DNA of 64,000 nucleotides, taken from Spirochaetaceae bacterium. Lineage in GTDB: Bacteria > Spirochaetota > Spirochaetia > CADAEX01. Position 1 is the stretch's first letter. Each line of letters opens with the position of its first letter. Under the pieces are notes generated by a model. It searched no databases. It was not told where the DNA came from and saw only the letters and a list, made by a program, of their open reading frames with translations. Below, one piece after another: positions 1-64,000 of the stretch. The stretch lies in the NCBI GenBank assembly GCA_009780675.1, contig WQZP01000006.1, positions 1 through 64,000 of the forward strand, written 5' to 3'. A program made the translations under genes and the position numbers.

Positions 1-562
1 ACCCTTCGAGAAAAGAACATAAGTAACACTGGCCTGAATAAGAAATACAGTATGAACCATGTACAAAAACTTCTGTTTCCATATTATTTTTATGCGCCAG
101 GTCTGTAAGCTCTTTTATTTCGGAGAGGGAAAGTTCCCGTGCAAGATTTATTCTTGTTATGTTGTGCCTGCTGAAAAACGTTATCTGCCCTTTAGTGTGT
201 GTTGTTGCCTGGGTTGAAATATGGATTTTTGCCATGGGATAATTTTTTTTAAAAATATAAAGAATCCCCATATCCTGTATTATGAAGTCTGTTATTCCGG
301 AAATCATTGCTGTATCAATAACATCAAGAACTAAGGGAATTTCTCCCTCTGTTATAAGTGTATTTAAGGTAAGGTATAATTTTATTCCCCTAAGCTTTGC
401 TTCTGAGACAATACTGGGCAGTTGTTTGGGATCTATATTTTTCGCTCTTTGCCTTGCATTAAAAAAAGGGAGTCCAAAATATACTGCATTGGCTCCTGCT
501 GCAAATGCTGCTTTAATACATTCAATATCCCCTGCAGGAGATAGTATTTCAGGCTTTCTCAC
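1..562 (-). CDS. Peptidase U32 family protein, C-terminus cut by window edge
   Basis: Translated from the minus strand, the frame opens with GTG at 562 and reads RKPEILSPAGD, the usual N-terminus of the U32 family (YhbU/RlhA/TrhP-like). It continues with GANAVYFGLPFFNARQRAKN, an IHISTQATTH segment and VFVHGSYCISYSGQCYLCS, where the Cys cluster is family-typical. The reading frame is open to base 1, so the C-terminus lies outside the window. GTG is chosen because an in-frame TAA lies two codons upstream and the family motif begins at once. Members are peptidases or, in several characterised cases, tRNA/23S rRNA hydroxylation factors; which applies here cannot be told. It starts 9 bases after the GNAT gene stop, so the two are probably co-transcribed. 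Confidence 0.85.
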   Translation of the reverse strand, partial: MRKPEILSPAGDIECIKAAFAAGANAVYFGLPFFNARQRAKNIDPKQLPSIVSEAKLRGIKLYLTLNTLITEGEIPLVLDVIDTAMISGITDFIIQDMGILYIFKKNYPMAKIHISTQATTHTKGQITFFSRHNITRINLARELSLSEIKELTDLAHKNNMETEVFVHGSYCISYSGQCYLCSFLEG

Positions 563-571
563 ATATTAAAG

Positions 572-1075
572 TTATATTTTCTTGTAAATATATTCAATCA
601 TCACACTATTATCTTCTTTTTTTGTTCTCTTTTCTTCATTAAAAACAAACGAAAACTTTTCCAGTAATTTGATGGATTGTTCATTAAGTGGGTCAACTAT
701 TGCCCTTATTTCTTTGGAATGATTCTCTTCAAGATGATCTATAAATGCTTTGACAGCTTCTGCTGCAAAACCTTTTCCATGATATTTTTCATTAAAATGA
801 TACCCAATTGAAAAGTAGGTATCTTCTTCTTTAAGATAAAGCACGCCTATAATTTTTTTTTCTGATATAAGCTCTGCGCCAAACTCTTTTTCATGATTAT
901 TCGTGCAATATGCTTCTATAATATCAGTTATATTTTCATCAGCGTTTGCTCTTGTTATCGGAGAAAAATCATCATATTTAGCAATAACAGGATTGCCAAA
1001 TATCTGGAAGTAATCTTCTGCATCGCTTCTGATAAGCTTTCGTATTAAAATTCTTTTGGTTTTTATATTTTCCAT
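572..1075 (-). CDS. GNAT family N-acetyltransferase (RimJ/RimL-like)
   Basis: This 167-residue protein has the RimJ/RimL-type layout. It starts with TKRILIRKLIRSDAEDYFQIF, has a central IGVLYLKEEDTYFSIGYHF strand region, then the acetyl-CoA loop YHGKGFAAEAVKAFIDH (Q/RxxGxG/A form) and a C-terminal NEQSIKLLEKFSF helix. Such enzymes acetylate N-terminal or side-chain amines using acetyl-CoA; the substrate here is not predictable. The ATG lies 58 bases from the divergent aldo/keto reductase gene, and the U32 gene follows 9 bases after the stop. Confidence 0.85.
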   Translation of the reverse strand: MENIKTKRILIRKLIRSDAEDYFQIFGNPVIAKYDDFSPITRANADENITDIIEAYCTNNHEKEFGAELISEKKIIGVLYLKEEDTYFSIGYHFNEKYHGKGFAAEAVKAFIDHLEENHSKEIRAIVDPLNEQSIKLLEKFSFVFNEEKRTKKEDNSVMIEYIYKKI

Positions 1076-1133
1076 AATTATTGTTTCGATAGTTATACTT
1101 TATTATTTTAGAAAAAATCAATAAGATAAAATT

Positions 1134-2081
1134 ATGAAAAAATATAAACTGGGGCTTACTGGAATAGAAGTTACTGAGCTTTGCCTTGGCACTTTGCCTA
1201 TGGGGCCGCTTCAGAAAAATCTGGAGATTGATTATGCTGCCTCGATTGTTGCAAAAGCGCTAAAAGGGGGAGTCAACTTTATAGATACTGCCCAGATGTA
1301 TCAAACTTACTTGCCAATAAAAAAAGCAATGGAGCAGACTGGCATTACGCCTGTGATTGCGTCAAAAAGCAATGTAACAGAATATAATGATATGGAAAGC
1401 GCGGTGTATGAAGCGCTGGAAATGCTTGGGCTTGAGAAAATCGATATTTTTCATTTGCACGCAGCAAGGGCAAACAGGGATCTGTTTAAACTACGCGCCA
1501 GCGCTTTTAAGGCTTTGCTTGATTTAAAAGAAAAAGGGAAGGTAAAAGCAGTGGGTGTTAGCTGCCATTCCGCAGACCTTGTTGGAGTGGCTGCAGATGT
1601 TAAGGAGCTTGATATTGTGTTCCCTTTAATAAATTATAAAGGGATGGGCGTAATAGAAGGGGCGCTTGCGGATATGGAACAGGCAATTGAAAAATGCAGG
1701 AGCGCGGGCAAGGGGATATATCTTATGAAAGTTCTTGCTGGCGGAAATTTTCTCGAGAACTATGGAGAGGCATTAACTTTTGCAAGAGCTTTGGGCTTCC
1801 CCATTGCGGTAGGTATGGTTAGTGAAAAAGAAGTCGACTATAATCTCTCTTATTTTAATTCAAAAGACCCATCTGGTTTTTCCAATCCTACGCTAAAGGA
1901 ATATGATAAAAAATTTCATGTTGTAAAGCGTGTTTGCCGGAATTGCGAAAAGTGTGTTACCACTTGCGCTTCTTATGCAATAACAATAATAAATGAAAAA
2001 GCTTTTATTGATAATGAAAAGTGTATAATGTGCGGCTATTGTGTTCTTGGATGTCCCACTCTGGCAATACGACCTGTTTGA
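1134..2081 (+). CDS. Aldo/keto reductase with C-terminal 4Fe-4S ferredoxin domain
   Basis: Residues 1-250 form an AKR barrel: KLGLTGIEVTELCLGT at the start, FIDTAQMYQTY carrying the catalytic Asp and Tyr, a Lys in VIASKS and a His in IFHLHAA. Residues 265-315 hold two cysteine clusters (CRNCEKCVTTC and CIMCGYCVLGC), the pattern of two [4Fe-4S] ferredoxin sites. Proteins of this build are common in anaerobes and presumably couple ferredoxin electrons to carbonyl reduction, but their substrates are mostly unknown. 315 residues is normal for the group. The gene is divergent from the GNAT gene and convergent with deoC. No intrinsic terminator was seen after it. Confidence 0.88.
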   Translation: MKKYKLGLTGIEVTELCLGTLPMGPLQKNLEIDYAASIVAKALKGGVNFIDTAQMYQTYLPIKKAMEQTGITPVIASKSNVTEYNDMESAVYEALEMLGLEKIDIFHLHAARANRDLFKLRASAFKALLDLKEKGKVKAVGVSCHSADLVGVAADVKELDIVFPLINYKGMGVIEGALADMEQAIEKCRSAGKGIYLMKVLAGGNFLENYGEALTFARALGFPIAVGMVSEKEVDYNLSYFNSKDPSGFSNPTLKEYDKKFHVVKRVCRNCEKCVTTCASYAITIINEKAFIDNEKCIMCGYCVLGCPTLAIRPV

Positions 2082-2109
2082 AAAACAGAGCACATGACCC
2101 ATTTTTAGG

Positions 2110-2805
2110 CTAGTAATTAGATGGCGCTGTGTTATTCCCCGGCCCTGGCCCGTGCGCAGTGCAAATTGCAATTCCGGAGCTTGTGCCAAGCCGGTCTGCG
2201 CCTGCTTCAATCATTTTTAGCGCATCTTCAAGAGTTTTAATTCCGCCGGAAGTTTTTACTTTTGCCTTTCCACTAACGCTTTTTTTAAGCAAAGCAACAT
2301 CACTTAGGGTAGCGCCGCTTAAAGAAAATCCTGTTGAAGTTTTGACAAAATCTGCCCCTGCGTTCACAGCAATATCACACGCAATAAGTTTTTCTTCCTC
2401 TGTAAGCAGGCAGGTTTCAATTATTACTTTTAGAACAGTCGCAGCATCGCAGTTTTTCCTTACAGTTATAATATCATTTTCAAGCTGTTTAAGATTGCGG
2501 TCTTTGAGAAATCCTATATTTATGACCATATCGATTTCTGTTGCTCCATCATCTATGGCATTTCTTGCTTCGATCCCCTTAACACTGCTTTTTGTTGCTC
2601 CCAGCGGAAAACCCACAACACTGCATACTTTTACTTTACTCCCCTTTAGAAAATTCGAAGCAAACCCTACCCAACAAGGATTCAGACATACTGAATAAAA
2701 ATTATAAATAAGAGCTTCTTCGCAAAGTTTTTCGATCTGATTTTTAGAAACATCGGGCTTTAAAAGCGTGTGGTCAATAAAAGAGGCAATATCTGTGTTT
2801 TTCAT
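2110..2805 (-). CDS. deoC: Deoxyribose-phosphate aldolase
   Basis: DeoC splits 2-deoxyribose 5-phosphate into glyceraldehyde 3-phosphate and acetaldehyde. The protein shows IDHTLLKPD at the N-terminus, VVGFPLGA, EIDMVINIGFLK, the Schiff-base Lys region LKVIIETCLL, ADFVKTSTGF with the active-site Lys, and VKTSGGIKT followed by GADRLGTSSG. The start at 2805 (MKNTDIA) is preferred over a longer frame because GGAGA lies 5 bases upstream and family members begin here. At about 231 residues it is full length. The C-terminal tail (GPGPGNNTAPSNY) is Gly/Pro-rich and atypical. The gene stands alone, so it may serve deoxynucleoside salvage without adjacent partners. Confidence 0.93.
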   Translation of the reverse strand: MKNTDIASFIDHTLLKPDVSKNQIEKLCEEALIYNFYSVCLNPCWVGFASNFLKGSKVKVCSVVGFPLGATKSSVKGIEARNAIDDGATEIDMVINIGFLKDRNLKQLENDIITVRKNCDAATVLKVIIETCLLTEEEKLIACDIAVNAGADFVKTSTGFSLSGATLSDVALLKKSVSGKAKVKTSGGIKTLEDALKMIEAGADRLGTSSGIAICTAHGPGPGNNTAPSNY

Positions 2806-2874
2806 AAAAATTCTCCAAAATGGTAAGGGCAAAGTATTATAAAAAATAGTATATTAATATTTGGGAGAGTAACA

Positions 2875-3342
2875 ATGGAAAACAGAGTTGAAATATTAAG
2901 AAATTTTATTCAAAGAAATATCCCAAATAGAGACAATAATGAAGAGCGTCTTGAGCTTTATATGCATATGTATGCTGTATCGCAATTTTGCGCCATGATC
3001 GCGCTAAAAAGAAATCAAAATGCTGAATTAGCAGCTATGGCAGGGCTGTTACACGATTTACATACATATAAGACATTAGACTCAAAAGGGCATGCTAAAA
3101 AAGGGGCAGTACTTGCAAAGGAAATTCTTAAAACACTTAATGTAACAACAGATGAAGAAACAGAAAAAATATGTTCTGCAATTTATAGCCATAGCAAGAA
3201 AAAAAATAAACATTCAGATTTTACCGAAGTATTGGTTGATGCTGATGTATTGCAACATTATTTGTATAATACAGAATTGGCAATAATCGAAAAAGATAAA
3301 GAAAGATTAAAAAAAATAATAAAAGAATTTGGATTAGGATAA
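2875..3342 (+). CDS. HD-domain hydrolase
   Basis: A 155-residue single-domain HD protein. A His in YMHMYAVSQF is followed by GLLHDLHTYKT with the HD pair, then YSHSKKKNKHSDFTEVLVDADVLQHYLYN, which supplies the third His and the distal Asp. These are the metal ligands of HD phosphohydrolases. Substrate could be a nucleotide or phosphoester; nothing in the sequence narrows it. The ATG follows a GGGAGAG ribosome-binding site. It is divergent from deoC with a gap of about 70 bases. Confidence 0.8.
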   Translation: MENRVEILRNFIQRNIPNRDNNEERLELYMHMYAVSQFCAMIALKRNQNAELAAMAGLLHDLHTYKTLDSKGHAKKGAVLAKEILKTLNVTTDEETEKICSAIYSHSKKKNKHSDFTEVLVDADVLQHYLYNTELAIIEKDKERLKKIIKEFGLG

Positions 3343-3416
3343 AAAAAGTGCGGAACGATTTTTTGAGCCTCCTTGTTCATTTTTACCGAGCCTGTTTTAC
3401 CTTATACCCTCTACTT

Positions 3417-3980
3417 TTAATAATGAGTACAAGCCAAAGCCTTTTTCTGCTTCTCAATATACCCACTTTGGGCAGTAGAAAGATTAGCAAATCGCTGTTT
3501 TAGTAAGGCTTTTTCAATGGGGTCAATGCCGGGGGCTCGGAGAATATTTTGCAATCTCGTCCTATGGGCTATACAGGCAATATGAAATGAATCTTTAGGA
3601 AAATTGTTTACACGATACTTTTTATCATGGGGGTAGGTTTGCTCAACTGCCTGATAGAGAGTGTCATTCTCTACAATTTTTAGGGCAAGAAAAGCGTCAT
3701 CAAAACTTTGTATAGCTTTGGTGAGGCTGCTTAGGCTGTCAGTATCGGTTTCTTCGCAAAATTGTAGTTCTTGGTTTATGAAGGTATACTCGGAAAGGAT
3801 TATAACTTGAGGGTCAGCGGAGGATTGAGCGTCTTTGAAAGCGAGGAGCGCCTCCGATATGCCTTCCTCATAGGAAATTCGACCTTCTTCTGCTTTGCCT
3901 CTGGTAGCAAAACCTTTGCGGCCAAAATCGATGGCAAAAACTGCGCCATATATTTTACTTATTAAGCCAACCGGGTCCAA
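3417..3980 (-). CDS. Conserved-looking hypothetical protein, downstream partner of a 76-residue ORF
   Basis: 187 residues, no recognised domain. The N-terminal third contains IDFGRKGFATRGKAEEGRIS, and the remainder is helical and moderately charged (SLSSLTKAIQSFDDAFLALK), ending LSTAQSGYIEKQKKALA. The only available start in the long frame is TTG at 3980, overlapping the upstream gene by 26 bases; translational coupling would explain the absence of its own ribosome-binding site. No signal peptide or membrane segment is visible. Its fixed pairing with the 76-residue gene suggests a two-component unit, but I cannot name a function. Confidence 0.6.
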   Translation of the reverse strand: MDPVGLISKIYGAVFAIDFGRKGFATRGKAEEGRISYEEGISEALLAFKDAQSSADPQVIILSEYTFINQELQFCEETDTDSLSSLTKAIQSFDDAFLALKIVENDTLYQAVEQTYPHDKKYRVNNFPKDSFHIACIAHRTRLQNILRAPGIDPIEKALLKQRFANLSTAQSGYIEKQKKALACTHY

Positions 3981-4185
3981 ATTCCGCCTCCGCTTCTGAC
4001 AAATTCCAGCCGCCGTTTATGAGAAAGTCTACACCGATTTTCTCTTTGGCTACCTTTGCCAAATATGGGGGCATGGGGGCTGTTTTTATAACACGGTGAA
4101 AGCCTTCTCTATCTCCTGCTTGCCTCAATGCACAAGCCTTCATTGATATTGCAAGTTTCTCATCTAAAGTCATGGTCTGCGACAT
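3955..4185 (-). CDS. Small hypothetical protein (76 aa), first gene of an overlapping pair
   Basis: A soluble 76-residue protein beginning MSQTMTLDEKLAISMKACALRQAGDREGFHRVI and ending in an acidic-aromatic tail (GWNLSEAEAEFGPGWLNK). The ATG at 4185 follows an AAGGAGAA ribosome-binding site (reverse strand, about 4190-4198). It has an N-terminal helix and a Pro-rich middle (KTAPMPPYLAK). It overlaps the next gene by 26 bases. Small-large overlapping pairs are typical of toxin-antitoxin or subunit pairs, but no toxin fold is recognised, so it stays unassigned. Confidence 0.6.
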   Translation of the reverse strand: MSQTMTLDEKLAISMKACALRQAGDREGFHRVIKTAPMPPYLAKVAKEKIGVDFLINGGWNLSEAEAEFGPGWLNK

Positions 4186-4415
4186 AAATTTCTCCTTAAG
4201 ACTACAGTATACAAGTCAAGAATACCCTCGGCAAGTGGCATTTTGATTACTCCATGCTGAAAATGATGCAAAACTACCATCGAGGTCAGTAGTTTTATAG
4301 CTTATTCTCTGAATCATAACAATTTGAAAAAGGCGTTAATTTTTTCAGGCTAATAGTAGGTTGCAACAATATTGACACCCCCAATTATAAATGTAAAACT
4401 AAAAAAAGAGAGCTT
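4186..4415. other. Intergenic region, divergent promoters expected
   Basis: 230 bases between the divergent small-protein pair and the membrane-protein gene. It must hold both promoters. A TTGACA at about 4373 lacks a well-spaced -10. Nothing else was seen. Confidence 0.4.
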
Positions 4416-4841
4416 ATGGACTCAGACTTGGTTAAAAGAAAAATCATAGATATTTATAAAGATATAAGTCTAAAAAAACAATACAAAATAGTATTTCTGA
4501 CTTCTGCAATATTGTTGGCAATAATCATAGTATCTGCCCTGCAAGGCTTGTTTTTTATATCTGCTATTTTATCTCTTTCATTGTTTATTGCTTTTATACT
4601 ATGGATCCGCATCCGAAAAATAAACGAAATAGTGGGTTATGGATCATTTTATGCCCGTATTTCTTATGAGGCATTTGCCAAAGCTTTAATAAAAAACAAT
4701 ATTAGCATAGACGAACTAAAAGCAGTTGAGGCTCTTTTTGAAGCAGATATTACTTGCCCAATAACAGGCGCCTACAAAACAGACATTTATGTAAAAATCA
4801 ATAAATACCTACAGTCTAGACAACACTCAGGGGCTGTCTGA
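4416..4841 (+). CDS. Small membrane protein, two transmembrane helices
   Basis: 141 residues. Two strongly hydrophobic segments (about residues 24-43 and 46-64, IVFLTSAILLAIIIVSALQG and FISAILSLSLFIAFILWI) are joined by a short turn, flanked by a lysine-rich N-terminus and an arginine-rich cytosolic edge (RIRKIN). The C-terminal 75 residues are soluble and predicted helical. No family is recognised. A GAGAG ribosome-binding site precedes the ATG. The topology suggests both termini are cytoplasmic. Confidence 0.6.
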   Translation: MDSDLVKRKIIDIYKDISLKKQYKIVFLTSAILLAIIIVSALQGLFFISAILSLSLFIAFILWIRIRKINEIVGYGSFYARISYEAFAKALIKNNISIDELKAVEALFEADITCPITGAYKTDIYVKINKYLQSRQHSGAV

Positions 4842-5010
4842 AAATTGATTTTCGCGCTTTTGGCTATTAATTTGACTATTTTTTTGCTTTTACCCCCTCC
4901 CCCCCAATTTCAAAGCAAGTTTTTTATTCCAATGCAGGCAAAAACAGGACTTTATTACACAGGAAACACTATAATTTTGGCTAGATTTTTATTTTGATGT
5001 ATTCATTATC

Positions 5011-5040
5011 TTGACACATTCCGTAGAATATAGTTATTAT
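5011..5040 (+). promoter_or_regulatory. Candidate sigma-70-type promoter for the lipoprotein leader
   Basis: TTGACA at 5011-5016 and TATTAT at 5035-5040, spacer 18. It lies about 215 bases before the lipoprotein ATG, so the transcript would carry the structured leader. Confidence 0.5.
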
Positions 5041-5138
5041 TACTATTGATGAGGTTGAATTGCATTATTATGCGTAAAACAGCAAACAACTTTATTTATT
5101 CTCATTATATGGGTAAAATGCGGGTCTTTCCGTTTTTT

Positions 5139-5255
5139 ATATATTCCTACGGTGTAGGAAGTGCCTGTTGAGGGCGGATTTATTTTCGTGATAATCCGCT
5201 TTAGCCAATTTAGTTGGCTCAAAAGGCAGAAAATCACAAAAAAGGAGTGTTTTTT
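5139..5255 (+). promoter_or_regulatory. Structured 5' leader, copy 1 (three hairpins)
   Basis: Three inverted repeats occur in succession: TTCCTAC/GTAGGAA (5144-5160, loop GGT), GCGGATT/AATCCGC (5174-5199) and AGCCAA/TTGGCT (5203-5219). They are followed by AAAGGAG and the ATG at 5256. The block aligns with the leader of the next lipoprotein (6236-6351) and in part with that of the minus-strand lipoprotein at 32936-33015. In hairpin 1 the second base pair changes from T-A to C-G between copies, which favours an RNA structure. No known riboswitch consensus was recognised. Confidence 0.6.
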
Positions 5256-6125
5256 ATGAAAAACACAATAAAATTTTTAGGGATCATCGCTCTTGTGGCG
5301 GTAATCGGATTTTCAATAGCTGCTTGTAGTAATGATCCTAGTTATACTCTGGCGCCTACAAGTGTAGTACTTGCTTATGGCTCACATGGGGAACCGAGTA
5401 ATGTGGAAATCTATGATCTTATGCCTGGCTTCTCTTATGTGTTTACGAGGGGAAATAATAATAACAGTTGGTCTGCTCTTAATGCATCTGGAGAATTTGT
5501 TGGAGGCGGCACTGGCACTGTATGGAGTTTAGCTCAAGCAATAGGCCAAGCTACCGACCTGGGTGCAGGTGTAACAACAGTTCAATCAAGCCTTTTAAAT
5601 GGCCAGACTTATAATATATTTAGGGTTTTTGAAGCTGCTGGTGCTGTTTTTAATGCTGCTGCTGCTCCGGGTACAAATGTGTTGGGACCTAATTGGGAAT
5701 TTGATAACAGAAACGATACTACCCCTGTAGGAGCGGGTGTTCTCGATTTTGATTGGAAGGACGGCAGGAATGCTGTAGTGGACTTGAGACTATTGCTTGC
5801 TACACACGGTATAGCTCTTAGACCACGTATGTCTGATGACGTGACACCCGTCTTTCAATCTGGGGTAGGAGATGGCAGGACAACCATAATATTTCTTATA
5901 GGTGATACTATTCCAGGCGAGGCAGGTACAGTTGTGTTTGATAATGTGGTGCTTGGTGCTCAAGAAGTGCTGCAGGGCCCTACTACAGCAGCACCTACTG
6001 GACGATGGAGATTCGCTACAACAAGTGCAGGGGGCGCTACGCTTACTGCAGTTGCAGGAGATAATTTTTTCACACTTTCAAATGTTGGTGATACTCGAGC
6101 AAATCTAGTAAGATTCGCTCCTTAA
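5256..6125 (+). CDS. Lipoprotein, tandem paralogue 1
   Basis: 289 residues. Signal peptide MKNTIKFLGIIALVAVIGF ends in lipobox SIAAC, so the mature protein is lipid-anchored and probably surface or periplasmic. The mature part is Gly/Ala/Thr-rich and beta-like, with IYDLMPGFSYVFTRG and LLNGQTYNIFRV segments that recur in the next gene (ISNLPAATYVLVAG, LANGMTYFVFRT). The ATG at 5256 is chosen over an upstream frame start because it follows AAAGGAG and begins the signal peptide. No enzymatic motif is seen. Poly-Asn (NNNNS) and poly-Ala stretches hint at repeat-driven variation. Function unknown. Confidence 0.75.
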   Translation: MKNTIKFLGIIALVAVIGFSIAACSNDPSYTLAPTSVVLAYGSHGEPSNVEIYDLMPGFSYVFTRGNNNNSWSALNASGEFVGGGTGTVWSLAQAIGQATDLGAGVTTVQSSLLNGQTYNIFRVFEAAGAVFNAAAAPGTNVLGPNWEFDNRNDTTPVGAGVLDFDWKDGRNAVVDLRLLLATHGIALRPRMSDDVTPVFQSGVGDGRTTIIFLIGDTIPGEAGTVVFDNVVLGAQEVLQGPTTAAPTGRWRFATTSAGGATLTAVAGDNFFTLSNVGDTRANLVRFAP

Positions 6126-6141
6126 TTCTTAAGGAATTGGT

Positions 6142-6230
6142 GCAGGAATTTTTAGAGATAAGGGAGAAAGCGCAAATTAATAAAATGAGCGCTTTTAGCC
6201 TCTCCCGCCATAATGGTTTGGAGTTCCTGC
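6142..6230 (+). other. Large nested stem-loop between lipoprotein genes
   Basis: Nested inverted repeats: GCAGGAA (6142-6148) with TTCCTGC (6224-6230), GGGAGA (6162-6167) with TCTCCC (6201-6206), and AAGCGC (6168-6173) with GCGCTT (6189-6194). No U-tract follows, so it is not a standard terminator. It sits just before leader copy 2 and may be a processing or stability element. Confidence 0.5.
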
Positions 6231-6235
6231 TTATT

Positions 6236-6351
6236 ATAATCCCTACGTTGTAGGGAAGATATCTGCTCAAAGGCGGATTTACTTTATAGATAGTGCGCTT
6301 TAGCCAATTTGGCTTAAAAGGCAGAATATCACAAAAAAAGGAATGGTTTTT
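6236..6351 (+). promoter_or_regulatory. Structured 5' leader, copy 2
   Basis: Homologue of the leader at 5139-5255. Hairpin 1 is TCCCTAC/GTAGGGA (6240-6256, loop GTT) and hairpin 3 is AGCC/GGCT (6302-6314). Hairpin 2 is weaker here (GCG/CGC plus ACT/AGT). AGGCAGAA, TATCACAAAAAAAGGA and the ribosome-binding region are shared with copy 1. No -35/-10 pair of good quality was seen between the two genes, so it may act within a dicistronic transcript. Confidence 0.55.
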
Positions 6352-7275
6352 ATGAAAAATACAATCAAACTTTTAGGAATTATCGCGCTTATTGCGGTAA
6401 TTGGATTTTCAATAACTGCTTGTGATGCCAGCGATCCTGAGTTACCAGAAATCGCTTCAACTGTAATACTTGCTGCTGGTTCGTGGGGAGTAGAAAATGA
6501 CAGAAGAATTTCCAACCTTCCAGCCGCAACATATGTGCTTGTAGCAGGACCTCAAATGGATATAACTGGAACATCAGTATTTGGCGTTCCAACAAGCGGA
6601 ATAATGCCTGATAATTTTATAGGCCCGCTTTTTGGGGGCACTCTTGCTGCACCAGTAGGTACTGCTGGTGCAATTACCGCGGGTACAGAAGTTGTTGGCC
6701 TTGCTAATGGCATGACATATTTTGTGTTTAGAACTGATGACCCAGCAGTTGTTGCTGCTCCTGTTGCTTCTCCTGGGCTGTTTCCTGCTGCGGCAATAGC
6801 TGCTGCTGATAGAAGACATCGTGTAATCAATGTAACTCCTGCTTCTTTTACTGCTGTTGCTGGTACTACGCCTGCTAGTGGTGTTCCTGGGATGCCTGGT
6901 AATGCTTTCGTTATTGGTGATACTCCTGTAGGAAACAACGATACGATCCTTATTATAAATATTGGTCGAAATTTTCATGCTAATTTTAGCGGACCTCTTG
7001 CTGCTACAGGAGCTCTGCAGGACTGGTATGCAGATATGGCAAATAGACATAACGGCTTTCTTCTGTGGGGTGCTTTAGAGACAGACGATAGAACACATGA
7101 AGTTAGAATCAGTGGTCTTGGTGCTAATGCTGCTGCAGTTACTGCTAACACAGCAGGTGTTACTGTTCAAACAATCGCAGGTCAGCCTTATATTATAATT
7201 CGAAATCTTAGGGAGACTACTACGATAACATTTACTTATTTCCCAAGGCCAATTGAATTGCATTATATTCCTTAA
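6352..7275 (+). CDS. Lipoprotein, tandem paralogue 2
   Basis: 307 residues. Signal MKNTIKLLGIIALIAVIGF with lipobox SITAC differs little from the preceding gene, while the mature part has diverged strongly, a pattern of duplication followed by diversifying change. It is rich in Ala, Gly, Pro and Val with beta-strand-like segments (TYVLVAGP, TYFVFRT, DTILIINIGRNF). The start at 6352 follows AAAGGAATGG and begins the signal sequence. A strong terminator follows, closing the two-gene unit. Likely an exported, lipid-anchored envelope protein; function unknown. Confidence 0.75.
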   Translation: MKNTIKLLGIIALIAVIGFSITACDASDPELPEIASTVILAAGSWGVENDRRISNLPAATYVLVAGPQMDITGTSVFGVPTSGIMPDNFIGPLFGGTLAAPVGTAGAITAGTEVVGLANGMTYFVFRTDDPAVVAAPVASPGLFPAAAIAAADRRHRVINVTPASFTAVAGTTPASGVPGMPGNAFVIGDTPVGNNDTILIINIGRNFHANFSGPLAATGALQDWYADMANRHNGFLLWGALETDDRTHEVRISGLGANAAAVTANTAGVTVQTIAGQPYIIIRNLRETTTITFTYFPRPIELHYIP

Positions 7276-7298
7276 TTTATTTTAATTTAACCTATACA

Positions 7299-7326
7299 AA
7301 CCACCACAGCTATTGTGGTGGTTTTT
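7299..7326 (+). terminator. Intrinsic terminator after lipoprotein pair
   Basis: AACCACCACA / TGTGGTGGTT stem (7299-7322) with loop GCTA and a T-run to 7326. Confidence 0.85.
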
Positions 7327-7419
7327 TATGTATCATGGTAGAGAAATGCCGCAAATTCAATTAGAGCCTAAAGCACATCTGCACAGCAACCCTATTTTGT
7401 TTTTCGCGCCAGCCCAGCC

Positions 7420-7695
7420 TTAATTGTTCAAACTACGAATGGTTTCCATATCCAAGCCTGTGATTTCTTGTACAAATTCAGGAGTAGAGCCTTCTGCCAG
7501 CAGGTTCCGTGCAATTTCCAATTTTTCTTTTTCATTGCCTTCCTTGTTGCGAAACTCAATTAACTGATTAAAGCAAAGTTCAGCTGTTAGGCTGTCAATA
7601 ACAGCTTCCCGGTTCTCTTCCAAAAACTCTTTGAGTATATTGTTTTCGATACAATAATCTATTGCGGCTTTAACAGATTCTTCATTTGTTGACAT
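7420..7695 (-). CDS. Stand-alone C-terminal module of an Rpn-type nuclease
   Basis: 91 residues: VKAAIDYCIENNILKEFLEENREAV..., then a charged helix and IARNLLAEGSTPEFVQEITGLDMETIRSL. This matches the usual C-terminal tail of Rpn/PD-(D/E)XK 'transposase-like' proteins and parallels the end of the upstream gene (AIKSAIKYCYSHDILKEYLE ... LLDQGLSIDEIKKRI). It has an ATG of its own at 7695, overlapping the upstream gene by 14 bases. It may be a remnant of a duplicated paralogue or a deliberately separate tail subunit; sequence alone does not decide. Confidence 0.65.
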   Translation of the reverse strand: MSTNEESVKAAIDYCIENNILKEFLEENREAVIDSLTAELCFNQLIEFRNKEGNEKEKLEIARNLLAEGSTPEFVQEITGLDMETIRSLNN

Positions 7696-8632
7696 TTTTA
7701 TTTATCCTTTTTTTTATTTCATCAATAGAAAGTCCTTGATCCAACAATTCCAGTAAATGCTTTCTTTCTTCCTCGCGTCCTTTCTCTAGGCCTTCTTCAC
7801 GACCCTCTTCGCGTCCTTCTTCGCGTCCTTCTTCGCGTCCTTCTTCGCGTCCTTCTTCGCGTCCTTCTTCGCGTCCTTCCTCGCGCCCTTTCTCTAGGCC
7901 TTCTTCTCGTCCTTCTTCGCGGGCAAAGGCGATCGCGTCATCGGTATTCCATTCAGTTAATATCATATTCAGAACCTCCGATCCATGAATTTCAAGATAC
8001 TCCTTAAGAATATCATGACTATAACAATATTTTATAGCGCTTTTTATTGCTTCCTCTAAATTCCCCAACTCTATCCAATAATAATGTATCTTGGCTATAA
8101 ATACACTGTACTCTGTCAGCTTTCTACATCGGCTTACAATATCTTTGTTTCTCCCCTCATTAATATTAAGTACCCTTACTTCCAATTCCAGCAAAGGCTT
8201 AATGCTTTCTACAAATTTCGGTTTTTCAAAGAGGTCGGATAGCCTGTAAACATGCTCATCCGGAAAATCTTCTTTACCGTTGTAGAGTACAAAGAACTCT
8301 GGCCAGGGTATAGAAATTGAACTTTTTGAGTACAAAGTTTTCCCTTTGGTTCTCTTCTCAAGCACACGGGCTATGTAGAGAAAAAGCCTAAAAGCCATGT
8401 TCGGGTTTATCGAACTTTGATGTTCAATTAGTACAACAAGCTTTCCATCGATCTCAAAAGAGATGTCATTGTTGATATCCATAAACAACACATTTTCCAG
8501 TGTGTTTATAGAAACTGGAATGTCCCTGTCCAGAGCTATACCCTTGAGGGCAGAGTATAGCTCTCGCAAAAGGTCAGGGCTGTCAAATAGTGAAGTAAAC
8601 ACACTATTTTTAAATTTTCTGTTTGTATCCAT
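7682..8632 (-). CDS. Rpn family PD-(D/E)XK nuclease / putative transposase with GREE repeat
   Basis: 316 residues. The N-terminal region FKNSVFTSLFDSPDLLRELYSAL is followed by NTLENVLFMDINNDISFEIDGKLVVLIEHQSS, where the Asp and the EHQ motif form the PD-(D/E)XK active site, then NMAFRLFLYIARVLE and PWPEFFVLYNGKEDFPDE. This is the Rpn/YhgA-like family, recombination-promoting DNases known from E. coli. Residues about 240-290 are a tandem GREE/GLEK repeat of charged helix encoded by a 12-base unit, followed by a short helical tail. No IS ends were found, so it is not an active insertion sequence in itself. Confidence 0.85.
   Translation of the reverse strand: MDTNRKFKNSVFTSLFDSPDLLRELYSALKGIALDRDIPVSINTLENVLFMDINNDISFEIDGKLVVLIEHQSSINPNMAFRLFLYIARVLEKRTKGKTLYSKSSISIPWPEFFVLYNGKEDFPDEHVYRLSDLFEKPKFVESIKPLLELEVRVLNINEGRNKDIVSRCRKLTEYSVFIAKIHYYWIELGNLEEAIKSAIKYCYSHDILKEYLEIHGSEVLNMILTEWNTDDAIAFAREEGREEGLEKGREEGREEGREEGREEGREEGREEGREEGREEGLEKGREEERKHLLELLDQGLSIDEIKKRINKNVNK
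7771..7920 (-). repeat. 12-base coding minisatellite (Glu-Gly-Arg-Glu units)
   Basis: About a dozen near-identical 12-base units (plus-strand form CTTCTTCGCGTC) encode GREE repeats inside the Rpn-type gene. The unit length preserves frame, so copy change would alter helix length without truncation. Confidence 0.85.
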
Positions 8633-8672
8633 GCCCCTATATACAGCACAAATATGCAGTTTGCTTCAAAAT

Positions 8673-8733
8673 TGCAACATGGACGTTGCATCCCGCGCCG
8701 CGACATGGACGTCGCGATAAAGCGCGGGGCAGC
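8673..8733. repeat. GC-rich palindromic repeat array, copy 1
   Basis: Two adjacent hairpins share the loop ATGGAC but have different arms: TGCAAC/GTTGCA (8673-8690) and CGCGAC/GTCGCG (8699-8716). The second is nested inside CCCGCGC/GCGCGGG. Bases 8692-8733 recur almost unchanged at 8871-8912. Confidence 0.75.
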
Positions 8734-8805
8734 CGACAGGGACGCCTGTGCGCGCGTCGGCGGTCAGCGCGTCCATAGAGGATGCTGCCAAGACACGGAT
8801 GTCGC

Positions 8806-8858
8806 ACCCCGTATGTCTCTATGGAACAAAAGTAAATTCATGCTTAAATCTACGGGGT
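8806..8858. repeat. 53-bp element with 8-bp terminal inverted repeats
   Basis: ACCCCGTA (8806-8813) and TACGGGGT (8851-8858) bound an AT-rich core that is similar, in opposite orientation, to 15505-15553 (shared GATTTA-GCA and TTTTGTTCCATAGAG). It looks like a tiny non-autonomous element. Confidence 0.65.
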
Positions 8859-8870
8859 ACATTTCATTAT

Positions 8871-8940
8871 CCCGCGCCGCGACATGGACGTCGCGATAAA
8901 GCGCAGGGTAGCTAGACATGGACGCCTGTGTACCCATGTC
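8871..8940. repeat. GC-rich palindromic repeat array, copy 2
   Basis: CGCGAC-ATGGAC-GTCGCG again (8878-8895), then GACATGG/CCATGTC (8914-8940) enclosing GGACGCCTGTG, a loop also present after copy 1 (near 8740) but there within CCGAC/GTCGG arms. Confidence 0.7.
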
Positions 8941-8969
8941 GCAGTCCTTGCGCCACGTTGCGGGCGTGC

Positions 8970-9023
8970 CGGAAGACAGACAGCGAACGATTCCGCAGCG
9001 TTTTAGCGCGAGGACTAAGTGAG
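8970..9023. repeat. Dispersed repeat, copy 1 of about 54 bp
   Basis: Matches 38648-38700 closely: both contain GCGAACGATTCCGCAGCG and GCGCGAGGACT-AGTGAG. The first 15 bases (GGAAGACAGACAGCG) also occur at about 33327-33341. The rest of the 8633-9234 gap has no gene; it holds only this repeat island and the presumed pncB promoter. Confidence 0.75.
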
Positions 9024-9234
9024 TCTGGCTGGATGCAGGCAAAGCCCGCGTGTGAGGACGCTACCAAGTAAATAATCACAAGAATCTGAAATAACTGAAC
9101 TTTTTCACACTTTTTATATAATTTCCTATCAATATAATACAAATATAATGTATAAGCCAAATTAAAATGATATACTGTTTTTTTAAATTGCTTTCTCTGG
9201 AAAATAGAAAAATCAAGGTTAATAAAGGTGGGAA

Positions 9235-10494
9235 ATGGAAAATAATAAAAAAAACACTGGAAGAGCTTATTCATCTGAAGATAAGAGGCTAAAGAGCTAT
9301 GTCTTTGATCTCCCTGTTCAGGAGTTAAGAAGAGGCTATAGAAGCGATATCTATTTTTGGAGACAAAAAGTTGCTCTTGAAGAGCATGACATCAGTCCTC
9401 AGGCGCTAATGCAGGTATTTCAAAAAAATAATGCAGTAATTTGCGGTATAGATGAGTGTCTCGCAGTGTTTAAGCTTGCTACAGGAAGATATTCCGATTA
9501 TCCAAAAGCATATAAACTTTTTGACAGATATATAGAACTTAAAAAGAAAGCCAGAAGATATTTTCTTGAAGATAAAGACAGTTATCTGAATATTGTTTCA
9601 GAAAAAATGGAAATAGGAAAAGAGCTTGATTCTTTGTGGATAAATGAATTTGACGATATTGAAATACTTACACTAAGAGATGGAGATGAAGTAGTTCCAT
9701 GGGAAAGTGTAATGAATATAAAAGGAAAAGTAACATCATTTGCACATCTGGAAACAATTTATCTTGGCATTCTCGCAAGAAGAACAAGAGTTGCGACTAA
9801 CGTAAGAAAAGTTGTAAAAGCTGCGCAGGGAGTGCCTGTTCTTTTTTTTCCAGCGAGGTTTGACCATTGGGCTGTTCAGGGTGGTGATGGGTATGCTGCA
9901 TGGGTAGGCGGCGCTTCCGGAGTGTCAACGCTTGCACAGGGTGAATGGTGGGGTGCAAATGCATCGGGTACAGTACCCCATGCAATGATCGCTTGCCTTG
10001 AAGGAGATGAAGTTGCAGCTGTAAAGATTTTTTCTGAATCATATCCTGATACAAATCTTGTTGCTCTTGTTGATTTTCATAACGATTGCGTGGGCACTGC
10101 CTTAAAGTGCGCCCGGGAACTTGGCGATAAGTTATGGGGCGTAAGACTTGATACTTCCGAAAAAATGGTCGATAAATCTGTTTTTGAAATGATGGGAAAT
10201 ATTAAACCTACCGGAGTTATTCCGGAGCTTGTTATGAAAACAAGGGAAAAACTTGATGCAGAAGGTTTTAATAACGTAAAAATAGTTGTATCCGGCGGGT
10301 TTGATGCAGAAAAAATTACTGAATTTGTTTCCAAAAAAGTTCCTGTTGATGCTTATGGTGTGGGGAGCTGCCTTATTCGTGGGGCCTATGATTTTACTGC
10401 TGATGTTGTAATGGTCAATGGAAAAAATTGTGCAAAAAAGGGAAGGGTTTACAATCCTAATCCAAGATTAAAAAAGGTTGATTGTGATGAGTAG
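9235..10494 (+). CDS. pncB: Nicotinate phosphoribosyltransferase
   Basis: 419 residues. PncB makes nicotinate mononucleotide from nicotinate and PRPP in NAD salvage. Motifs: an N-terminal FDLPVQELRRGYRSDIYF, LGILARRTRVATNVRKVV, the phosphate-binding FFPARFDHWAVQGGDGYAAW, GASGVSTLAQGEWWG, a GTVPHAMIAC segment with the catalytic His, LVDFHNDCVGTA, LWGVRLDTS and KIVVSGGFDAEKI, then DAYGVGSCL. Length and order agree with the NAPRTase group. The ATG follows AAAGGTGGGAA. It overlaps pncA by 8 bases, so the nicotinamide-to-NaMN steps are translationally coupled. Confidence 0.9.
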   Translation: MENNKKNTGRAYSSEDKRLKSYVFDLPVQELRRGYRSDIYFWRQKVALEEHDISPQALMQVFQKNNAVICGIDECLAVFKLATGRYSDYPKAYKLFDRYIELKKKARRYFLEDKDSYLNIVSEKMEIGKELDSLWINEFDDIEILTLRDGDEVVPWESVMNIKGKVTSFAHLETIYLGILARRTRVATNVRKVVKAAQGVPVLFFPARFDHWAVQGGDGYAAWVGGASGVSTLAQGEWWGANASGTVPHAMIACLEGDEVAAVKIFSESYPDTNLVALVDFHNDCVGTALKCARELGDKLWGVRLDTSEKMVDKSVFEMMGNIKPTGVIPELVMKTREKLDAEGFNNVKIVVSGGFDAEKITEFVSKKVPVDAYGVGSCLIRGAYDFTADVVMVNGKNCAKKGRVYNPNPRLKKVDCDE

Positions 10495-11071
10495 CAGTTG
10501 TTGTGGCGCTGCTGGTACAACAAAAGCGCTTATTATAGTAGATATGCAAAATGATTTTTGCCCAGGTGGTTCACTTGGAGTAAATGGCGGGGATAAAATA
10601 ATTTCTGTAATAAATAAATATATTGAACAATTTTCAGCAAAAAATGAGCTTGTTGTTTTTACCAGAGACTGGCATCCGGCAAATCATTGTTCTTTTAAAG
10701 AATATGGCGGAATATGGCCATCACATTGCGTTGCTGAAACTAAAGGCGCGGAATTCCATAAGGATATATTTGTGCCTGAAAATCATGTTATAGTATCAAA
10801 AGCAGATACTTCTTCCAAAGATGCATACTCAGGGTTTGACACTACTTCACTTGATTCTGATCTTAAAAAACTAAGCATAGGAGAAGTGTGGGTGTGCGGG
10901 CTTGCAACAGATTATTGTGTAACAAGCACTGTTGTGGATGCGCTGGAGCTTGGGTATAAGGTAAAACTTCTTGTAGACGCAATAGCTGCAGTAGATGTAA
11001 GTGCAGGGGATGGGGAAAAAGCAATTGCCAGGATGGTATCGCTGGGGGCGGAAGTTTACAAGCTAAAATAA
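10487..11071 (+). CDS. pncA: Nicotinamidase
   Basis: Hydrolyses nicotinamide to nicotinate, feeding the enzyme encoded just upstream. Motifs of the isochorismatase-like fold: ALIIVDMQNDFCPGGSL with the catalytic Asp, RDWHPANHCSF with the Asp-His-His metal site, VSKADTSSKDAYSGF with the catalytic Lys, and VCGLATDYCVTSTVVDA with the nucleophilic Cys. The start at 10487 (ATG) is chosen from TTG/GTG/ATG options because AAAAAGG lies 9 bases upstream; it overlaps the pncB stop. About 194 residues, usual length. The N-terminus carries an extra SSSCCGAAG stretch with two adjacent Cys, which is unusual. Confidence 0.93.
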   Translation: MSSSCCGAAGTTKALIIVDMQNDFCPGGSLGVNGGDKIISVINKYIEQFSAKNELVVFTRDWHPANHCSFKEYGGIWPSHCVAETKGAEFHKDIFVPENHVIVSKADTSSKDAYSGFDTTSLDSDLKKLSIGEVWVCGLATDYCVTSTVVDALELGYKVKLLVDAIAAVDVSAGDGEKAIARMVSLGAEVYKLK

Positions 11072-11092
11072 TTCTGAATATGGGAAAAAAGT

Positions 11093-12133
11093 TTGAAGAT
11101 TCTTTTGATAACTACAGGCGGAACTATTTTCTCAAAAAAAAACCTGACAGGGGGGCTTGCCCCTTATGAAAACAATAACACATTATTTTCTGAAATCCCT
11201 GAGTTAAACCATTTTGCGGAAATTGAAATCTGTAATATTTTTTTAAAAGACAGCTCCAATATAAATCCAGATGACTGGATTTTAATAATAAAAAAAATTT
11301 ATGAAACCAAAAATCTGTTTGATGGATTTATAATTGCTCATGGCACAGACACAATGGCATATACTTCAGCGATTCTTTCATATACTTTAGGCAGTCTTGA
11401 AAAGCCTGTTGTACTAACAGGTTCCATGCTCCCTGCGGCATATCCTGAAACAGACGCAAAGGATAATCTTATAAACTCATTTAAATTTATGCGCGCACTA
11501 ATTGATAAAAACCAAAGCAATGTTTCAATATGTTTTAATGGAAAACTTATGCATGGAACAAGAGTAAAAAAAAATGACTCCAGATCCACAGATGCTTTTA
11601 TCTCTGTTTCCTACAATGATATTGGAACTGTAGTTAACGGTGAAGCAAAAATTGGTATTACCCCGTTTATAGATAAGCCCGGACTTAATAATTTTTCTTA
11701 TAATTCGATTGATTCAATTGAAGGTATCAGGTTTGAAAAAAATATTTTTTCAATAAAACTTTTTCCTGGGTTTCCCGCAGATTATTTGAGTAAAATAATT
11801 GATATCAAACCTTTGGCAATTATTATAGACTCTTTTGGAGCAGGTGGCCTTCCACACTTGGGAGAAAATCTTTTGCCAATAGTTGAAAAAGCTGTTTTAT
11901 CGGATATTATTGTTGTTATTTCAACACAATGCCCCAAGGGAGTTGTTGATCTTTCAACTTATGAAGTTGGGCAAAAAGCCATGAACCTGGGCGCTATAAG
12001 CGCGCATGATATGACATATGAGGCAGCAGTTACTAAATTAATGTGGCTGATGGCAGTGTTGCCGACGCTGCCAGTGCAAAAAGTAAAAGATTTTTTCTTG
12101 CATAATTTTTGTGATGAAATAAAAAACAAGTAA
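11093..12133 (+). CDS. L-asparaginase (type I-like)
   Basis: 346 residues. Hydrolyses asparagine to aspartate and ammonia. Motif 1 is ILLITTGGTIFSKK with the nucleophilic Thr; motif 2 is FIIAHGTDTMAYTSA with the Thr-Asp pair; TGSMLPAAYPETDAKDN and MHGTRVKK follow, and the C-terminal domain has IIDSFGAGGLPH. No signal peptide, so cytoplasmic. The only start in this frame near the motif is TTG at 11093, with GGGAAAA upstream. It follows pncA by 21 bases and may be in the same operon, linking aspartate supply to NAD metabolism, although that is inference. Confidence 0.88.
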   Translation: MKILLITTGGTIFSKKNLTGGLAPYENNNTLFSEIPELNHFAEIEICNIFLKDSSNINPDDWILIIKKIYETKNLFDGFIIAHGTDTMAYTSAILSYTLGSLEKPVVLTGSMLPAAYPETDAKDNLINSFKFMRALIDKNQSNVSICFNGKLMHGTRVKKNDSRSTDAFISVSYNDIGTVVNGEAKIGITPFIDKPGLNNFSYNSIDSIEGIRFEKNIFSIKLFPGFPADYLSKIIDIKPLAIIIDSFGAGGLPHLGENLLPIVEKAVLSDIIVVISTQCPKGVVDLSTYEVGQKAMNLGAISAHDMTYEAAVTKLMWLMAVLPTLPVQKVKDFFLHNFCDEIKNK

Positions 12134-12209
12134 AATTTTATATGACAAAAAGCAGAAGAGAAATTAAAAGTTTGAGATTATTTTGTAAAATTAATTACCT
12201 GGAGATTTT

Positions 12210-13571
12210 ATGATAGATTTATTTATTATTGCTTTTTTTGGGCTGCTAGGGGTTGTTGCTGGAATTCTTGTTACATATTTTATTTTGAAGAGCAATATCA
12301 GCCGCGCGTATGAAAAAGGAAAATCAGAAACAGAGATGGAAAAAATTGCGTTAGTGGAAAGAATAAATGGTTTTGAGACCAGGATTGGTGAGCAAAAACA
12401 GGATATTGGTCAAAAAAATGAAAAAATAGAAACCCTAACAGAACGTCTTGCCTCAATGCAGGAAAAAAATTCTGTGCTGCAAACTACTCTTGAAAAAGAG
12501 AGAAGCCTGTTTCAGGAAAAAATAGCTCTTTTAAATAATGCGAAAGAAGAACTTTCTGCCCATTTTTCAAAACTTTCAATTGATATTTTCGAAAGCAGAA
12601 ATAAAGTATTTTCCCAACAAACAAACTCTACGCTTGAGCATCTTCTGCGCCCATTCAGGGAACAAATAGATAATTTTAAAAAGCAGATAGAATCTTCAAG
12701 AGCGCAGGACCTGTCAGAAAGAGCATCGCTTAAAACAGAAATACAACATCTTACGAAACTTAATCAGCAGATAACCGAAGAAGCAGGAAATCTTACCAAA
12801 GCTCTAAAGGGGGAGATAAAAACTCAAGGTACATGGGGAGAAATGATTCTTGAAAAAGTGCTTGAGAAATCTGGCCTTGTAAAGGGCAGGGAATTTGAAA
12901 TACAGGAAAGCCTGAAATCTGCTGATGGAAAAAGGAGTCAGCCAGATGTTGTTGTACATCTTCCGGAAGGGCGGGATGTTGTTATTGATTCCAAAGTATC
13001 TCTTGTTGCGTACGACAGGCTTGTTTCTTCTGAATCAGAAGATGAAAAAAACCAAAGTGCAAAAGAGCTTGTTGCGTCGATCCGTAATCATATAAAAATA
13101 CTTTCGGAAAAAGATTATCATAAGTTGCTGGGAATAAATTCTCTTGATTTTGTTTTTATGTTTGTCCCTATTGAAGGGGCTTTTTCTGCTGTTGTGCAGG
13201 CAGACAATACGATTTTTACAGCTGGTTTTGAAAAAAATATAATAATGGTTAGCCCTTCGACTTTGCTTGCTTCGCTAAGGACAATTGAAAATATATGGAA
13301 GTATGAAAATCAAACCAGGAATGCCAGAGAAATTGCAAGAAGAGCAGGGATGCTTTATGATAAATTTATTGGCTTTGTTACTGACCTTGAAAATGTAGGC
13401 AAAGGGATCGATAATGCGAGAAAAAGTTATGACTCTGCTTTTAACAAACTTTCGACTGGCAAGGGAAACCTTGTAAGGCTTTCTGAAAATTTAAAACAGC
13501 TTGGGGCTGATACCACAAAGAAAATCCCTGACTCTCTCTCGCTTGATGATGACCAGGATGATAATGTATAA
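12210..13571 (+). CDS. rmuC: DNA recombination protein RmuC
   Basis: 453 residues. One N-terminal transmembrane helix (about 3-25, LFIIAFFGLLGVVAGILVTYFIL), a long coiled coil (about 35-200), then the RmuC domain with a restriction-endonuclease-like core: KTQGTWGEMILEKVLEKSGL, GREFEIQ, SQPDVVVHLPEGRDVVIDSKVSL and FVFMFVPIEGAFSAVVQ. The Asp...Asp-x-Lys residues of the nuclease fold are present. RmuC limits DNA inversions at short inverted repeats in E. coli, which is of interest given the many palindromes in this window. A GGAG ribosome-binding site precedes the ATG. Confidence 0.93.
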   Translation: MIDLFIIAFFGLLGVVAGILVTYFILKSNISRAYEKGKSETEMEKIALVERINGFETRIGEQKQDIGQKNEKIETLTERLASMQEKNSVLQTTLEKERSLFQEKIALLNNAKEELSAHFSKLSIDIFESRNKVFSQQTNSTLEHLLRPFREQIDNFKKQIESSRAQDLSERASLKTEIQHLTKLNQQITEEAGNLTKALKGEIKTQGTWGEMILEKVLEKSGLVKGREFEIQESLKSADGKRSQPDVVVHLPEGRDVVIDSKVSLVAYDRLVSSESEDEKNQSAKELVASIRNHIKILSEKDYHKLLGINSLDFVFMFVPIEGAFSAVVQADNTIFTAGFEKNIIMVSPSTLLASLRTIENIWKYENQTRNAREIARRAGMLYDKFIGFVTDLENVGKGIDNARKSYDSAFNKLSTGKGNLVRLSENLKQLGADTTKKIPDSLSLDDDQDDNV

Positions 13572-13591
13572 TTGCCGGAAAAGAAGGAGAC

Positions 13592-13906
13592 ATGATGCTT
13601 GTTCTTGTAGTTTATATTCCACAAACTCATCTTTATGAAGTAAAAGAAGCTCTTTTTAATGCTGGAGCAGGAAAAATAGGAAAATACAGCAAGTGTTGTT
13701 GGCAGGTTGGGGGAGAGGGGCAATTCCTGCCGGAACAGGGAAGTGTTCCGTATATAGGTAAAGAGGGAGATGTTTCATTTGTCAGCGAATACAGGGTCGA
13801 AATGGTTTGCAGAGAGGAAGATGCGGAAAAAATAAAAAAAGCTCTCCTTGATTCCCATCCTTATGAAACACCTGCATATCATTTTCTTGAAACAAAAAAT
13901 ATTTAA
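13592..13906 (+). CDS. Stand-alone YqfO/NIF3 CutA-like domain protein
   Basis: 104 residues equal to the inserted CutA-like domain of YqfO-type NIF3 proteins: LVLVVYIPQTHLYEVKEALFNAGAGKIGKYSKCCWQ, then GQFLPEQGSVPYIG and a C-terminal HPYETPAYHF. The domain is found fused to NIF3 halves in many bacteria and alone in others; it is thought to bind a small ligand or metal. AAGGAG lies 5 bases upstream of the first of two adjacent ATGs. It follows rmuC by 20 bases. Confidence 0.85.
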   Translation: MMLVLVVYIPQTHLYEVKEALFNAGAGKIGKYSKCCWQVGGEGQFLPEQGSVPYIGKEGDVSFVSEYRVEMVCREEDAEKIKKALLDSHPYETPAYHFLETKNI

Positions 13907-13986
13907 CCACCTCTTGTTTTGTGTGAGGGGCAATATTTGTAATTGCATAAAACTTTTTATAAATATAATATATCATTGGTAATTTA

Positions 13987-14607
13987 ATGAAAAATAGCGC
14001 TATTCCAATACAGGACTCCATACAGGAAGAAAAAATAAAATTAAGAAAAAAGATAAAAGATATCTGTAAAACTTTTGACAGGGCAGAACTTGTAAAAAAG
14101 AGCAAAAGAATTTTGGATAATCTTAAACAGCTTGAAATATGGAATAAAGCTGACACTATCTTTGCTTTTCTGCCCCTTGGTGATGAGGTTGATACCCTCT
14201 GCATTATCGAAGAAGCGCTAACGCAAAGAAAAAAAGTTGCTGTGCCAAGAGTAAGTGGTGATGAGATGATGTTTCATTATATTACTTCGCTTTCCGGAGA
14301 ATCTTTGGTAAAACATGATTATGGGATGTATGAGCCTTTACCAGAAGCGGAATTTGTTGACATAAATAATTTGGATAATTCGAAAATTTTAATTTTAACG
14401 CCGGGAATGGCATTTGACAAACAGTGTAACAGATTGGGCAGGGGTAAAAGTTTTTATGACAGATATCTTTTCAAATATGGAAAAAACTGTATTAAGGCGG
14501 GAGTTGCTTTTAGCTTTCAGATAACGGAAAATCTGCCTGTTGAAAATCACGATGTGCAACTTGATTTTGTAGTAAGCGAAGAAAATATTTTTAAACGATC
14601 CTCTTGA
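13987..14607 (+). CDS. 5-formyltetrahydrofolate cyclo-ligase
   Basis: 206 residues. Converts 5-formyl-THF to 5,10-methenyl-THF with ATP. Motifs: KIKLRKKIKDICKTF (N-terminal basic helix), TIFAFLPLGDEVDTLCI, KVAVPRVSGDEMMFHYI, YGMYEPLP and the ATP/Mg loop MAFDKQCNRLGRGKSFYDRYL, with the C-terminal VQLDFVVSE. Length is usual for the family. The ATG has a weak upstream purine run. The gene precedes the DMT transporter by 14 bases. Confidence 0.92.
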   Translation: MKNSAIPIQDSIQEEKIKLRKKIKDICKTFDRAELVKKSKRILDNLKQLEIWNKADTIFAFLPLGDEVDTLCIIEEALTQRKKVAVPRVSGDEMMFHYITSLSGESLVKHDYGMYEPLPEAEFVDINNLDNSKILILTPGMAFDKQCNRLGRGKSFYDRYLFKYGKNCIKAGVAFSFQITENLPVENHDVQLDFVVSEENIFKRSS

Positions 14608-14621
14608 GGTGGTAATTAAGC

Positions 14622-15470
14622 ATGGATACATTAGTTTTTCTATTGGTTATTTTTGCAGCGTTCACGCATGCTTTATGGAATTTCTTCTCAAAAAAAGTTT
14701 CCGGTAATTTTACGATTTTTTGGTATGGTGTGATGTTTGCAAATTCTATTTTGTTTATGTATACCATCTATTTATTCATAACAAACAAGATAGAGTTTGT
14801 AGCCTGGGTTCCCATAATAGTTTCAGGAGTAGCGCATGGTTTTTTTTATGTCACTATGCTGTATGCTTATTCAAAAGGAGATATCTCAAGTGTCTATCCA
14901 ATTTCAAGAGGCACAGGTGTTATTGGAACTGCGATCCTCTCTTATTTTTTCCTAAAAGAGATAATTACTACACCTGCGGCTTTTGGAATTTTAACAGTAT
15001 GTGTTGGTATAATATTGATCGGTTTTAGTAAACTAAAAAATCAAAATGTAAATATAAAATTTTATCTTATTGCTATTCTGCCAGGTATTTTCATATTTAT
15101 ATATGCTATTGCAGATAAAATCGGGGTACAATATATGCACCCTGTTGCATACATAAGTATTGTAGATATGCTTGCTCTGGCGCCACTTGCGGGAGTGGCA
15201 AACAAGAATGGTTTTTCAGAATCAATCAAACTGGTTAAAAAACATCTAAAAGAATCTTTAATAATAGGAATTGGGTCGTCAGGAACATATCTGATTATTT
15301 TATTTGCAATGCGTCTTGAAAGGGCAAGTTATATATTTTCTGTAAGAGAATTTTCTATTGTAATTGCATCAATAATGGGGTTTATATTTCTTAAAGAAAA
15401 ACCTACACTATTTAAAATAATTGGTATTGTATCTGTAGCAGCAGGACTTTTAATGATTAAAATGGGATAA
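14622..15470 (+). CDS. DMT superfamily transporter (EamA type)
   Basis: 282 residues with about ten hydrophobic helices in two related halves. The first half begins LVFLLVIFAAFTHALWNFFSKK and the EamA signature YAYSKGDISSVYPISRGTGVIGTAILSYFFLKEII is clear; the second half ends SIVIASIMGFIFLKEKPTLFKIIGIVSVAAGLLMI. Such exporters move amino acids or other metabolites; the substrate is not predictable. A GAGGTGG ribosome-binding site lies upstream of the ATG. Probably in one operon with the folate cyclo-ligase. Confidence 0.88.
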   Translation: MDTLVFLLVIFAAFTHALWNFFSKKVSGNFTIFWYGVMFANSILFMYTIYLFITNKIEFVAWVPIIVSGVAHGFFYVTMLYAYSKGDISSVYPISRGTGVIGTAILSYFFLKEIITTPAAFGILTVCVGIILIGFSKLKNQNVNIKFYLIAILPGIFIFIYAIADKIGVQYMHPVAYISIVDMLALAPLAGVANKNGFSESIKLVKKHLKESLIIGIGSSGTYLIILFAMRLERASYIFSVREFSIVIASIMGFIFLKEKPTLFKIIGIVSVAAGLLMIKMG

Positions 15471-15480
15471 GCGAAGCTGT

Positions 15481-15553
15481 ACCCCGTAACAAGTACGGGG
15501 CTTTCCCGAAGATTTATGCAAAAGATTATTTTTGTTCCATAGAGCCATTCGGG
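15481..15553. repeat. Palindromic element related to 8806-8858
   Basis: First a hairpin ACCCCGTA...TACGGGG (15481-15500), then a 49-bp block bounded by CCCGAA (15505) and TTCGGG (15553) with the AT-rich core shared, reversed, with 8806-8858. No T-run follows, so it is not an obvious terminator. Confidence 0.65.
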
Positions 15554-15623
15554 ATAAGGATAAAAAAATAGTTGGGTGGCTGAAAAAGATGATGCTATTA
15601 AATTTAATTCTTGGGGTAAAATT

Positions 15624-16235
15624 ATGGGAGAAATAAAATCTGCACTTGAACTCGCGCTTGAAAGAACAAATAATGTGCAAAGCGATAAAAAACTTATTGA
15701 AAAAAACAAAGCCATAGACGAAGGGAAAAAATCCGCCTTTGAGTATATGGAAAAAAATAATGGAAAAGAAACTTCTTTTGAAAAGCTGATAAAAGAGAGC
15801 AGCAAAGAAAAACAACAGTGGTTAAGGGAAGGGATGTTTAAAGTTCTTATAAGCAATTTAAAACTTCCTGAAGATGAATCATCATTTAAAAAAATAAATA
15901 AAATCAGAGATGGGTTCTCTGCAATTGTTGAAGATAAAAAAGAAGTTATTTTTCTTTTTTCGCAAATTGAACAGGTATTTAAACAATATTTGCAAAATAA
16001 AAATTCAATAATAGAAAATTTAAATAATAATTTTGAGCAGAAACTCAGAGAGAAAGAAGAAGCGCTTTCAAAACAGTTGGGAACAAAGGTAACTCTTAAA
16101 CCTGAAAATGACCCTGAGTATAAAGACTATCTTCGTAAAATGACAAATCAACTTAATCAGCAGTACCGGGAAGTTCTCGTAAAAATCAGAAATGAAATTG
16201 AAAAAAGGGTTTCAGGCTCCTCTTGTGACGACTAA
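15624..16235 (+). CDS. Conserved treponemal hypothetical protein, coiled-coil rich
   Basis: About 203 residues from ATG 15624 (MGEIKSALELALERT). This start has GGGG 6 bases upstream and begins the segment I recognise as conserved in treponemes; an upstream GTG at 15576 would add 16 residues and is less likely. The protein is almost wholly charged helix (AIDEGKKSAFEYMEKN, EKQQWLREGMFKVLI, NNNFEQKLREKEEALSKQLG) ending RKMTNQLNQQYREVLVKIRNEIEKRV, with no membrane segment. No function is known to me; a structural or scaffold role is possible. Confidence 0.7.
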   Translation: MGEIKSALELALERTNNVQSDKKLIEKNKAIDEGKKSAFEYMEKNNGKETSFEKLIKESSKEKQQWLREGMFKVLISNLKLPEDESSFKKINKIRDGFSAIVEDKKEVIFLFSQIEQVFKQYLQNKNSIIENLNNNFEQKLREKEEALSKQLGTKVTLKPENDPEYKDYLRKMTNQLNQQYREVLVKIRNEIEKRVSGSSCDD

Positions 16236-16334
16236 GAGGATTGTGGCATTGTTTTTGCCTGGCTTAAAAATTTAAAATTGAGAGCGCTTTAATTCAGGCA
16301 TAATAAGGGTGCCGGTCGCGACACCCACATCGTA

Positions 16335-16607
16335 TTACTTTTTGCGCTTAAAAATATGACATTCACTGAACTTATCGTGAATATTTTTTGAATACGAATT
16401 TCCCACTTTTTCCGCGAGATCAGCATTATGAGCAATAATGGCACTGATTTTTGAGTGGTAATGTGCTGCGTTTGTATAGTTCCCTACGCTCATCAAGTAG
16501 GCTTCATCATGTTCCTGCAGCATTTTTTGAATAACAGCGTGCACATCAAAAAATGTATCATGAGGGATACCAGAAATTATTTTCTTGACTGCTTGTTCCA
16601 AATCCAT
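16335..16607 (-). CDS. Small hypothetical protein (90 aa)
   Basis: MDLEQAVKKIISGIPHDTFFDVHAVIQ... with a His/Asn-rich middle (NYTNAAHYHSKISAIIAHNADLAEK) and a basic end. The ATG at 16607 is chosen because AAGGAGG lies 6 bases upstream. No known domain. It stands between convergent and divergent neighbours and is probably monocistronic. Confidence 0.65.
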   Translation of the reverse strand: MDLEQAVKKIISGIPHDTFFDVHAVIQKMLQEHDEAYLMSVGNYTNAAHYHSKISAIIAHNADLAEKVGNSYSKNIHDKFSECHIFKRKK

Positions 16608-16747
16608 ATATTTCCTCCTTAGAACTGGTGACTGAAAATTGATGCCTGACACCAATAATAGTAAAACATGGTATGAGGCTAAAGTAAAGACTTTTTTTTA
16701 CCCAGAGCACCTAAACTGATGGCTTGCGGGTAAGCTTTGTGGATATG

Positions 16748-16777
16748 TTGACATTTTGCAATATTTTAAGATAGTAT
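16748..16777 (+). promoter_or_regulatory. Promoter of the tRNA-Arg gene
   Basis: TTGACA (16748-16753) and TAGTAT (16772-16777), spacer 18, ending 16 bases before the tRNA. Confidence 0.7.
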
Positions 16778-16793
16778 TGGTACTATATCTTAT

Positions 16794-16867
16794 GTCCCGG
16801 TAGCTCAGTAGGATAGAGCGGTTGCCTCCTAAGCAACAGGTCGTGCGTTCGATTCGCGCTCGGGACA
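16794..16867 (+). tRNA. tRNA-Arg (anticodon CCT)
   Basis: A complete cloverleaf can be drawn: acceptor GTCCCGG paired to (T)CGGGAC with discriminator A, D-stem GCTC/GAGC, anticodon stem GTTGC/GCAAC around CTCCTAA (anticodon CCT, reads AGG), and a T-arm GTGCG-TTCGATT-CGCGC. CCA is not encoded. 74 nt. Confidence 0.95.
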
Positions 16868-16887
16868 AAAAATAATTTTACAAAATA

Positions 16888-18309
16888 CTAATCTATTTCA
16901 TACTCTTCGCCATACTTGGCAATTTTAACATTTTTAACACCGATTGATTTAAGTTCTTTTTTTAAATTTTCTTGTGAATCAGGTTCTCCGTGTACCAGAA
17001 AAACAGTTTTAAGTTTTTCAAGATCAAGTTGTCCAATATATTCTTTTATTTCACCATAATCTGCATGAGCGCTGAACGAATCTATGGATTCCACTTGCGC
17101 ATTAAGATTATATGGCTCACCAAAAATTTTTACAACTTTTTGTTTATCTTTTATTTTTCTTCCAAGTGTATGCGCTGCCATAAAGCCTACAATAAGTATT
17201 GTGTTTTCCGGCTTTTCAATAGCTTGAGTAAGATGATGGTTTATTCTCCCTGCTTCGCACATCCCATCAGCAGATATAATAATAACAGGCCCTTTAACAT
17301 CATTTATCCTTTTTGAATCTTCAACACTTGTTGTATAACGGAGCGAGTCAAAACCAAAAGGGCTTTTATGGTGTCTTAGAAATTCTTCGTGAGTTTTTGC
17401 ATCATAACATCCCGGGTGTACTCTAAAAATCGAAGTAGCATTGGTAGCCATAGGGCTGTCAACATAAATAGGAATATCATCCGGGATCTCTTTATTGATG
17501 GTCAAGAGATGCAAATGGTATATAAGCTCCTGAGTTCTTTCAATCGCAAATGCAGGGATAATTACACGTCCGCCCCGCTTAACTGTAGCTCTTATTATTT
17601 CAGCAAGTTTCTTTTCCGCAACATCTTTGTCTTCATGAAGCCTGTCCCCATAAGTGCTTTCAACTACAAAATAATCCGGGTTTGGAATTATTTCAGGATC
17701 TCTGATTATTGGCTTATTTTTTCTTCCCAAATCCCCGGAAAATGCAAATTTTATTTCTTTCCCAGCAGGATCCTTAATATCAAAAACAGGTATCGAAGAT
17801 CCAAGGATATGCCCTGCATCGTAAAAAGTTAATTTGATTTCAGGTGTGATCAATACCGGTCTTTTGTAACAAACTGTAAGAAACTGATTCGTTGCCTGAA
17901 CAGCATCATTTTCATCATATATAACATCGTAGGTAAACGGCCGCCCCTTTTTTTTGGACCTGTACCTGAGATATTCAATATCCTTTGCCTGTATTTTCGC
18001 GCTATCCATCATAATAAGAGAGGCAAGGTCGCGGGTCGCAGGAGTTGCGTAGATATTTCCGCTGTATCCGTTTTTTATAAGAACAGGAAGCATACCGCTG
18101 TGGTCAAAATGCGCGTGAGTAAGAACAACAGCTTCAAGGCTATCTACACTGATATCCTTTGCAATGGTTCTGTTTCTTTCATCAGACTCCTGCCTTCTTC
18201 CCTGATACGCACCACAATCGATTTGTATTTTTTTACCATTATAGTCCAGATAATGGCGCGAGCCTGTTACTTCCTGGGCTGCTCCACGTGAATAAAATTT
18301 TATGCTCAT
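16888..18309 (-). CDS. Beta-CASP metallo-beta-lactamase-fold RNase-like protein
   Basis: 472 residues from ATG 18309 (MSIKFYSRGAAQEVTGSRHYL), which has TAGGAGT 5 bases upstream; a longer frame upstream is not needed. Zn motifs: LTHAHFDHSG (HxHxDH), AGHILGS and the FSGDLGRK aspartate. Beta-CASP features follow: ESTYGDRLH, IPAFAIERTQELIYHL, YVDSPMA, and the RMMBL end FSAHADYGE with VFLVHGEPDSQENLKKEL. This is the CPSF-100/YSH1-like bacterial group, RNA endo/exonucleases, distinct from RNase J. Cytoplasmic. Monocistronic by position. Confidence 0.9.
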   Translation of the reverse strand: MSIKFYSRGAAQEVTGSRHYLDYNGKKIQIDCGAYQGRRQESDERNRTIAKDISVDSLEAVVLTHAHFDHSGMLPVLIKNGYSGNIYATPATRDLASLIMMDSAKIQAKDIEYLRYRSKKKGRPFTYDVIYDENDAVQATNQFLTVCYKRPVLITPEIKLTFYDAGHILGSSIPVFDIKDPAGKEIKFAFSGDLGRKNKPIIRDPEIIPNPDYFVVESTYGDRLHEDKDVAEKKLAEIIRATVKRGGRVIIPAFAIERTQELIYHLHLLTINKEIPDDIPIYVDSPMATNATSIFRVHPGCYDAKTHEEFLRHHKSPFGFDSLRYTTSVEDSKRINDVKGPVIIISADGMCEAGRINHHLTQAIEKPENTILIVGFMAAHTLGRKIKDKQKVVKIFGEPYNLNAQVESIDSFSAHADYGEIKEYIGQLDLEKLKTVFLVHGEPDSQENLKKELKSIGVKNVKIAKYGEEYEID

Positions 18310-18498
18310 ACTTACTCCTATCTGAAAAGATATTATACACTTACTATATAAAATATACGATAATTGCGATAATTGCAAAGTATTTTTGTTTAGACAAAAT
18401 CAGTGCAAATTTTATTTTTTGTACTGATATATAAGTATAACATTTTGCCAATAACTGCTGTATTGTCCTAATAACCAGACAATGATAATATTTAAAAC

Positions 18499-19614
18499 AT
18501 GAGAAGCACTAAAGTAATAATCAATATCAATAATTTTCTGGATAATCTTAAAAATATAAAAAAAAGAATAGGGAAAGAAATAAAAATATGTATGGCTCTA
18601 AAAGCAGATGGCTATGGTCATGGGGCAGAGGCGCTTTCAAAAGCAGCATTTTCTTCGGGCTATGCAGATTATGCTGGTATCGCAGCAATAAGCGAAGGGG
18701 TACAGCTTAGGGAAAGCGGTATTAAAGAAGATATTTTGCTTTTAAGCCTTGCGCTTGGAGAAGAGGTTCCCGAACTTTTTGATTATAATATCACCCCTTT
18801 TACAGCAGATATAAGTTACTTGTCAGATATTGCAAAAGAAGCAGCAAAAAGAAACAGTGTAAAAACAGTTCACTTGAAAATAGATACAGGCATGAACAGA
18901 ATTGGCTGCCGGCCCGAAGATGGTGTAAAAATCGCGCAATTTATAGCAGAGAATAAAAACCTTAAGCTTGGAGGTATTTGCACTCACTTTCCGGTTTCAG
19001 ATACGCTAAACTCATCTGACAAGGAATTCACTTTGAATCAAATTAAGATTCTTAATTATGTTGTAAAAAATATCAGAGAAAAAAAAATTGAACCAGGAAT
19101 TATCCATGCTGCCAATTCAGGCGGTATTTTGCACTATCCGGAATCTTATTTTAATATGGTAAGGCCAGGGATTATTTTGTTTGGCTCATATCCAGATGCC
19201 TCATCTGAAAAAAATATAGAAATCAAACCTGTGATGACATTTGAATCAAGAGTTGTCTTTATAAAAAAAATAAAGAAAGGGGAAAAAGCATCATACGGTC
19301 TTACTTGGGAAGCAAATGAAGATACTTTTATAGCTACTATTCCGGTAGGATATGCTGATGGATATAACAGACTTTTGAGCAATAAGGGTAAAGTTGAAAT
19401 AAAGGGTAAAATTTATTCTGTGGCAGGCAGGGTATGTATGGATCAAACACTTATTAATATTGGCAGCAGCCATAATATAGAAGTGGGGGATAAGGTAATT
19501 CTTTTTGGAGGAGGCTCTTCTATTACGTGCGATTCTGTAGCCAAGTTGTGTGATACTATATCATACGAGTTATATTGCAATATAAATAAAAGAGTTCCGA
19601 GGATTTGTGTTTGA
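18499..19614 (+). CDS. alr: Alanine racemase
   Basis: 371 residues. PLP enzyme interconverting L- and D-alanine for peptidoglycan. The PLP lysine is K35 in ICMALKADGYGHGAE; the second base Tyr is in GEKASYGLTWEA; IDTGMNRIGC, HAANSGGIL, VRPGIILFG, IPVGYADGYNR and AGRVCMDQTLI match the fold type III barrel and C-terminal beta domain. Full length. A weak terminator follows before the convergent LUD gene. Confidence 0.95.
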   Translation: MRSTKVIININNFLDNLKNIKKRIGKEIKICMALKADGYGHGAEALSKAAFSSGYADYAGIAAISEGVQLRESGIKEDILLLSLALGEEVPELFDYNITPFTADISYLSDIAKEAAKRNSVKTVHLKIDTGMNRIGCRPEDGVKIAQFIAENKNLKLGGICTHFPVSDTLNSSDKEFTLNQIKILNYVVKNIREKKIEPGIIHAANSGGILHYPESYFNMVRPGIILFGSYPDASSEKNIEIKPVMTFESRVVFIKKIKKGEKASYGLTWEANEDTFIATIPVGYADGYNRLLSNKGKVEIKGKIYSVAGRVCMDQTLINIGSSHNIEVGDKVILFGGGSSITCDSVAKLCDTISYELYCNINKRVPRICV

Positions 19615-19642
19615 CCCCGGCTTTCGCCAGGGTTAGGGTTTT
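19615..19642 (+). terminator. Weak terminator after alr
   Basis: CCCcGGC (19615-19621), loop TTTC, GCCaGGG (19626-19632) with one mismatch, then GGGTTTTC. Confidence 0.5.
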
Positions 19643-19651
19643 CTAAAAAAA

Positions 19652-20293
19652 TCAGTAACCAAAATTTTCTCCAATAAGAAAAACTTTGATGCGTCCTTTA
19701 ATAGGAGATCTTCTTGTAATAACCGTAAAACTGCATATACATCCTGACTCAAAGCAATCGTCGCATCTGCCGCTTGAAACGCATGATGCTTTTTTAGAAA
19801 GTCTTATAGCATTAAGCGGAGCTGCATAATTTCGTATACGGGATATTGCTTCTTGCTCATTAGCCACAATTTTATTCATTCCAGCAACAACAATAACATT
19901 TTTTGGACCAAAGCTCATTGCTGCTACTCTATTACCCCGGCCATCGATATTTACGAGTTTTCCATCCATGGTTATTGCGTTAGTGCTTGTAAAATAATAG
20001 TCGGAAGCAAAAGCATCTACGTAAAGCTGCATAAGTTTTTCCTGACTTTCAGCAGCAGCAACTTCCCTGTCAAGCACTTTGAAATTTCCTTTTCTCAAAA
20101 ACTCAAGGATCCCTGTTTCGCCAAGCGTTATTGAACCACCCCACGATACCAAAGAACCCTTTGGTATAAAATCTTTGAGAAAAGTGAACATGGATTTGGT
20201 TGTATCAAAATAACGCCCTTCAATTCCTCCCTGTTCAAAATTACAGATAATTTTTTCAGCAATAATTGCATTGTATACATTTTTTACTTCCAT
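19652..20293 (-). CDS. LUD domain protein (LutC/YkgG-like)
   Basis: 213 residues. LUD (DUF162) signature: FIPKGSLVSWGGSITLGETGILEFLRKGNFKVLDRE, YFTSTNAITMDGKLVNIDGRGNRVAAMSFGP and VIVVAGMNKIVANEQEAISRIRNYAAPLNAIRL. The C-terminus has a Cys-rich CVSSGRCDDCFESGCICS stretch, suggesting metal or Fe-S binding. Relatives act in lactate oxidation complexes, but no LutA/LutB partner is nearby, so the role here is open. The ATG follows AAGGGAAGGAG. Confidence 0.85.
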   Translation of the reverse strand: MEVKNVYNAIIAEKIICNFEQGGIEGRYFDTTKSMFTFLKDFIPKGSLVSWGGSITLGETGILEFLRKGNFKVLDREVAAAESQEKLMQLYVDAFASDYYFTSTNAITMDGKLVNIDGRGNRVAAMSFGPKNVIVVAGMNKIVANEQEAISRIRNYAAPLNAIRLSKKASCVSSGRCDDCFESGCICSFTVITRRSPIKGRIKVFLIGENFGY

Positions 20294-20310
20294 ATTAATC
20301 TCCTTCCCTT

Positions 20311-21024
20311 TTATTGAAATTCAATATATGTACCCCCGGCAAATTCTGACAAATGTTTTATTGCCGGGCCCTGTTTATAATAAACAAATGATCTCATGCC
20401 TGCTGTGGCTTCAAGATATTCCGTGGCATTTACTCTTATAGTGCTTCCTGTAAAAGCATGGACATGGACTCTTGCAGCAGCAAGAGATTCTGCATTAACC
20501 AAGCCACTGTTAACAGCTCGCGCTTCAAGCTGATCCACTCTCCCTCTTAGTATTATGGATGAGTCTCTTCCACAATTTATAAATAGGGCATAAGTATCAA
20601 CAAACAGTTCAAGAAATGAGCCTGATTCTGCCCTTATTTCTGCCCGCTCGTCGAAAATATTTCTTTGTGCGCGGACAAGAGCGCCTGTTGAGACATCCAA
20701 TTGCGAAATTGTATTTGAAATATTTAAGGTTATGGTAATATTGCGGGTATGAAAACCTCTGCTGTTTTTGCGCAGAACCAATGTTTCTCCGCTCATAAAG
20801 AAATCAATATCCCTGATGTCTCCTCTTCTTACATTTATTCTCATTGAGTTTGCAGTATTTGTAACAATAGTGTCGCCTGGCCCCTCTATTTGGACGATAA
20901 TACGCCCGCTGATTTCTATTCTTGAAAACTGGGGAAGTCTTTCAAAAAATTCTGTAGCGTAGCAAGGTTTTGCCAAAGCAGTGAGTAAAAAAAGAAATGT
21001 GAAAAAAACAGCCAAAGTACGCAT
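20311..21024 (-). CDS. Secreted GIN-domain (DUF2807) protein
   Basis: 237 residues with signal peptide RTLAVFFTFLFLLTALAKPCYA. The mature part is a repeated short beta-strand pattern typical of the 'head GIN' parallel-beta domain: RIEISGRIIVQIEGP, MRINVRRGDIRD, QLDVSTGALVRAQRN, AEIRAESGSFLELFVDTY, LEARAVNSGLVNAESL, ATEYLEATAGM. Likely periplasmic or cell-surface; putative adhesin is a family label only. It lies 17 bases upstream of the LUD gene on the same strand, but the functional link is unclear. Confidence 0.8.
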   Translation of the reverse strand: MRTLAVFFTFLFLLTALAKPCYATEFFERLPQFSRIEISGRIIVQIEGPGDTIVTNTANSMRINVRRGDIRDIDFFMSGETLVLRKNSRGFHTRNITITLNISNTISQLDVSTGALVRAQRNIFDERAEIRAESGSFLELFVDTYALFINCGRDSSIILRGRVDQLEARAVNSGLVNAESLAAARVHVHAFTGSTIRVNATEYLEATAGMRSFVYYKQGPAIKHLSEFAGGTYIEFQ

Positions 21025-21157
21025 AATTAAATAATACCATCATATTATAAGAGGTCAAGCAAAATTATTTATAATTTCCATCATATACGAAGTTCGCGCT
21101 AATATCCATGAGCAGAGGTTGCTGCAAATCGCTGAGTGGTTATAAAATATAAAGAAG

Positions 21158-21418
21158 CTAACGAGAAGCATCCTGGATGCGCTTGCTTTCTTCTATTATT
21201 ACTTTGTAAAGTTTTTCAACAAACACAGGGTCAAGAAGCGAGTGGTTGTTGCTTGCGATGGTTGTAACTTTTTTAAAAACTTTCTGCTCTCTCTTTTTAT
21301 CTTCACTTTTTTCTTTGAACTTTCTAACCATAACTGCCTGCTGCATTCTTTCATCCAGAAGTTTTAAAATTTGTTGATCTATTTTATCTATATTTTCCCT
21401 AATTAAATTAATGTCCAT
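21158..21418 (-). CDS. Chorismate mutase (AroQ type), last gene of the aro operon
   Basis: 86 residues: NLIRENIDKIDQQILKLLDERMQQAVMVRKFKEKSEDKKREQ, then VFVEKLYKVIIEESKRIQ, the three-helix AroQ fold with its conserved Arg, Lys and Glu/Gln positions. It converts chorismate to prephenate, the branch toward Phe and Tyr. It lies 13 bases after aroC, so the operon ends by committing chorismate to exactly the two amino acids coded in the leader peptide. In Bacillus this domain is fused to DAHP synthase; here it is separate. Confidence 0.9.
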   Translation of the reverse strand: MDINLIRENIDKIDQQILKLLDERMQQAVMVRKFKEKSEDKKREQKVFKKVTTIASNNHSLLDPVFVEKLYKVIIEESKRIQDASR

Positions 21419-21431
21419 ATTTGTCCCTTTT

Positions 21432-22409
21432 TTACTGACTCCTGTTAATCAAATAAAAATCCGCAATAGCAATAGCTGCTGCTGCTTCTATAACAGGGGG
21501 AATGCGCAACGCAAAACAGGTATCATGCCTCCCGCCTGCAGCAAGTTCTTCTATTTTATTTGTTTTAAAGTTATAAGTGTTTTGAATTGCTGAAATTGTT
21601 GCAGTAGGTTTTACAGCAACACGGAAAACCACTTCATTGCTGTTTGTGATCCCGCCGTTGATTCCACCATGATTATTTGTTGCGGTTTTACCATCAGCAG
21701 AGATAATAATATCATTATGCTCGCTCCCTTTCATGGCCGCTGCCTTAAAGCCTGCTCCGAATTCTATTCCCCGAATCCCGGGAATCGCGAAAATTATATG
21801 GCTTATCATTGATTCAAATGAGTCAAAAAAAGGCTCTCCAAGTCCTGGCTTGATATTTTTTATCCTGCATTCAACTATCCCACCTATAGAATCTTTTTTC
21901 TCTTCTGCGGATTTTATTGTGCTTTCTATATCAGTCATCCCGCCTGCTTCTATAAGTGAAGCAGATATTTCCGCGCCGTCTATAATTTTTTTCGCAATAA
22001 CACCTGCAGCCACAAGAGGAGCTGTAAGCCTGCCGGAAAAATGGCCTCCTCCCCGCAAATCACTAAACCCCTTATATTTTATTTTTGATGTAAAATCTGC
22101 GTGGCCTGGTCTGGGTGTATCAATAAATTTTTCATAATCCGAAGATAATGTATCTTTATTTTCAAAAATTATTGTAATGGGAGCGCCTGTTGTTTTTTCT
22201 TTGTATATACCGGAAATGATTTTAGGAATATCGCTCTCGATCCTGGCGGTTGTCCCTTGCTTTCCGGATTTTCTTCTGAGCAAATCTTTTTCAAAATCTT
22301 TTTCTGTTACTGTAATGCCCACAGGAGTTCCGTCTATTACAATACCTATTTCTTTGCCATGAGATTCTCCAAAAATAGATACCCTGAATACTCTGCCAAA
22401 ACTATTCAT
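21432..22409 (-). CDS. aroC: Chorismate synthase
   Basis: Step seven: EPSP to chorismate, with reduced FMN. From ATG 22409 (MNSFGRVFRVSIFGESHG) the protein has about 325 residues, a little shorter than most. Signature regions: FGESHGKEIGIVIDGTPVGI, GKQGTTARIESD, PGHADFTSKIKYKGFSDLRGGGHFSGRLTA, GIEFGAGF, TNNHGGINGGITN and GRHDTCFALRIPPVIEA. The ATG has GGAGGG 8 bases upstream, better than the TTG at 22424. It overlaps the aroA stop by 8 bases, indicating coupling. Confidence 0.94.
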   Translation of the reverse strand: MNSFGRVFRVSIFGESHGKEIGIVIDGTPVGITVTEKDFEKDLLRRKSGKQGTTARIESDIPKIISGIYKEKTTGAPITIIFENKDTLSSDYEKFIDTPRPGHADFTSKIKYKGFSDLRGGGHFSGRLTAPLVAAGVIAKKIIDGAEISASLIEAGGMTDIESTIKSAEEKKDSIGGIVECRIKNIKPGLGEPFFDSFESMISHIIFAIPGIRGIEFGAGFKAAAMKGSEHNDIIISADGKTATNNHGGINGGITNSNEVVFRVAVKPTATISAIQNTYNFKTNKIEELAAGGRHDTCFALRIPPVIEAAAAIAIADFYLINRSQ

Positions 22410-23703
22410 CCACTTGCCCTCCAATAAGCATCAAGTCATTATAAAAATCAGGATAAGATTTTTCAACAGCTTCTGCGTTTTCAATCTCTACTTTTACGCC
22501 ACCTATTGCAGATGCAGCCGCAATAGCCATTGCGATCCTGTGGTCATTGTGGGAGTTGCCTTTAAAACTTTGGATACCCCTTCCGCCAACAACAGAAATC
22601 GTTTTCCCATTTGATTTTATATCTACTCCAGCCTTTGAAAATTCTTCTAAAAGGGTAAGCTCCCTGTCAGACTCTTTGTGTTTAAGCCTTTCAACCCCAT
22701 GTATTAATGATGTGCCGCTGCAGCCCGAAGCCAGTGCCACAAGTGGGGGAAAAAGATCCGGGCACTCAGATGCATTGAATTCAAAAGGCAATAATAAAGG
22801 AGTTGTCCTTTTTAGGGTGATAAAATTATTACCAGATGTTCCGATTTTCAAACCACAAGCTGACAACACTTCAACAATTGCTTTGTCTGCCTGCTTTGAA
22901 TCAATATCCAGGTTATCTATCTCAATAGAACCTTCGCTTGAGAGCGCTGCTGCCACAAGGAGAAATGACGCAGAAGACCAGTCCCCTTCAGCCTCTATAA
23001 TTCCAGGGGTTTTGTATTTTTGACCTCCGTTTATTTCAAATAAACTGTAGTTGTTATTTATGATTTCACAACCAAATTTTTTCGCAAGGTCGATTGTTAA
23101 ATTTATATAAGGCTTACTTTTTAAATTATTTACTTTTATTTCCGAATTTCCTTTAGCAGCAGGCAACGCTAAAAGGAGTCCTGTCAAAATCTGGGAACTT
23201 AATGAGCCGTCAATCTCTGCAGAGCCTCCTGCAAGCTGCCCACAAACAGCAACAGGGGGGAACCCTCCATTATCCGAGAGTTTTACTCCAAATTGAGAGA
23301 GTGTTTCAACAATGATCGATGAAGGTCTTTTGCTTAAAGAACCTGCTGCGTTAAATTCAAAACAACAGTTATTAAGCGAAACCACTGAGGAAAACATTCT
23401 TAAGGCAAGCCCGGACTCTCCACAAAAAAGCTTTACCACATTTTTGTTTTTATCAAGGTTTTCCATTTTTCCCCTGCTGTCAATATAAATGGCAGAAGAT
23501 GTTTCTGATACTTCTGCGCCAAGAGACCTGATCATCCCTAATGCAGCATCAACATCATTACAGCATACAGGGTTTATAATTTTAGTCTCCCCTTGAGAAA
23601 GCCAGGAGAGCGCAACAATTCTTTGCAAAGCGCTTTTTGAGGATGGCGCTTTAAGCTTGCCCAGGCAAGGCCTAACTTTCGAAAACTGGACTAATTTCTT
23701 CAT
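22402..23703 (-). CDS. aroA: EPSP synthase (3-phosphoshikimate 1-carboxyvinyltransferase)
   Basis: 433 residues. Step six. Motifs of both repeated domains: SSKSALQRIVALSWLSQGE, GESGLALRMFSSVV, RPSSIIVETL, GSLSSQILTGLLLALPAAKG, SKPYINLTIDLAKKFG, GDWSSASFLLVAAAL, HKESDRELTLLEEFSKAG and NDHRIAMAIAAAS. The usual LPGSKS is varied to the weaker LKAPSSKSA near residue 20. The AroE-AroK gene overlaps its start by 32 bases. Confidence 0.94.
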   Translation of the reverse strand: MKKLVQFSKVRPCLGKLKAPSSKSALQRIVALSWLSQGETKIINPVCCNDVDAALGMIRSLGAEVSETSSAIYIDSRGKMENLDKNKNVVKLFCGESGLALRMFSSVVSLNNCCFEFNAAGSLSKRPSSIIVETLSQFGVKLSDNGGFPPVAVCGQLAGGSAEIDGSLSSQILTGLLLALPAAKGNSEIKVNNLKSKPYINLTIDLAKKFGCEIINNNYSLFEINGGQKYKTPGIIEAEGDWSSASFLLVAAALSSEGSIEIDNLDIDSKQADKAIVEVLSACGLKIGTSGNNFITLKRTTPLLLPFEFNASECPDLFPPLVALASGCSGTSLIHGVERLKHKESDRELTLLEEFSKAGVDIKSNGKTISVVGGRGIQSFKGNSHNDHRIAMAIAAASAIGGVKVEIENAEAVEKSYPDFYNDLMLIGGQVDE

Positions 23704-25018
23704 AAAGTTTTTTTGCTATCTCTTGAGCACTCCTTTTTGATGAATCTATTATAAGCGATGATGTAATGCCATAAAAGTCTATTCTTTCATTAAAAAGTTT
23801 TATAGCTTCTTCGTATTTTTTTTCTGTATTTAAAAGAGGTCTTGAGTTATCTGTTATTCTTTTTACTGAAACTTCCGGAGACGCAACAAGCCATACAGGA
23901 AAACTTTTGGATGCAATTATCTTTCTGTTTTCACTATCTTTTACAGCGCCACCTCCGCAAGTTATAACTTTCCCTTTTTCATTATTAAAAACAGTTTCTA
24001 TAATTCTTTTTTCTATTTGCCGAAAATAGTTTTCATTTTTGTTTTTAAAAATATCAGCAATAGTCATTTCTTCTTTTTTTTCAATCTCTTTATCTATATC
24101 AATAAAATCTGTATCAAAAAGATCTGCAACTATTTCGCCTGCAGTTGTTTTACCACTTCCCATAAACCCTATTAGGGCTATGTTATTTTTTTTACTATAA
24201 ACCAAATTTTCTTCGGTAAATTGTTCAACAGAGTTATCCGGTAGTTTTAGTCCTGTAAAAATTTCAAATGAAGCCATTGCCTGATTTACAAGCCATTTCA
24301 AGCCTGAAATAGTTTGCAATCCATTTTCTGCCGCTGTTCGTGTTAAAACACTGTTTTTATAATTTGCATCAAAAATAATTGCGTTTTTTTTGACTTTGCT
24401 TATATCAAAAAAAATATCATTTACAGGAAGCGCATTTACAACAATATCTGCGTTACAAATCTGTTTGTTTATATCTTCAAGAGCAGCAGCAGTACAATTT
24501 TTTATCCATTTTATTTTTTCAAAAGCTTTTGAAGCTGTTCTGTTAAAAACAGTAACATCAAATCCAGCAAGGGAAAGTCCGTGCGCAGCAGCAATACCTG
24601 CTCCACCTGCTCCGATCACAAAAGCGGTTTTCCCTTTTTTTGAACCTTCTATAATACACGCCGGGGAAATATTTTTGACAGACTCATATACGCCAAGATA
24701 ATCTGTATTAAATAGAGATATATCCCTGCCGTTATCCGCGATAACAGCAGTATTGGCAGCCATAAGTTTTTCAACAATATTGTCACGCAAATGCGGCAAG
24801 CACGCCTCTGCTGCATCCTGCTTAAAAGGAGAAGTAATATTCAGGCCAGTTATCCCTGTTATTTTTGCAACATTGATCACCTCATCAAAAGAATCTGCTG
24901 CTATTCTGGAGTAGAATCCCGAAAGATCCATCAGCTCAAACAGTTTATAAAATATATTGGGACTTATGCTGTGCGCTATTGGATTTCCCGCAACAGCAAG
25001 CCTTGTACTGTCACCCAC
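23672..25018 (-). CDS. Bifunctional shikimate dehydrogenase - shikimate kinase
   Basis: 448 residues, a fusion of steps four and five. Residues 1-270 are AroE: NPIAHSISPNIF, LNITSPFKQDAAEACL with the catalytic Lys, FNTDYLG with the catalytic Asp, and the NADP fold VIGAGGAGIAAAHGLSLAGFDVTVFNRT. Residues about 278-448 are AroK: Walker A GFMGSGKTTAGEI, FIDIDKEIEKKEEMTIADIF, NYFRQIEKRI, ITCGGGAV and a lid Arg in DNSRPLL. The junction (VEQFTEENLVYSKKNN) is short. The C-terminus overlaps aroA by 32 bases, longer than the usual coupling overlap. The fusion could channel shikimate between sites. Confidence 0.94.
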   Translation of the reverse strand: MGDSTRLAVAGNPIAHSISPNIFYKLFELMDLSGFYSRIAADSFDEVINVAKITGITGLNITSPFKQDAAEACLPHLRDNIVEKLMAANTAVIADNGRDISLFNTDYLGVYESVKNISPACIIEGSKKGKTAFVIGAGGAGIAAAHGLSLAGFDVTVFNRTASKAFEKIKWIKNCTAAALEDINKQICNADIVVNALPVNDIFFDISKVKKNAIIFDANYKNSVLTRTAAENGLQTISGLKWLVNQAMASFEIFTGLKLPDNSVEQFTEENLVYSKKNNIALIGFMGSGKTTAGEIVADLFDTDFIDIDKEIEKKEEMTIADIFKNKNENYFRQIEKRIIETVFNNEKGKVITCGGGAVKDSENRKIIASKSFPVWLVASPEVSVKRITDNSRPLLNTEKKYEEAIKLFNERIDFYGITSSLIIDSSKRSAQEIAKKLYEEISPVFES

Positions 25019-25024
25019 TTTGCA

Positions 25025-25714
25025 CTACCACCCGCTTACAATTTTTCTTTGCTCTTCCAATACTGTTTTGTAATCAAGCTGCCCCTCTGCTGTACAGCTT
25101 TTCATATCATGGCTTGCATAGGTGAAAAAACTCCCAACTGCTTCTGACAAAATTCTGGCTCTGCCCCCATGCTCACCCATTCCTGCTATAACTATTTTTA
25201 TAGCGTTATAATAATCAGGTATACTTAATAGCCTTTCAACATCTGCCGGGTCTTTTACTGTGCAGGCGATTTTTACAATATCAGCGCCTTTGTCCAGAGC
25301 CTGGACTATTACTTTATCAAGGATGTCAAGAGAAGGGGTTTCTTCATAGTTGTGATACGAAATTATAAATTGCCGGCCATTATTCACGCAAAGCGATCTT
25401 GCGGAAGAAATAAATTCAATACTTTCGTTTATATCAATATCAACATAGGCTGCGCCTGATTCTACTGCTGTTTTTAATACTGAAAGACGCTTTGCGTCAG
25501 TATCCGCATCCGCATCCGCATTCGCGTTCGCATTGGGAGCATCCTTTTTTCTATATGTTGCAATAAGATTTTTATGAGAAGAAAATATTTTTTCAGTAAT
25601 TTTATTATCAACTGTTTCAAGCAGATCAAGCCTCACTTCTGCAAAATCATACAAAGATGCCACTTTAATTGCATTTTTATAATCTTTTTCACCGACCGAT
25701 ACACATATCATCAA
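25025..25714 (-). CDS. aroD: 3-dehydroquinate dehydratase, type I
   Basis: 229 residues. Step three, forming 3-dehydroshikimate. Class I features: FAEVRLDLLE, LIATYR, AYVDIDI, the catalytic His in FIISYHNYEETP, the Schiff-base Lys in GADIVKIACTVKDPADVERLL, IAGMGEHGGRARIL and GSFFTYASHD, with a C-terminal EGQL. Between IATYRKKD and the next helix it carries an insert of alternating Asn-Ala and Asp-Ala pairs encoded by a hexanucleotide repeat (about 25500-25540). Two adjacent ATGs at 25714/25711 both fit. It overlaps aroB by 26 bases. Confidence 0.93.
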   Translation of the reverse strand: MMICVSVGEKDYKNAIKVASLYDFAEVRLDLLETVDNKITEKIFSSHKNLIATYRKKDAPNANANADADADTDAKRLSVLKTAVESGAAYVDIDINESIEFISSARSLCVNNGRQFIISYHNYEETPSLDILDKVIVQALDKGADIVKIACTVKDPADVERLLSIPDYYNAIKIVIAGMGEHGGRARILSEAVGSFFTYASHDMKSCTAEGQLDYKTVLEEQRKIVSGW

Positions 25715-26771
25715 TAGCCTCCATAACTGTTTTTAGTTTTATGCTGGATATAAAAACATCTCCAATATTTTTTATAAATATAAAATCTATGTTATCTCCC
25801 TTTTTTTTCTTGTCATGAGAAAGCGCTTCTTTTATTTTATCTCTTTTGCTTTTTATTTCCAAAGGAACACCTGTAAGCTCAAGTAAGGACGTTATTTTTC
25901 TATTTTCTTCAATATCTAGAAATCCTTCTCGTGTTGATAAATCACTTGCAAATTTTATCCCTTTAATTACAGCAGCTCCATGCGGAATATTTTCTGTAAT
26001 TTCTATAGCATGACCCAAAGTGTGACCAAGATTTAAAATTTTGCGCAAGCCTGCTTCTTTTTCATCTTTCTCCACTATATCTGCCTTGATTATAAGAGAT
26101 TCCTCAATGAAATAAGATAAAAGACTATTTACCTCGCTGCAAGGCAGGGCATTGTCCTGCAGGCGGTTTTCTTTGAATTTAGAAATAACAGAGCTTAGAT
26201 TATCAGCCAAAAGATCAAAAAAACCTTTTCCGGAAATTATAGAGTATTTGATTATTTCCCCTATCCCGCTTATAAACTCTTTTATATCAAGAGTTTTCAA
26301 AGTATCAAGATCAATAATTATAAAATCAGGCTGGGAAAAAGTCCCTATAATATTTTTGATCCCCATAAAATTGACGCCATTTTTTCCGCCAATACCTGCA
26401 TCTACCTGGGCAAGCAGGGTTGTTGAAACAAATCCATACCTTACCCCTCTTAAGAAAGTGGAAGCAACAAATCCTGTAATATCAGTAACAACACCGCCGC
26501 CTATGCCAACAATAAAACTGTGTCGGTCGCAGGAGAATCCCAGAAGTTTTTCATAAATTTTCGCAACAGTTTCAATATTTTTGCTTTCCTCGCTGCCTTC
26601 TATAGTTATTGTTTTAAAATTACTAAAACTATTGCCATAAAGGTGCGCTATATTGTTATCTGTAATAATAACTGTTTTATCAATGTTGCAGTATTTATGG
26701 AGATTTTCCAGTTTTTCATTGATTAATAATCTGCTTTCCCCTGATTTGGCAGTTACTTTAATTGTTTTCAT
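25689..26771 (-). CDS. aroB: 3-dehydroquinate synthase
   Basis: 360 residues. Step two: DAHP to 3-dehydroquinate with NAD and a divalent metal. Motifs: VIITDNNIAHLYG, FIVGIGGGVVTDITGFVASTFLRGVRYGFVSTTLLAQVDAGIGGKNGVN, GEIIKYSIISG with the metal Glu and following Lys, and LNLGHTLGHAIE plus IPHGAAVIKG giving the metal His residues. The family's usual GKTGVN is GKNGVN here, a conservative change. It begins 2 bases after the DAHP synthase stop. Confidence 0.94.
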   Translation of the reverse strand: MKTIKVTAKSGESRLLINEKLENLHKYCNIDKTVIITDNNIAHLYGNSFSNFKTITIEGSEESKNIETVAKIYEKLLGFSCDRHSFIVGIGGGVVTDITGFVASTFLRGVRYGFVSTTLLAQVDAGIGGKNGVNFMGIKNIIGTFSQPDFIIIDLDTLKTLDIKEFISGIGEIIKYSIISGKGFFDLLADNLSSVISKFKENRLQDNALPCSEVNSLLSYFIEESLIIKADIVEKDEKEAGLRKILNLGHTLGHAIEITENIPHGAAVIKGIKFASDLSTREGFLDIEENRKITSLLELTGVPLEIKSKRDKIKEALSHDKKKKGDNIDFIFIKNIGDVFISSIKLKTVMEAIDDMCIGR

Positions 26772-26773
26772 TT

Positions 26774-27604
26774 TTATCCAATATCTTCTACAACTATGGT
26801 GTCATAGCTTTGTTTTAACTTCTTTATTTTGTGCATGATTTTTGCGAAATCTTCCGGACTAAGCTGCTGATCTGCGTCGCTCATGGCTTTTTCTGGCTCA
26901 ATATGGACCTCAAGCATAATACCATCAGCCCCTGCGAAAATAGAGGCATAAGTCATGGATTCTATGAGGCTTAACTTTCCTGTTCCGTGCGAAGGGTCAA
27001 CAAAAACAGGGAGATGCGTTACTTCTTTCGCTGCAGGGACAATGCTGAGGTCAAGTGTGTTTCTGGTATATGTCTCAAATGTTCTTATTCCCCTCTCGCA
27101 CAGAATAACATTCGGGTTCCCTTCTGCAAGTATGTATTCTGCGCAGTTAAGCCATTCAGAAAGGGTCGAGTGTACCCCTCTTTTTAAAAGTATGGGCTTT
27201 TTTGACTTTCCTGCTTCTTTTAAAAGGGGGAAGTTTTGCATATTTCTGGCGCCTATCTGGATAACATCAGCATATTCACATACCCATGAGACAGCCCTTG
27301 CATCTACAACTTCGGTAACTATTGGCAATCCAGTCTCTTTACGGGCGTTTTCAAGGATTTTGAGCCCTTTTATTCCCAATCCCTGAAAAGTATACGGAGA
27401 TGTTCTTGGTTTAAAAGCGCCGCCCCTTAGCATATCTGCGCCTGCTTTTTTTACTGCTATTGCTGTTTTTATGGTTTGCTCTTCTGATTCAACGCTGCAT
27501 GGGCCTGCTATAACGACAAGATCTTTGCCAACTTGTATACCATTTATATCAACAATAGTACGTTTTTTCTCTTTACCAATTCTTGCAAGCTTTAAATCTT
27601 CCAT
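26774..27604 (-). CDS. aroF: DAHP synthase (3-deoxy-7-phosphoheptulonate synthase), first gene of the aro operon
   Basis: 276 residues. Step one: PEP plus erythrose 4-phosphate. It is the KDO8P-synthase-like type: VVIAGPCSVESEEQTIKTAIAVKKAGADMLRGGAFKPRTSPYTFQG, IQIGARNMQNFPLLKEAGK, LLKRGVHSTLSEWLNCAEYI, LCERGIRTF, VFVDPSHGTGK and DGIMLEVH. It lacks the regulatory chorismate-mutase or ferredoxin-like domain found in relatives, so feedback control may be at transcription through the leader upstream. The ATG has AGGAGA 7 bases before it. Confidence 0.94.
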   Translation of the reverse strand: MEDLKLARIGKEKKRTIVDINGIQVGKDLVVIAGPCSVESEEQTIKTAIAVKKAGADMLRGGAFKPRTSPYTFQGLGIKGLKILENARKETGLPIVTEVVDARAVSWVCEYADVIQIGARNMQNFPLLKEAGKSKKPILLKRGVHSTLSEWLNCAEYILAEGNPNVILCERGIRTFETYTRNTLDLSIVPAAKEVTHLPVFVDPSHGTGKLSLIESMTYASIFAGADGIMLEVHIEPEKAMSDADQQLSPEDFAKIMHKIKKLKQSYDTIVVEDIG

Positions 27605-27719
27605 GAATATTTCTCCTGATATTACTTTTTCTCAAAATTCACACCAACAATACAAGCAACGGCTTAAATTGCGCATTGCGTATAATCAATATGCCTCGCT
27701 CTAACGGACAGTATGGATT

Positions 27720-27747
27720 GTCAGCAGGCTTTATTGAACCCGCTGAC
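27720..27747 (-). other. Hairpin in the aro leader downstream of the attenuator
   Basis: GTCAGC-GG/CC-GCTGAC arms with one mismatch and an 11-base loop, between the attenuator and the DAHP synthase start. It would be present only in read-through mRNA and could protect its new 5' region. Confidence 0.5.
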
Positions 27748-27750
27748 GGA

Positions 27751-27784
27751 ATAAAAAAGCCGTGACCTTGTGATCACGGCTCTT
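27751..27784 (-). terminator. Transcription attenuator of the aro operon
   Basis: On the minus strand AGCCGTGA (27781-27774), loop of 8, TCACGGCT (27765-27758), then TTTTTT. There is no minus-strand gene upstream to terminate, since the upstream genes are on the plus strand. AAGAGCC (27784-27778) overlaps the 5' arm and can pair with GGaCUCUU (27822-27815) at the end of the leader peptide reading frame, giving a competing antiterminator. Confidence 0.85.
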
Positions 27785-27805
27785 AATAGACCTGTGTCAA
27801 AGGTA

Positions 27806-27862
27806 TCACAATCCAAGAGTCCTATAAAAAAAATAAAAATATTTGCTGTTTTTAATAATCAT
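27806..27862 (-). CDS. Aromatic leader peptide of the aro operon (18 aa)
   Basis: ATG at 27862 with CGGA about 7 bases upstream opens an 18-codon frame: MIIKNSK, then Tyr-Phe-Tyr-Phe-Phe-Tyr, then RTLGL and TGA at 27808-27806. Six consecutive Phe/Tyr codons just before an antiterminator/terminator pair is the hallmark of ribosome-mediated attenuation (as in pheA, pheST and trp leaders). A ribosome stalled on these codons leaves GGaCUCUU free to pair; one that reaches the stop covers it and lets the terminator fold. It lacks Trp codons, fitting control by Phe and Tyr. Confidence 0.85.
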   Translation of the reverse strand: MIIKNSKYFYFFYRTLGL

Positions 27863-27883
27863 AAAAAAATTCCGTTGTATTCT

Positions 27884-27912
27884 CATATAATATTTTTATT
27901 TTTTTTTGTCAA
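27884..27912 (-). promoter_or_regulatory. Promoter of the aro operon
   Basis: Perfect TTGACA (27912-27907), spacer of 17 A/T-rich bases, TATATG (27889-27884). Predicted start near 27877, giving a leader of about 270 bases. A divergent promoter for the histone-like gene must overlap this region. Confidence 0.7.
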
Positions 27913-28010
27913 TACAAAATGAATAATGCTTGTATAAAAAATAACTATCTTTTATTTTATTCTTCGTATATAATATCTATACATTATAGAAAATTAAAGA
28001 GGGTAGATAC

Positions 28011-28703
28011 ATGGCTAAAAAAGCAACTTCAACTAAAAAGGCAGCGCCAGCTAAAAAAGCAGCTCCAGTCAAAAAGGCAGCGCCAGCAAAAAAGGCGGCT
28101 CCAGTTAAAAAAGCAGCGCCAGCAAAAAAGGCAGCTCCAGCTAAAAAAGCAGCGCCAGCTAAAAAGGCAGCTCCGGAAATCAAAATGTCCGAAGAGATGA
28201 AAAAGCTTTTACAAAAAGGGACTATTGACGCTTACGTTGATTATTCTATTAAAAGTTCTCTGACTCCTGCAGAAAAAAGATTTGTTACGCGCAAATGGCT
28301 GGATAAGACAGGATTAACGATTGAGGATATCAACTACACAAGAAACAGGCATCCTTACTGGAAAAAAGTAAAAATGAACGGCGCTGCTGAACGCAGAAAA
28401 ACAAGAATGGAGAAGTATGATTTCAGCGGAGGAGCTCATAAAAAATGGGAAAAAGAAGAACTTCTTGAGTTTATCGACCTTAATCCTAAACATGCTGATT
28501 TTGAGTTGGCAGAGATCTTCAAATGCTCAATACCATCAGTACAAGGGATAAGAAGGCTTTATAACCTCGCTTCAAAAATTCTTGAGTTTGAAGGGAAAAA
28601 GAAAGCAAAGCCAGCAATGCATCAATTAATGCTTATAAATGAAAAAGCATTAAGAGAAATGTACAAAAAAATGAATCCAGCAGCTGGAAAAAAGAAAAAA
28701 TAG
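28011..28703 (+). CDS. Histone H1-like protein with AAPAKK repeats and C-terminal domain
   Basis: 230 residues. The first 55 residues are tandem AAPAKK/AAPVKK units like the tails of eukaryotic H1 and bacterial HC2-type proteins, presumably binding DNA by charge. The remainder is a folded basic domain: MSEEMKKLLQKGTIDAYVDYSI, TPAEKRFVTRKWLDKTGLTIEDINYTRNRHPYWKK, KWEKEELLEFIDLNPKHADFELAEIFKCSIPSVQGIRRLY, which looks like a helix-turn-helix (ELAEIFKCSIPSVQGIRR). So it may be a nucleoid or regulatory DNA-binding protein. GAGGG precedes the ATG. It is divergent from the aro leader. Confidence 0.75.
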   Translation: MAKKATSTKKAAPAKKAAPVKKAAPAKKAAPVKKAAPAKKAAPAKKAAPAKKAAPEIKMSEEMKKLLQKGTIDAYVDYSIKSSLTPAEKRFVTRKWLDKTGLTIEDINYTRNRHPYWKKVKMNGAAERRKTRMEKYDFSGGAHKKWEKEELLEFIDLNPKHADFELAEIFKCSIPSVQGIRRLYNLASKILEFEGKKKAKPAMHQLMLINEKALREMYKKMNPAAGKKKK

Positions 28704-28768
28704 TATTTTTTTGTCGGTATAAGCCATAATCATAACTCTAATTTGTACTCCCTCAATATTATATAATA

Positions 28769-28820
28769 GCTATTTGGGACAGGCACTAAAATGAATTTAA
28801 ACTGCCTGTAACTAAATAGC
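28769..28820 (+). other. Two-tier stem-loop downstream of the histone-like gene
   Basis: Outer GCTATTT (28769-28775) with AAATAGC (28814-28820), inner ACAGGCA (28779-28785) with TGCCTGT (28803-28809). No T-run follows. Candidate small structured RNA, operator or 3'-end element. Confidence 0.5.
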
Positions 28821-28881
28821 GTTATAAAGTGCTTATGTAGTAGTATAAATCAGGCTTTTTAGGTACTATGCTATAAAAATC

Positions 28882-28930
28882 AACAATTCTGCTCTGAATT
28901 GTTGTCCCGAATTTGTACGGTAAACAATTC
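28882..28930 (+). promoter_or_regulatory. Possible mutually exclusive hairpins before a ribosome-binding site
   Basis: GAATTGTT (28896-28903) can pair with AACAATTC at 28882-28889 or with an identical AACAATTC at 28923-28930, the latter ending 3 bases before the AGGAG of the nucleotidyltransferase gene. This is the geometry of a translational switch, unproven. Confidence 0.4.
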
Positions 28931-28943
28931 CTCAGGAGAAATT

Positions 28944-29663
28944 ATGAAAATCAATAATCCCAAAGAAGTAACAGAGAAAAATATTTTTCCCTGCATAAAG
29001 GAGTGTTTTAAAGATAACCTAAAGTCTGTAATAATTTATGGCAGCGCTGTCTCTGATTCATTTGATATTACATCATCTGATATAAATATACTCATCCTGC
29101 TTGATAAAAATAGCGCTGAGTCTTTTATAGAATTTGGTAAAAAGTCGAAAAAAATTGCTAAAAAATACAGATTCTCGATTCTTATATTAACTTTTGAAGA
29201 ATTTATTAATTCTGCAGATGTTTTTCCAATGGAATACTATGATATATATGACCACCATGTAGTTATCTATGGTGAACACATAGAAGGTAAACTTGAATTA
29301 ACTTCCAATAATTTGCGGCATGAACTTGAAGAGGGGCTTAGGGGGTTTTCAAACCGTTTCAGGCAGGCAATTATACAATCTAACGGAAATAGCAGGTTTT
29401 TAAAACAAAGTATAAAAGTAGCTCCCGGAGTTATTAAAGCTTCTATGAGAGCTGCGTTGCGGCTAAAAGGGGTAGAGGTAAAAAATCTTACAGATAAAAA
29501 GATGATTTTTACCAAGATCGAAGAAGAATACAGTGTTGATATGTCTGTTTTTTCAGAAAATCCTGATAAGCTTAAATATCAGGATTTGGTTTCTATTATA
29601 GCAAAAATACTTGAAATAATTGATAACATAAATGTACAAATCGATAAACTTCCGAGCAGGTAA
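28944..29663 (+). CDS. Nucleotidyltransferase-domain protein
   Basis: About 239 residues from ATG 28944, which follows AGGAGA; the frame is open further upstream without a ribosome-binding site. The N-terminal half has the pol-beta-like signature VIIYGSAVSDSFDITSSDINILILL, with GS and the D-x-N metal/strand motif, as in MNT-type enzymes. The C-terminal half is helical (LEEGLRGFSNRFRQAIIQS, APGVIKASMRAALRLKG), reminiscent of a HEPN-like partner domain in one chain. Substrate unknown. The next gene starts 3 bases after the stop. Confidence 0.75.
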   Translation: MKINNPKEVTEKNIFPCIKECFKDNLKSVIIYGSAVSDSFDITSSDINILILLDKNSAESFIEFGKKSKKIAKKYRFSILILTFEEFINSADVFPMEYYDIYDHHVVIYGEHIEGKLELTSNNLRHELEEGLRGFSNRFRQAIIQSNGNSRFLKQSIKVAPGVIKASMRAALRLKGVEVKNLTDKKMIFTKIEEEYSVDMSVFSENPDKLKYQDLVSIIAKILEIIDNINVQIDKLPSR

Positions 29664-29666
29664 CAG

Positions 29667-30494
29667 ATGGTAAAAAGCAATAAAATAACTATTCCAGCGT
29701 ATAGCAAAACACTTGGTTTTCGGCTGGTTATAATAATTACAATATTTATACTGCAAGCTCTTTTTTTGCCAGCACAATCCGGTAATTTGCCAGCACCAAG
29801 GGGATTTGTTTCTGATTATGCTAACATTATAAATAGCAGAGATAGGCAAATTATTGAAGCTTTGGGAACAGAAGTAAGGCAGAAATCAGGCGCTGAAATC
29901 GCGCTATTAACCGTAACCTCAATAGAACCTTTTTCATCTATTGAAGAATTTGCAAATGAAGTTATGAGCAGATGGGGCATAGGCCAAAGAGGGGAAGACA
30001 ATGGAGTTCTTATTGTTTTAAGTACAGGCGAAAGAAGGATCAGAATAGAAGTTGGTTATGGTCTTGAAGGGGCAATACCAGATGGACTTGCTGGTTCTAT
30101 AATGGATAATCACATAATTCCTCATTTAAGAAATAATGATTTTAGTACTGGTTTAAGAATGGGATATGTTGCTGTAGTAGCTGCTGTTGCAAGGGAATAT
30201 AACTTTGAGATCACAGGAGAAGCTTTGGCAGCCCAGCGTCAGACTGGCCAGGGAGAAGCTGCTGGCTCATACCAGTTGTTGGGGTTGTTGCTGTTTTTTA
30301 TTCTGCTTTTTCTGCGCGGAGGAAGGTCTTTGTGGCTGCTGTTTTTTCTCCCCTCTGCAGGCAGAATGAGAAGGGGATTTGGAAGCGGATTTGGCGGAGG
30401 AACAAGTGGTTTTGGTGGTGGCGGATTCAGCGGAGGCTTTAGGGGATTTGGCGGCGGATTTTCCGGTGGCGGCGGAGCTTCAAGAATGTTTTAA
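29667..30494 (+). CDS. TPM domain (YgcG-like) membrane protein
   Basis: 275 residues: N-terminal signal or anchor (LVIIITIFILQALFLPAQS), then the TPM domain: LPAPRGFVSDYANIINSRDRQIIEALGTEVRQKSGAEIALLTV, NEVMSRWGIGQRGEDNGVLIVLSTGERRIRIEVGYGLEGAIPD. This is followed by a transmembrane helix (LGLLLFFILLFLRGG) and a Gly/Phe-rich tail ending GGGFSGGGGASRMF. TPM proteins are linked to envelope stress and photosystem repair in other lineages; the LemA gene downstream is the usual neighbour. Confidence 0.9.
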   Translation: MVKSNKITIPAYSKTLGFRLVIIITIFILQALFLPAQSGNLPAPRGFVSDYANIINSRDRQIIEALGTEVRQKSGAEIALLTVTSIEPFSSIEEFANEVMSRWGIGQRGEDNGVLIVLSTGERRIRIEVGYGLEGAIPDGLAGSIMDNHIIPHLRNNDFSTGLRMGYVAVVAAVAREYNFEITGEALAAQRQTGQGEAAGSYQLLGLLLFFILLFLRGGRSLWLLFFLPSAGRMRRGFGSGFGGGTSGFGGGGFSGGFRGFGGGFSGGGGASRMF

Positions 30495-30595
30495 CTTAGC
30501 GACCACGCTGTTGCAATTGCGATGGGGTGGTCTACACGAAATACAGAAAGGTTTTGATTTAACAAAAAAATATATTTTATGGTGTATGGAGATTT

Positions 30596-31174
30596 ATGAT
30601 GAACAAAAAAGTTTTATGGATAGTTGTTCCCATAGCAATTATTGTAATAATAGTCTGGTCCTTGTTTTCATGGTATATAAACACAAGGAATCAGCTTATA
30701 CATCTTGAAGAAAACACTAATGCAGGATGGGCAGAAATCGATAATCAGCTTCAAAGAAGAAATGACCTTATTCCAAATCTTGTTGCAACTGTAAGGGGAT
30801 ATGCAGCTCATGAGCATGATATATTCACCAGCATAGCAGATGCGCGGTCAAGACTTATGGGCGCAGGTGGTGTTGCAGAGACAGCAGCAGCAAGCGGCCA
30901 GCTTGAAGGCGCTCTTTCAAGATTACTTATGATAGTTGAAAACTATCCTCAGCTTAAAGCAGACCAGAATTTTATAAGGCTTCAGGATGAACTTGCAGGT
31001 ACAGAAAACAGGCTTGCGGTTGCAAGAAGACGGTATAATGAAGGGGTGCGCGAATTTAACGCGAGGATAAGGTTTTTTCCCGCAAACATTATAGCAGGTC
31101 ACCTGGGGCTTGAGCGAAAACCTTATTTTGAAATTCCCGAAGCAGCAAGAGAAGCTCCGGTAGTAAGTTTTTAG
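30596..31174 (+). CDS. lemA: LemA family protein
   Basis: 192 residues. One N-terminal membrane helix (VLWIVVPIAIIVIIVWSLFSWYI) followed by the LemA core: NTNAGWAEIDNQLQRRNDLIPNLVATVRGYAAHE, LIVENYPQLKADQNFIRLQDELAGTENRLAVARRRYNEGVREFNARIRFFP, ending ERKPYFEIPEAA. Coiled helical bundle on the periplasmic or cytosolic face; exact function unknown. It follows the TPM gene by 101 bases, the classic LemA-TPM pairing. Two adjacent ATGs at 30596/30599. Confidence 0.93.
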   Translation: MMNKKVLWIVVPIAIIVIIVWSLFSWYINTRNQLIHLEENTNAGWAEIDNQLQRRNDLIPNLVATVRGYAAHEHDIFTSIADARSRLMGAGGVAETAAASGQLEGALSRLLMIVENYPQLKADQNFIRLQDELAGTENRLAVARRRYNEGVREFNARIRFFPANIIAGHLGLERKPYFEIPEAAREAPVVSF

Positions 31175-31314
31175 TTTTTATATAAAAGCTGCATACTGAA
31201 ATTATGCGGCTTTAAAAAATTTTGTCAAAAACAAAATGTAGCCCTGCGTCACTGTCATAACTAATGTCATGCATTATTTTTAAATTAGGTTTTTTATGCT
31301 AAATAGTACCACGA

Positions 31315-31488
31315 TTATGTAGCAATCACGGTATGTTTTTTTATGGTTTCTTGTAAAACCTTATTAATATCCTTATTTCCATTCAGGCATACTCTTAAAC
31401 GGGATTTATCTTCTTCTGTCAGAGGCATATCTTCCATTTTCATTGAGAAATCAATGTTTTCGATTATGTTTTCAATGTTTGTAGTCAT
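31315..31488 (-). CDS. Orphan VbhA-like antitoxin (57 aa)
   Basis: Translating the minus strand gives a 57-residue protein with GAGG 5 bases before its ATG: a short N-terminal helix (NIENIIENIDFSMKMED), then MPLTEEDKSRLRVCLNGNKDINKVLQETIKKHT. The latter matches my memory of the VbhA antitoxin domain, the inhibitory helix partner of Fic toxins (Ser/Thr-x-x-x-Glu/Asn-Gly inhibitory motif in related proteins). No Fic gene lies on either side (neighbours are a lipoprotein and LemA), so it is an orphan, possibly acting on a Fic protein elsewhere. Confidence 0.65.
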   Translation of the reverse strand: MTTNIENIIENIDFSMKMEDMPLTEEDKSRLRVCLNGNKDINKVLQETIKKHTVIAT

Positions 31489-31607
31489 AAAATCCTCAAA
31501 AAACTTAATTTCTCACTATTATATCATACTAAAACTATTTAGAAAATCTCCGTTTTGCCTCGTATAAAATCTAACACGGGCGTGGAAATAATTTATACAT
31601 AAATAAA

Positions 31608-31640
31608 AATGGGGCTGCTATTATTTATCGGGCAGCCCCA
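31608..31640 (-). terminator. Terminator of the minus-strand lipoprotein gene
   Basis: GGGGCTGC (31611-31618) / GCAGCCCC (31632-31639) with T-runs on the minus side (TTTTTATTT). The plus side also has TATTTTTT, so it may work both ways. Confidence 0.8.
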
Positions 31641-31690
31641 CTCATATTTTTTATTTAATACTTTTTCAGTCGCTATCGAAAAACTGCCCC

Positions 31691-32935
31691 CTAAAAAGCA
31701 CGAATCGCGCGGACAAGGCTCGTACCGGTTTTGCTGCCGGCTGTCTGACTAAAATTATTGCTAAAAAACTGAGTCCACGCAACACCAATAAAGCCCTGCG
31801 ACGAAGACCAATAACCGCCATTTGGTAGATCAACAACAGCGGATCTGTTAAGCCAAAGCAGGTTTAATTCATCTTTGCTTGGAAGAAACCAATTGGTTTG
31901 TCCACCTGTAGTAAGTGCCGCGCAAGCGCTTGCTGCAGGTGTTGTATATGTTGTTGTATGAGTATTACCGTGATTTATTATGATTGCTGTATTCATCCGT
32001 CCTCTGCCAATTGCCCAGTCAGTTTGATCAGCCTGACTTTGTGAAAGATCTGGTATTAGAAAACCTGATGCTGCCCACTGAAAAGTTCCACTATTCGCAG
32101 GTGCAGCTTCAAGGTAGTGGGCGGTGTATGTGGAAAAGTAACCTGTATCGTTGGGAACTCCCCAACCTTGCACATCAAAGCCAAGCGGTCTGCCACCTTG
32201 CCCATCAGCGACATAAAAAATGATTCCGCCACCCGGGCCAGTGTCGCCGATTGAAAAAGCAAAAATGGGGCGTGTTTCAGACTCTGTACATCCTGGCCTT
32301 TGACATCCATGTGTTTCTTCTCCTACAAATGTTGGACCAACAGCAGGGGTTGTTACAGTCCAGCTATCCCAATCATGCCCAAGTGCAGGTGCGCCTGTGC
32401 GTGTTGTATTGTGAGAAGAGTCAATAGAGCAGGTTCTTGTTTCTACGCCTGGTGTTATGCAGTCAGGGGCAGTTGTCTCTATCCATGGGCTGCAACCATT
32501 ACAAAAAGCTCTTTCCATTTGTATACTAATCGAATTATTTTCCCCTACTCTTACTTCTGCGGAATTTGTGCCTGTGGCGTAATGTATTCTTTCACCATTT
32601 TGGGAATGAGGCGTCTCTACATTTTCTAAATATGTCTCTACTCTTACAGTCCAGTAACCAGGAACAACTTCTGCTCTGGCTGTTCCAACGCCCTTTAGTC
32701 TGATTGTTTGCGTTGGTCCTGGTCCAGTGAGTGTGATTATATGTTCAAGGGCTTCAAACATTCCAGGTAAATCTTGCGGAGGCCAGGGTATTGCAGATGC
32801 GGAACGTGCATTCCCGCCACCTAAATTGATGGTGATTGTAGCCTCTTGCTCCTGCAAGGGGTTAAAGCAAGCAGTAATAATAAATCCCATTATTACAAGA
32901 GCGATAATCCCTAAAAAGTTGAATGTGTTTTTCAT
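31691..32935 (-). CDS. Lipoprotein with C-terminal DUF1566/Lcl-like domain
   Basis: 414 residues. Signal MKNTFNFLGIIALVIMGFI with lipobox ITAC. An N-terminal beta domain (ATITINLGGG..., ITLTGPGPTQTIRLKGVGTARAEVVPGYWTVRVETYL) is followed by a Cys-rich tandem (CNGCSPWIETTAPDCITPGVETRTC) and then a DUF1566/Lcl-like module: GPGGGIIFYVADGQGG, HYLEAAPANSGTFQWA, ACAALTTGGQTNWFLPSKDELNLLW, GGYWSSSQGF...FSNNFSQTAGSKTGTSLVRAIRAF. Probably a surface-exposed binding protein. Third member of the leader-linked lipoprotein set. Confidence 0.8.
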   Translation of the reverse strand: MKNTFNFLGIIALVIMGFIITACFNPLQEQEATITINLGGGNARSASAIPWPPQDLPGMFEALEHIITLTGPGPTQTIRLKGVGTARAEVVPGYWTVRVETYLENVETPHSQNGERIHYATGTNSAEVRVGENNSISIQMERAFCNGCSPWIETTAPDCITPGVETRTCSIDSSHNTTRTGAPALGHDWDSWTVTTPAVGPTFVGEETHGCQRPGCTESETRPIFAFSIGDTGPGGGIIFYVADGQGGRPLGFDVQGWGVPNDTGYFSTYTAHYLEAAPANSGTFQWAASGFLIPDLSQSQADQTDWAIGRGRMNTAIIINHGNTHTTTYTTPAASACAALTTGGQTNWFLPSKDELNLLWLNRSAVVDLPNGGYWSSSQGFIGVAWTQFFSNNFSQTAGSKTGTSLVRAIRAF

Positions 32936-33015
32936 AGGAGAAACTCCTTTCTACGCTACCCGACCATGGTATTAACAAGGGCAGGTAATCATGAAGATTA
33001 ACTCGCCCTCAAGGA
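32936..33015 (-). promoter_or_regulatory. Structured 5' leader, copy 3 (minus strand)
   Basis: On the minus strand, GAGGGCGAGTTAATCTTCAT at 33010 downward resembles GAGGGCGGATTTATTTTCGT of copy 1, and it folds as AGGGC/GCCCT (33009-32978) with inner TAATC/GATTA. Hairpins 1 and 3 are not clear. Just before the ATG, GGAG-TTT-CTCC could sequester the ribosome-binding site. Confidence 0.45.
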
Positions 33016-33345
33016 CAAGAGATACTCTGGTGAAAGCCGGTGATATAAAAAAGCTGGGAGCTGTCCCATGCTTTCTTTCCGCAAGAGAAAATTGAAAAAA
33101 AAATTAAATTTTTGGAAAAAAATGAGTAAAAGTACTTTACACGATAAGGTGTAGCTGATAATTTTTGTTGCTTGTTGCTTGTTGCTTAGCGAGAGGTCTC
33201 TGGTTTGATTTTGTTAAGTAAGAATTCAAACTCATGAAATAATAATAACTATTTTTACCCAATCTGTCAATTCCCTGTTTTGGACAGTGCCATTTTATTG
33301 GCTGGGAAACCAAGATGCGGGTAGCTGGAAGACAGACAGCGTGAC
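33016..33345. other. Intergenic region without genes
   Basis: Between the lipoprotein leader and the 56-bp tandem repeats. It holds a short TTGCTTGTTGC duplication near 33170, and GGAAGACAGACAGCG (about 33327-33341), which is shared with 8971-8985. No other structure was seen. Confidence 0.5.
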
Positions 33346-33512
33346 TTGTCAGCGCCCTCAATGGCCGCTGCCCGCCTGCGTGCGCAAGGAAAGCTTCGCT
33401 CTTGTCAGCGCCCTCAATGGCCGCTGCCTGCCTTCGCGAGCAAGGAAAGCTTCGCTCTTGTCAGCGCCCTCAATGGCCGCTGCCTGCCTCGCGAGCAAGG
33501 AAAGCTTCGCTC
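33346..33512. repeat. 56-bp tandem repeat, three copies
   Basis: Units begin at 33346, 33402 and 33458 (each TTGTCAGCGCCCTCAATGG..., last one a base short). Each carries CAGCG...CGCTG and GCGAGC...GCTTCGC inverted repeats. The array ends 6 bases before the ilvC stop codon, so it lies exactly at the 3' end of that gene. Confidence 0.9.
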
Positions 33513-33517
33513 GGCAA

Positions 33518-34987
33518 TTAGATTTTAAGGGACTTCATTGCTGTCATATATTCTCTTAAAACTTTTCCTATTTCTTCAACGCCTGTGGATTCTATTTCTT
33601 TATTTGCTGCTATGAGCGCAACATTATCAACTCCGTTATCCGCAAGTTGCAATCCTTTTCCAATTACATCAGTATCTATTTTCTGCATAAAATCTTTGAG
33701 AAGAGGTATACATCTTTGTGAAAAAAGATAAGTGCCATATTCCGCAGTGTCTGAAATTACAACATTCATTTCATAAAGTTTTTTTCTGGCTATCAAGTTC
33801 GCAATAAGCGGAGTTTCATGAAGAGACTCATAATATGCAGATTCTGCCTTAATCCCTGCAGATACCATGACATCAAACGCAAGCTCTACCCCTGCTTTAA
33901 TAAAAGCTACCATAAGAATACCTTTGTCAAAATATTCCTGTTCGCTTATTTTGTCCGAAGTTGCTTTTGTATTTTCAAACTGGGTTTTGTTTGTCTCTTC
34001 TCTCCATGTAAGAAGATTTTTATCATTATTTGCCCAGTCTTCCATCATTTTTGAAGAAAAATCACCACTTAAAATATCATCCATGTGCTGCCTGAAAAGA
34101 GGAGTCATAATTTCTGTAAGCTCTTTTGAAAGTTTGTGCGCGATCAGCTTTGCAGGGTTGGAAAGCCTGTCCATCATGTTTGTAATGCCGCCATGCTTTA
34201 GAGCTTCTGTAACTGTTTCCCAGCCATATTGAACAAGTTTTGCAGCGTATGACGAATCAATCCCTTTTTGCACCATTTTATCGAAACAGAGCAGCGAGCC
34301 TGTCTGTAACATGCCGCATAATATTGTTTGCTCTCCCATCAGGTCTGATTTTACTTCTGCAACAAAAGAAGATTGAAGTACGCCAGCTTTGTCTGCGCCT
34401 GTTCCTGCTGCATAAGCTTTTGCTATTTCAAGCCCATCGCCATTTGGGTCATTGTCGCGGTGAACAGCAATAAGAGTAGGCACTCCAAACCCTCTTTTAT
34501 ATTCTTCCCTTACTTCTGTTCCAGGAGATTTTGGAGCAACCATTATAACTGTAATATCTTTGCGTATTTTCATCCCTTCTTCTACGATATTAAAACCATG
34601 TGAGTAGGAAAGAGTTGAATTTTCTTTCATAAGTGACATTATTTCTGTTACAACACTTGTGTGCTGTTTATCCGGAGTAAGATTACATACGAGATCCGCG
34701 CTTGGGATCATCTCCTGATATGTTCCAACCTTAAATCCGTTTTCTGTCGCGTTTTTCCACGATTGCCTTTTTGTATCAATAGAGCTTTTTCTTAAAGTAT
34801 ATGAGACATCGAGTCCGCTGTCGCGAAGGTTAAGCCCTTGATTAAGCCCCTGAGCGCCGCACCCAACAATTACGATTTTTTTGCCTTTTAGCTTTTCAAC
34901 TCCGTTAAATTCTGATTTATTCATAAACCGGCACTGGCCAAGTTCATCGATTTTTAGCCTGAATGGCAATGAGTTAAAATAGTTCAT
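33518..34987 (-). CDS. ilvC: Ketol-acid reductoisomerase, class II (long form)
   Basis: 489 residues from ATG 34987 ([22 protein letters not shown]), which has GGAGG 9 bases upstream. Step two of valine/isoleucine/leucine synthesis. The long class II form has a duplicated knotted domain: [39 protein letters not shown] (NADPH site), [65 protein letters not shown] (metal-binding Asp/Glu) and a repeat ([31 protein letters not shown]). No other ilv genes are nearby. Confidence 0.95.
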
Positions 34988-35015
34988 TCTATATAACCTC
35001 CATAAATATCTTGTC

Positions 35016-35044
35016 ACAATAACCTTAAAACCATGTTATGTCAA
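35016..35044 (-). promoter_or_regulatory. Promoter of ilvC
   Basis: TTGACA (35044-35039), spacer 17, TATTGT (35021-35016); predicted leader about 20 bases. No attenuator was seen. Confidence 0.6.
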
Positions 35045-35237
35045 ATGTTCTATACTAAAGCAAAACAAGACCTATTGTGATTACAACTATCATTCTTTTA
35101 AGCATTTTAAGGCATATTTTTTCCCTTTTAAATCATTTTAAAATATATGGAAGGAATAAAGGGAGATATAAGACAAGATAATACTAATGCTTAGGTAATC
35201 ATCATATTCAACACATATAGGTTAAAATACATCAGGC

Positions 35238-35867
35238 TTATTTGATCATTTTGATAAACTCTGCCATGTGCTTGCCAAATTTTATGCTTTCCTTTCTCTC
35301 AAAATGGATGCCATCGATCTTGCTGTTTAAAATAACTTTTCCTGCATCCAGAAAAAAACAACTATTTACAGAAGCAACATGCTTATATTCCTGATAAAAT
35401 TTTTTTGACTTTTCTATTTCATTCTGATAAAGATATGCTGCGTCAAAATCTTCGTTAATTTGAGGTGGCGCAACAATTATAATATTGACTTTAACTTTTA
35501 CAAATTTGATTCTATGGATCATCCTTTCAATCCCTTCTGTAATATGTTTTACAGAAATCTCACGGTCTGCAAAAAGATCATTAGTCCCAAGACAAATTAT
35601 AATAAAGTCAAAATCTACTTTTTCGAGAAGCTCATTAAGATATTGATACCCATTTGCAGGGCTATTATGCGGTATATGATCCAAAACTGTTCTTCCGCAA
35701 AAACCTTCTTCGATTACCTCAAAGCCGCTTCCAAGTTCATGCGCCATAACAGTAGGCCATCTTGCATCAGCAGAATATCTCGCTCCGCCGGAAACAGGGT
35801 CATAACCCCATGTAATAGATGAGCCAAAACAGAGAATAACTTTTTTATCACTATCTTTACTAAGCAA
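35238..35867 (-). CDS. SGNH/GDSL-family hydrolase
   Basis: 209 residues. Block I LCFGSSITWGYDP carries the nucleophilic Ser (GSS in place of GDS), block II a Gly in EEGFCGRTV, block III IICLGTNDLF with the oxyanion Asn, and block V KIDGIHFERKES with the catalytic Asp and His. This matches the arylesterase/acyl-hydrolase group of SGNH enzymes. No signal peptide, so cytosolic. Substrate likely a short acyl ester. The 35868-36099 gap upstream has no gene. Confidence 0.88.
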   Translation of the reverse strand: MLSKDSDKKVILCFGSSITWGYDPVSGGARYSADARWPTVMAHELGSGFEVIEEGFCGRTVLDHIPHNSPANGYQYLNELLEKVDFDFIIICLGTNDLFADREISVKHITEGIERMIHRIKFVKVKVNIIIVAPPQINEDFDAAYLYQNEIEKSKKFYQEYKHVASVNSCFFLDAGKVILNSKIDGIHFERKESIKFGKHMAEFIKMIK

Positions 35868-36032
35868 TAAGAAACTCTCCTCTTTTTTTAGGATGATGCC
35901 ACGAAATTATAACATGGAGTTGGGAAATTTAAAGAAAAAAATTTAAATTTGTTCAATTCTTTTTGCTCTTTTTCTATATTGGCAATTGAATACTTGACTA
36001 TTAAAATACAATAAATTATCTTTTACACCAAG

Positions 36033-36069
36033 TTGTTGAAACACGATTATAATAATCGTGTTTCAACAA
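36033..36069. repeat. 17-bp perfect palindrome with 3-base centre
   Basis: TTGTTGAAACACGATTA (36033-36049), centre TAA, TAATCGTGTTTCAACAA (36053-36069). It stands 31 bases before the AAA ATPase start. No T-run follows on either strand. Confidence 0.8.
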
Positions 36070-36099
36070 TAACGCTCTTTCGGTGCTGCGAGGTACAGT

Positions 36100-37503
36100 A
36101 TGTTTTTTGGCCGCAAAAAAGAACTGGAAACATTGGAGAAGTTGTATAAAAAACACAGCTTTGAACTGCTTGTTTTGTATGGCCGCCGCCGGATAGGAAA
36201 AACAACCCTGCTTTCACATTTTATACAGGACAAACCAGCGATTTTTTTCTCTGCTCAGGAAGCAAATGACAAAATAAACCTTCAGATATTTTCGGAACTG
36301 CTCTATCAATTCTTTGGCTTAGGAAACACCGGATTACCTGCTTTTGCAGACTGGAATAGCGCATTTTATTTTCTTGCGGAAAAGGCTCATAACAGACGTT
36401 TGATACTGGTCTTTGATGAATTCCCTTACGCTGCCGGAGCAAACAAAGGGCTTAAATCTATCTTGCAAAATGCCATTGATCACAAATTCATAAAATTAAA
36501 TCTGTTTATTATTCTCTCAGGCAGCCATATTGGCTTTATGGAAAATGAAGTTCTTGGCAGTAAAAGCCCGTTGTTTGGGAGACGCACAGCTCAGATGAAA
36601 CTGAACAGTTTTGACTATGCTGATGCAGCGGATATGCTTTCAAAATATAACAATGAAGACAAAATAAGACTCTATTCCTGCATTGGCGGTACACCTTATT
36701 ATCTTTCGCGGATAGATAAACAACTAAGTTTTGAGAAAAATTTGGAGGAACTTTTTTTTGAGCCTTCCGGGTACTTATACGAAGAGCCGCTAATGCTGCT
36801 CAAGCAAGAGCTGAGGGAAGGGGCAATGTACCATTCGATCATTTCTGCCATTGCTCTCGGAGCAACCAAATTGAACGATATTGCTTTAAGGACAGGCGAA
36901 GAACGTTCAAAAACAATAAAATATCTGGATACGTTAATAAGTCTTAATATTTTACACAAGGAATTTTCCTTTGGAGAAAACCCTGAAAAAAGCAGAAAAG
37001 GTATTTATCGTATCAGGGATAACTGTTACCGTTTTTGGTACCGTTATGTGTTTATGAACAAGACCGTCATTGAACAGGGTGCAGGCAAAGCTCTTTTTAA
37101 GTCGTTTTTGCCTGAACTTAACAGCTACATTGGGGGTCCGTTTGAAGAAATATGTATGCAGTACATGGTGCGGCTGAACAACCTTTTGGCGCTACCATTT
37201 GTTTTTACCCAATTTGGCAGATGGTGGAGACCAAACGCAGAAATTGATATGGTGTTTTCCGATACAAGCCGAAAACAATTTATCTTTGCTGAATGTAAAT
37301 GGCGCAATGACTTGAAAGATACAGCAGCTCTATTGAACCTTGTTGAAAACTCCAAATTATTGAATCCAACAACAGACAATGCTTTTTTTTATCTGTTTTC
37401 AAAGGCGACTTTTTCAAAATCCTGCGAATCCCTTGCGAATAAAATGGGGAATGTTAGCTTGATAAGCCTGAATGACTTTTTTTATATGCCAGGTGACAGC
37501 TAA
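36100..37503 (+). CDS. AAA family ATPase with C-terminal DUF234-type nuclease domain
   Basis: 467 residues. It opens MFFGRKKELETLEKLY, then Walker A LYGRRRIGKTTLLSHF, Walker B LILVFDEFPYA, sensor LNLFIILSGSH and a winged-helix region (AIALGATKLNDIALRTGEERSKTIKYLDTLISLNIL). The C-terminal domain GPFEEICMQYMVRLN ... WWRPNAEIDMVFSD...FIFAECKWRND is the DUF234 endonuclease-like core with an Asp ... Glu-x-Lys arrangement. Such ATPases are widespread in prokaryotes of host-associated habitats and of unproved function. No ribosome-binding site of strength was seen; GGTGCTGCGAGG precedes the ATG. Confidence 0.9.
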   Translation: MFFGRKKELETLEKLYKKHSFELLVLYGRRRIGKTTLLSHFIQDKPAIFFSAQEANDKINLQIFSELLYQFFGLGNTGLPAFADWNSAFYFLAEKAHNRRLILVFDEFPYAAGANKGLKSILQNAIDHKFIKLNLFIILSGSHIGFMENEVLGSKSPLFGRRTAQMKLNSFDYADAADMLSKYNNEDKIRLYSCIGGTPYYLSRIDKQLSFEKNLEELFFEPSGYLYEEPLMLLKQELREGAMYHSIISAIALGATKLNDIALRTGEERSKTIKYLDTLISLNILHKEFSFGENPEKSRKGIYRIRDNCYRFWYRYVFMNKTVIEQGAGKALFKSFLPELNSYIGGPFEEICMQYMVRLNNLLALPFVFTQFGRWWRPNAEIDMVFSDTSRKQFIFAECKWRNDLKDTAALLNLVENSKLLNPTTDNAFFYLFSKATFSKSCESLANKMGNVSLISLNDFFYMPGDS

Positions 37504-37577
37504 TACCTGAGCAAAGCCCGCAAACTTGCGTCCTTTGTCAAGTTGGCTTTAGAATAGAACAGCTGGTCTTGTTTTGC

Positions 37578-37605
37578 TTGACAAAAGCACCATCATGAAT
37601 ATAAT
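37578..37605 (+). promoter_or_regulatory. Strong promoter for the repeat lipoprotein gene
   Basis: TTGACA (37578-37583), spacer 16, TATAAT (37600-37605), 37 bases before the ATG. Confidence 0.8.
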
Positions 37606-37642
37606 AATCTGTTTAAAATGAACCTTATAGGAGGAAGTAATA

Positions 37643-38560
37643 ATGAAAATAAAAATTTTAGGAATAGGTATAGTATTAGCCAAGCTTTTACTTTTATCTG
37701 CTTGCCTAACAACATTGCCATTCCTAACTCAAAACGCTCCTGAGCCTATAGCTTATTTCGAACTTATCGAAGTGCCTGGCTTATCAAAGGCTGAAATATT
37801 TTCTAGAAGCAAAATATATTTTAATGAAGCATTTGGAGAACAGGCAACACAGAGTAGTCAGGCGCAGGGACTACGGACAATGCAGGGGCATGAAATACGA
37901 GCAAAGCATGGACAGGAAATGCAAGAAATGCAAGCAAGGTATACGCAGGAAATGCAGGAAATGCAAGCAAGGCAGGCTACAGGCGCAGAAGTGGAGTGGT
38001 CGGAATGGCAGGCAAGGTATACGCAGGAAATGCAGGAAATGCAAACAAGACAAGCACAAGAGTTGTCGGAATGGCAGGCAATGCAGAGAGGGCATGAAGG
38101 ACAGAGAGGGACAATGCAGAGAGGGACAATGCAGAGAGGGCAGACATCATCCAGCATTCAAGTCTCTGACCAAAACGCTGGCATCATAAAAGGAAAATTA
38201 GTGGTTGATAGAACATTTGGACAGGAATTAAATCGACTTAATTCAATATTTACAATTGAAATTAGTGATGGAAATTTTCGAATTACTTTCACAGAACCTA
38301 CAACACAAAATATGGGTTTTGTTTCAGAACAAGCCAAAGAGAATGCTTTTCAGCTTCACTTAATTGGTTTCAGAGCGGTTCCTACGTTTGGGCTTGTGAC
38401 ACCTCTAAGTGATGCCGAAGTAAGAGCGAATTGGGATAGAGAATATAATTTTTCAAGTAGCAATCCTGGACCTGAGAGACCAGCGCGATCTGACAATAAT
38501 TTTAGACAAGATTGGATAAGATTAACTAATGACTTAAGAAGATCAATTACTGCAAATTGA
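37643..38560 (+). CDS. Lipoprotein with Met/Gln/Glu-rich repeats
   Basis: 305 residues. Signal KIKILGIGIVLAKLLLLSAC with a lipobox at Cys21. Residues about 65-170 are tandem QEMQEMQARYTQ, EWQARYTQEMQEMQ and RGTMQRGQ units, a long polar, probably coiled-coil segment, encoded by a duplicated block of about 72 bases. The C-terminal 130 residues form a conserved-looking domain (IIKGKLVVDRTFGQELNRLNSIFTIEISDGNFRITF). TATAAT-class promoter and an AGGAGG ribosome-binding site suggest good expression. Function unknown; perhaps a spacer-bearing envelope protein. Confidence 0.75.
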   Translation: MKIKILGIGIVLAKLLLLSACLTTLPFLTQNAPEPIAYFELIEVPGLSKAEIFSRSKIYFNEAFGEQATQSSQAQGLRTMQGHEIRAKHGQEMQEMQARYTQEMQEMQARQATGAEVEWSEWQARYTQEMQEMQTRQAQELSEWQAMQRGHEGQRGTMQRGTMQRGQTSSSIQVSDQNAGIIKGKLVVDRTFGQELNRLNSIFTIEISDGNFRITFTEPTTQNMGFVSEQAKENAFQLHLIGFRAVPTFGLVTPLSDAEVRANWDREYNFSSSNPGPERPARSDNNFRQDWIRLTNDLRRSITAN

Positions 38561-38814
38561 TTCATTTATATATTTAAATTTGGATTGCTAGGGAAGAGAG
38601 TCGTCTTGTTCTCTGCATCCTTGGTGAGTATGGCTAAGGAGCATGACCGAAAGACGAGTCGCGAACGATTCCGCAGCGCAGGGCGCGAGGACTTAGTGAG
38701 CGATTCAGATGTAGGTCGTGCCTTATTATAACATTGATCCTTTTATTTGAATATTTTTTGCTGAACATAGAAAAGGACTGATATATTTTAAAACACACTT
38801 TGCCTCTCTTGTTC
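38561..38814. other. Intergenic region with a repeat
   Basis: Contains dispersed repeat copy 2 (38648-38700) and otherwise AT-rich sequence; no gene is seen. Confidence 0.5.
38648..38700. repeat. Dispersed repeat, copy 2 of about 53 bp
   Basis: Close match to 8970-9023 in the same orientation: GCGAACGATTCCGCAGCG, then GCGCGAGGACTTAGTGAG. Confidence 0.75.
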
Positions 38815-38843
38815 TTGACAATACTATTTTTAAGTAGTATGCT
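38815..38843 (+). promoter_or_regulatory. Promoter of the hicAB locus, possibly leaderless
   Basis: TTGACA (38815-38820), spacer 17, TATGCT (38838-38843). The expected start (+7 after the -10) falls on the A of the hicA-remnant ATG at 38850, implying a leaderless transcript. Confidence 0.65.
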
Positions 38844-38849
38844 GCAATT

Positions 38850-38960
38850 ATGCCAAATATCGTGAAAAAGGGTAAATCTTCTGTTTCTATTCCTGTCCAT
38901 AACAAAGATTTGAAAAAAGGCACTGAGCAAAAACTATTAAAGCTTGGAGGTTTTAAATGA
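38850..38960 (+). pseudogene. HicA toxin remnant, N-terminus lost
   Basis: A 36-residue frame, PNIVKKGKSSVSIPVHNKDLKKGTEQKLLKLGGFK, equals the C-terminal half of HicA mRNA interferases (xxVPVHxxKDLKKGTLxxILKxxGL). The N-terminal helix and the catalytic His (GSH segment) are absent; an in-frame TAG lies five codons upstream. The stop overlaps the hicB ATG (ATGA), as in intact hicAB operons. Loss of the catalytic half should make it non-toxic. It may serve to deliver ribosomes to hicB. Confidence 0.75.
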
Positions 38961-39376
38961 TCGCATATCCAGCAAAATTTGAAAAGGCTGCAGAAGGTGG
39001 TTATACTGTTGAATTTATTGATATACCCTCCTGCGTTACAGAGGGCGATACTCTGGAAGAAGCAAAAGCAATGGCAAAAGAAGCTATTTCTGCCATGTTG
39101 TACAGTCTTGATTCAAGAAAAATGGCTATTCCTGAGCCTTCTACCAAAAAAGGAAGAGGAATATATTGCATTGAACCAGAATTGAAGGTAGCTTTTGCTA
39201 TTACCCTTAAAAAAGAGCGTGAACGTATGAGGTTGTCTCAAAAAGATGTTGCAGAGCGCATGAGTGTTAATTGGAGTTATTACCAGCGTATAGAAAATCC
39301 CCGAAGGACAAATCCAACGCTTAAAACCATTGATAAGCTACAAAAAATTTTTAACCGCCAATTTATCTCGCTATAG
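38957..39376 (+). CDS. hicB: HicB-type antitoxin with C-terminal XRE helix-turn-helix
   Basis: 139 residues. The N-terminal HicB_lk domain shows IAYPAKFEKAAEGGYTVEFIDIPSCVTEGDTLEEAKAMAKEAISAML, the usual partial RNase H fold. The C-terminal half is an XRE repressor: LKKERERMRLSQKDVAERMSVNWSYYQRIENPRRTNPTLKTIDKLQ. Such proteins bind their own promoter and neutralise HicA. GGAGG inside the hicA remnant serves as ribosome-binding site. With its toxin truncated, it may act only as a transcription regulator or as antitoxin for another HicA. Confidence 0.9.
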   Translation: MIAYPAKFEKAAEGGYTVEFIDIPSCVTEGDTLEEAKAMAKEAISAMLYSLDSRKMAIPEPSTKKGRGIYCIEPELKVAFAITLKKERERMRLSQKDVAERMSVNWSYYQRIENPRRTNPTLKTIDKLQKIFNRQFISL

Positions 39377-39440
39377 TGATATCTCAAAACGCCTTTTAGG
39401 CTTTTCCGTAGCTCTTTTACAAAGCTAACGGAGATACTGA

Positions 39441-40238
39441 TTACTGCATTGATTCTTTCTTTAGGATATCTTCTGCCAAAGACGAATGTAATATTCTTAG
39501 ATTGAGCTTTTCGTTTTCTATCTCTTCAATAGTTTCGGGAAATAAATACCCCCATGATGCAAGATAAAGGCGCATCTCTTTTAAAAAATCATTTGCTGCA
39601 AAGGCAAGTAGAGTATCTTTATAATCATCTATAAAAACACCATTTTTAGGTGATACTTTTGTTTCTTTAAGGATATTTTCAATTATTTCAATTTTATTTT
39701 TACCAGATTCAAGCCCATATATATTTTCAGGATTAAAATCAATTTCAAAAAAATATAAAAGTTTTTCAATAAATTTTTTCTGTTTGGTAGATACGATATA
39801 TACTTCTTTATAATAATTTTTGCCAATTTTTATAAGCGATTTGCTGAATGGGTATATTTTATGCCAGGCAAGCCAGGTTTTAGGATTAACTTCCATCCAG
39901 TCGCTTCTTATTTTAGAAAATAGATTTATAAGCGCTTTTGTGTTTAGTGAAATAGAAGTGAAAACCTGTTCCATCATAAAATGAAACTCTTTTTTAATAA
40001 AAGTTTCAGTATAGTTTTCATCGATCAGTTTCATTAAAGCTATAGATTGATAGCCTGTTTCTATTAAGGGTCTAAGCTTTTTAAATTTTTCAAGATGTGT
40101 TCTGGGAATATCTGTTCCTCGCCAGTCTTCCCATATTATACCTCCGGCAAGCCATGCGCATCTGCCGGTCTCGTTTGCGCTGTCGCAGAGGACTCCATCA
40201 AAATCAATAAAAAGAACTTTTTTTTTCTGGTTTTTCAT
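39441..40238 (-). CDS. HAD-superfamily hydrolase
   Basis: 265 residues. Motif I VLFIDFDGVLCDSANE with the nucleophile and acid Asp, motif II around YIVSTKQ, motif III Lys in LESGKNKIEI, and motif IV GVFIDDYKDTLLAF. A large helical cap (about residues 35-130) separates I and II. Could be a phosphatase or phosphoglycolate-type enzyme; the substrate is unknown. Monocistronic by position. Confidence 0.8.
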   Translation of the reverse strand: MKNQKKKVLFIDFDGVLCDSANETGRCAWLAGGIIWEDWRGTDIPRTHLEKFKKLRPLIETGYQSIALMKLIDENYTETFIKKEFHFMMEQVFTSISLNTKALINLFSKIRSDWMEVNPKTWLAWHKIYPFSKSLIKIGKNYYKEVYIVSTKQKKFIEKLLYFFEIDFNPENIYGLESGKNKIEIIENILKETKVSPKNGVFIDDYKDTLLAFAANDFLKEMRLYLASWGYLFPETIEEIENEKLNLRILHSSLAEDILKKESMQ

Positions 40239-40402
40239 AATAAAACTAATAAGCAGCTAAAAAACTTAAGCTTATAATCTCCTAATTATTTTGTTGGCTT
40301 CTAACCATATCATAATACTCAGTTTTATTTAAATATTTTTTTATTAGATAAATAAATGTGTTATCATCATATAATAGCAATAACAAATATACGAGGTATT
40401 AT

Positions 40403-41521
40403 ATGAGCAAAAAAAGTTCAGATGTTTATTTTATAGATATGGTTACAAAATCTGGCAATAATTTATTTGATAAAATCAAAAAACTTATTGCGTCTGCTGG
40501 TTTTGATAAGCTTGATCTTGAAAAAAAGTTTACTGCTTTAAAAATGCATTTTGGCGAACCTGGAAATTTTGCTCATATAAGACCTGTTTTTGTTTCTATT
40601 ATTTCGGAACTTGTGAAGAAAAAAGGGGGGATTCCGTTTCTTACTGATACAAATACCATGTACACCGGAGGCCGGACAAATGCAGTGGATCATCTTGAAT
40701 CTGCTGAAAAACATGGCTTTTTAAGCGCTGTTACAGGGTGCCCTGTAATAATTGCAGATGGTTTGCGGGGGACAGAGTATAAAAATGTGGAAATAAATCT
40801 TAAATATTGCAAATATGCCAAAATAGGGTCTGCTATTGCTGATTCAGATGTAATTATTACTGTGAACCATTTTAAAGGGCATGATATGACAGGTTTTGGC
40901 GGCGCGCTTAAAAATATAGGGATGGGAGGCGGATCAAGAGCAGGCAAGGCTGATATGCATTCAGATTCAAAGCCTATTATCGATAAGAAAAAATGTATTT
41001 CGTGCGGAATATGTATAGAAGCGTGTGCAGTAAAAGCAATAGGATCAGGCGCTGATTCCAAAGCAAGTATAGATGAGGATATATGCGCAGGCTGCGGGCA
41101 ATGTATTGCTGTTTGTAATAATAAAGCTGTACGTATCAATAGAAATAAAGATGTGAATATAGTTATAAATAAAATAGCAGAATACAGCTATGCTGCGTTA
41201 AAAGATAAAAAGCATTTTCACATAACTTTTATAATGGATGTTTCTCCAAATTGTGACTGCTGGTCTCATAATGATGCTCCAATAGTGCCAAATATAGGTG
41301 TTCTTGCCTCTTTTGACCCTGTTGCGATTGATCAGGCAGCAGTTGATCTTGTTAACAATGCTCCTGTAATAGTGGGCAGTCAGCTTGATAGAGAAGGGTA
41401 TAAAGCAGGCAATGATAAATTTTTAACCCTTTACCCCAAAAGTGACTGGAAAGGGGGAATTGAATATGCAGCCTCACTTGGACTTGGAAATAGTAAATAT
41501 AAGCTAATTAAAATCGAGTAG
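40403..41521 (+). CDS. DUF362 protein with two 4Fe-4S sites
   Basis: About 372 residues from ATG 40403 (MSKKSSDVYFIDMVTK), which follows ACGAGG. The DUF362 core is clear: FTALKMHFGEPGN, VFVSIISELVKKKGGIPFLTDTNTMY, SDVIITVNHFKGHDMTGFGGALKNIGMG. Residues about 205-255 insert a ferredoxin-like pair: CISCGICIEAC and CAGCGQCIAVC. Fe-S DUF362 proteins are common in anaerobes; their role is undefined, possibly electron transfer or metal handling. A second member lies at 57958. Confidence 0.85.
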   Translation: MSKKSSDVYFIDMVTKSGNNLFDKIKKLIASAGFDKLDLEKKFTALKMHFGEPGNFAHIRPVFVSIISELVKKKGGIPFLTDTNTMYTGGRTNAVDHLESAEKHGFLSAVTGCPVIIADGLRGTEYKNVEINLKYCKYAKIGSAIADSDVIITVNHFKGHDMTGFGGALKNIGMGGGSRAGKADMHSDSKPIIDKKKCISCGICIEACAVKAIGSGADSKASIDEDICAGCGQCIAVCNNKAVRINRNKDVNIVINKIAEYSYAALKDKKHFHITFIMDVSPNCDCWSHNDAPIVPNIGVLASFDPVAIDQAAVDLVNNAPVIVGSQLDREGYKAGNDKFLTLYPKSDWKGGIEYAASLGLGNSKYKLIKIE

Positions 41522-41562
41522 AAAAAACTATCTTTCTATCTAAATTTAACCGAAACTATAAG

Positions 41563-41679
41563 TACTTGTTGTCAGAATAGATTGCTATTTTGACAATAAG
41601 TATACATTTAACTATAATTATTTGTTATAGCCATAATTATAGATATAAATTAATTTATTTTGTACTTTTTTGGGTACAA
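41563..41679 (+). other. Three consecutive hairpins upstream of the lipoprotein/LysM pair
   Basis: (1) 41563-41602: 18-bp stem around ATTG, with all imperfections being G-U on the plus strand (TACTTGTTGTCAGAATAG with CTATTTTGACAATAAGTA). (2) 41612-41642: CTATAATTAT/ATAATTATAG, perfect. (3) 41660-41679: TTGTAC/GTACAA. Possible structured leader of the following gene, or 3'-end of the previous. Confidence 0.55.
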
Positions 41680-41706
41680 TAAACTATGTACGGAGGTTAA
41701 TTTAGG

Positions 41707-42135
41707 ATGAAAAAGATATTAATTGTTTTTCCTTTTATTCTTATTTTTCTTTTTTCATGTAGATCTGCGCCTGCCCCAGCAGAGCCCGTTCCAGATGTGA
41801 GAGCAGTTCCAGCAGTAGGCGTTGATGAGGCGAGAAACAGAGCTGTTAATGCTATGGAAAGAGCAAGGTCAATAAGAGCAGATGTAGCTGTCAGAGATGA
41901 TTTTAATAGTGCTCTTGCTTTATTTAATGAAGCAGAAGGAGAGCCCCGAACTGCAGGCAATTTACAAAATCTAGTAAACAAGTACTTTGACGCAGAGAGA
42001 TTATTTCTTGCTGCACATGAAAATACAAGAGTTATGAGAGAAGAAGCTCAAAGACAGCTTAATAGAGCCAGGGAAGATATTAGACAAGTTGAAACTGCAG
42101 CAGAAGCTTTTGACAGAGAACAGGCTGGGGAATAA
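41707..42135 (+). CDS. Small envelope lipoprotein, helical
   Basis: 142 residues. Signal KKILIVFPFILIFLF with lipobox FSC. The mature part is Ala/Arg/Glu-rich helix (VDEARNRAVNAMERARSIRADVAV, NLVNKYFDAERLFLAAHENTRVMREEAQRQLNRAREDIRQVETAAEAFD), reminiscent of a coiled adaptor. It is followed 14 bases later by a LysM protein of similar helical makeup, suggesting an outer-membrane/peptidoglycan partner pair. GGAGG lies 13 bases upstream. Confidence 0.75.
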   Translation: MKKILIVFPFILIFLFSCRSAPAPAEPVPDVRAVPAVGVDEARNRAVNAMERARSIRADVAVRDDFNSALALFNEAEGEPRTAGNLQNLVNKYFDAERLFLAAHENTRVMREEAQRQLNRAREDIRQVETAAEAFDREQAGE

Positions 42136-42149
42136 GGAGTACGCATATT

Positions 42150-42869
42150 ATGAAAAAAATAATTATATTTTCAGTTTTTATACTTTTTGTTGCATCTGGT
42201 GTTTTTGCTCAGGCAGCATTACATCAAAACCAGTATTTTCAGCGTTCTGTTGAATTTGAAAGACTTTCACAACAGGCTTTTGATAGAGGTGAATATGGCT
42301 TAGCTACTGAACATGCAATAAAATCTCAGGAATATGCAGCACTTTCCAGACAATTTATAGCAGAACAGGTTCTGGCATTCAGGGCAAGAACAACGCTTAA
42401 TGCTGCCAGAGAGAGGATGCAAGTTGCTGACAGATTAAATATCCAAAATAGAGATCGCGAATTATATGCAGAAGCATCACGCCATTTTAGAGATGCAAAC
42501 ACTAAGTTCAATGCAAGAGATTTTGAGAGCAGTATTGTAGATTCTCAAAGAGTTTTAGCGCTTCTTCAAGATATAGCTCCTGCTCCTAGAGAAACGCCTG
42601 CTACTGCTGTAACTCCTCCTCCAACAACTACTGCTACTGGAGTAACTCTTGCTGCTTATTACGAAGTAAAACTTAATGTACAAAGAAGAGATTCTCTCTG
42701 GAGAATTGCAGGGTTTGATTTTGTTTATGGGGATCCATTTAAGTGGCCGCACCTTTTTGAAGCAAATAGGCATACATTTCCGCAACCAGATAACCCAAAT
42801 CTTATACTCCCAGGTATGATTCTTAGGATTCCTTCACTACAGGGTGAGGTAAGAAGCGGAACAAGATAA
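42150..42869 (+). CDS. Exported LysM-domain protein
   Basis: 239 residues. Signal KKIIIFSVFILFVASGVFA; a helical middle rich in Arg/Gln/Ala (ALHQNQYFQRSVEFERLSQQAFDRGEYGLATEHAIKSQEYAAL); a Thr/Pro linker (about 150-165); and a C-terminal LysM-type module (YYEVKLNVQRRDSLWRIAGFDFVYGDPFKWPHLFEANRHTFPQPDNPNLILPGMILRIP) of the kind that binds peptidoglycan. Partner gene directly upstream. AAGGAG precedes the ATG. Confidence 0.88.
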   Translation: MKKIIIFSVFILFVASGVFAQAALHQNQYFQRSVEFERLSQQAFDRGEYGLATEHAIKSQEYAALSRQFIAEQVLAFRARTTLNAARERMQVADRLNIQNRDRELYAEASRHFRDANTKFNARDFESSIVDSQRVLALLQDIAPAPRETPATAVTPPPTTTATGVTLAAYYEVKLNVQRRDSLWRIAGFDFVYGDPFKWPHLFEANRHTFPQPDNPNLILPGMILRIPSLQGEVRSGTR

Positions 42870-42900
42870 TAGAAATTACAGTTTTGTGTTTGTAATTTGA

Positions 42901-42958
42901 AAAAAAAGGCTGTCCAGTGGTCCTGATCTTTCAGATCAGGGTTAGGACAGCCTTTTTT
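42901..42958. terminator. Bidirectional terminator
   Basis: Outer GGCTGTCC/GGACAGCC (42908-42915, 42945-42952), inner CCTGATCT/AGATCAGG (42922-42929, 42933-42940), with T-runs on both strands, between convergent genes. Confidence 0.9.
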
Positions 42959-42964
42959 ATGGAT

Positions 42965-43402
42965 TTACCTGCTTACTCTTCCGGGTCTCTCGTTGCCTGG
43001 TCTAGGGTTGCCCAAAACCAAAAATTTTCTTTCATCATATTGAAGTTCAAAAACTCTAACTATTCTCTCGTTTCTTTCGCCTCTTCTTGGAGCAGGAACC
43101 TCAATCCCTTTTACGCTAACTTGTGAGCCGGTATTTAGCTTTAAGGCTTGAATTGCAGATAAAGGGAGTATTACTCTTACGTCTTCCCCTCCAGATCTTA
43201 TTACATGGAAATTACTATTTCTAACTGTAATTATCCCTGAGATCTCTCTGATTTCCAAAAGAGAATGTCTGGGAGTTTTCGTCATTTGATGTCTTTCTCC
43301 TTTAGATTTTCTGTTTGACCTCTCTGAGTCTTTTCCATGCGCAAAAGCAAAACCAGCGCCTATCAATGTAATTAAAACTATCAATCCAATAATTTTTTTC
43401 AT
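42965..43402 (-). CDS. Small exported basic protein
   Basis: 145 residues. Signal KKIIGLIVLITLIGAGFAFA, then a basic linker (KDSERSNRKSKGERHQMTK) and a beta-rich core (EISGIITVRNSNFHVIRSGGEDVRVILPLSAIQAL, GSQVSVKGIEVPAP, RVFELQYDERKFLVLG) with an OB-fold-like strand pattern, ending Arg/Pro-rich. No family is identified; periplasmic location is likely. Ribosome-binding site GGAGAT before the ATG. Confidence 0.7.
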   Translation of the reverse strand: MKKIIGLIVLITLIGAGFAFAHGKDSERSNRKSKGERHQMTKTPRHSLLEIREISGIITVRNSNFHVIRSGGEDVRVILPLSAIQALKLNTGSQVSVKGIEVPAPRRGERNERIVRVFELQYDERKFLVLGNPRPGNERPGRVSR

Positions 43403-43495
43403 TTTTTATCTCCTGTTCTTTGTTATATATACTAAAACACTGCTATTATGGAGATAATGTGAAGATAATTTATGGTTTCTATAAAATTTAATAAT

Positions 43496-43523
43496 TTGAA
43501 AATATTTATTTTGTATATATAAT
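43496..43523 (+). promoter_or_regulatory. Promoter of the PC4-like gene
   Basis: TTGAAA (43496-43501), spacer 16, TATAAT (43518-43523), 40 bases before the ATG. Confidence 0.6.
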
Positions 43524-43562
43524 CATAAAGGATTATATATTAATTTTAAGGAGTTTTTGGCA

Positions 43563-43784
43563 ATGAGTGATTTTAGTTATGAAATAAAAGAGAAAGTCGC
43601 AGTATTATCTGAAAACAAAAGTGGATGGACAAAAGAGCTTAATATTATTAGCTGGAATGGGAGGACGCCTAAATATGATCTAAGGGATTGGTCTCCAGGC
43701 GGAGAAAAAATGGGGAAGGGAATAACTTTGCAAAAAGAAGAGCTAATAAAATTAAAAGAGATATTAAATAATATGGAATTATAG
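43563..43784 (+). CDS. YdbC/PC4-like single-strand nucleic-acid-binding protein
   Basis: 73 residues from ATG 43563, chosen over TTG 43557 because AAGGAG lies 8 bases before it. MSDFSYEIKEKVAVLSENKSGWTKELNIISWNGRTPKYDLRDWSPGGEKMGKGITLQKEELIKLKEIL fits the bacterial PC4 fold: curved sheet with SGWTKELNIISWNG and KYDLRDWSP, then a C-terminal helix. Members bind ssDNA without sequence preference. The PilZ gene follows after 29 bases. Confidence 0.88.
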   Translation: MSDFSYEIKEKVAVLSENKSGWTKELNIISWNGRTPKYDLRDWSPGGEKMGKGITLQKEELIKLKEILNNMEL

Positions 43785-43813
43785 TAAAATAGGTCAAATA
43801 TGGAAGGATATAT

Positions 43814-44602
43814 ATGAGTTCTGAAAGCAATAATCAATCCAATTCAAACCCTTTTTTGGGGAAAAAGGTCTTTTTTCTTTATCCTCATAGTGTTTTGCAA
43901 AAAGAAATACTTGAAGTTTTGATTGCAAATGAATATGAAGTATATTTTATAAACGATCATAAAAAACTAGTAAAAGTTGTAGAACATTTTTCCAACTCAA
44001 TAGTATTTATCAATATAGATGAAGTTCTGCCTGTGCCCGCATGGGAAGAATATATAAAAAATTTAATGAATGATAAAAAAGCAAAAAGTACACAGCTAGG
44101 TGTTGTTACATATAATAGTGATAGAGAGCTTGCAAAGAAATTTCTTATGGAATTAATGATACCCTGTGGTTTTATTATTTTAAATCTTGGCATTGATAAA
44201 AGTCTCCCGATATTATTAAAAATGCTTATAGCAAATGAAGCAAAAGGGCGCAGAAAATATATACGCGCAGCAACATCTGACCACGAGAATACAAAATTTA
44301 ATATTAGCATAAAACATACAGTGCTTTCAGGAAGGATTTTAGATATAAGTATAGCAGGAATGGCTATATTGTTTGAGTCAGATACAGATATTGATCCAAA
44401 AATGGAAATCCCGGATATTCAACTTGTTCTTAAAGGTATAATATGCAGGGCATCAGGAGTAGTAGTAGGGCACAGAGCAGGGGATAAAAAAAGCTATATA
44501 TTGCTTTTTCAATATGTTGATGATAGAGCAAAAGCGAAAATTCACTCATATATCCATAAAAGACTTCATGAAATTATGGATGATATTATTAAAAAACTTT
44601 AA
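43814..44602 (+). CDS. PilZ-domain c-di-GMP receptor with N-terminal receiver-like domain
   Basis: 262 residues. The N-terminal part (VFFLYPHSVLQKEILEVLIANEYEVYFINDHKKLVKVVEHFSNSIVFINID) resembles a degenerate receiver. The C-terminal PilZ domain has RRKYIRAATSD (RxxxR) and GRILDISIAGMAILFES (D/NxSxxG), the canonical c-di-GMP contacts, then CRASGVVVGHRAG...YILLFQYV. A likely effector for second-messenger control, for example of motility. The HD-GYP protein at 50684 would degrade the ligand. Confidence 0.85.
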   Translation: MSSESNNQSNSNPFLGKKVFFLYPHSVLQKEILEVLIANEYEVYFINDHKKLVKVVEHFSNSIVFINIDEVLPVPAWEEYIKNLMNDKKAKSTQLGVVTYNSDRELAKKFLMELMIPCGFIILNLGIDKSLPILLKMLIANEAKGRRKYIRAATSDHENTKFNISIKHTVLSGRILDISIAGMAILFESDTDIDPKMEIPDIQLVLKGIICRASGVVVGHRAGDKKSYILLFQYVDDRAKAKIHSYIHKRLHEIMDDIIKKL

Positions 44603-44670
44603 ATCAGCAAAAAAATGTGTTAAATAGCTCGAATGTATGAAGCTAATAATCATATTATGATTTCTCTATA

Positions 44671-44699
44671 TTGACTAGTATTTAGCAATAGGGTATAGT
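44671..44699 (+). promoter_or_regulatory. Promoter of the RRM gene
   Basis: TTGACT (44671-44676), spacer 17, TATAGT (44694-44699). The transcript would carry a leader of about 190 AT-rich bases ending in two GGGAAAAA runs; no strong hairpin was seen within it. Confidence 0.6.
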
Positions 44700-44895
44700 G
44701 TGTTTAATCTGTGGTTTGCACAGTAGTATGAAGAATATTTTTTTGTTTTGGTTATAATTTGTGGATAATATTTTTTTTTAGTCATTAAGCTGCTAAGATT
44801 TTTTCTTCAATTTTTAATTCTTAACAAAATAATAACTCAATATTAAGTGCGTCACGATTTTATTTTAGGAAAAAGGGAAAAAAAGGGAAAAAATT

Positions 44896-45171
44896 ATGTC
44901 AAAAAAACTCTATGTTGGAAATCTTAACTATGCAACAACTGAGGATCAGCTTGCAGATCTTTTTGCAGGATATGGAAATGTTCTTGATGTATCTATCATA
45001 ATCGATAGATATACAAACAGATCAAAAGGTTTTGGATTTGTTGAGATGGAAGATGATAAAGCTGCTTCTGAAGCTATTGCAGCGTTAAACGGAAAACAGT
45101 TTAATAACAGAGAACTTCTTGTTAATGAAGCAAGGGAAAGAGCTCCAAGAGAAAGAGCTCCAAGAACCTAA
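44896..45171 (+). CDS. RRM RNA-binding protein
   Basis: 91 residues, a single RRM. RNP2 is KLYVGNLNY and RNP1 is SKGFGFVEM; the rest (TTEDQLADLFAGYGNVLDVSIIIDRYTNRS, ASEAIAALNGKQFNNRELLVNEAR) matches bacterial RRM proteins of the Rbp type, often cold-inducible. The tail is an RERAPRERAPRT repeat. It is followed at once by a terminator, so monocistronic. The long AT-rich leader would fit temperature control. Confidence 0.93.
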   Translation: MSKKLYVGNLNYATTEDQLADLFAGYGNVLDVSIIIDRYTNRSKGFGFVEMEDDKAASEAIAALNGKQFNNRELLVNEARERAPRERAPRT

Positions 45172-45190
45172 TTCTATAAAATGAGAAATA

Positions 45191-45228
45191 AAAGCCGGCT
45201 GATTTTTAATAATTAGCCGGCTTTTTTG
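45191..45228 (+). terminator. Terminator of the RRM gene
   Basis: AGCCGGCT (45193-45200) / AGCCGGCT (45215-45222) followed by TTTTT. Confidence 0.9.
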
Positions 45229-45393
45229 TTGCTCAGCGAGTAGATTTTCGTCAAATGTAGTGCCTTAAAATAAAATTTTACTCCAAAATAGGCTATTGAA
45301 AAACAGATTAAAAATATTGTACTATTATCTAAATACTAAAAAATAACTATTTTAGCTAAAAATTACCCTTTAATGTAATAAAGTAGGTTTAAT

Positions 45394-46635
45394 GTGTCAG
45401 ATCAAAGGGTAGTCCCAAACAGGGTCAACCTTGAAACAACATATAGAGATCGCGAAGAAGCTTATTATCTTATTGTAAGGGATTTGGCAAGGAAAATAGA
45501 ACAAGAGCTTTCTTCACGGCAGGTACGCGCATCGATCAGGTTTAGAGTTAAAGCCTTTGAAAATTATTTTAGAAAATTTGTCCGAAGGCGGAGAGAAACC
45601 AAAGGTAAAGTTATAATAACAGATATTCTTGGAATAAGGATCATTTGCCCTTTTCTTGAAGCATTGAAAGAGATTGAAACAATTATTAAAGAGCTTTTTT
45701 CAATTGTTGAGGTGGAAAATAAAGGCGATATTTATTCTTTTAAAGAATTTGGTTATGATTCTACCCATATTTTAATAAAACTTCCTGTTCCGGAAATTGA
45801 TCCTACAGGAGAGCCACTGATTTGCGCCGAAATACAGTTAAGGACAATTCTGCAAGATGCCTGGGCAGAGGTTGAGCATGAATTGATTTACAAAGCAGGA
45901 TTTAATCCATTCGATAAACCATTAAGGCGCAAGCTTGCGGCTGTCAATGCTAACCTTACATTAGCAGATATAATATTTCAGGAGATCAGAGATTATCAGA
46001 GAAAGCTTAGAAAAGAGTTGCAACAAAGACAGCAAGATTTTTCAGAGGCAATAGTGGAGAAAATCTTTTCTCTTAATGAAGAAAACGAAGAATATGTAAA
46101 ATTCATGAAGAAAAAAGATAAAAAAGACGATGAAGATGGGCATATTGATTATGATGAAAATTCATCGGCGCTTAGCCTTGATGATCTTTTACTTAATGGA
46201 CTTCTTGCACATAACAATAAACAGTACAAGACAGCAATAAAAATATATACATTGCTTCTTGAACAGGATAATACAGAAATAAAAGCTCTTGTTTATGTCC
46301 ATAGGGGTCTGGCTTATTTTGCTGAATCTTTTTATCTGGAAGCTCTTAATGATTTTAATGATGCATTGGAGATCAATTCTAAAAATGCCAAAAGTTTTTA
46401 CCTAAGGGGTGTAACCCACAGGATGCTTAAGAATTTTACAGCAGCGCTTGATGACTTGAATAAAGCTATATCTCTTGACCCTTACCAACCTGACTTCTGG
46501 TTTGCAAAAGCACAGCTCTATTTTCACTCAGGAGATTATCTTGCAGCGCGGCAAGATATGGAATCTGCTTTAAAACTTGATCCAGAGTCTAAAGATTATA
46601 ATCAATTTATGCGACTTCTTATGGAGAAGATCTAA
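45394..46635 (+). CDS. RelA/SpoT-domain (p)ppGpp synthetase fused to TPR repeats
   Basis: 413 residues. Residues about 30-215 are a synthetase domain: SIRFRVKAFENYFRKF, the metal-site ITDILGIRIIC, FKEFGYDSTHILI and EIQLRTILQDAWAEVEHELIYK with the conserved Glu-Gln-x-Arg-Thr and His residues. There is no HD hydrolase. Residues about 265-410 hold four TPR-like repeats (LLAHNNKQYKTAIKIYTLLLEQ, GLAYFAESFYLEALNDFNDALEIN, GVTHRMLKNFTAALDDLNKAISLDP, AQLYFHSGDYLAARQDMESALKLDP). GTG start at 45394 with AGTAGG. TPRs in place of the usual small alarmone synthetase tail imply a protein-partner input. Confidence 0.88.
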   Translation: MSDQRVVPNRVNLETTYRDREEAYYLIVRDLARKIEQELSSRQVRASIRFRVKAFENYFRKFVRRRRETKGKVIITDILGIRIICPFLEALKEIETIIKELFSIVEVENKGDIYSFKEFGYDSTHILIKLPVPEIDPTGEPLICAEIQLRTILQDAWAEVEHELIYKAGFNPFDKPLRRKLAAVNANLTLADIIFQEIRDYQRKLRKELQQRQQDFSEAIVEKIFSLNEENEEYVKFMKKKDKKDDEDGHIDYDENSSALSLDDLLLNGLLAHNNKQYKTAIKIYTLLLEQDNTEIKALVYVHRGLAYFAESFYLEALNDFNDALEINSKNAKSFYLRGVTHRMLKNFTAALDDLNKAISLDPYQPDFWFAKAQLYFHSGDYLAARQDMESALKLDPESKDYNQFMRLLMEKI

Positions 46636-46650
46636 GTAATTGCCTCACAA

Positions 46651-46692
46651 TAAAAAAACCGGAACAAATATTAATAAATGCTCCGGTTTTGA
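46651..46692. terminator. Bidirectional terminator
   Basis: ACCGGA (46658-46663) / TCCGGT (46682-46687), with A- and T-runs on both sides. Confidence 0.75.
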
Positions 46693-46767
46693 TAACAAAA
46701 AAATAATGCTAGTTACACTTTGAAAATCAATTACATTATTAACTGAAATTAGTTGCCAGGATTTGAG

Positions 46768-47169
46768 TTAAACTTGTGATGAAAATCCCCAATCATCATT
46801 TTGTGTTGTTTTTGCTACTGGTTTAGCAGCTGGTTTTTTTGCAGCCGGTTTTTTTGCAGATGGAGCTGCTTTCTTTGCAGCTGGTTTTTTAGCAACAGTT
46901 TTTTTCGCAGCCGGCTTTTTAGCTACTGACTTTGCAGCTGGTTTTTTTGCAGCTGGAGCTGCTTTCTTTGTAGCTGGTTTAGCAGCTGTTTTTTTCACAG
47001 CAGGCTTTTTTGCAGCAGGAGCTGCTTTTTTTGCAGCTGGTTTAGTAGCTGTTTTTTTTGCAACAGGCTTTTTCGCAGCTGGAGCTGCTTTCTTTGCAGC
47101 CGGTTTTTTTGCAGCTGGCTTTGCAGCGCAGCAACCTGTTTTTTCTGAAGTTTTTTTCTCGTTTGCCAC
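46768..47169 (-). CDS. Histone H1-like Lys/Ala/Pro protein
   Basis: 133 residues, almost wholly AAPAAKKPAAKK-type repeats between a short MANEKKTSEKTGCCAAK head with a Cys pair and a QNDDWGFSSQV tail. The makeup is that of HC2/H1-like nucleoid proteins. The start is GTG 47169, with AGGAGG 8 bases before it. Repeat units of about 12-36 bases could vary in number. An inverted repeat lies in the 5' region. Confidence 0.75.
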   Translation of the reverse strand: MANEKKTSEKTGCCAAKPAAKKPAAKKAAPAAKKPVAKKTATKPAAKKAAPAAKKPAVKKTAAKPATKKAAPAAKKPAAKSVAKKPAAKKTVAKKPAAKKAAPSAKKPAAKKPAAKPVAKTTQNDDWGFSSQV

Positions 47170-47209
47170 CGGTTTCTCCTCCTTTATTACGGTAACGTTA
47201 TATGTATAA

Positions 47210-47258
47210 TCTCGTTTAATTTATCTTAAAATATTTATACCCCCTTAAATAAACGAGA
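47210..47258. other. Inverted repeat upstream of the histone-like gene
   Basis: TCTCGTTTA (47210-47218) and TAAACGAGA (47250-47258), perfect 9 bp with a 31-base centre. Possible operator or leader hairpin. Confidence 0.5.
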
Positions 47259-47343
47259 CACATAGTCTGCATTTTTCAATTTTATAGCTTTTATTATTAT
47301 CGTCTTTTTATAACCTTTTCCGTATAATTATATTCTATTATTT

Positions 47344-47372
47344 AAAGTCTGTCACGCAAAGTAACAGACTTT
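47344..47372 (-). terminator. Probable terminator after the phosphohexomutase operon
   Basis: AAAGTCTGT (47344-47352) / ACAGACTTT (47364-47372), perfect 9 bp, with a weak T-run on the minus side. Confidence 0.5.
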
Positions 47373-47424
47373 GCAGATATTATTTTAATATAAATTTTTT
47401 AAAAATATCATATCCAATTATTTT

Positions 47425-47682
47425 TTATTTTTTCTCCGGTGGTTTTATTTTCAATCTGGAATGTGCATATTCTGCAGATACTTTTGTACACTTTTCAAAT
47501 ACTTCCATGTCAGAAAAATATTGTTTTGGGCCAGAAATTCTTTTATCATGAAATATTTTATAGACATCTATTTCGGCAGTGCTATTTTCAGGAGTAATAT
47601 TTTTAATAGTATAATACTTCCATTCTTTTTTTCCGTTTTTTTTGTTAAAAGTTTGCTCTCTATACCAATCGCCAACTTCCAT
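47425..47682 (-). CDS. Hypothetical protein (85 aa)
   Basis: A small soluble protein, MEVGDWYREQTFNKKNGKKEWKYYTIKNITPENSTAEIDVYKIF..., with strands at the start and a helical basic end (SAEYAHSRLKIKPPEKK). No recognised family. It follows the phosphohexomutase gene by 20 bases on the same strand. Confidence 0.6.
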   Translation of the reverse strand: MEVGDWYREQTFNKKNGKKEWKYYTIKNITPENSTAEIDVYKIFHDKRISGPKQYFSDMEVFEKCTKVSAEYAHSRLKIKPPEKK

Positions 47683-47702
47683 AAATCACTCCTATCGATA
47701 TT

Positions 47703-49439
47703 TTACTTGTCCAAAACAGATTTTATATCTTTTGTAATCAATTCTACTTTTCCATCAACAATACTTTTTGTTTCCTGCAGTTTTTTACCAGGCACATCTC
47801 TGCATGATATATAGAATTTTATTTTTGGTTCTGTCCCGGAAGGTCTTACAGATACCATGCTTCCATCTTCAAGAACAAATTGAAGAACATCAGATGGCGG
47901 AAGAGTGATTCCATTTAAAGAAATATTTTTTTCATAATCACGTACTTTGATTGTTTTTAAACCGCCAAGTTTTTCAAAAGGTTTTGCACGAAGGTTTAAC
48001 ATAAGGTTTTTCATTGTTTCAATCCCTTTCTGACCTTTAAAAACTCCTGATATTTGGGCTTCCCTAAAATAACCATATTTTTCATATATGGAGTTAAGAT
48101 AATCCAGAAGAGACATCCCTTTTGATCTGCAAAAAAGAGCCATTTCCGCAGTAACAATCGCAGCAGATACAGCATCTTTATCTCTTACTTCATTGCTTAC
48201 AAGAAATCCATAACTCTCTTCTGTTCCAAAAATAAAATTCTCTCCGGTTTTTTCTAAATTAGCCATAAGATTTGCGATCCACTTAAAACCAGTGAGTACA
48301 TCATAAACAGTTACACCAAAACTTTCGCCAATAAGTCTCTGAAGTTCTGTTGTTACAATAGATTTTATTATGGTCCCTTTCTGCGGTAATTTTTTCTGTT
48401 CAGTCAGTGTTGAAAGCATATAGTAAATAAGCATAGAGCCAAGTTGATTTCCGCTAATAAGTATATATTCTTTTCCATCTGCATCCGGAACAGCTATTCC
48501 AAGTCTGTCTGAATCTGGGTCTGTTCCCATCACGAGATCTGCTTTAACATTTTTTGCAAGATTAATAGCCATTTCCATTGCAGAAGCTTCTTCTGGATTT
48601 GGAAATTTAAGAGTAGGAAAATTACCATCAGGCTCTGATTGTTCCGGAACCGTGATCACCTGAATGCCTGCTCCTTTAAGCGCGCCTTCAATGAAAATTT
48701 TTCCTGCCCCATTAAGGGGTGTGTAAACAATTTTTAGAGTGCTTCCTTTTTCTTTAGCAAGCGCAGGCCGTAAAAAACATTTTTTTACCATTTCAAGGTA
48801 AGGCTCATCAATATTTTTATCAATATATATTAAAAGTTTTTTCTCAACAGCAAGTTTTTCTTCCATGCTTTTTATATCTTCGGGTAAACTTTTTCTTACT
48901 TCTTCGATTACAAGCGCATCATGCGGTGGAACAACCTGCCCGCCATCAGACCATGCTAATTTATAACCGTTATATTCTGCAGCGTTATGGCTTGCTGTTA
49001 TAACTACTCCTGCAGTGCAGCCTAAATGTCTTACTGCAAATGAGAGCTCCGGTGTTGGTCTTAATGATGTAAAAAGATAAGCTTTTATATTGTTCGCGCA
49101 TAAAACAAGAGCTGTTTCCAGTGCAAAAACAGAAGAATAATTTCTTGAGTCATAAGCAATTGCTACAGAACCTTCTCCTTCTTTTTTAACTGCTTTTTTT
49201 ATGTAATTTGCAAGTCCCTGAGTTGTTTTCCGTATTATATAAGTATTTATCCTGTTATAGCCGCCGCCAATTATACCTCTTATGCCGCCTGTTCCAAAAT
49301 CCAGTTCCTGATAAAATCTTTCGTTAAGCTCATCATAATTTTGCTCAGCAAGAAGTTTTTCAACCTCTCCTCTAAAAACAGGTTCTTTTTCGAATTTCAC
49401 ATATTGGGTTGCAAGTGTAATAATTTTTTCTTTATCCAT
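47703..49439 (-). CDS. Phosphoglucomutase/phosphomannomutase family protein
   Basis: About 578 residues from ATG 49439 (MDKEKIITLATQYVKFEKEP), which has GGGAGG 7 bases upstream. Motifs: DFGTGGIRGIIGGGYNRIN, the active-site loop VVITASHNAAEYNGYKLAWSDGG with the phospho-Ser, metal loop MGTDPDSDRLGIAVPD, sugar loop TEESYGFLVS and the phosphate loop SVRPSGTEPKIKFYIS. The length (about 580) is that of the PgcA-like alpha-phosphoglucomutase group. It interconverts hexose 1- and 6-phosphates, linking glycogen and envelope sugar synthesis. Confidence 0.93.
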   Translation of the reverse strand: MDKEKIITLATQYVKFEKEPVFRGEVEKLLAEQNYDELNERFYQELDFGTGGIRGIIGGGYNRINTYIIRKTTQGLANYIKKAVKKEGEGSVAIAYDSRNYSSVFALETALVLCANNIKAYLFTSLRPTPELSFAVRHLGCTAGVVITASHNAAEYNGYKLAWSDGGQVVPPHDALVIEEVRKSLPEDIKSMEEKLAVEKKLLIYIDKNIDEPYLEMVKKCFLRPALAKEKGSTLKIVYTPLNGAGKIFIEGALKGAGIQVITVPEQSEPDGNFPTLKFPNPEEASAMEMAINLAKNVKADLVMGTDPDSDRLGIAVPDADGKEYILISGNQLGSMLIYYMLSTLTEQKKLPQKGTIIKSIVTTELQRLIGESFGVTVYDVLTGFKWIANLMANLEKTGENFIFGTEESYGFLVSNEVRDKDAVSAAIVTAEMALFCRSKGMSLLDYLNSIYEKYGYFREAQISGVFKGQKGIETMKNLMLNLRAKPFEKLGGLKTIKVRDYEKNISLNGITLPPSDVLQFVLEDGSMVSVRPSGTEPKIKFYISCRDVPGKKLQETKSIVDGKVELITKDIKSVLDK

Positions 49440-49576
49440 ATTATAACCTCCCATCTTCTGGAATAAAAAATAGCTTTATATTTCATAAATTGATATATTA
49501 TAGCAGAAAAAATATTATTGTCCAAATAATAATAATCAACCCTGCCTGAAAATAGAGGTTGATTGTTTCGATAGGA

Positions 49577-50428
49577 ATGGATAGTAATGTACGCTGGCAT
49601 ATACTTAATAAAGCAGGAAAAATTTTGAAGAAAGACAAACGTAATGGCGCAGAGAATTTTAATAATTATTACAGTTCGATTTATGACGATAGGTGGGATG
49701 CGTTAAAAAAATCATTCACGCAAAAACCTGATTATTTTGAAATAAGTAAAGGGTTACTTGCTCCGTATTATATCGATAAAGCATCTCTTTTTCCTGTTAA
49801 AGCGCTGGATATTTTTCCAGGACAAAATATCCTTGATATGTGCGCTGCTCCTGGAGGAAAAACATTGCTTATTGCTCTTGCAAATGGGGAGTCAGGAGCT
49901 ATTACAGCAAATGACAGATCTGCAAGCAGGAGAAAGCGTCTTATATCTGTTCTTGATGTTTCGCTTCCGCCTGATTTACGCAAAACTGTAAAAATAACAA
50001 GTCATGATGCTTCTTTATGGGGTGTTTACGAAAAAAATATATATGACAGAATACTTCTGGATGCGCCATGCTCTTCGGAACGGCATGTGTATCTTTCAGA
50101 ATCTCATCTGAAATTGTGGGGTCCTTCAAGAATTAAACAGCTTGCTTCAAAGCAATTTGCTATGCTTGCAGCAGCGCTAGATGCTGTAAAACCTTTGGGA
50201 AAAATTGTTTACTCCACCTGTTCGATTTCCCGCGAAGAAAATGATGGAATTATTGAAAAGCTTTTTAAAAAAAGGGAAAAGCTTTTTAAAATTGAAAACA
50301 TGTCATTTGATTTTGATGCAGGTTTTGAAATAAAAACTGAAAAATCTGAATACGGGTACTATATTTTTCCAGATAAAAACAATGGGGCAGGACCTATCTT
50401 TTTTTCTGTTATTGCCAAGTTAGAATAA
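49577..50428 (+). CDS. RsmB/NSUN-type rRNA/tRNA cytosine-5 methyltransferase
   Basis: About 283 residues. SAM motif I LDMCAAPGGKTLLIALANGE, motif IV LLDAPCSSERHVY with the release Cys, and motif VI KIVYSTCSISREENDGII with the catalytic Cys. The N-terminal NusB-like domain of RsmB is absent, so it resembles the shorter NSUN4-like group. The start is uncertain: ATG 49577 is used; a TTG at 49559 is also in frame. The target is probably a 5-methylcytosine in 16S rRNA, not determined. Confidence 0.88.
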   Translation: MDSNVRWHILNKAGKILKKDKRNGAENFNNYYSSIYDDRWDALKKSFTQKPDYFEISKGLLAPYYIDKASLFPVKALDIFPGQNILDMCAAPGGKTLLIALANGESGAITANDRSASRRKRLISVLDVSLPPDLRKTVKITSHDASLWGVYEKNIYDRILLDAPCSSERHVYLSESHLKLWGPSRIKQLASKQFAMLAAALDAVKPLGKIVYSTCSISREENDGIIEKLFKKREKLFKIENMSFDFDAGFEIKTEKSEYGYYIFPDKNNGAGPIFFSVIAKLE

Positions 50429-50683
50429 AGCTTTTTTTTATTTATCTATAATTATTTTTGGCAGTATTGATGCGTGTTTAGCAAATAAATTTGACCTTTA
50501 TGAGCAAAGCGTAAAGTTTAGGAACAAGCAGGGTGTTTTAAAGTAGTTTAAAAATTATTAAAATAGGTGTATTATAAAAAGAAGATACTTGTTTTGGAAG
50601 GGGATTTTGATATACTTTATTTATATTGAGGAGGACCTTGGCTTTTGCCGGGGGTGACAGAGTCAAATGAGGAAGGAGAAAGA
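50429..50683. other. Intergenic region
   Basis: 255 AT-rich bases before the signalling operon. A TTGATATACTTTAT stretch near 50610 may contribute a -10. Nothing else was recognised. Confidence 0.4.
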
Positions 50684-51868
50684 GTGAAAAACAACCATAA
50701 TAGAATAATAATGGTGGACGACAATATAACAAATTTAACAACTGCAAAAAATTTGCTTTCCAATACTTACGATGTTTTTACTGCTCCGTCTGCTACTAAG
50801 TTGTTCCTGCTTCTTGAAAAATTGACTCCGGATCTGATTCTGCTTGACATTGAAATGCCAGAGATGAACGGCTATGAAGTCATTGAAAAACTCAAAAGTA
50901 ATGAAAGTACTGCGGATATTCCGGTAATCTTTTTAACTGCGAACATTGATCCTGAAAGCGAAGTAAAAGGGCTGGAGTTGGGCGCTATTGATTACATAAC
51001 CAAGCCCTTTTCAAGAGAATTGCTTTTGAAACGCATAGAAGTCCATCTGCTTATTGTAGCGCAGAGAAAAACACTGGAAGACTATAGCCAAAATCTGGAA
51101 CAAAAAGTGCGTGATAAAACCAAAGAAGTTGTGGGGCTAAAAAATGCAATTTTAAGGACAATTGCAGAACTTGTCGAGTCTCGTGATAACATAACCGGAG
51201 GACATATCGAACGAACGCAGGTTTATCTGAATATGCTTGTTGGCTTTCTTAGGTCGAGCAACGTATACGCGGACGAAATTTCAATGCTGGATAACAACTT
51301 CTTTATCATGTCATCTCAGCTGCATGATGTTGGCAAAATAGCCATTGATGACAACATACTAAAGAAGCCCGGTAAGTTGACTCCCGAGGAATTTGAAGTT
51401 ATGAAGAAGCACACTATTAAAGGCATGGAAATAATCCAAAAAATTGAAGCAACTACGCCTGAAAGTGTTTTTTTGAAATACGCCAAAATATTGGCAGGTA
51501 CTCATCATGAGAAATGGGATGGATCAGGTTACCCTTTTGGTCTCAAAGGGGAGAATATTCCATTGCAGGGAAGGTTAATGGCGATTATTGATGTCTACGA
51601 TGCTCTTACCAATGACCGACCGTACAAGAAGGCGTTTTCTCACGAAGAATCAATGGAAGTAATAAGAAGCGGAAGGGGAGCGCATTTTGACCCCTTGTTG
51701 TGCGATATTTTTCTGCAGTATGAAAAGGAATTCAATGCAGCAAAGGCCAATAGCCACATTAATACTCATGATGGAGTTGAGTGGGAGTTGCCGCCACAAA
51801 CTGTTGCGACCATAATGGAGGCTGTAGAAGTGATAAAAAATTATAGTGGGGACATACTTCAATCCTGA
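50684..51868 (+). CDS. Response regulator with HD-GYP output domain
   Basis: About 394 residues from GTG 50684, preferred over TTG 50645 because GGAG lies 6-7 bases upstream. Receiver: IIMVDDNITN with acidic pair, LILLDIEMPEMNGYEV with the phospho-Asp, VIFLTAN with the conserved Thr and YITKPF with the Lys. HD-GYP: SSQLHDVGKIAIDDNIL, HHEKWDGSGYPFGLKGENIP, RLMAIIDVYDALTNDRPYKKA, all metal and GYP residues kept. It should hydrolyse c-di-GMP in response to phosphorylation. The hybrid kinase is 45 bases downstream and is the natural partner. Confidence 0.93.
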   Translation: MKNNHNRIIMVDDNITNLTTAKNLLSNTYDVFTAPSATKLFLLLEKLTPDLILLDIEMPEMNGYEVIEKLKSNESTADIPVIFLTANIDPESEVKGLELGAIDYITKPFSRELLLKRIEVHLLIVAQRKTLEDYSQNLEQKVRDKTKEVVGLKNAILRTIAELVESRDNITGGHIERTQVYLNMLVGFLRSSNVYADEISMLDNNFFIMSSQLHDVGKIAIDDNILKKPGKLTPEEFEVMKKHTIKGMEIIQKIEATTPESVFLKYAKILAGTHHEKWDGSGYPFGLKGENIPLQGRLMAIIDVYDALTNDRPYKKAFSHEESMEVIRSGRGAHFDPLLCDIFLQYEKEFNAAKANSHINTHDGVEWELPPQTVATIMEAVEVIKNYSGDILQS

Positions 51869-51913
51869 TAGTGGTGGAGTATTTAAAAAATTGCTAAATT
51901 TTGGGGAGTATTT

Positions 51914-54900
51914 ATGAATATCGCAAACAAACAGGTCATTGCAATATTTTTTGCTTTGTTCTTTATAGTTTGTGGTATTTCAGGATGTTCCCCCCCCGGC
52001 TATCAAAGAAACCATTTTGATATCAATTCCATAAAATCCTACCGTGATATTCCAGGCATAACAAGTGAAGAGATAGCAGCAATAGAGGCGCTTAGGTCTG
52101 TCCGAACGAGTTTTTCTGTTGCAAATTTACGCTCAACAGAAGGGTTTACGCAGTTGGACGGCACATACGCGGGATTTATAATCATGTTCTGCGAATTGTT
52201 GTCCGATCTTTTCGATATACAATTTCTTCCAGAGTTTACTTCCTGGGATTTTCTTATAAAAGCTCTTGATGACAAGACGGTTGATTTTACAACTGAGCTG
52301 ACCCCAACGCTCGAGCGGATGCGACGTTATTTTATGACGCATCCTGTTTTGGAACGTTTACTTGCAATTTTCATATATAGCGACCCTGAAAAAATTAAAA
52401 ATGAAAATGATCTCAATGGGCGCCGGGTAGGCTTTTACTATGGTACGATCACAGCACAATCCATTTTGGCTATGTATCCCTCGTTAAACTTTGAAATCGT
52501 AAATATACAAAACACTGCTCATGCAGTTGAAAGTCTTAAGTCAGGTTTTATTGACGTGTTTGTCGCTGACTCGAATGTGGATTATGTGTTTAGCGCTTAT
52601 CCTGATATTTATTCCAAAGAATTTTTCCAGCTTGTATATACACCGGTTTCGTTGACCACTGCGAATTCCGCGCTGTCGCCAATAATATCAGTTGTGAACA
52701 AATATATCGAAGCAGGTGGAATTGACAAGCTTTACGAATTGTACAGGAGAGGTCGCAAAGAATACGCAAAGTACGAGTTTAGCCTTTCACTCACTGCTGA
52801 AGAGAGAGCATATTTAGACCGCCTTGTATCAAGCGGATCCAGAATTCCTGTTGCATTGGAGTCTGACAATTACCCTATTTGTTTTTTCAATGACAGGGAT
52901 GGAGAATTTCAGGGAATAGCAGTGGATATTCTGGAAGAGATAAGCTTGTTGACTGGTATTGAGTTTGATGTTGTAACTGATAGAAATACATCGTGGCGCG
53001 AAATATTGGAAAAACTTAGAAGAGGCGAGGCTTCTTTAGTTTCTGAGCTAAGGTATTCTGAGGAACGAGAAAGGTATTTTATTTGGGCAAACCATCCCTA
53101 TGCTACTTCTCAATATATACTCATGTCAAAGATGGATTTTCCAAATTTGGAAATTTTTCAGGTAGTACGGGCAACCGTAGGTATTACAAGAGAAACAATT
53201 TACGATGAACTTTTTAGAAAATGGTTCCCTGGCAATACAAACGCCAGGCATTACTGTACACATGGTGAGGCAATAAGAGCGCTTGAGAGAGGTGAGGTGG
53301 ACTTGTTGATGGAATCAGAATTCGGTCTTCTTGCCCAGATAAACCTTCGTGAGAGACCAGGATATAAAGCAAATATCGTGTTTAGTTCACCACTATCAGA
53401 GTCATTTTTTGGATTTAACAAAAGCGAAGAATTATTACGCTCAATTATTTCCAAAGCCCAAAACCAAATTAGAACAGACAGTATCGTAAGAAGCTGGACA
53501 ACCCGCGTTTTTGACTACTCCAAAAAATATGCCGAAGACCGTTTTACTTATATGGTCATATCCACTGTTATGCTTTTGCTGCTTCTGGTGGTTTTGATCA
53601 TTTTATTAATAAAAAACAATCAGACAAAAATGCTGTACAAAACAGAAGCAACTACCCTTTCTGCGATGTATCAATCTTTGCCTGACCATGTGTACTGCAA
53701 AGATATAAACAGCGTTTATACAAGAGTCAATCAAGCTTTAGAAGAATTTGTGAAGCGACCTGAATCAGAGATGATCGGTAAAACCGATTTTGATATTTTT
53801 GAAGATAAAATACAAGCTCAAGATTTTGTAGACGCAGATAAACGTGTGTTCGAAGAAAAAAAGGCGTTAAAGCAGGAAATACTGTTCCACCAATCTGATG
53901 GCTCCATAAGATTTATGGAAAATATCAAAGTTCCATTAATGCATAAAGGCTTGGTAACAGGACTACTTGGAATCTCAAGGGATGTTACGGAACACAAAAT
54001 TGCAAATGAACGTTTTTTGATTATGCTAAACGCCACTCCGCTTATTTGTAATTTGTGGAGTAAAGAATATAAAGTAATTGATTGTAATGAAGAAGCCCTC
54101 AAAATGTTTGAGATGAATAAAAAAGAATATATGGACAGGTTTTTGGAACTTGCTCCTGAATTTCAACTGGATGGGCAGCGCACAACTGATAAAGCCAGAA
54201 ATTTGCTGGACACAACTTTTAGGGAAGGTAAGTGTGTTTTTGAATGGATGAACCAAAAATTGGATGGCACATTGATCCCGATGGAAGTTACACTTACCCG
54301 CGTTGTGTTTGGAGGCGAGTATGTGGCTGTAGGGTATGGCCGGGATTTGCGCAAATATAAGCAACTGATGGAGGAGATCGACCATCAGAATAATTTGCTT
54401 GAATCGGTGAACCACGTATCTTCCACTTTGCTTGAGCCGAATGTAGAATTTGAGACTGCTTTGCTTGCAGCTATGGGCATGATGGCTAAAGCTGTAGAGG
54501 TTGATCGTGTGTATGTTTGGAAAAACCACAAAGAAAATGGGATACTATATGGCACTCAAGTTTACGAATGGTCAGAAAGTGTGGAATCACAACATGGCCG
54601 TAAATACACAGTAAACGTTCCATATTTTGCGGACTGGGAAAGAGATTTATCTCGTGGTAAGTGTCTTAATGGTATTGTGCGCAATATGTCTCAGGAAGAA
54701 CAGGAGCGGTTCAGTCCTCAGGGCATTGTATCATTGATAAATGTACCGATTTTTTTGCAGGACGAATTATGGGGTGTTGTTGGCTTCGATGATTGCCATA
54801 AAGAACGTATATTTACAGAGAGCGAGGAATTGATCCTGCGATCTGCCAGCCGGATGATTGCCAATGCCTTGATTCGGAACGAGATGACTCAAAATATTAA

Positions 54901-57502
54901 GATCACTGCCATGCAGTTGGAAATAGCAGTAAAAGAAGCGAATGAAGCCAATAAAATAAAAACCAAATCCCTCAACACACTGGAGAGCATCTTAAATGGG
55001 CTTGAGGCAATGATTTATGTTTCGGTTCCAGATACAGGCGAGATACTTTTTGTAAACGACTATATGAAGCAGCATTACAATCTTGAGGGCAACTGTGTCG
55101 GGCAGATCTGCTACAAAGTTTTACAGAAAGACATGAATGAGAAATGCGACTTCTGCCCATGCTATCAGCTTGATAAAGATCCGGGCGAGACTATTGTATG
55201 GGAGGAAAAAAACACTTTAACTGGACGTTCATACCGCAATTCTGACCGGTATATAGTCTGGCCGGATGGAAGAATTGTCCATCTTCAATACTCTGTTGAT
55301 ATAACCGAACTTGTTGTTGCAAAAGAACTGGCAGAACAAGGCAATCGTTCAAAAAGCATTTTTCTCGCAAAGATGAGTCATGAAATACGCACGCCAATGA
55401 ATGCTATTGTAGGCATGGCAGAACTTGCGTTGCGCGAAAAAAAATTTGATATTGCTCAAAGCCACATCTTCACGATCAAGCAGGCAGGCGGTAATCTTTT
55501 ATCGATTATCAACGATATTCTAGATTTTTCTAAAATTGAGTCAGGACAAATGGAAATTATCCCTGATTATTATCTGTTTTCATCATTGATGAATGACGTT
55601 ATAAGCATTGTAAGGATGAGGATATTGGATTCGCAGTTGCGGTTTGCTGTGAGTATAGACAATAACATTCCAAGCGAGCTATATGGAGATGAGACAAGAA
55701 TCCGGCAGATACTAATTAATATTTTAAATAATGCTGTTAAATATACCTCAGACGGCTTTGTATCTTTTACGGTTATGGGAGAAATACTTGAGGACGGCAT
55801 CATTAATTTAACTATTGATGTAATGGACTCAGGTAAAGGCATCAAGCAGGAAGATATGGATAAATTATTTATTGATTTTGTTAAGCTTGATGTAGCGAAT
55901 AATAAAAGCATTGAAGGAACAGGGCTGGGGCTTCCCATAACCTGGAACTTGCTTAAAGCAATGGGTGGAGATATAAAGGTTTTTTCCGAATACGGAAAAG
56001 GCAGCACGTTCACCATTACGTTGCCTCAAAAGTTCCGTTCGAGCGAAAGCCTGGCAGTTGTTGAGAACCCGAATGAAAAAAGTGTAATTGTCTATGAGCG
56101 CAGGGACATATATGCTAATTCTATCGTAGTCACTGTTGATAGTTTGGGGGTGAACTGCGAACTTGCTTTAACTGAAAATGATTTTCACAAAAAACTTGCA
56201 AGCAAAACATACTCTTTTATTTTCATTGCTACTACATTGTATATGAATAACAAGAAAATTATTTCAGAGCTTGGGTCATCTTCAAAAATTGTTTTGCTTG
56301 CGGAATTCGGCGAAGCGCCATCTAATAATGGTTGGGCCATCCTTGCCATGCCAGTGCATTGTATATCTGTCGCAAATATTCTAAACGGCAAGCAGGAAGT
56401 TTATTCTTACAAGGAAAATGCATTGGTCATGGATTTTCAGGCACCGGATGCAAAAGTCCTTATTGTTGACGATATTAGAACTAATCTGAAAGTAGCTGAA
56501 GGATTGTTGTTGCCATATAATATGCAGGTTGATTTATGTAAAAGTGGGATAGAAGCGATTAAGGCAGTACGCACTAAACAATATGACTTGATTTTTATGG
56601 ATCATTGGATGCCTGAAATGGATGGTGTTGAGGCTACAAAACGGATCAGGGCATTTGGTGATAGAGACGCCTATTACAAAAATGTACCAATCATTGCACT
56701 TACTGCCAATGCTGTTTCCGGTACACGAGATATGTTTATGGAAAACGGGTTTAACGGGTTTTTGGCAAAACCTGTTGATACTGTAAAGTTGAACAAGATA
56801 CTGCAAGAGTGGATTCCAAAAGAAAAACAAAAAAAACCAGCGCTATTTAATGACAATGCCGACAGCTTCTTTGTAACAGAAGATAAAAAAAATGCGCCAG
56901 TGGAAATTATTGAAATCAAAGGCGTAGATGTAAATAAAGGCATTACTTTGCAAGGTGGATCAATCGATCGTTATTGGGAAATACTCGAAGTGTTTTATGA
57001 GGACGGCCTTGAAAAAGTAAGTGAACTCAAAACCTGTATGGAAGCAGAAGATATACCTTTGTACACGATCCATATCCACGCGCTTAAGAACGCCGCTGCC
57101 AATATCGGGGCTATTGAATTGTCAAATAATGCCAAGGCTTTGGAGATGGCGGGAAAACAGTCAGATTTAGGTTATATTAAAACCCATGCTTCTCAATTTT
57201 TGACAGATTTGGAATTAATTTTGGGATATGTCCATGATCGCCTTTTGACACGCAATAAAAGCAGGGAAGGAGAGAATAACTCCATTGATACTGCTGAATT
57301 GAAAACAATACTTATTGAGTTAAAAACAGCAATCGAGATGCTGGATGCTGGCATGATAAACAGCGCTATAGATGCTTTATTAAAACTAAAACTTACAGAA
57401 GATGTTAATGTTGCTGTCCGAAGTATTTCCAAGCATATATTGATTACCGAATATGATGAGGCTTTAGCACTGGCAGAGTCATTATTAAAGGAGATTGAAT
57501 AA
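51914..57502 (+). CDS. Hybrid sensor histidine kinase with two periplasmic solute-binding domains
   Basis: 1862 residues. Signal with lipobox GISGC (Cys25), two consecutive SBP_bac_3-type binding domains (about 65-285 and 290-535; the second has [35 protein letters not shown]), a transmembrane helix (about 549-571, [20 protein letters not shown]), PAS domains (about 580-700, 700-815 and 1015-1130) with a GAF domain between (about 830-985), HisKA (His1156 in [15 protein letters not shown]), HATPase ([27 protein letters not shown]), a receiver (Asp1563 in [13 protein letters not shown]) and an Hpt domain (His1722 in [12 protein letters not shown]). A four-step phosphorelay in one chain; the signal is a small ligand such as an amino acid, unknown. 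Confidence 0.93.
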
Positions 57503-57894
57503 TGGCGCAAGTGCGTATTGAGGAGTTTACGCGGGATAAAAAAAAATTTGTTTATATTGATTTTTCCAATATAAACACAAGTGAAGATTTTATCGAACTG
57601 ATGACGCAGGCTGAGCTGGTAATTGCAAAATATCCTATGCGCTCACTTTATACGATTACCAATGTTGAAAATATCAGATTTGATACAGGCATGAAAAAAC
57701 TTGCTATAAAATATTTAGAACATAATAAGCCTTATGTAAAATGCGGAGCCATTATAGGACTTGATGGTGTAAAAAAAATTATGATCTCCGCAGTGTTTAG
57801 ATTAAGTGGGCGGGACAATATAACTTTTGCTTTTTCAAAAGAGCAGGCAGTCGAATTGCTGCTGAAAAAGGAATATGAAGAACTTGCCCAATGA
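57502..57894 (+). CDS. STAS/SpoIIAA-like small protein
   Basis: 130 residues: VRIEEFTRDKKKFVYIDFSNINTSEDFIELMTQAELVIAKYPMRSLYTITNVENIRFDTGMKKLAIKYLEHNKPYVKCGAIIGLDGVKKI. Alternating strands and helices recall a STAS-like fold, with no obvious phosphorylatable Ser where SpoIIAA has it. The ATG overlaps the kinase TAA by one base (TAATG), so it is translated with the kinase, and probably acts in the same circuit. Confidence 0.65.
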   Translation: MAQVRIEEFTRDKKKFVYIDFSNINTSEDFIELMTQAELVIAKYPMRSLYTITNVENIRFDTGMKKLAIKYLEHNKPYVKCGAIIGLDGVKKIMISAVFRLSGRDNITFAFSKEQAVELLLKKEYEELAQ

Positions 57895-57957
57895 TTGCGC
57901 AGATTTCACGGATTAATAGGTTCTATTTTCATATGTAATCAGGAGATCAAATATTGT

Positions 57958-59085
57958 ATGCAGGATAAAGTTGCAATTGTAAAATGCGCTTCTTATTCTC
58001 CTTCGGAACTTTATGACTCCATTAAAAGAGCAATCTCTCTTTCTTTGAGCAAAGAAGGGGGAAATAATTCAGCTACAATGTTTAAAGGAAAAACAGTTCT
58101 CTTAAAGCCTAATATTCTTTCAGGAGCTGCGCCTGAAAAAGCAGTAACGACCCACCCTGAATTTGTAAAGCAGTGCATTATCTGCATCAAAGAGATGGGG
58201 GCGGAAAAAGTTATTGCAGGAGATTCGCCAGGGTACCAAAGCAGTGATTATGCAGGCAGAAAATCAGGAATAATGAAAGCTGTAACAGAGGCAGGGGGAG
58301 AGTGGGAAGATTTTTCTGACAACATAGAAGTAAAGAATCCTGAAGGGCTGCTGGTAAAAAGCTTTAACCTTGCATCTGTTGTAAAAAAAGCAGATATTAT
58401 TGTTTCTCTTCCCAAAATGAAGACCCATCAGCTTCTTTACTATACAGGGGGAATGAAAAATCTTTTTGGAATGGTTCCTGGTTTGCAGAAATCTGCTTTT
58501 CATCTCCGGTTTCAGGAGAGGGAACTTTTCGCGAAAATGGTTGTTGATCTTAATATTGCCCTAAAACCTGCTTTTACAATTATGGATGCTGTAACTGCAA
58601 TGGAAGGCCCGGGTCCAGGCAGCGGAGACCCCAGGCATGTTGGAGTTGTTCTTGCGTCAAACAATATACTTGCGCTTGATATTGCGGCTGTAACAATTAT
58701 GGGATATAATCCGGAAGAAATTCCCACTATTACAGAGGCGCTGGAGAGCAAAGAGTGGTTTAAGGAAGTTTCAAGCTTTGATGTAGTTGGTGAAAAAATT
58801 GAAGATGTAAAAATAGATGATTTTAAAAAGATAAAAATTTTAAATGATATAACGATGTTTCGCAGCAGAATGCCTTCCATACTTTACAAGGTATTAAGAA
58901 AAGCAGTTGTAAAAAAACCTGTTATAAATCACAAAAAATGTGTAAAATGCGACAACTGTATTGAAATCTGCCCGGCAAAAATAATTAGCTATTTACATAA
59001 AAAAATAATTATTGATTATAAAAAATGTATTACCTGCTATTGCTGCCATGAAGTATGCCCTGTGAAGGCTATAGATATAAAATAA
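57958..59085 (+). CDS. DUF362 protein with C-terminal 4Fe-4S domain
   Basis: About 375 residues from ATG 57958 (MQDKVAIVKCASYSPSELYDSIKRAI), 11 bases after AGGAGA. DUF362 features: GKTVLLKPNILSGAAPEKAVTTHPEFV, VIAGDSPGYQS, ADIIVSLPKMKTHQLLYYTGGMKNLFGMVPG, MDAVTAMEGPGPGSGDPRHVGVVLAS. The C-terminus carries CVKCDNCIEICPAK and CITCYCCHEVCPVKAI, a 2[4Fe-4S] module. Domain order differs from the family member at 40403, where the ferredoxin part is internal. Likely redox-linked, function undefined. Confidence 0.87.
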   Translation: MQDKVAIVKCASYSPSELYDSIKRAISLSLSKEGGNNSATMFKGKTVLLKPNILSGAAPEKAVTTHPEFVKQCIICIKEMGAEKVIAGDSPGYQSSDYAGRKSGIMKAVTEAGGEWEDFSDNIEVKNPEGLLVKSFNLASVVKKADIIVSLPKMKTHQLLYYTGGMKNLFGMVPGLQKSAFHLRFQERELFAKMVVDLNIALKPAFTIMDAVTAMEGPGPGSGDPRHVGVVLASNNILALDIAAVTIMGYNPEEIPTITEALESKEWFKEVSSFDVVGEKIEDVKIDDFKKIKILNDITMFRSRMPSILYKVLRKAVVKKPVINHKKCVKCDNCIEICPAKIISYLHKKIIIDYKKCITCYCCHEVCPVKAIDIK

Positions 59086-59190
59086 ATCAAGTTAAATCCT
59101 ATTCCCAAACAACACTCTGTTGCGTTAAAATCTTCACCTGTGAGGAAAATAAATGACCACTTTTGATTTTGCTAAAAAGGTTTCACCTTA

Positions 59191-61197
59191 ATGACAGACA
59201 TAGAAAGATTGAAAAAAGAACTTAATCCAGAACAATATAAAACAGTTACCACAATACCAGGCCCTCTTCTTATTATCGCAGGCGCAGGATCCGGGAAAAC
59301 GCGGACAATTACCTACAGAATGGCCTATATGCTTAATAAAGGGATACCACAATCTTCGATTCTTGCGCTGACTTTTACAAATAAAGCTGCAAAAGAGATG
59401 TCCGAAAGAGTAAAGAAAATTACAGGAAAAAAACTAATAAACCTTACTGTTTCTACATTTCATGCTTTTGGAGTCAAAATACTTCGCGAAGATATTGAAT
59501 GTCTTGGGTTCAGGACAAATTTCAGCATTTATGATCAGGCAGATAAAATAGCTCTTATAAAAAATACTGCAAGGGAGCTAAAAATCGACCCAAATACCCT
59601 TGACCTTTATTCTCTCGCATCCATTTTTTCATTAATAAAAACAGATATTGCAAAGTGGAACAGTACAACAGAGGTTTACAAAAATATTTATGAAGAATAC
59701 ATAGAGCATTTACGCATTTATAATGCAGTTGATTTTGACGACCTTATTACCCTTCCTGTTAAAATTTTTAATCAATATCCAGATATTCTTGAAAAATACA
59801 GAGAACGTTATAAATATATAATGGTTGATGAATTTCAGGATACCTCAAGAGTCCAATATGACCTTGTAAAACTTCTTGCAGAAAAATCGCGCAATATTTG
59901 CGCTGTAGGCGATGATGACCAATCTATCTATTCATGGAGAGGCGCTGATTATTCAAATATATTACAGTTTGAAAAAGATTTTCCGGAAGTTGCAGAAATT
60001 AAGCTGGAGCAAAATTACAGGTCTACAGGTAATATTTTAGAGGCTGCGAACCAACTTATATCAAATAATAAAAACAGAAAAACCAAAGAGCTCTGGACAG
60101 GTATAGAAAGCGGCAATTTGATTGAAATTTATTATCCCGAGAATGAACAAAAAGAGAGTGAATTTATTGCGGACATGATAAGTTATTTAAAAAAGAAAGA
60201 TAATATCCATTATCATGATTTTGGAATACTTATAAGAACAAACAGCCTTGCAGCAGCTATCGAAGATGCTCTTCTTGGCGCAGGTATTCCCTACAAAGTA
60301 TCGGGCGGCACAAGTTTTTTTCAGAGGCAGGAAGTAAAAGATATTATAGCTTATTTAAGAGTTATGACAAATCCTGAAGATGATGTAAATCTTCTAAGAA
60401 TCATCAATACTCCCAGAAGAGGAATGGGAAAAAAATCAATTGAATATATTAATTCAGTTGCGGAAAATAAAAAATGCTCGCTATTTTCTGCTATATGCGC
60501 GATTTGCGTTGCAGGGGATTCTGCGTTAGGCGATAAAACAAAGGCAAGTTTGCAGGAGTTCTTAAACTTGATAAATTTTTTTAAAGCAAGATTTTTGTCA
60601 GGAAAAAATATGGCAAAAACCCTTGAGGAGTTTGTTAGTAACATTGATTACTGGGGATTTCTTGTAAATGAATATCAGAAAAACGAAAAACTCGCAAAAT
60701 GGAAATATAAGAATGTTCAGATATTTACAGACCTTCTGGCAAGATGGGAGACAGACCCGGATAATATCAAGCCAGACATATATCAATATTTAAACAGAAT
60801 AACTATTATAACGCGTGATGATATTGAAGATAATGAAGATGGCAAAGTAAATCTTATGACTATTCACGCAGCAAAAGGTCTTGAATTTGATATTGTTTTT
60901 CTCGCGGGTGTAGAAGATACTATTATTCCCCATGCGCGCGCTATTGAGGAAAATGAAACCAATATAGAGGAAGAGAGAAGGCTTTTTTATGTTGCAATAA
61001 CAAGGGCTAAAAACAAACTCTATATTACAGCATGCAAACAGAGAAGATATCTGAAAGATACAATAGAACCAAAACCCTCAAGATTTCTTGTTGAACTTCC
61101 ACAAAGTTTGTTAAAAAATTGCGAAGAAAAATCTGTAGATGATAAAGAAAAATTAATGAAAATGTTTGAGGGAATTAATGCAATTTTTAAAAAATAA
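59191..61197 (+). CDS. UvrD/PcrA-type superfamily 1 DNA helicase
   Basis: 668 residues. Motifs: Q-motif LNPEQYKTVTT, I (Walker A) AGAGSGKTRTI, Ia ALTFTNKAAKEM, II VDEFQDTSRVQ, III AVGDDDQSIYSWRGA, IV LEQNYRSTGNILEAAN, V MTIHAAKGLEFDIVFLAGVED, VI EEERRLFYVAITRAKN. It is shorter at the C-terminus than E. coli UvrD. 3'-5' helicase for repair and replication restart. ATG 59191 with a weak AAGG upstream. Confidence 0.94.
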   Translation: MTDIERLKKELNPEQYKTVTTIPGPLLIIAGAGSGKTRTITYRMAYMLNKGIPQSSILALTFTNKAAKEMSERVKKITGKKLINLTVSTFHAFGVKILREDIECLGFRTNFSIYDQADKIALIKNTARELKIDPNTLDLYSLASIFSLIKTDIAKWNSTTEVYKNIYEEYIEHLRIYNAVDFDDLITLPVKIFNQYPDILEKYRERYKYIMVDEFQDTSRVQYDLVKLLAEKSRNICAVGDDDQSIYSWRGADYSNILQFEKDFPEVAEIKLEQNYRSTGNILEAANQLISNNKNRKTKELWTGIESGNLIEIYYPENEQKESEFIADMISYLKKKDNIHYHDFGILIRTNSLAAAIEDALLGAGIPYKVSGGTSFFQRQEVKDIIAYLRVMTNPEDDVNLLRIINTPRRGMGKKSIEYINSVAENKKCSLFSAICAICVAGDSALGDKTKASLQEFLNLINFFKARFLSGKNMAKTLEEFVSNIDYWGFLVNEYQKNEKLAKWKYKNVQIFTDLLARWETDPDNIKPDIYQYLNRITIITRDDIEDNEDGKVNLMTIHAAKGLEFDIVFLAGVEDTIIPHARAIEENETNIEEERRLFYVAITRAKNKLYITACKQRRYLKDTIEPKPSRFLVELPQSLLKNCEEKSVDDKEKLMKMFEGINAIFKK

Positions 61198-61226
61198 ATT
61201 GCAGGGCATTAATATTTGGAGAAAAA

Positions 61227-61742
61227 ATGCAGAAAAAAAGTGAAAACAATGTTGCGATAAAAAGAAAATATCCTGAACCAGTAATTTTGATTATTGTAAA
61301 AGATAAACATGGCAAATATAATCCTGTGCCTTGCAGCTGGGCAATGGTAGCATCTGGTGAGCCTCTTATGTTTGCTTTTGCCCTTGCCACTAAACGTTAT
61401 TCGCTAGAGGCTATAAGAAGAGCCGGCGAATTTGTTATTTCATTTCCTTCTGAGTCAATGGCCGATGAAGTAGCTTATTACGGTTCCTGCTCCGGAGACA
61501 ATACAGATAAATTCAAAGAAAAGCCTGTTCCAACAGAAAAAGCAGAATCAATAGATTGCCTTATTTTAAAAGATAGTGTGGCTAATTTTGAATGCGTGCT
61601 TGATTGTGAATATGCGGCTGGTGACCATATAATTATTACTGCAAGAGTTCTAAAGGCATGGGAAAATAAAGAGAGCGACCTTAAAAGGCTATTTAATGTA
61701 GGTTCTGGCCGCAAACTTTCCGGTGTGACAGAAAAAAAATAG
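61227..61742 (+). CDS. Flavin reductase-like FMN-binding protein
   Basis: 171 residues: KRKYPEPVILIIVKDKHGKYNPVPCSWAMVASGEPLMFAFALATKRYSLEAIRRAGEFVISFPSESMADEVAYYGSCSGDNTDKFKE. This is the flavin-reductase-like split barrel that binds FMN, often an NAD(P)H:FMN reductase or flavoredoxin-like electron carrier. Flavoredoxin-like members occur in anaerobes. It follows the helicase by 29 bases. ATG with TTTGGAGAA upstream. Confidence 0.87.
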   Translation: MQKKSENNVAIKRKYPEPVILIIVKDKHGKYNPVPCSWAMVASGEPLMFAFALATKRYSLEAIRRAGEFVISFPSESMADEVAYYGSCSGDNTDKFKEKPVPTEKAESIDCLILKDSVANFECVLDCEYAAGDHIIITARVLKAWENKESDLKRLFNVGSGRKLSGVTEKK

Positions 61743-61743
61743 A

Positions 61744-62013
61744 TTACCCGGGCATTGTCTCTTTTTCGATTTTTTCAAGATATTTTACAGCTTCAAAATA
61801 ATTATCCCCGCACATCTCTTTTGAGGGAATAAGCGATGTGCAAACCCTGGGACGCCCCTTTTTTCCAAAAAGGAGACATAGGTTGTTATTATCCAGATTT
61901 ATGCATCTTACCCCAGCAGGTTTGCCATTTTCCATTCCCGGAATCGGCGAAGATATTGAAATAGCTATACAACAAGCTCCACAGCCAGGTCTGCAATTAA
62001 ATTTATCAGCCAT
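61744..62013 (-). CDS. YkgJ-type zinc/iron-chelating cysteine-cluster protein
   Basis: 89 residues. FNCRPGCGACCIAIS holds the CxxxCxxCC head, followed by CINLDNNNLCLLFG and RPRVCTSL, giving the conserved Cys set of the YkgJ family (formerly UPF0153), which bind metal, perhaps an Fe-S cluster. The tail (NYFEAVKYLEKIEKE) is helical. Convergent with the flavin reductase, one base apart. Confidence 0.87.
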   Translation of the reverse strand: MADKFNCRPGCGACCIAISISSPIPGMENGKPAGVRCINLDNNNLCLLFGKKGRPRVCTSLIPSKEMCGDNYFEAVKYLEKIEKETMPG

Positions 62014-62167
62014 GCTCGTTTATAGCATAAATATAGATAAAAATCTCTATACGATATTTATAAATAGAGATCAAAAAAGGTTGACAATCATTGTTATATG
62101 AATAAATTTATATACATATTAAATGAAGTAATGAATTAAAATTATAGGCCCGTGGTTAAGGATTATT

Positions 62168-63670
62168 ATGAATACTATACTGGTTCTTGAGAACCCTTCC
62201 AGTTGGAAGTTGAATATTCCGGGTGTGGATATTGTCAAAGCTAACGATTATGTAACTAATGAATCATTCAGTTACCTTAAAAATGTAAAAGTGCTTAATT
62301 TATGCAGGTCTTATAAATATCAGACAATAGGATATTATGTATCTCTTATTGCTGCTGCAAGAGGACATTATCCAATCCCCTCTGTAAAAGCAACCCAGGA
62401 TCTAAAACAGAGCCTTATAATCAAACGGGCATCACATGATCTTCACACCCAGATACAAAAAAGCCTTGCACATGTTCAGGGTGAAAATTATGAATTAAAT
62501 ATCTATTTTGGGAGAAATGCCAGCAATACCCATAACAGGCTCTCTAACATGATTTATAATGTTTTCCCTTTGCCGTTTTTTAATGCAAGCTTTCTTAAAG
62601 TTAAAAACAGGTGGCAGCTTGATTCAATAAGTCTTATTACAATAAAAGATATCCCCGAAAACCATATTGATTTTGCTGTTCAAAGAATGATTGATTATGT
62701 AGGGAGAAAATCTGCGAAAAATCAAAAAGATTCCACTCTTTATAAGTATGAAATGGCAATTTTAAGAACAGATACTGAAACAAATTCCCCATCAGATAAA
62801 GAAGCTATTATCAAATTAATGAAATCTGCTGATAAAAATAGAGTAGGGATTGAAATTATAACAAATAATGATATTGCTCAGCTTGACAGATTTGATGCTC
62901 TTTTTATAAGAGATGCCACAGCTGTAAACCACTACACATATAGATTTGCCCGCAGAGCTGAATCTTCTGGTCTTGTTGTTATTGATGACCCAATATCTAT
63001 CTTGCGCTGTACAAATAAAATATATCTTACAGAAGTTCTTAATAAGAATAAAATACCAATTCCGCCTACTGTAATAATAAGTCAGAATAATATCGAAAAA
63101 GTGGAAAAAGAGATAGGATTTCCTTGTGTTCTAAAAATACCCGACAGTTCTTTTTCCCAGGGTGTTTTTAAATATGAAACAAAACAAGAGTTCGAAAACG
63201 CTCTTTCAGGCCTTTTTAAAAAATCAGCCCTTCTTTTGGCACAGGCATTTACTCCCACAGATTTTGACTGGCGCGTATGTATCCTTAATGATCAGCCTCT
63301 TTTTGTTTGCAGATATCATATGGCAAGGGAGCACTGGCAAATATATAACCATGCAAGTAAAGGGACAGCTGATGAATCAGGCCTTGTTGATACTCTTACA
63401 GTCGCTGAAACGCCAAAAAAAGTTATTGACATTGCTCGTAAGGCTACAGGCCTAATAGGGCGTGGATTATACGGGGTTGATATTAAAGTAATTGATGGAA
63501 AACCACAAGTTATAGAAATAAATGATAATCCAAGCATAGAGGCGGGAATCGAAGATAGAGTTCTTGGTGATAAACTTTATGATGCAATAGTCAAAGAATT
63601 TATACGCCGGCTTGATAATTTTCATGGGAAAAACAATGGAAAAAGTAATAAAAATAATTTTGCTTGTTAA
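62168..63670 (+). CDS. RimK-family ATP-grasp ligase with RLAN N-terminal domain
   Basis: 500 residues. The N-terminal 200 (ILVLENPSSWKLNIPGVDIVKANDYV, LCRSYKYQTIGYYVSLIAAARGHYPIPSV) match the RimK-like ATP-grasp N-terminal (RLAN) domain; the C-terminal 300 are ATP-grasp: DALFIRDATAVNHYTYRFARRAES, RCTNKIYLTEVLNKNKIPIPPTVI, FPCVLKIPDSSFSQGVFK, DFDWRVCILNDQPLFVCRYHMA and VIDGKPQVIEINDNPSIEAG with the Mg-binding Glu-x-Asn. It should ligate an amino acid, as RimK adds Glu; the acceptor is unknown. Confidence 0.88.
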   Translation: MNTILVLENPSSWKLNIPGVDIVKANDYVTNESFSYLKNVKVLNLCRSYKYQTIGYYVSLIAAARGHYPIPSVKATQDLKQSLIIKRASHDLHTQIQKSLAHVQGENYELNIYFGRNASNTHNRLSNMIYNVFPLPFFNASFLKVKNRWQLDSISLITIKDIPENHIDFAVQRMIDYVGRKSAKNQKDSTLYKYEMAILRTDTETNSPSDKEAIIKLMKSADKNRVGIEIITNNDIAQLDRFDALFIRDATAVNHYTYRFARRAESSGLVVIDDPISILRCTNKIYLTEVLNKNKIPIPPTVIISQNNIEKVEKEIGFPCVLKIPDSSFSQGVFKYETKQEFENALSGLFKKSALLLAQAFTPTDFDWRVCILNDQPLFVCRYHMAREHWQIYNHASKGTADESGLVDTLTVAETPKKVIDIARKATGLIGRGLYGVDIKVIDGKPQVIEINDNPSIEAGIEDRVLGDKLYDAIVKEFIRRLDNFHGKNNGKSNKNNFAC

Positions 63671-63741
63671 AAATATTTTTATTAAAATTTTTGTTGAATA
63701 AAATTATTATTTTTTATATACTTCATTTCACAATAAAAAAA

Positions 63742-63874
63742 GCCTGCTCATGATGTTGTAGGTACATAACGTATGCACATAACGTAAGTACATTATATTA
63801 TGCACATTTGTGTATACATAATGTATCAAAATTTTCCCTCACCCCTCTATAATGTATACATATTATGGGCAGGC
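63742..63874. repeat. Iterated AT-rich repeat inside a long inverted repeat
   Basis: GCCTGCTCAT (63742-63751) and ATGGGCAGGC (63865-63874) bound about five degenerate 12-14-base units of the ACATAACGTATGC kind (two at 63764 and 63777 are exact over 10 bases). The hairpin TACATTAT/ATAATGTA with an extended arm (63789-63825) lies inside. A- and T-rich flanks suggest a terminator role. Confidence 0.6.
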
Positions 63875-63911
63875 AATTTTAAAATATTTAATTTTTTTGC
63901 AGTTAGGTCTT

Positions 63912-63931
63912 TTCTTTATCTAAATAAAGAA
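63912..63931. other. Small palindrome before the last gene
   Basis: TTCTTTAT (63912-63919) / ATAAAGAA (63924-63931) with 4-base centre, just upstream of a TATAGTATAAG that may be a -10. Confidence 0.4.
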
Positions 63932-63960
63932 GTATTTTATAGTATAAGAGGGGGATACAA

Positions 63961-64000
63961 ATGAAAGTTTTAATGCTGGGCTGGGAGCTTCCGCCTGTCA
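63961..64000 (+). CDS. Glycosyltransferase family 4/5 (glycogen synthase-like), N-terminus only
   Basis: Thirteen residues are visible: MKVLMLGWELPPV. This opening (VLM-GWE-PP) is the usual start of bacterial GT4/GT5 glycogen synthase-like enzymes that begin with the nucleotide-sugar loop. GAGGGGG lies 6 bases before the ATG. The gene runs out of the window. Confidence 0.65.
   Translation, partial: MKVLMLGWELPPV

Follow-up and report, generated by a model that had tools for sequence, protein, structure and literature searches.

A probable Phe/Tyr leader-peptide attenuator before a seven-gene shikimate operon in a termite-gut-type spirochaete, with similar leaders before aroF in other lineages

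The window considered here, by which we mean the whole stretch of 64,000 nucleotides that was analysed, comes from a termite-gut-type spirochaete and carries a seven-gene operon, aroF-aroB-aroD-aroEK-aroA-aroC plus aroQ, on its minus strand. The genes from aroF to aroC overlap or nearly touch, and aroQ starts 13 nt past aroC. Their positions are as follows.

26774-27604, minus strand: aroF, DAHP synthase of the TIGR01361 type, with its ATG at 27604
25689-26771, minus strand: aroB, 3-dehydroquinate synthase
25025-25714, minus strand: aroD, type I 3-dehydroquinate dehydratase, its best match falling short of the TIGR01093 cut-off
23672-25018, minus strand: aroE-aroK fusion, shikimate dehydrogenase plus shikimate kinase, neither half reaching the curated cut-offs for full proteins
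22402-23703, minus strand: aroA, EPSP synthase
21432-22424, minus strand: aroC, chorismate synthase
21158-21418, minus strand: aroQ, chorismate mutase of 86 amino acids, an ORF call with a PF01817 match (G000:C6:21173-21403)

The preliminary description of this DNA had recognized a complete, ordered aro operon and had missed aroQ, the seventh gene. Chorismate mutase also lies 3' of aroC in the genus mates G001 and G003; with it, the operon encodes all steps from DAHP to prephenate and is committed to the Phe/Tyr branch. Searches for three enzymes beyond chorismate, each of which found its match in all 14 control genomes, gave nothing in this genus: no member of the chorismate-binding TrpE/PabB family was matched in the window's own genome (G000, 99% complete), G001 or G003, and neither prephenate dehydratase nor prephenate dehydrogenase (TyrA) was found in the own genome or the genus mates. 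Prephenate dehydratase was present in all eight of the other tested genomes with aromatic leaders. The lack of PheA and TyrA matches makes it less certain that the pathway yields Phe or Tyr here, which counts against a Phe/Tyr attenuator.

Upstream of aroF lies a compact series of elements, of which the promoter boxes, the GGA and the aromatic run were read directly from the sequence and the hairpins come from folding.

27907-27912, minus strand: -35 element TTGACA, kept in three genus mates
27884-27889, minus strand: -10 element TATATG after a 17-nt spacer (16-17 nt in the genus mates)
27871-27873, minus strand: Shine-Dalgarno-like GGA, 8 nt 5' of the leader ATG, kept in the genus mates
27806-27862, minus strand: leader ORF MIIKNSKYFYFFYRTLGL, 18 codons plus TGA, its frame free of indels in four genomes
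27824-27841, minus strand: six consecutive Phe/Tyr codons (YFYFFY), the putative sensor, kept in the genus mates
27815-27822, minus strand: candidate antiterminator 5' arm GGaCUCUU (GGACUCUU), with the lowest energy among the upstream pairings of the window
27788-27799, minus strand: alternative antiterminator 5' arm UGACACaGGUCU, 6 nt 3' of the leader stop, from the RNAalifold consensus of truncated RNAs
27771-27784, minus strand: segment AAGAGCCGUGAUCA, shared by the antiterminator 3' arm and the terminator 5' arm, from folding, consensus and pair conservation
27753-27784, minus strand: intrinsic terminator hairpin with arms 27784-27772 and 27767-27755 and U tract 27758-27753, from folding, with 13 pairs in four genomes

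The TTGACA/TATATG promoter, the 18-codon frame with its YFYFFY run and the intrinsic terminator had all been named in the preliminary description, and all three were recovered. Our promoter scanner omitted the first of these, TATATG failing its rule for position 6; from the position of the promoter, transcription is expected to start near 27877 on the minus strand. The leader has a weak Shine-Dalgarno element (the GGA), an ATG at 27862-27860 and a TGA stop at 27808-27806. A search of the own genome returned the window copy of this region only, and matches to T-box and other Rfam families, including the amino-acid leader families, all fell far below their gathering scores.

The aromatic codons, TAT TTT TAT TTT TTT TAT at 27841-27824, are codons for end products of the pathway, as expected of an attenuator of the leader-peptide class, and they lie in a short, putatively translatable ORF between the promoter and the first structural gene. 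The absence of TrpE from the genus fits a leader without Trp codons. Among the 1,622 short ORFs of the 64-kb window, the aro leader is the only one with a Phe/Tyr run of at least six codons. The interval between promoter and terminator is T-rich, and in first-order shuffles of it 78 of 20,000 bore such a run (p ~0.004); in a spacer of this composition, the improbability of the run taken by itself is no more than moderate. What makes the Phe/Tyr leader convincing is its conservation in three genus mates.

These mates (G001, G002 and G003, the loci L003, L112 and L002, respectively), among which the named records are the spirochaete MAGs Cu122P1bin9 and Lab288P3bin165, all keep the promoter and the GGA, the leader with its start codon, frame and aromatic run, and the terminator behind it. 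Their leaders read MIIKKCIYFYYFYKTLYL (G002), MIIRKCTYFYYFYRTLYL (G003) and MINKRSVYFFTFFRTRY (G001), and the runs in the four genomes are YFYFFY, YFYYFY, YFYYFY and YFFTFF, with changes at aromatic positions that interchange F and Y or are synonymous (TAT/TAC). Between the -10 element and the ATG the four genomes differ by indels that reach nine bases, whereas the leader codons are free of them. For the aromatic leader of one mate, L002, p was 0.08 in a looser scan of upstream regions. An alignment of relatives, which had been proposed as a check on the preliminary description, thus turned out in its favour: the Phe/Tyr run is maintained in frame and is followed by the same terminator, whose changes preserve pairing.

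That terminator, AAGAGCCGUGAUC-ACAA-GGUCACGGCUUUUUU (27784-27753, minus strand), stands between the leader and the structural genes, again as in known attenuators, with a 13-pair stem and a U tract in all four genomes. It is paired in 52 of 52 cells of the alignment, and the substitutions are one-sided ones that keep the pair (G-C/G-U, A-U/G-U, U-G/U-A). The 130-nt RNA from 27879 to 27750 folds at -26.5 kcal/mol, with z = -3.0 against shuffles. The terminator scanner missed the hairpin, probably since the stem runs into the U tract; folding shows it clearly. It ends about 150 nt before the aroF ATG, clear of the aroF ribosome-binding site. A role as terminator of an upstream gene was considered and ruled out, since the neighbouring gene (28011-28703, plus strand) is divergent; the hairpin can therefore act only on the aro transcript. 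The product of that neighbour has an N-terminal tail of AAPAKK repeats and a weak match, below the cut-off, to the family LB099.

Less clear is what would oppose the terminator. The preliminary description had paired GGaCUCUU with AAGAGCC (27784-27778), and both are present where it placed them; its point that AAGAGCC overlaps the terminator 5' arm is also borne out. The pairing itself is formed in 25 of 28 cells over the four genomes, being partly broken in two mates, and it has a rival in UGACACaGGUCU (27799-27788) with AGAGCCGUGaUCA (27783-27771), which is formed in 43 of 44. Both candidates overlap the terminator 5' arm. A ribosome terminating at the leader stop would have the second 5' arm within its footprint and so cover it. 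When a model ribosome advanced from the aromatic run to the stop codon, the predicted upstream fold weakened from -11.4 to -2.6 kcal/mol in the window and from -7.3 to -4.3, -11.5 to -4.3 and -9.4 to -6.2 kcal/mol in the three mates, which is the direction that attenuation requires. The terminator 5' arm paired with upstream RNA no better than shuffles did in three of the four genomes, and the duplexes from an automatic antiterminator search in the genus mates, which took in too much sequence, were not significant. The antiterminator is consequently the weak part of the model, with two possible 5' partners; folding makes a switch plausible and offers candidates for its exact form.

With these elements in order and conserved in the genus mates, the leader-peptide reading first put forward in the preliminary description gains support, and we consider it very probable that the locus is a transcription attenuator in which the ribosome acts as a sensor of charged tRNA-Phe and tRNA-Tyr and by which the whole aroF-aroQ operon is controlled. 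It builds on what the DNA itself presents: a promoter-like site, a leader, an aromatic run, a terminator, the order of these elements, their conservation and the operon behind them. Transcription would begin near 27877, and a ribosome would then begin the 18-codon leader. If Phe and Tyr were plentiful, it would run on to the stop codon and cover the segment just beyond, and the terminator at 27784-27753 would form about 150 nt before aroF. If either Phe-tRNA or Tyr-tRNA were scarce, the ribosome would stall in the YFYFFY run, an upstream segment would pair with AGAGCCGUG, the terminator would be blocked and the operon would be transcribed.

Evidence from a wider set of aroF genes bears on this interpretation. 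From the first upstream scan the rows before L082 were used, and the upstream regions of the genus mates and of the archaeal loci were read separately. An aromatic leader was found in 24 of 78 related aroF upstream regions at p <= 0.05 and in 11 at p <= 0.01. For comparison, the same 78 regions gave 0-8 and 0-3, respectively, when scanned with eleven control residue pairs. This bears directly on the idea that the terminator answers to a T-box, a riboswitch or some antiterminator protein and that the aromatic codons are a mere by-product of T-rich DNA. The composition of the spacer, in which such a run is by itself only moderately improbable, and the poor resolution of the antiterminator pairing lend that idea something. 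We nevertheless consider it very unlikely, given that the T-box and other Rfam families all score below gathering level, that four genomes preserve the start codon, the frame and the aromatic run despite indels in the 5' leader, and that Phe/Tyr is enriched far above any control residue pair.

Leaders of the same putative design recur in other guises. In a second spirochaete group (L005, L011-L013 and L026) the leaders resemble KSFGFGYFYFYYYGNNIMN, and just 3' of the stop a segment, GAGUUUUAUC, pairs with the loop and the 3' arm of the terminator, an arrangement equalled by only 1-8 of 300 shuffles. Among delta-proteobacterial MAGs, one type of leader, FGRFFFYFRSVHPVI, comes with the pairing of GUCCAUCCGG and CCGGGUGGAC, and another, YCFYFYCGKSPPTR, with that of GUCCGCCCAC and GUGGGCGGGC; here too, RNA near the leader stop (GUCCAUCCGG or GUCCGCCCAC) engages the terminator. 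The shuffle test was clear for most, not all, members of these spirochaete and delta-proteobacterial groups. What is widely conserved is the Phe/Tyr content and not the peptide. Distant relatives thus bear out the preliminary description as well, with different sequences following the same logic before the same gene, and this similarity of logic among unrelated sequences would argue for selection on a sensing device.

The same comparison makes it improbable, to about the same degree as control by a T-box or protein, that the unit is a free-standing small RNA or small-protein gene with its own promoter, 18-codon ORF and terminator and with no regulatory tie to aroF. Promoter and terminator do bound a compact unit of ~125 nt, as that explanation would have it. 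Yet it would leave aroF with no other convincing promoter: past the terminator there is just one other minus-strand candidate, at 27635-27606, and this 9/12 match directly adjoins the aroF start codon and lies within the shuffle background. The unit is, moreover, fixed before aroF in all genus mates, and a free-standing gene would not account for unrelated sequences of like design before aroF in other lineages, where the Phe/Tyr content and not the peptide is conserved.

Two higher-GC spirochaete loci, L007 (2232-2315) and L009 (2840-2926), have aromatic leaders without an obvious U-tract terminator, and their control might be translational. They are what can be said for a third explanation of the window, in which a genuine aromatic leader acts mainly on translation or mRNA stability and not on termination. 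This is the least probable of the three, the chance of it being slight indeed, because the leader of the window, like those of the genus mates, is directly followed by a strong U-tract terminator, at a distance of ~150 nt from aroF that leaves the ribosome-binding site clear. Transcription attenuation remains our reading of the window.

Leaders of this kind are apparently not confined to bacteria, for several of the related loci carry an archaeal label. In 19 of the 196 genomes of the phylum to which L047 belongs, a DAHP synthase was found at an identity of at least 74%, and in 16 of these 19 an aromatic leader precedes aroF (L115-L118, L120-L122 and L124-L132); aroF of L119, L123 and L133 was found without one. 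The leaders, exemplified by MSNKAKVNNKVFYFFSFSFWY, MSILEGAIKVWNYFFGFFSFSYAY and MEKAKANRFNGFFRYFSFGYFYW, were compared as a set of 19, the 16 genomes together with L059, L071 and L076. Taken one by one, some are not significant in the shuffle test. Most of the 19 contain Trp besides Phe and Tyr, and a TrpE-family match was found in all 16 leader-bearing genomes. At the leader stop lies a hairpin, with a usually U-rich loop, whose stem is better than 60 of 60 shuffles in 16 of the 19. For the 17 cases that can be aligned, 133 of the 136 cells of a core of eight pairs are paired, and several of the changes are two-sided; since these stems had been picked for pairing, it is the shuffles that serve as the fair control. 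TTTATA/TTATAA-like boxes lie ~40-57 nt 5' of many of the leader starts, and the gene order aroF-aroB-aroD-aroEK is common to L047 and L059.

That these are bacterial contigs mis-binned as archaeal was considered and rejected: in G079, G188 and G172 the aro operon shares its contig with a gene for L21e or L24e, ribosomal proteins that of all control genomes only the four archaea matched. The leader-bearing genomes are apparently Micrarchaeota. On balance, we think it somewhat probable that an aromatic leader (~21-40 codons that include Phe and Tyr and, as a rule, Trp, of the form FF-F-SFSY), with a TATA-type promoter and a covarying hairpin of usually U-rich loop at its stop codon, also precedes aroF in Archaea. 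It could act either by U-tract termination or on translation. If it does sense the supply of aminoacyl-tRNA, it would represent ribosome-dependent amino-acid attenuation in Archaea.

The leader-bearing archaea had been predicted to place Trp or His leaders ahead of trpE and hisD as well, and none was found, with one possible exception: a Trp-rich short ORF, MRNGDGCWFDGWAGRFSRWGYALN..., 5' of trpE in G178 (L154), may be a Trp leader or may have arisen by chance. In the set L145-L159, many archaeal trpE genes are preceded by a palindrome of the GTACAT...GTAC type near a TTTAAATA promoter, with an apparent divergent regulator gene alongside, and Trp seems to be handled there by a repressor. The scarcity of such leaders neither proves nor disproves the aromatic one. 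Attenuator-like sequences were once discussed for the trp genes of Haloferax. Our literature search, mostly of non-subscription papers and hence weak evidence, found no description of leader-peptide attenuation in archaea. The long-assumed boundary by which such attenuation is a bacterial device is made directly testable by this archaeal counterpart.

Among established systems, the enterobacterial attenuators of pheL-pheA and pheST have a Phe-rich leader and alternative antiterminator and terminator structures, with the position of the ribosome as the sensor (PMC11802643). They control the terminal Phe branch or a synthetase, whereas the leader described here precedes the common pathway; their codons are for Phe and those of the window are mixed Phe/Tyr, and the window matches no Rfam leader family. 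The trpL-trpE system is similar in its leader, stall codons, mutually exclusive stems and U-tract terminator, and differs in its Trp codons and Trp genes, the genus of the window having no detectable TrpE. Attenuators have also been predicted before large aromatic (tyrA/aro) supraoperons, for example in Desulfovibrio vulgaris (Merino database, PMC1173090); the predictions concern terminators and antiterminators around tyrA, and the term 'leader peptide' is absent from that paper.

The closest likeness is to Corynebacterium glutamicum, where, as reported in PMC11802643 (citing Neshat et al. 2014), an AroR leader containing Phe-Tyr-Phe precedes the aroF operon and transcription rises under Phe limitation through ribosome stalling. 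The two share an aromatic leader peptide before an operon with DAHP synthase. AroR belongs to another phylum and is unrelated in sequence, with three aromatic residues as opposed to six in the window; Tyr availability is without effect in C. glutamicum, according to the same source; and the window, unlike C. glutamicum as described there, has all the genes to chorismate and chorismate mutase behind its leader. The preliminary description had regarded an attenuator of this type before a complete aro operon in a spirochaete-like genome as new. The principle is already known from aroR-aroF, and what is new to the sources searched, as far as these go, is the spirochaete, complete-pathway setting; no description of a spirochaete aro attenuator was found in the literature, the search again covering mostly non-subscription papers and being weak evidence. 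In this uncultured lineage of spirochaetes, a single Phe/Tyr sensor would stand over the common pathway as a whole, DAHP synthase through chorismate mutase. Aromatic leaders unrelated in sequence are also found ahead of the same gene in several phyla. As a mechanism, this is a known and ordinary one, and it is the archaeal relatives that provide the surprise.
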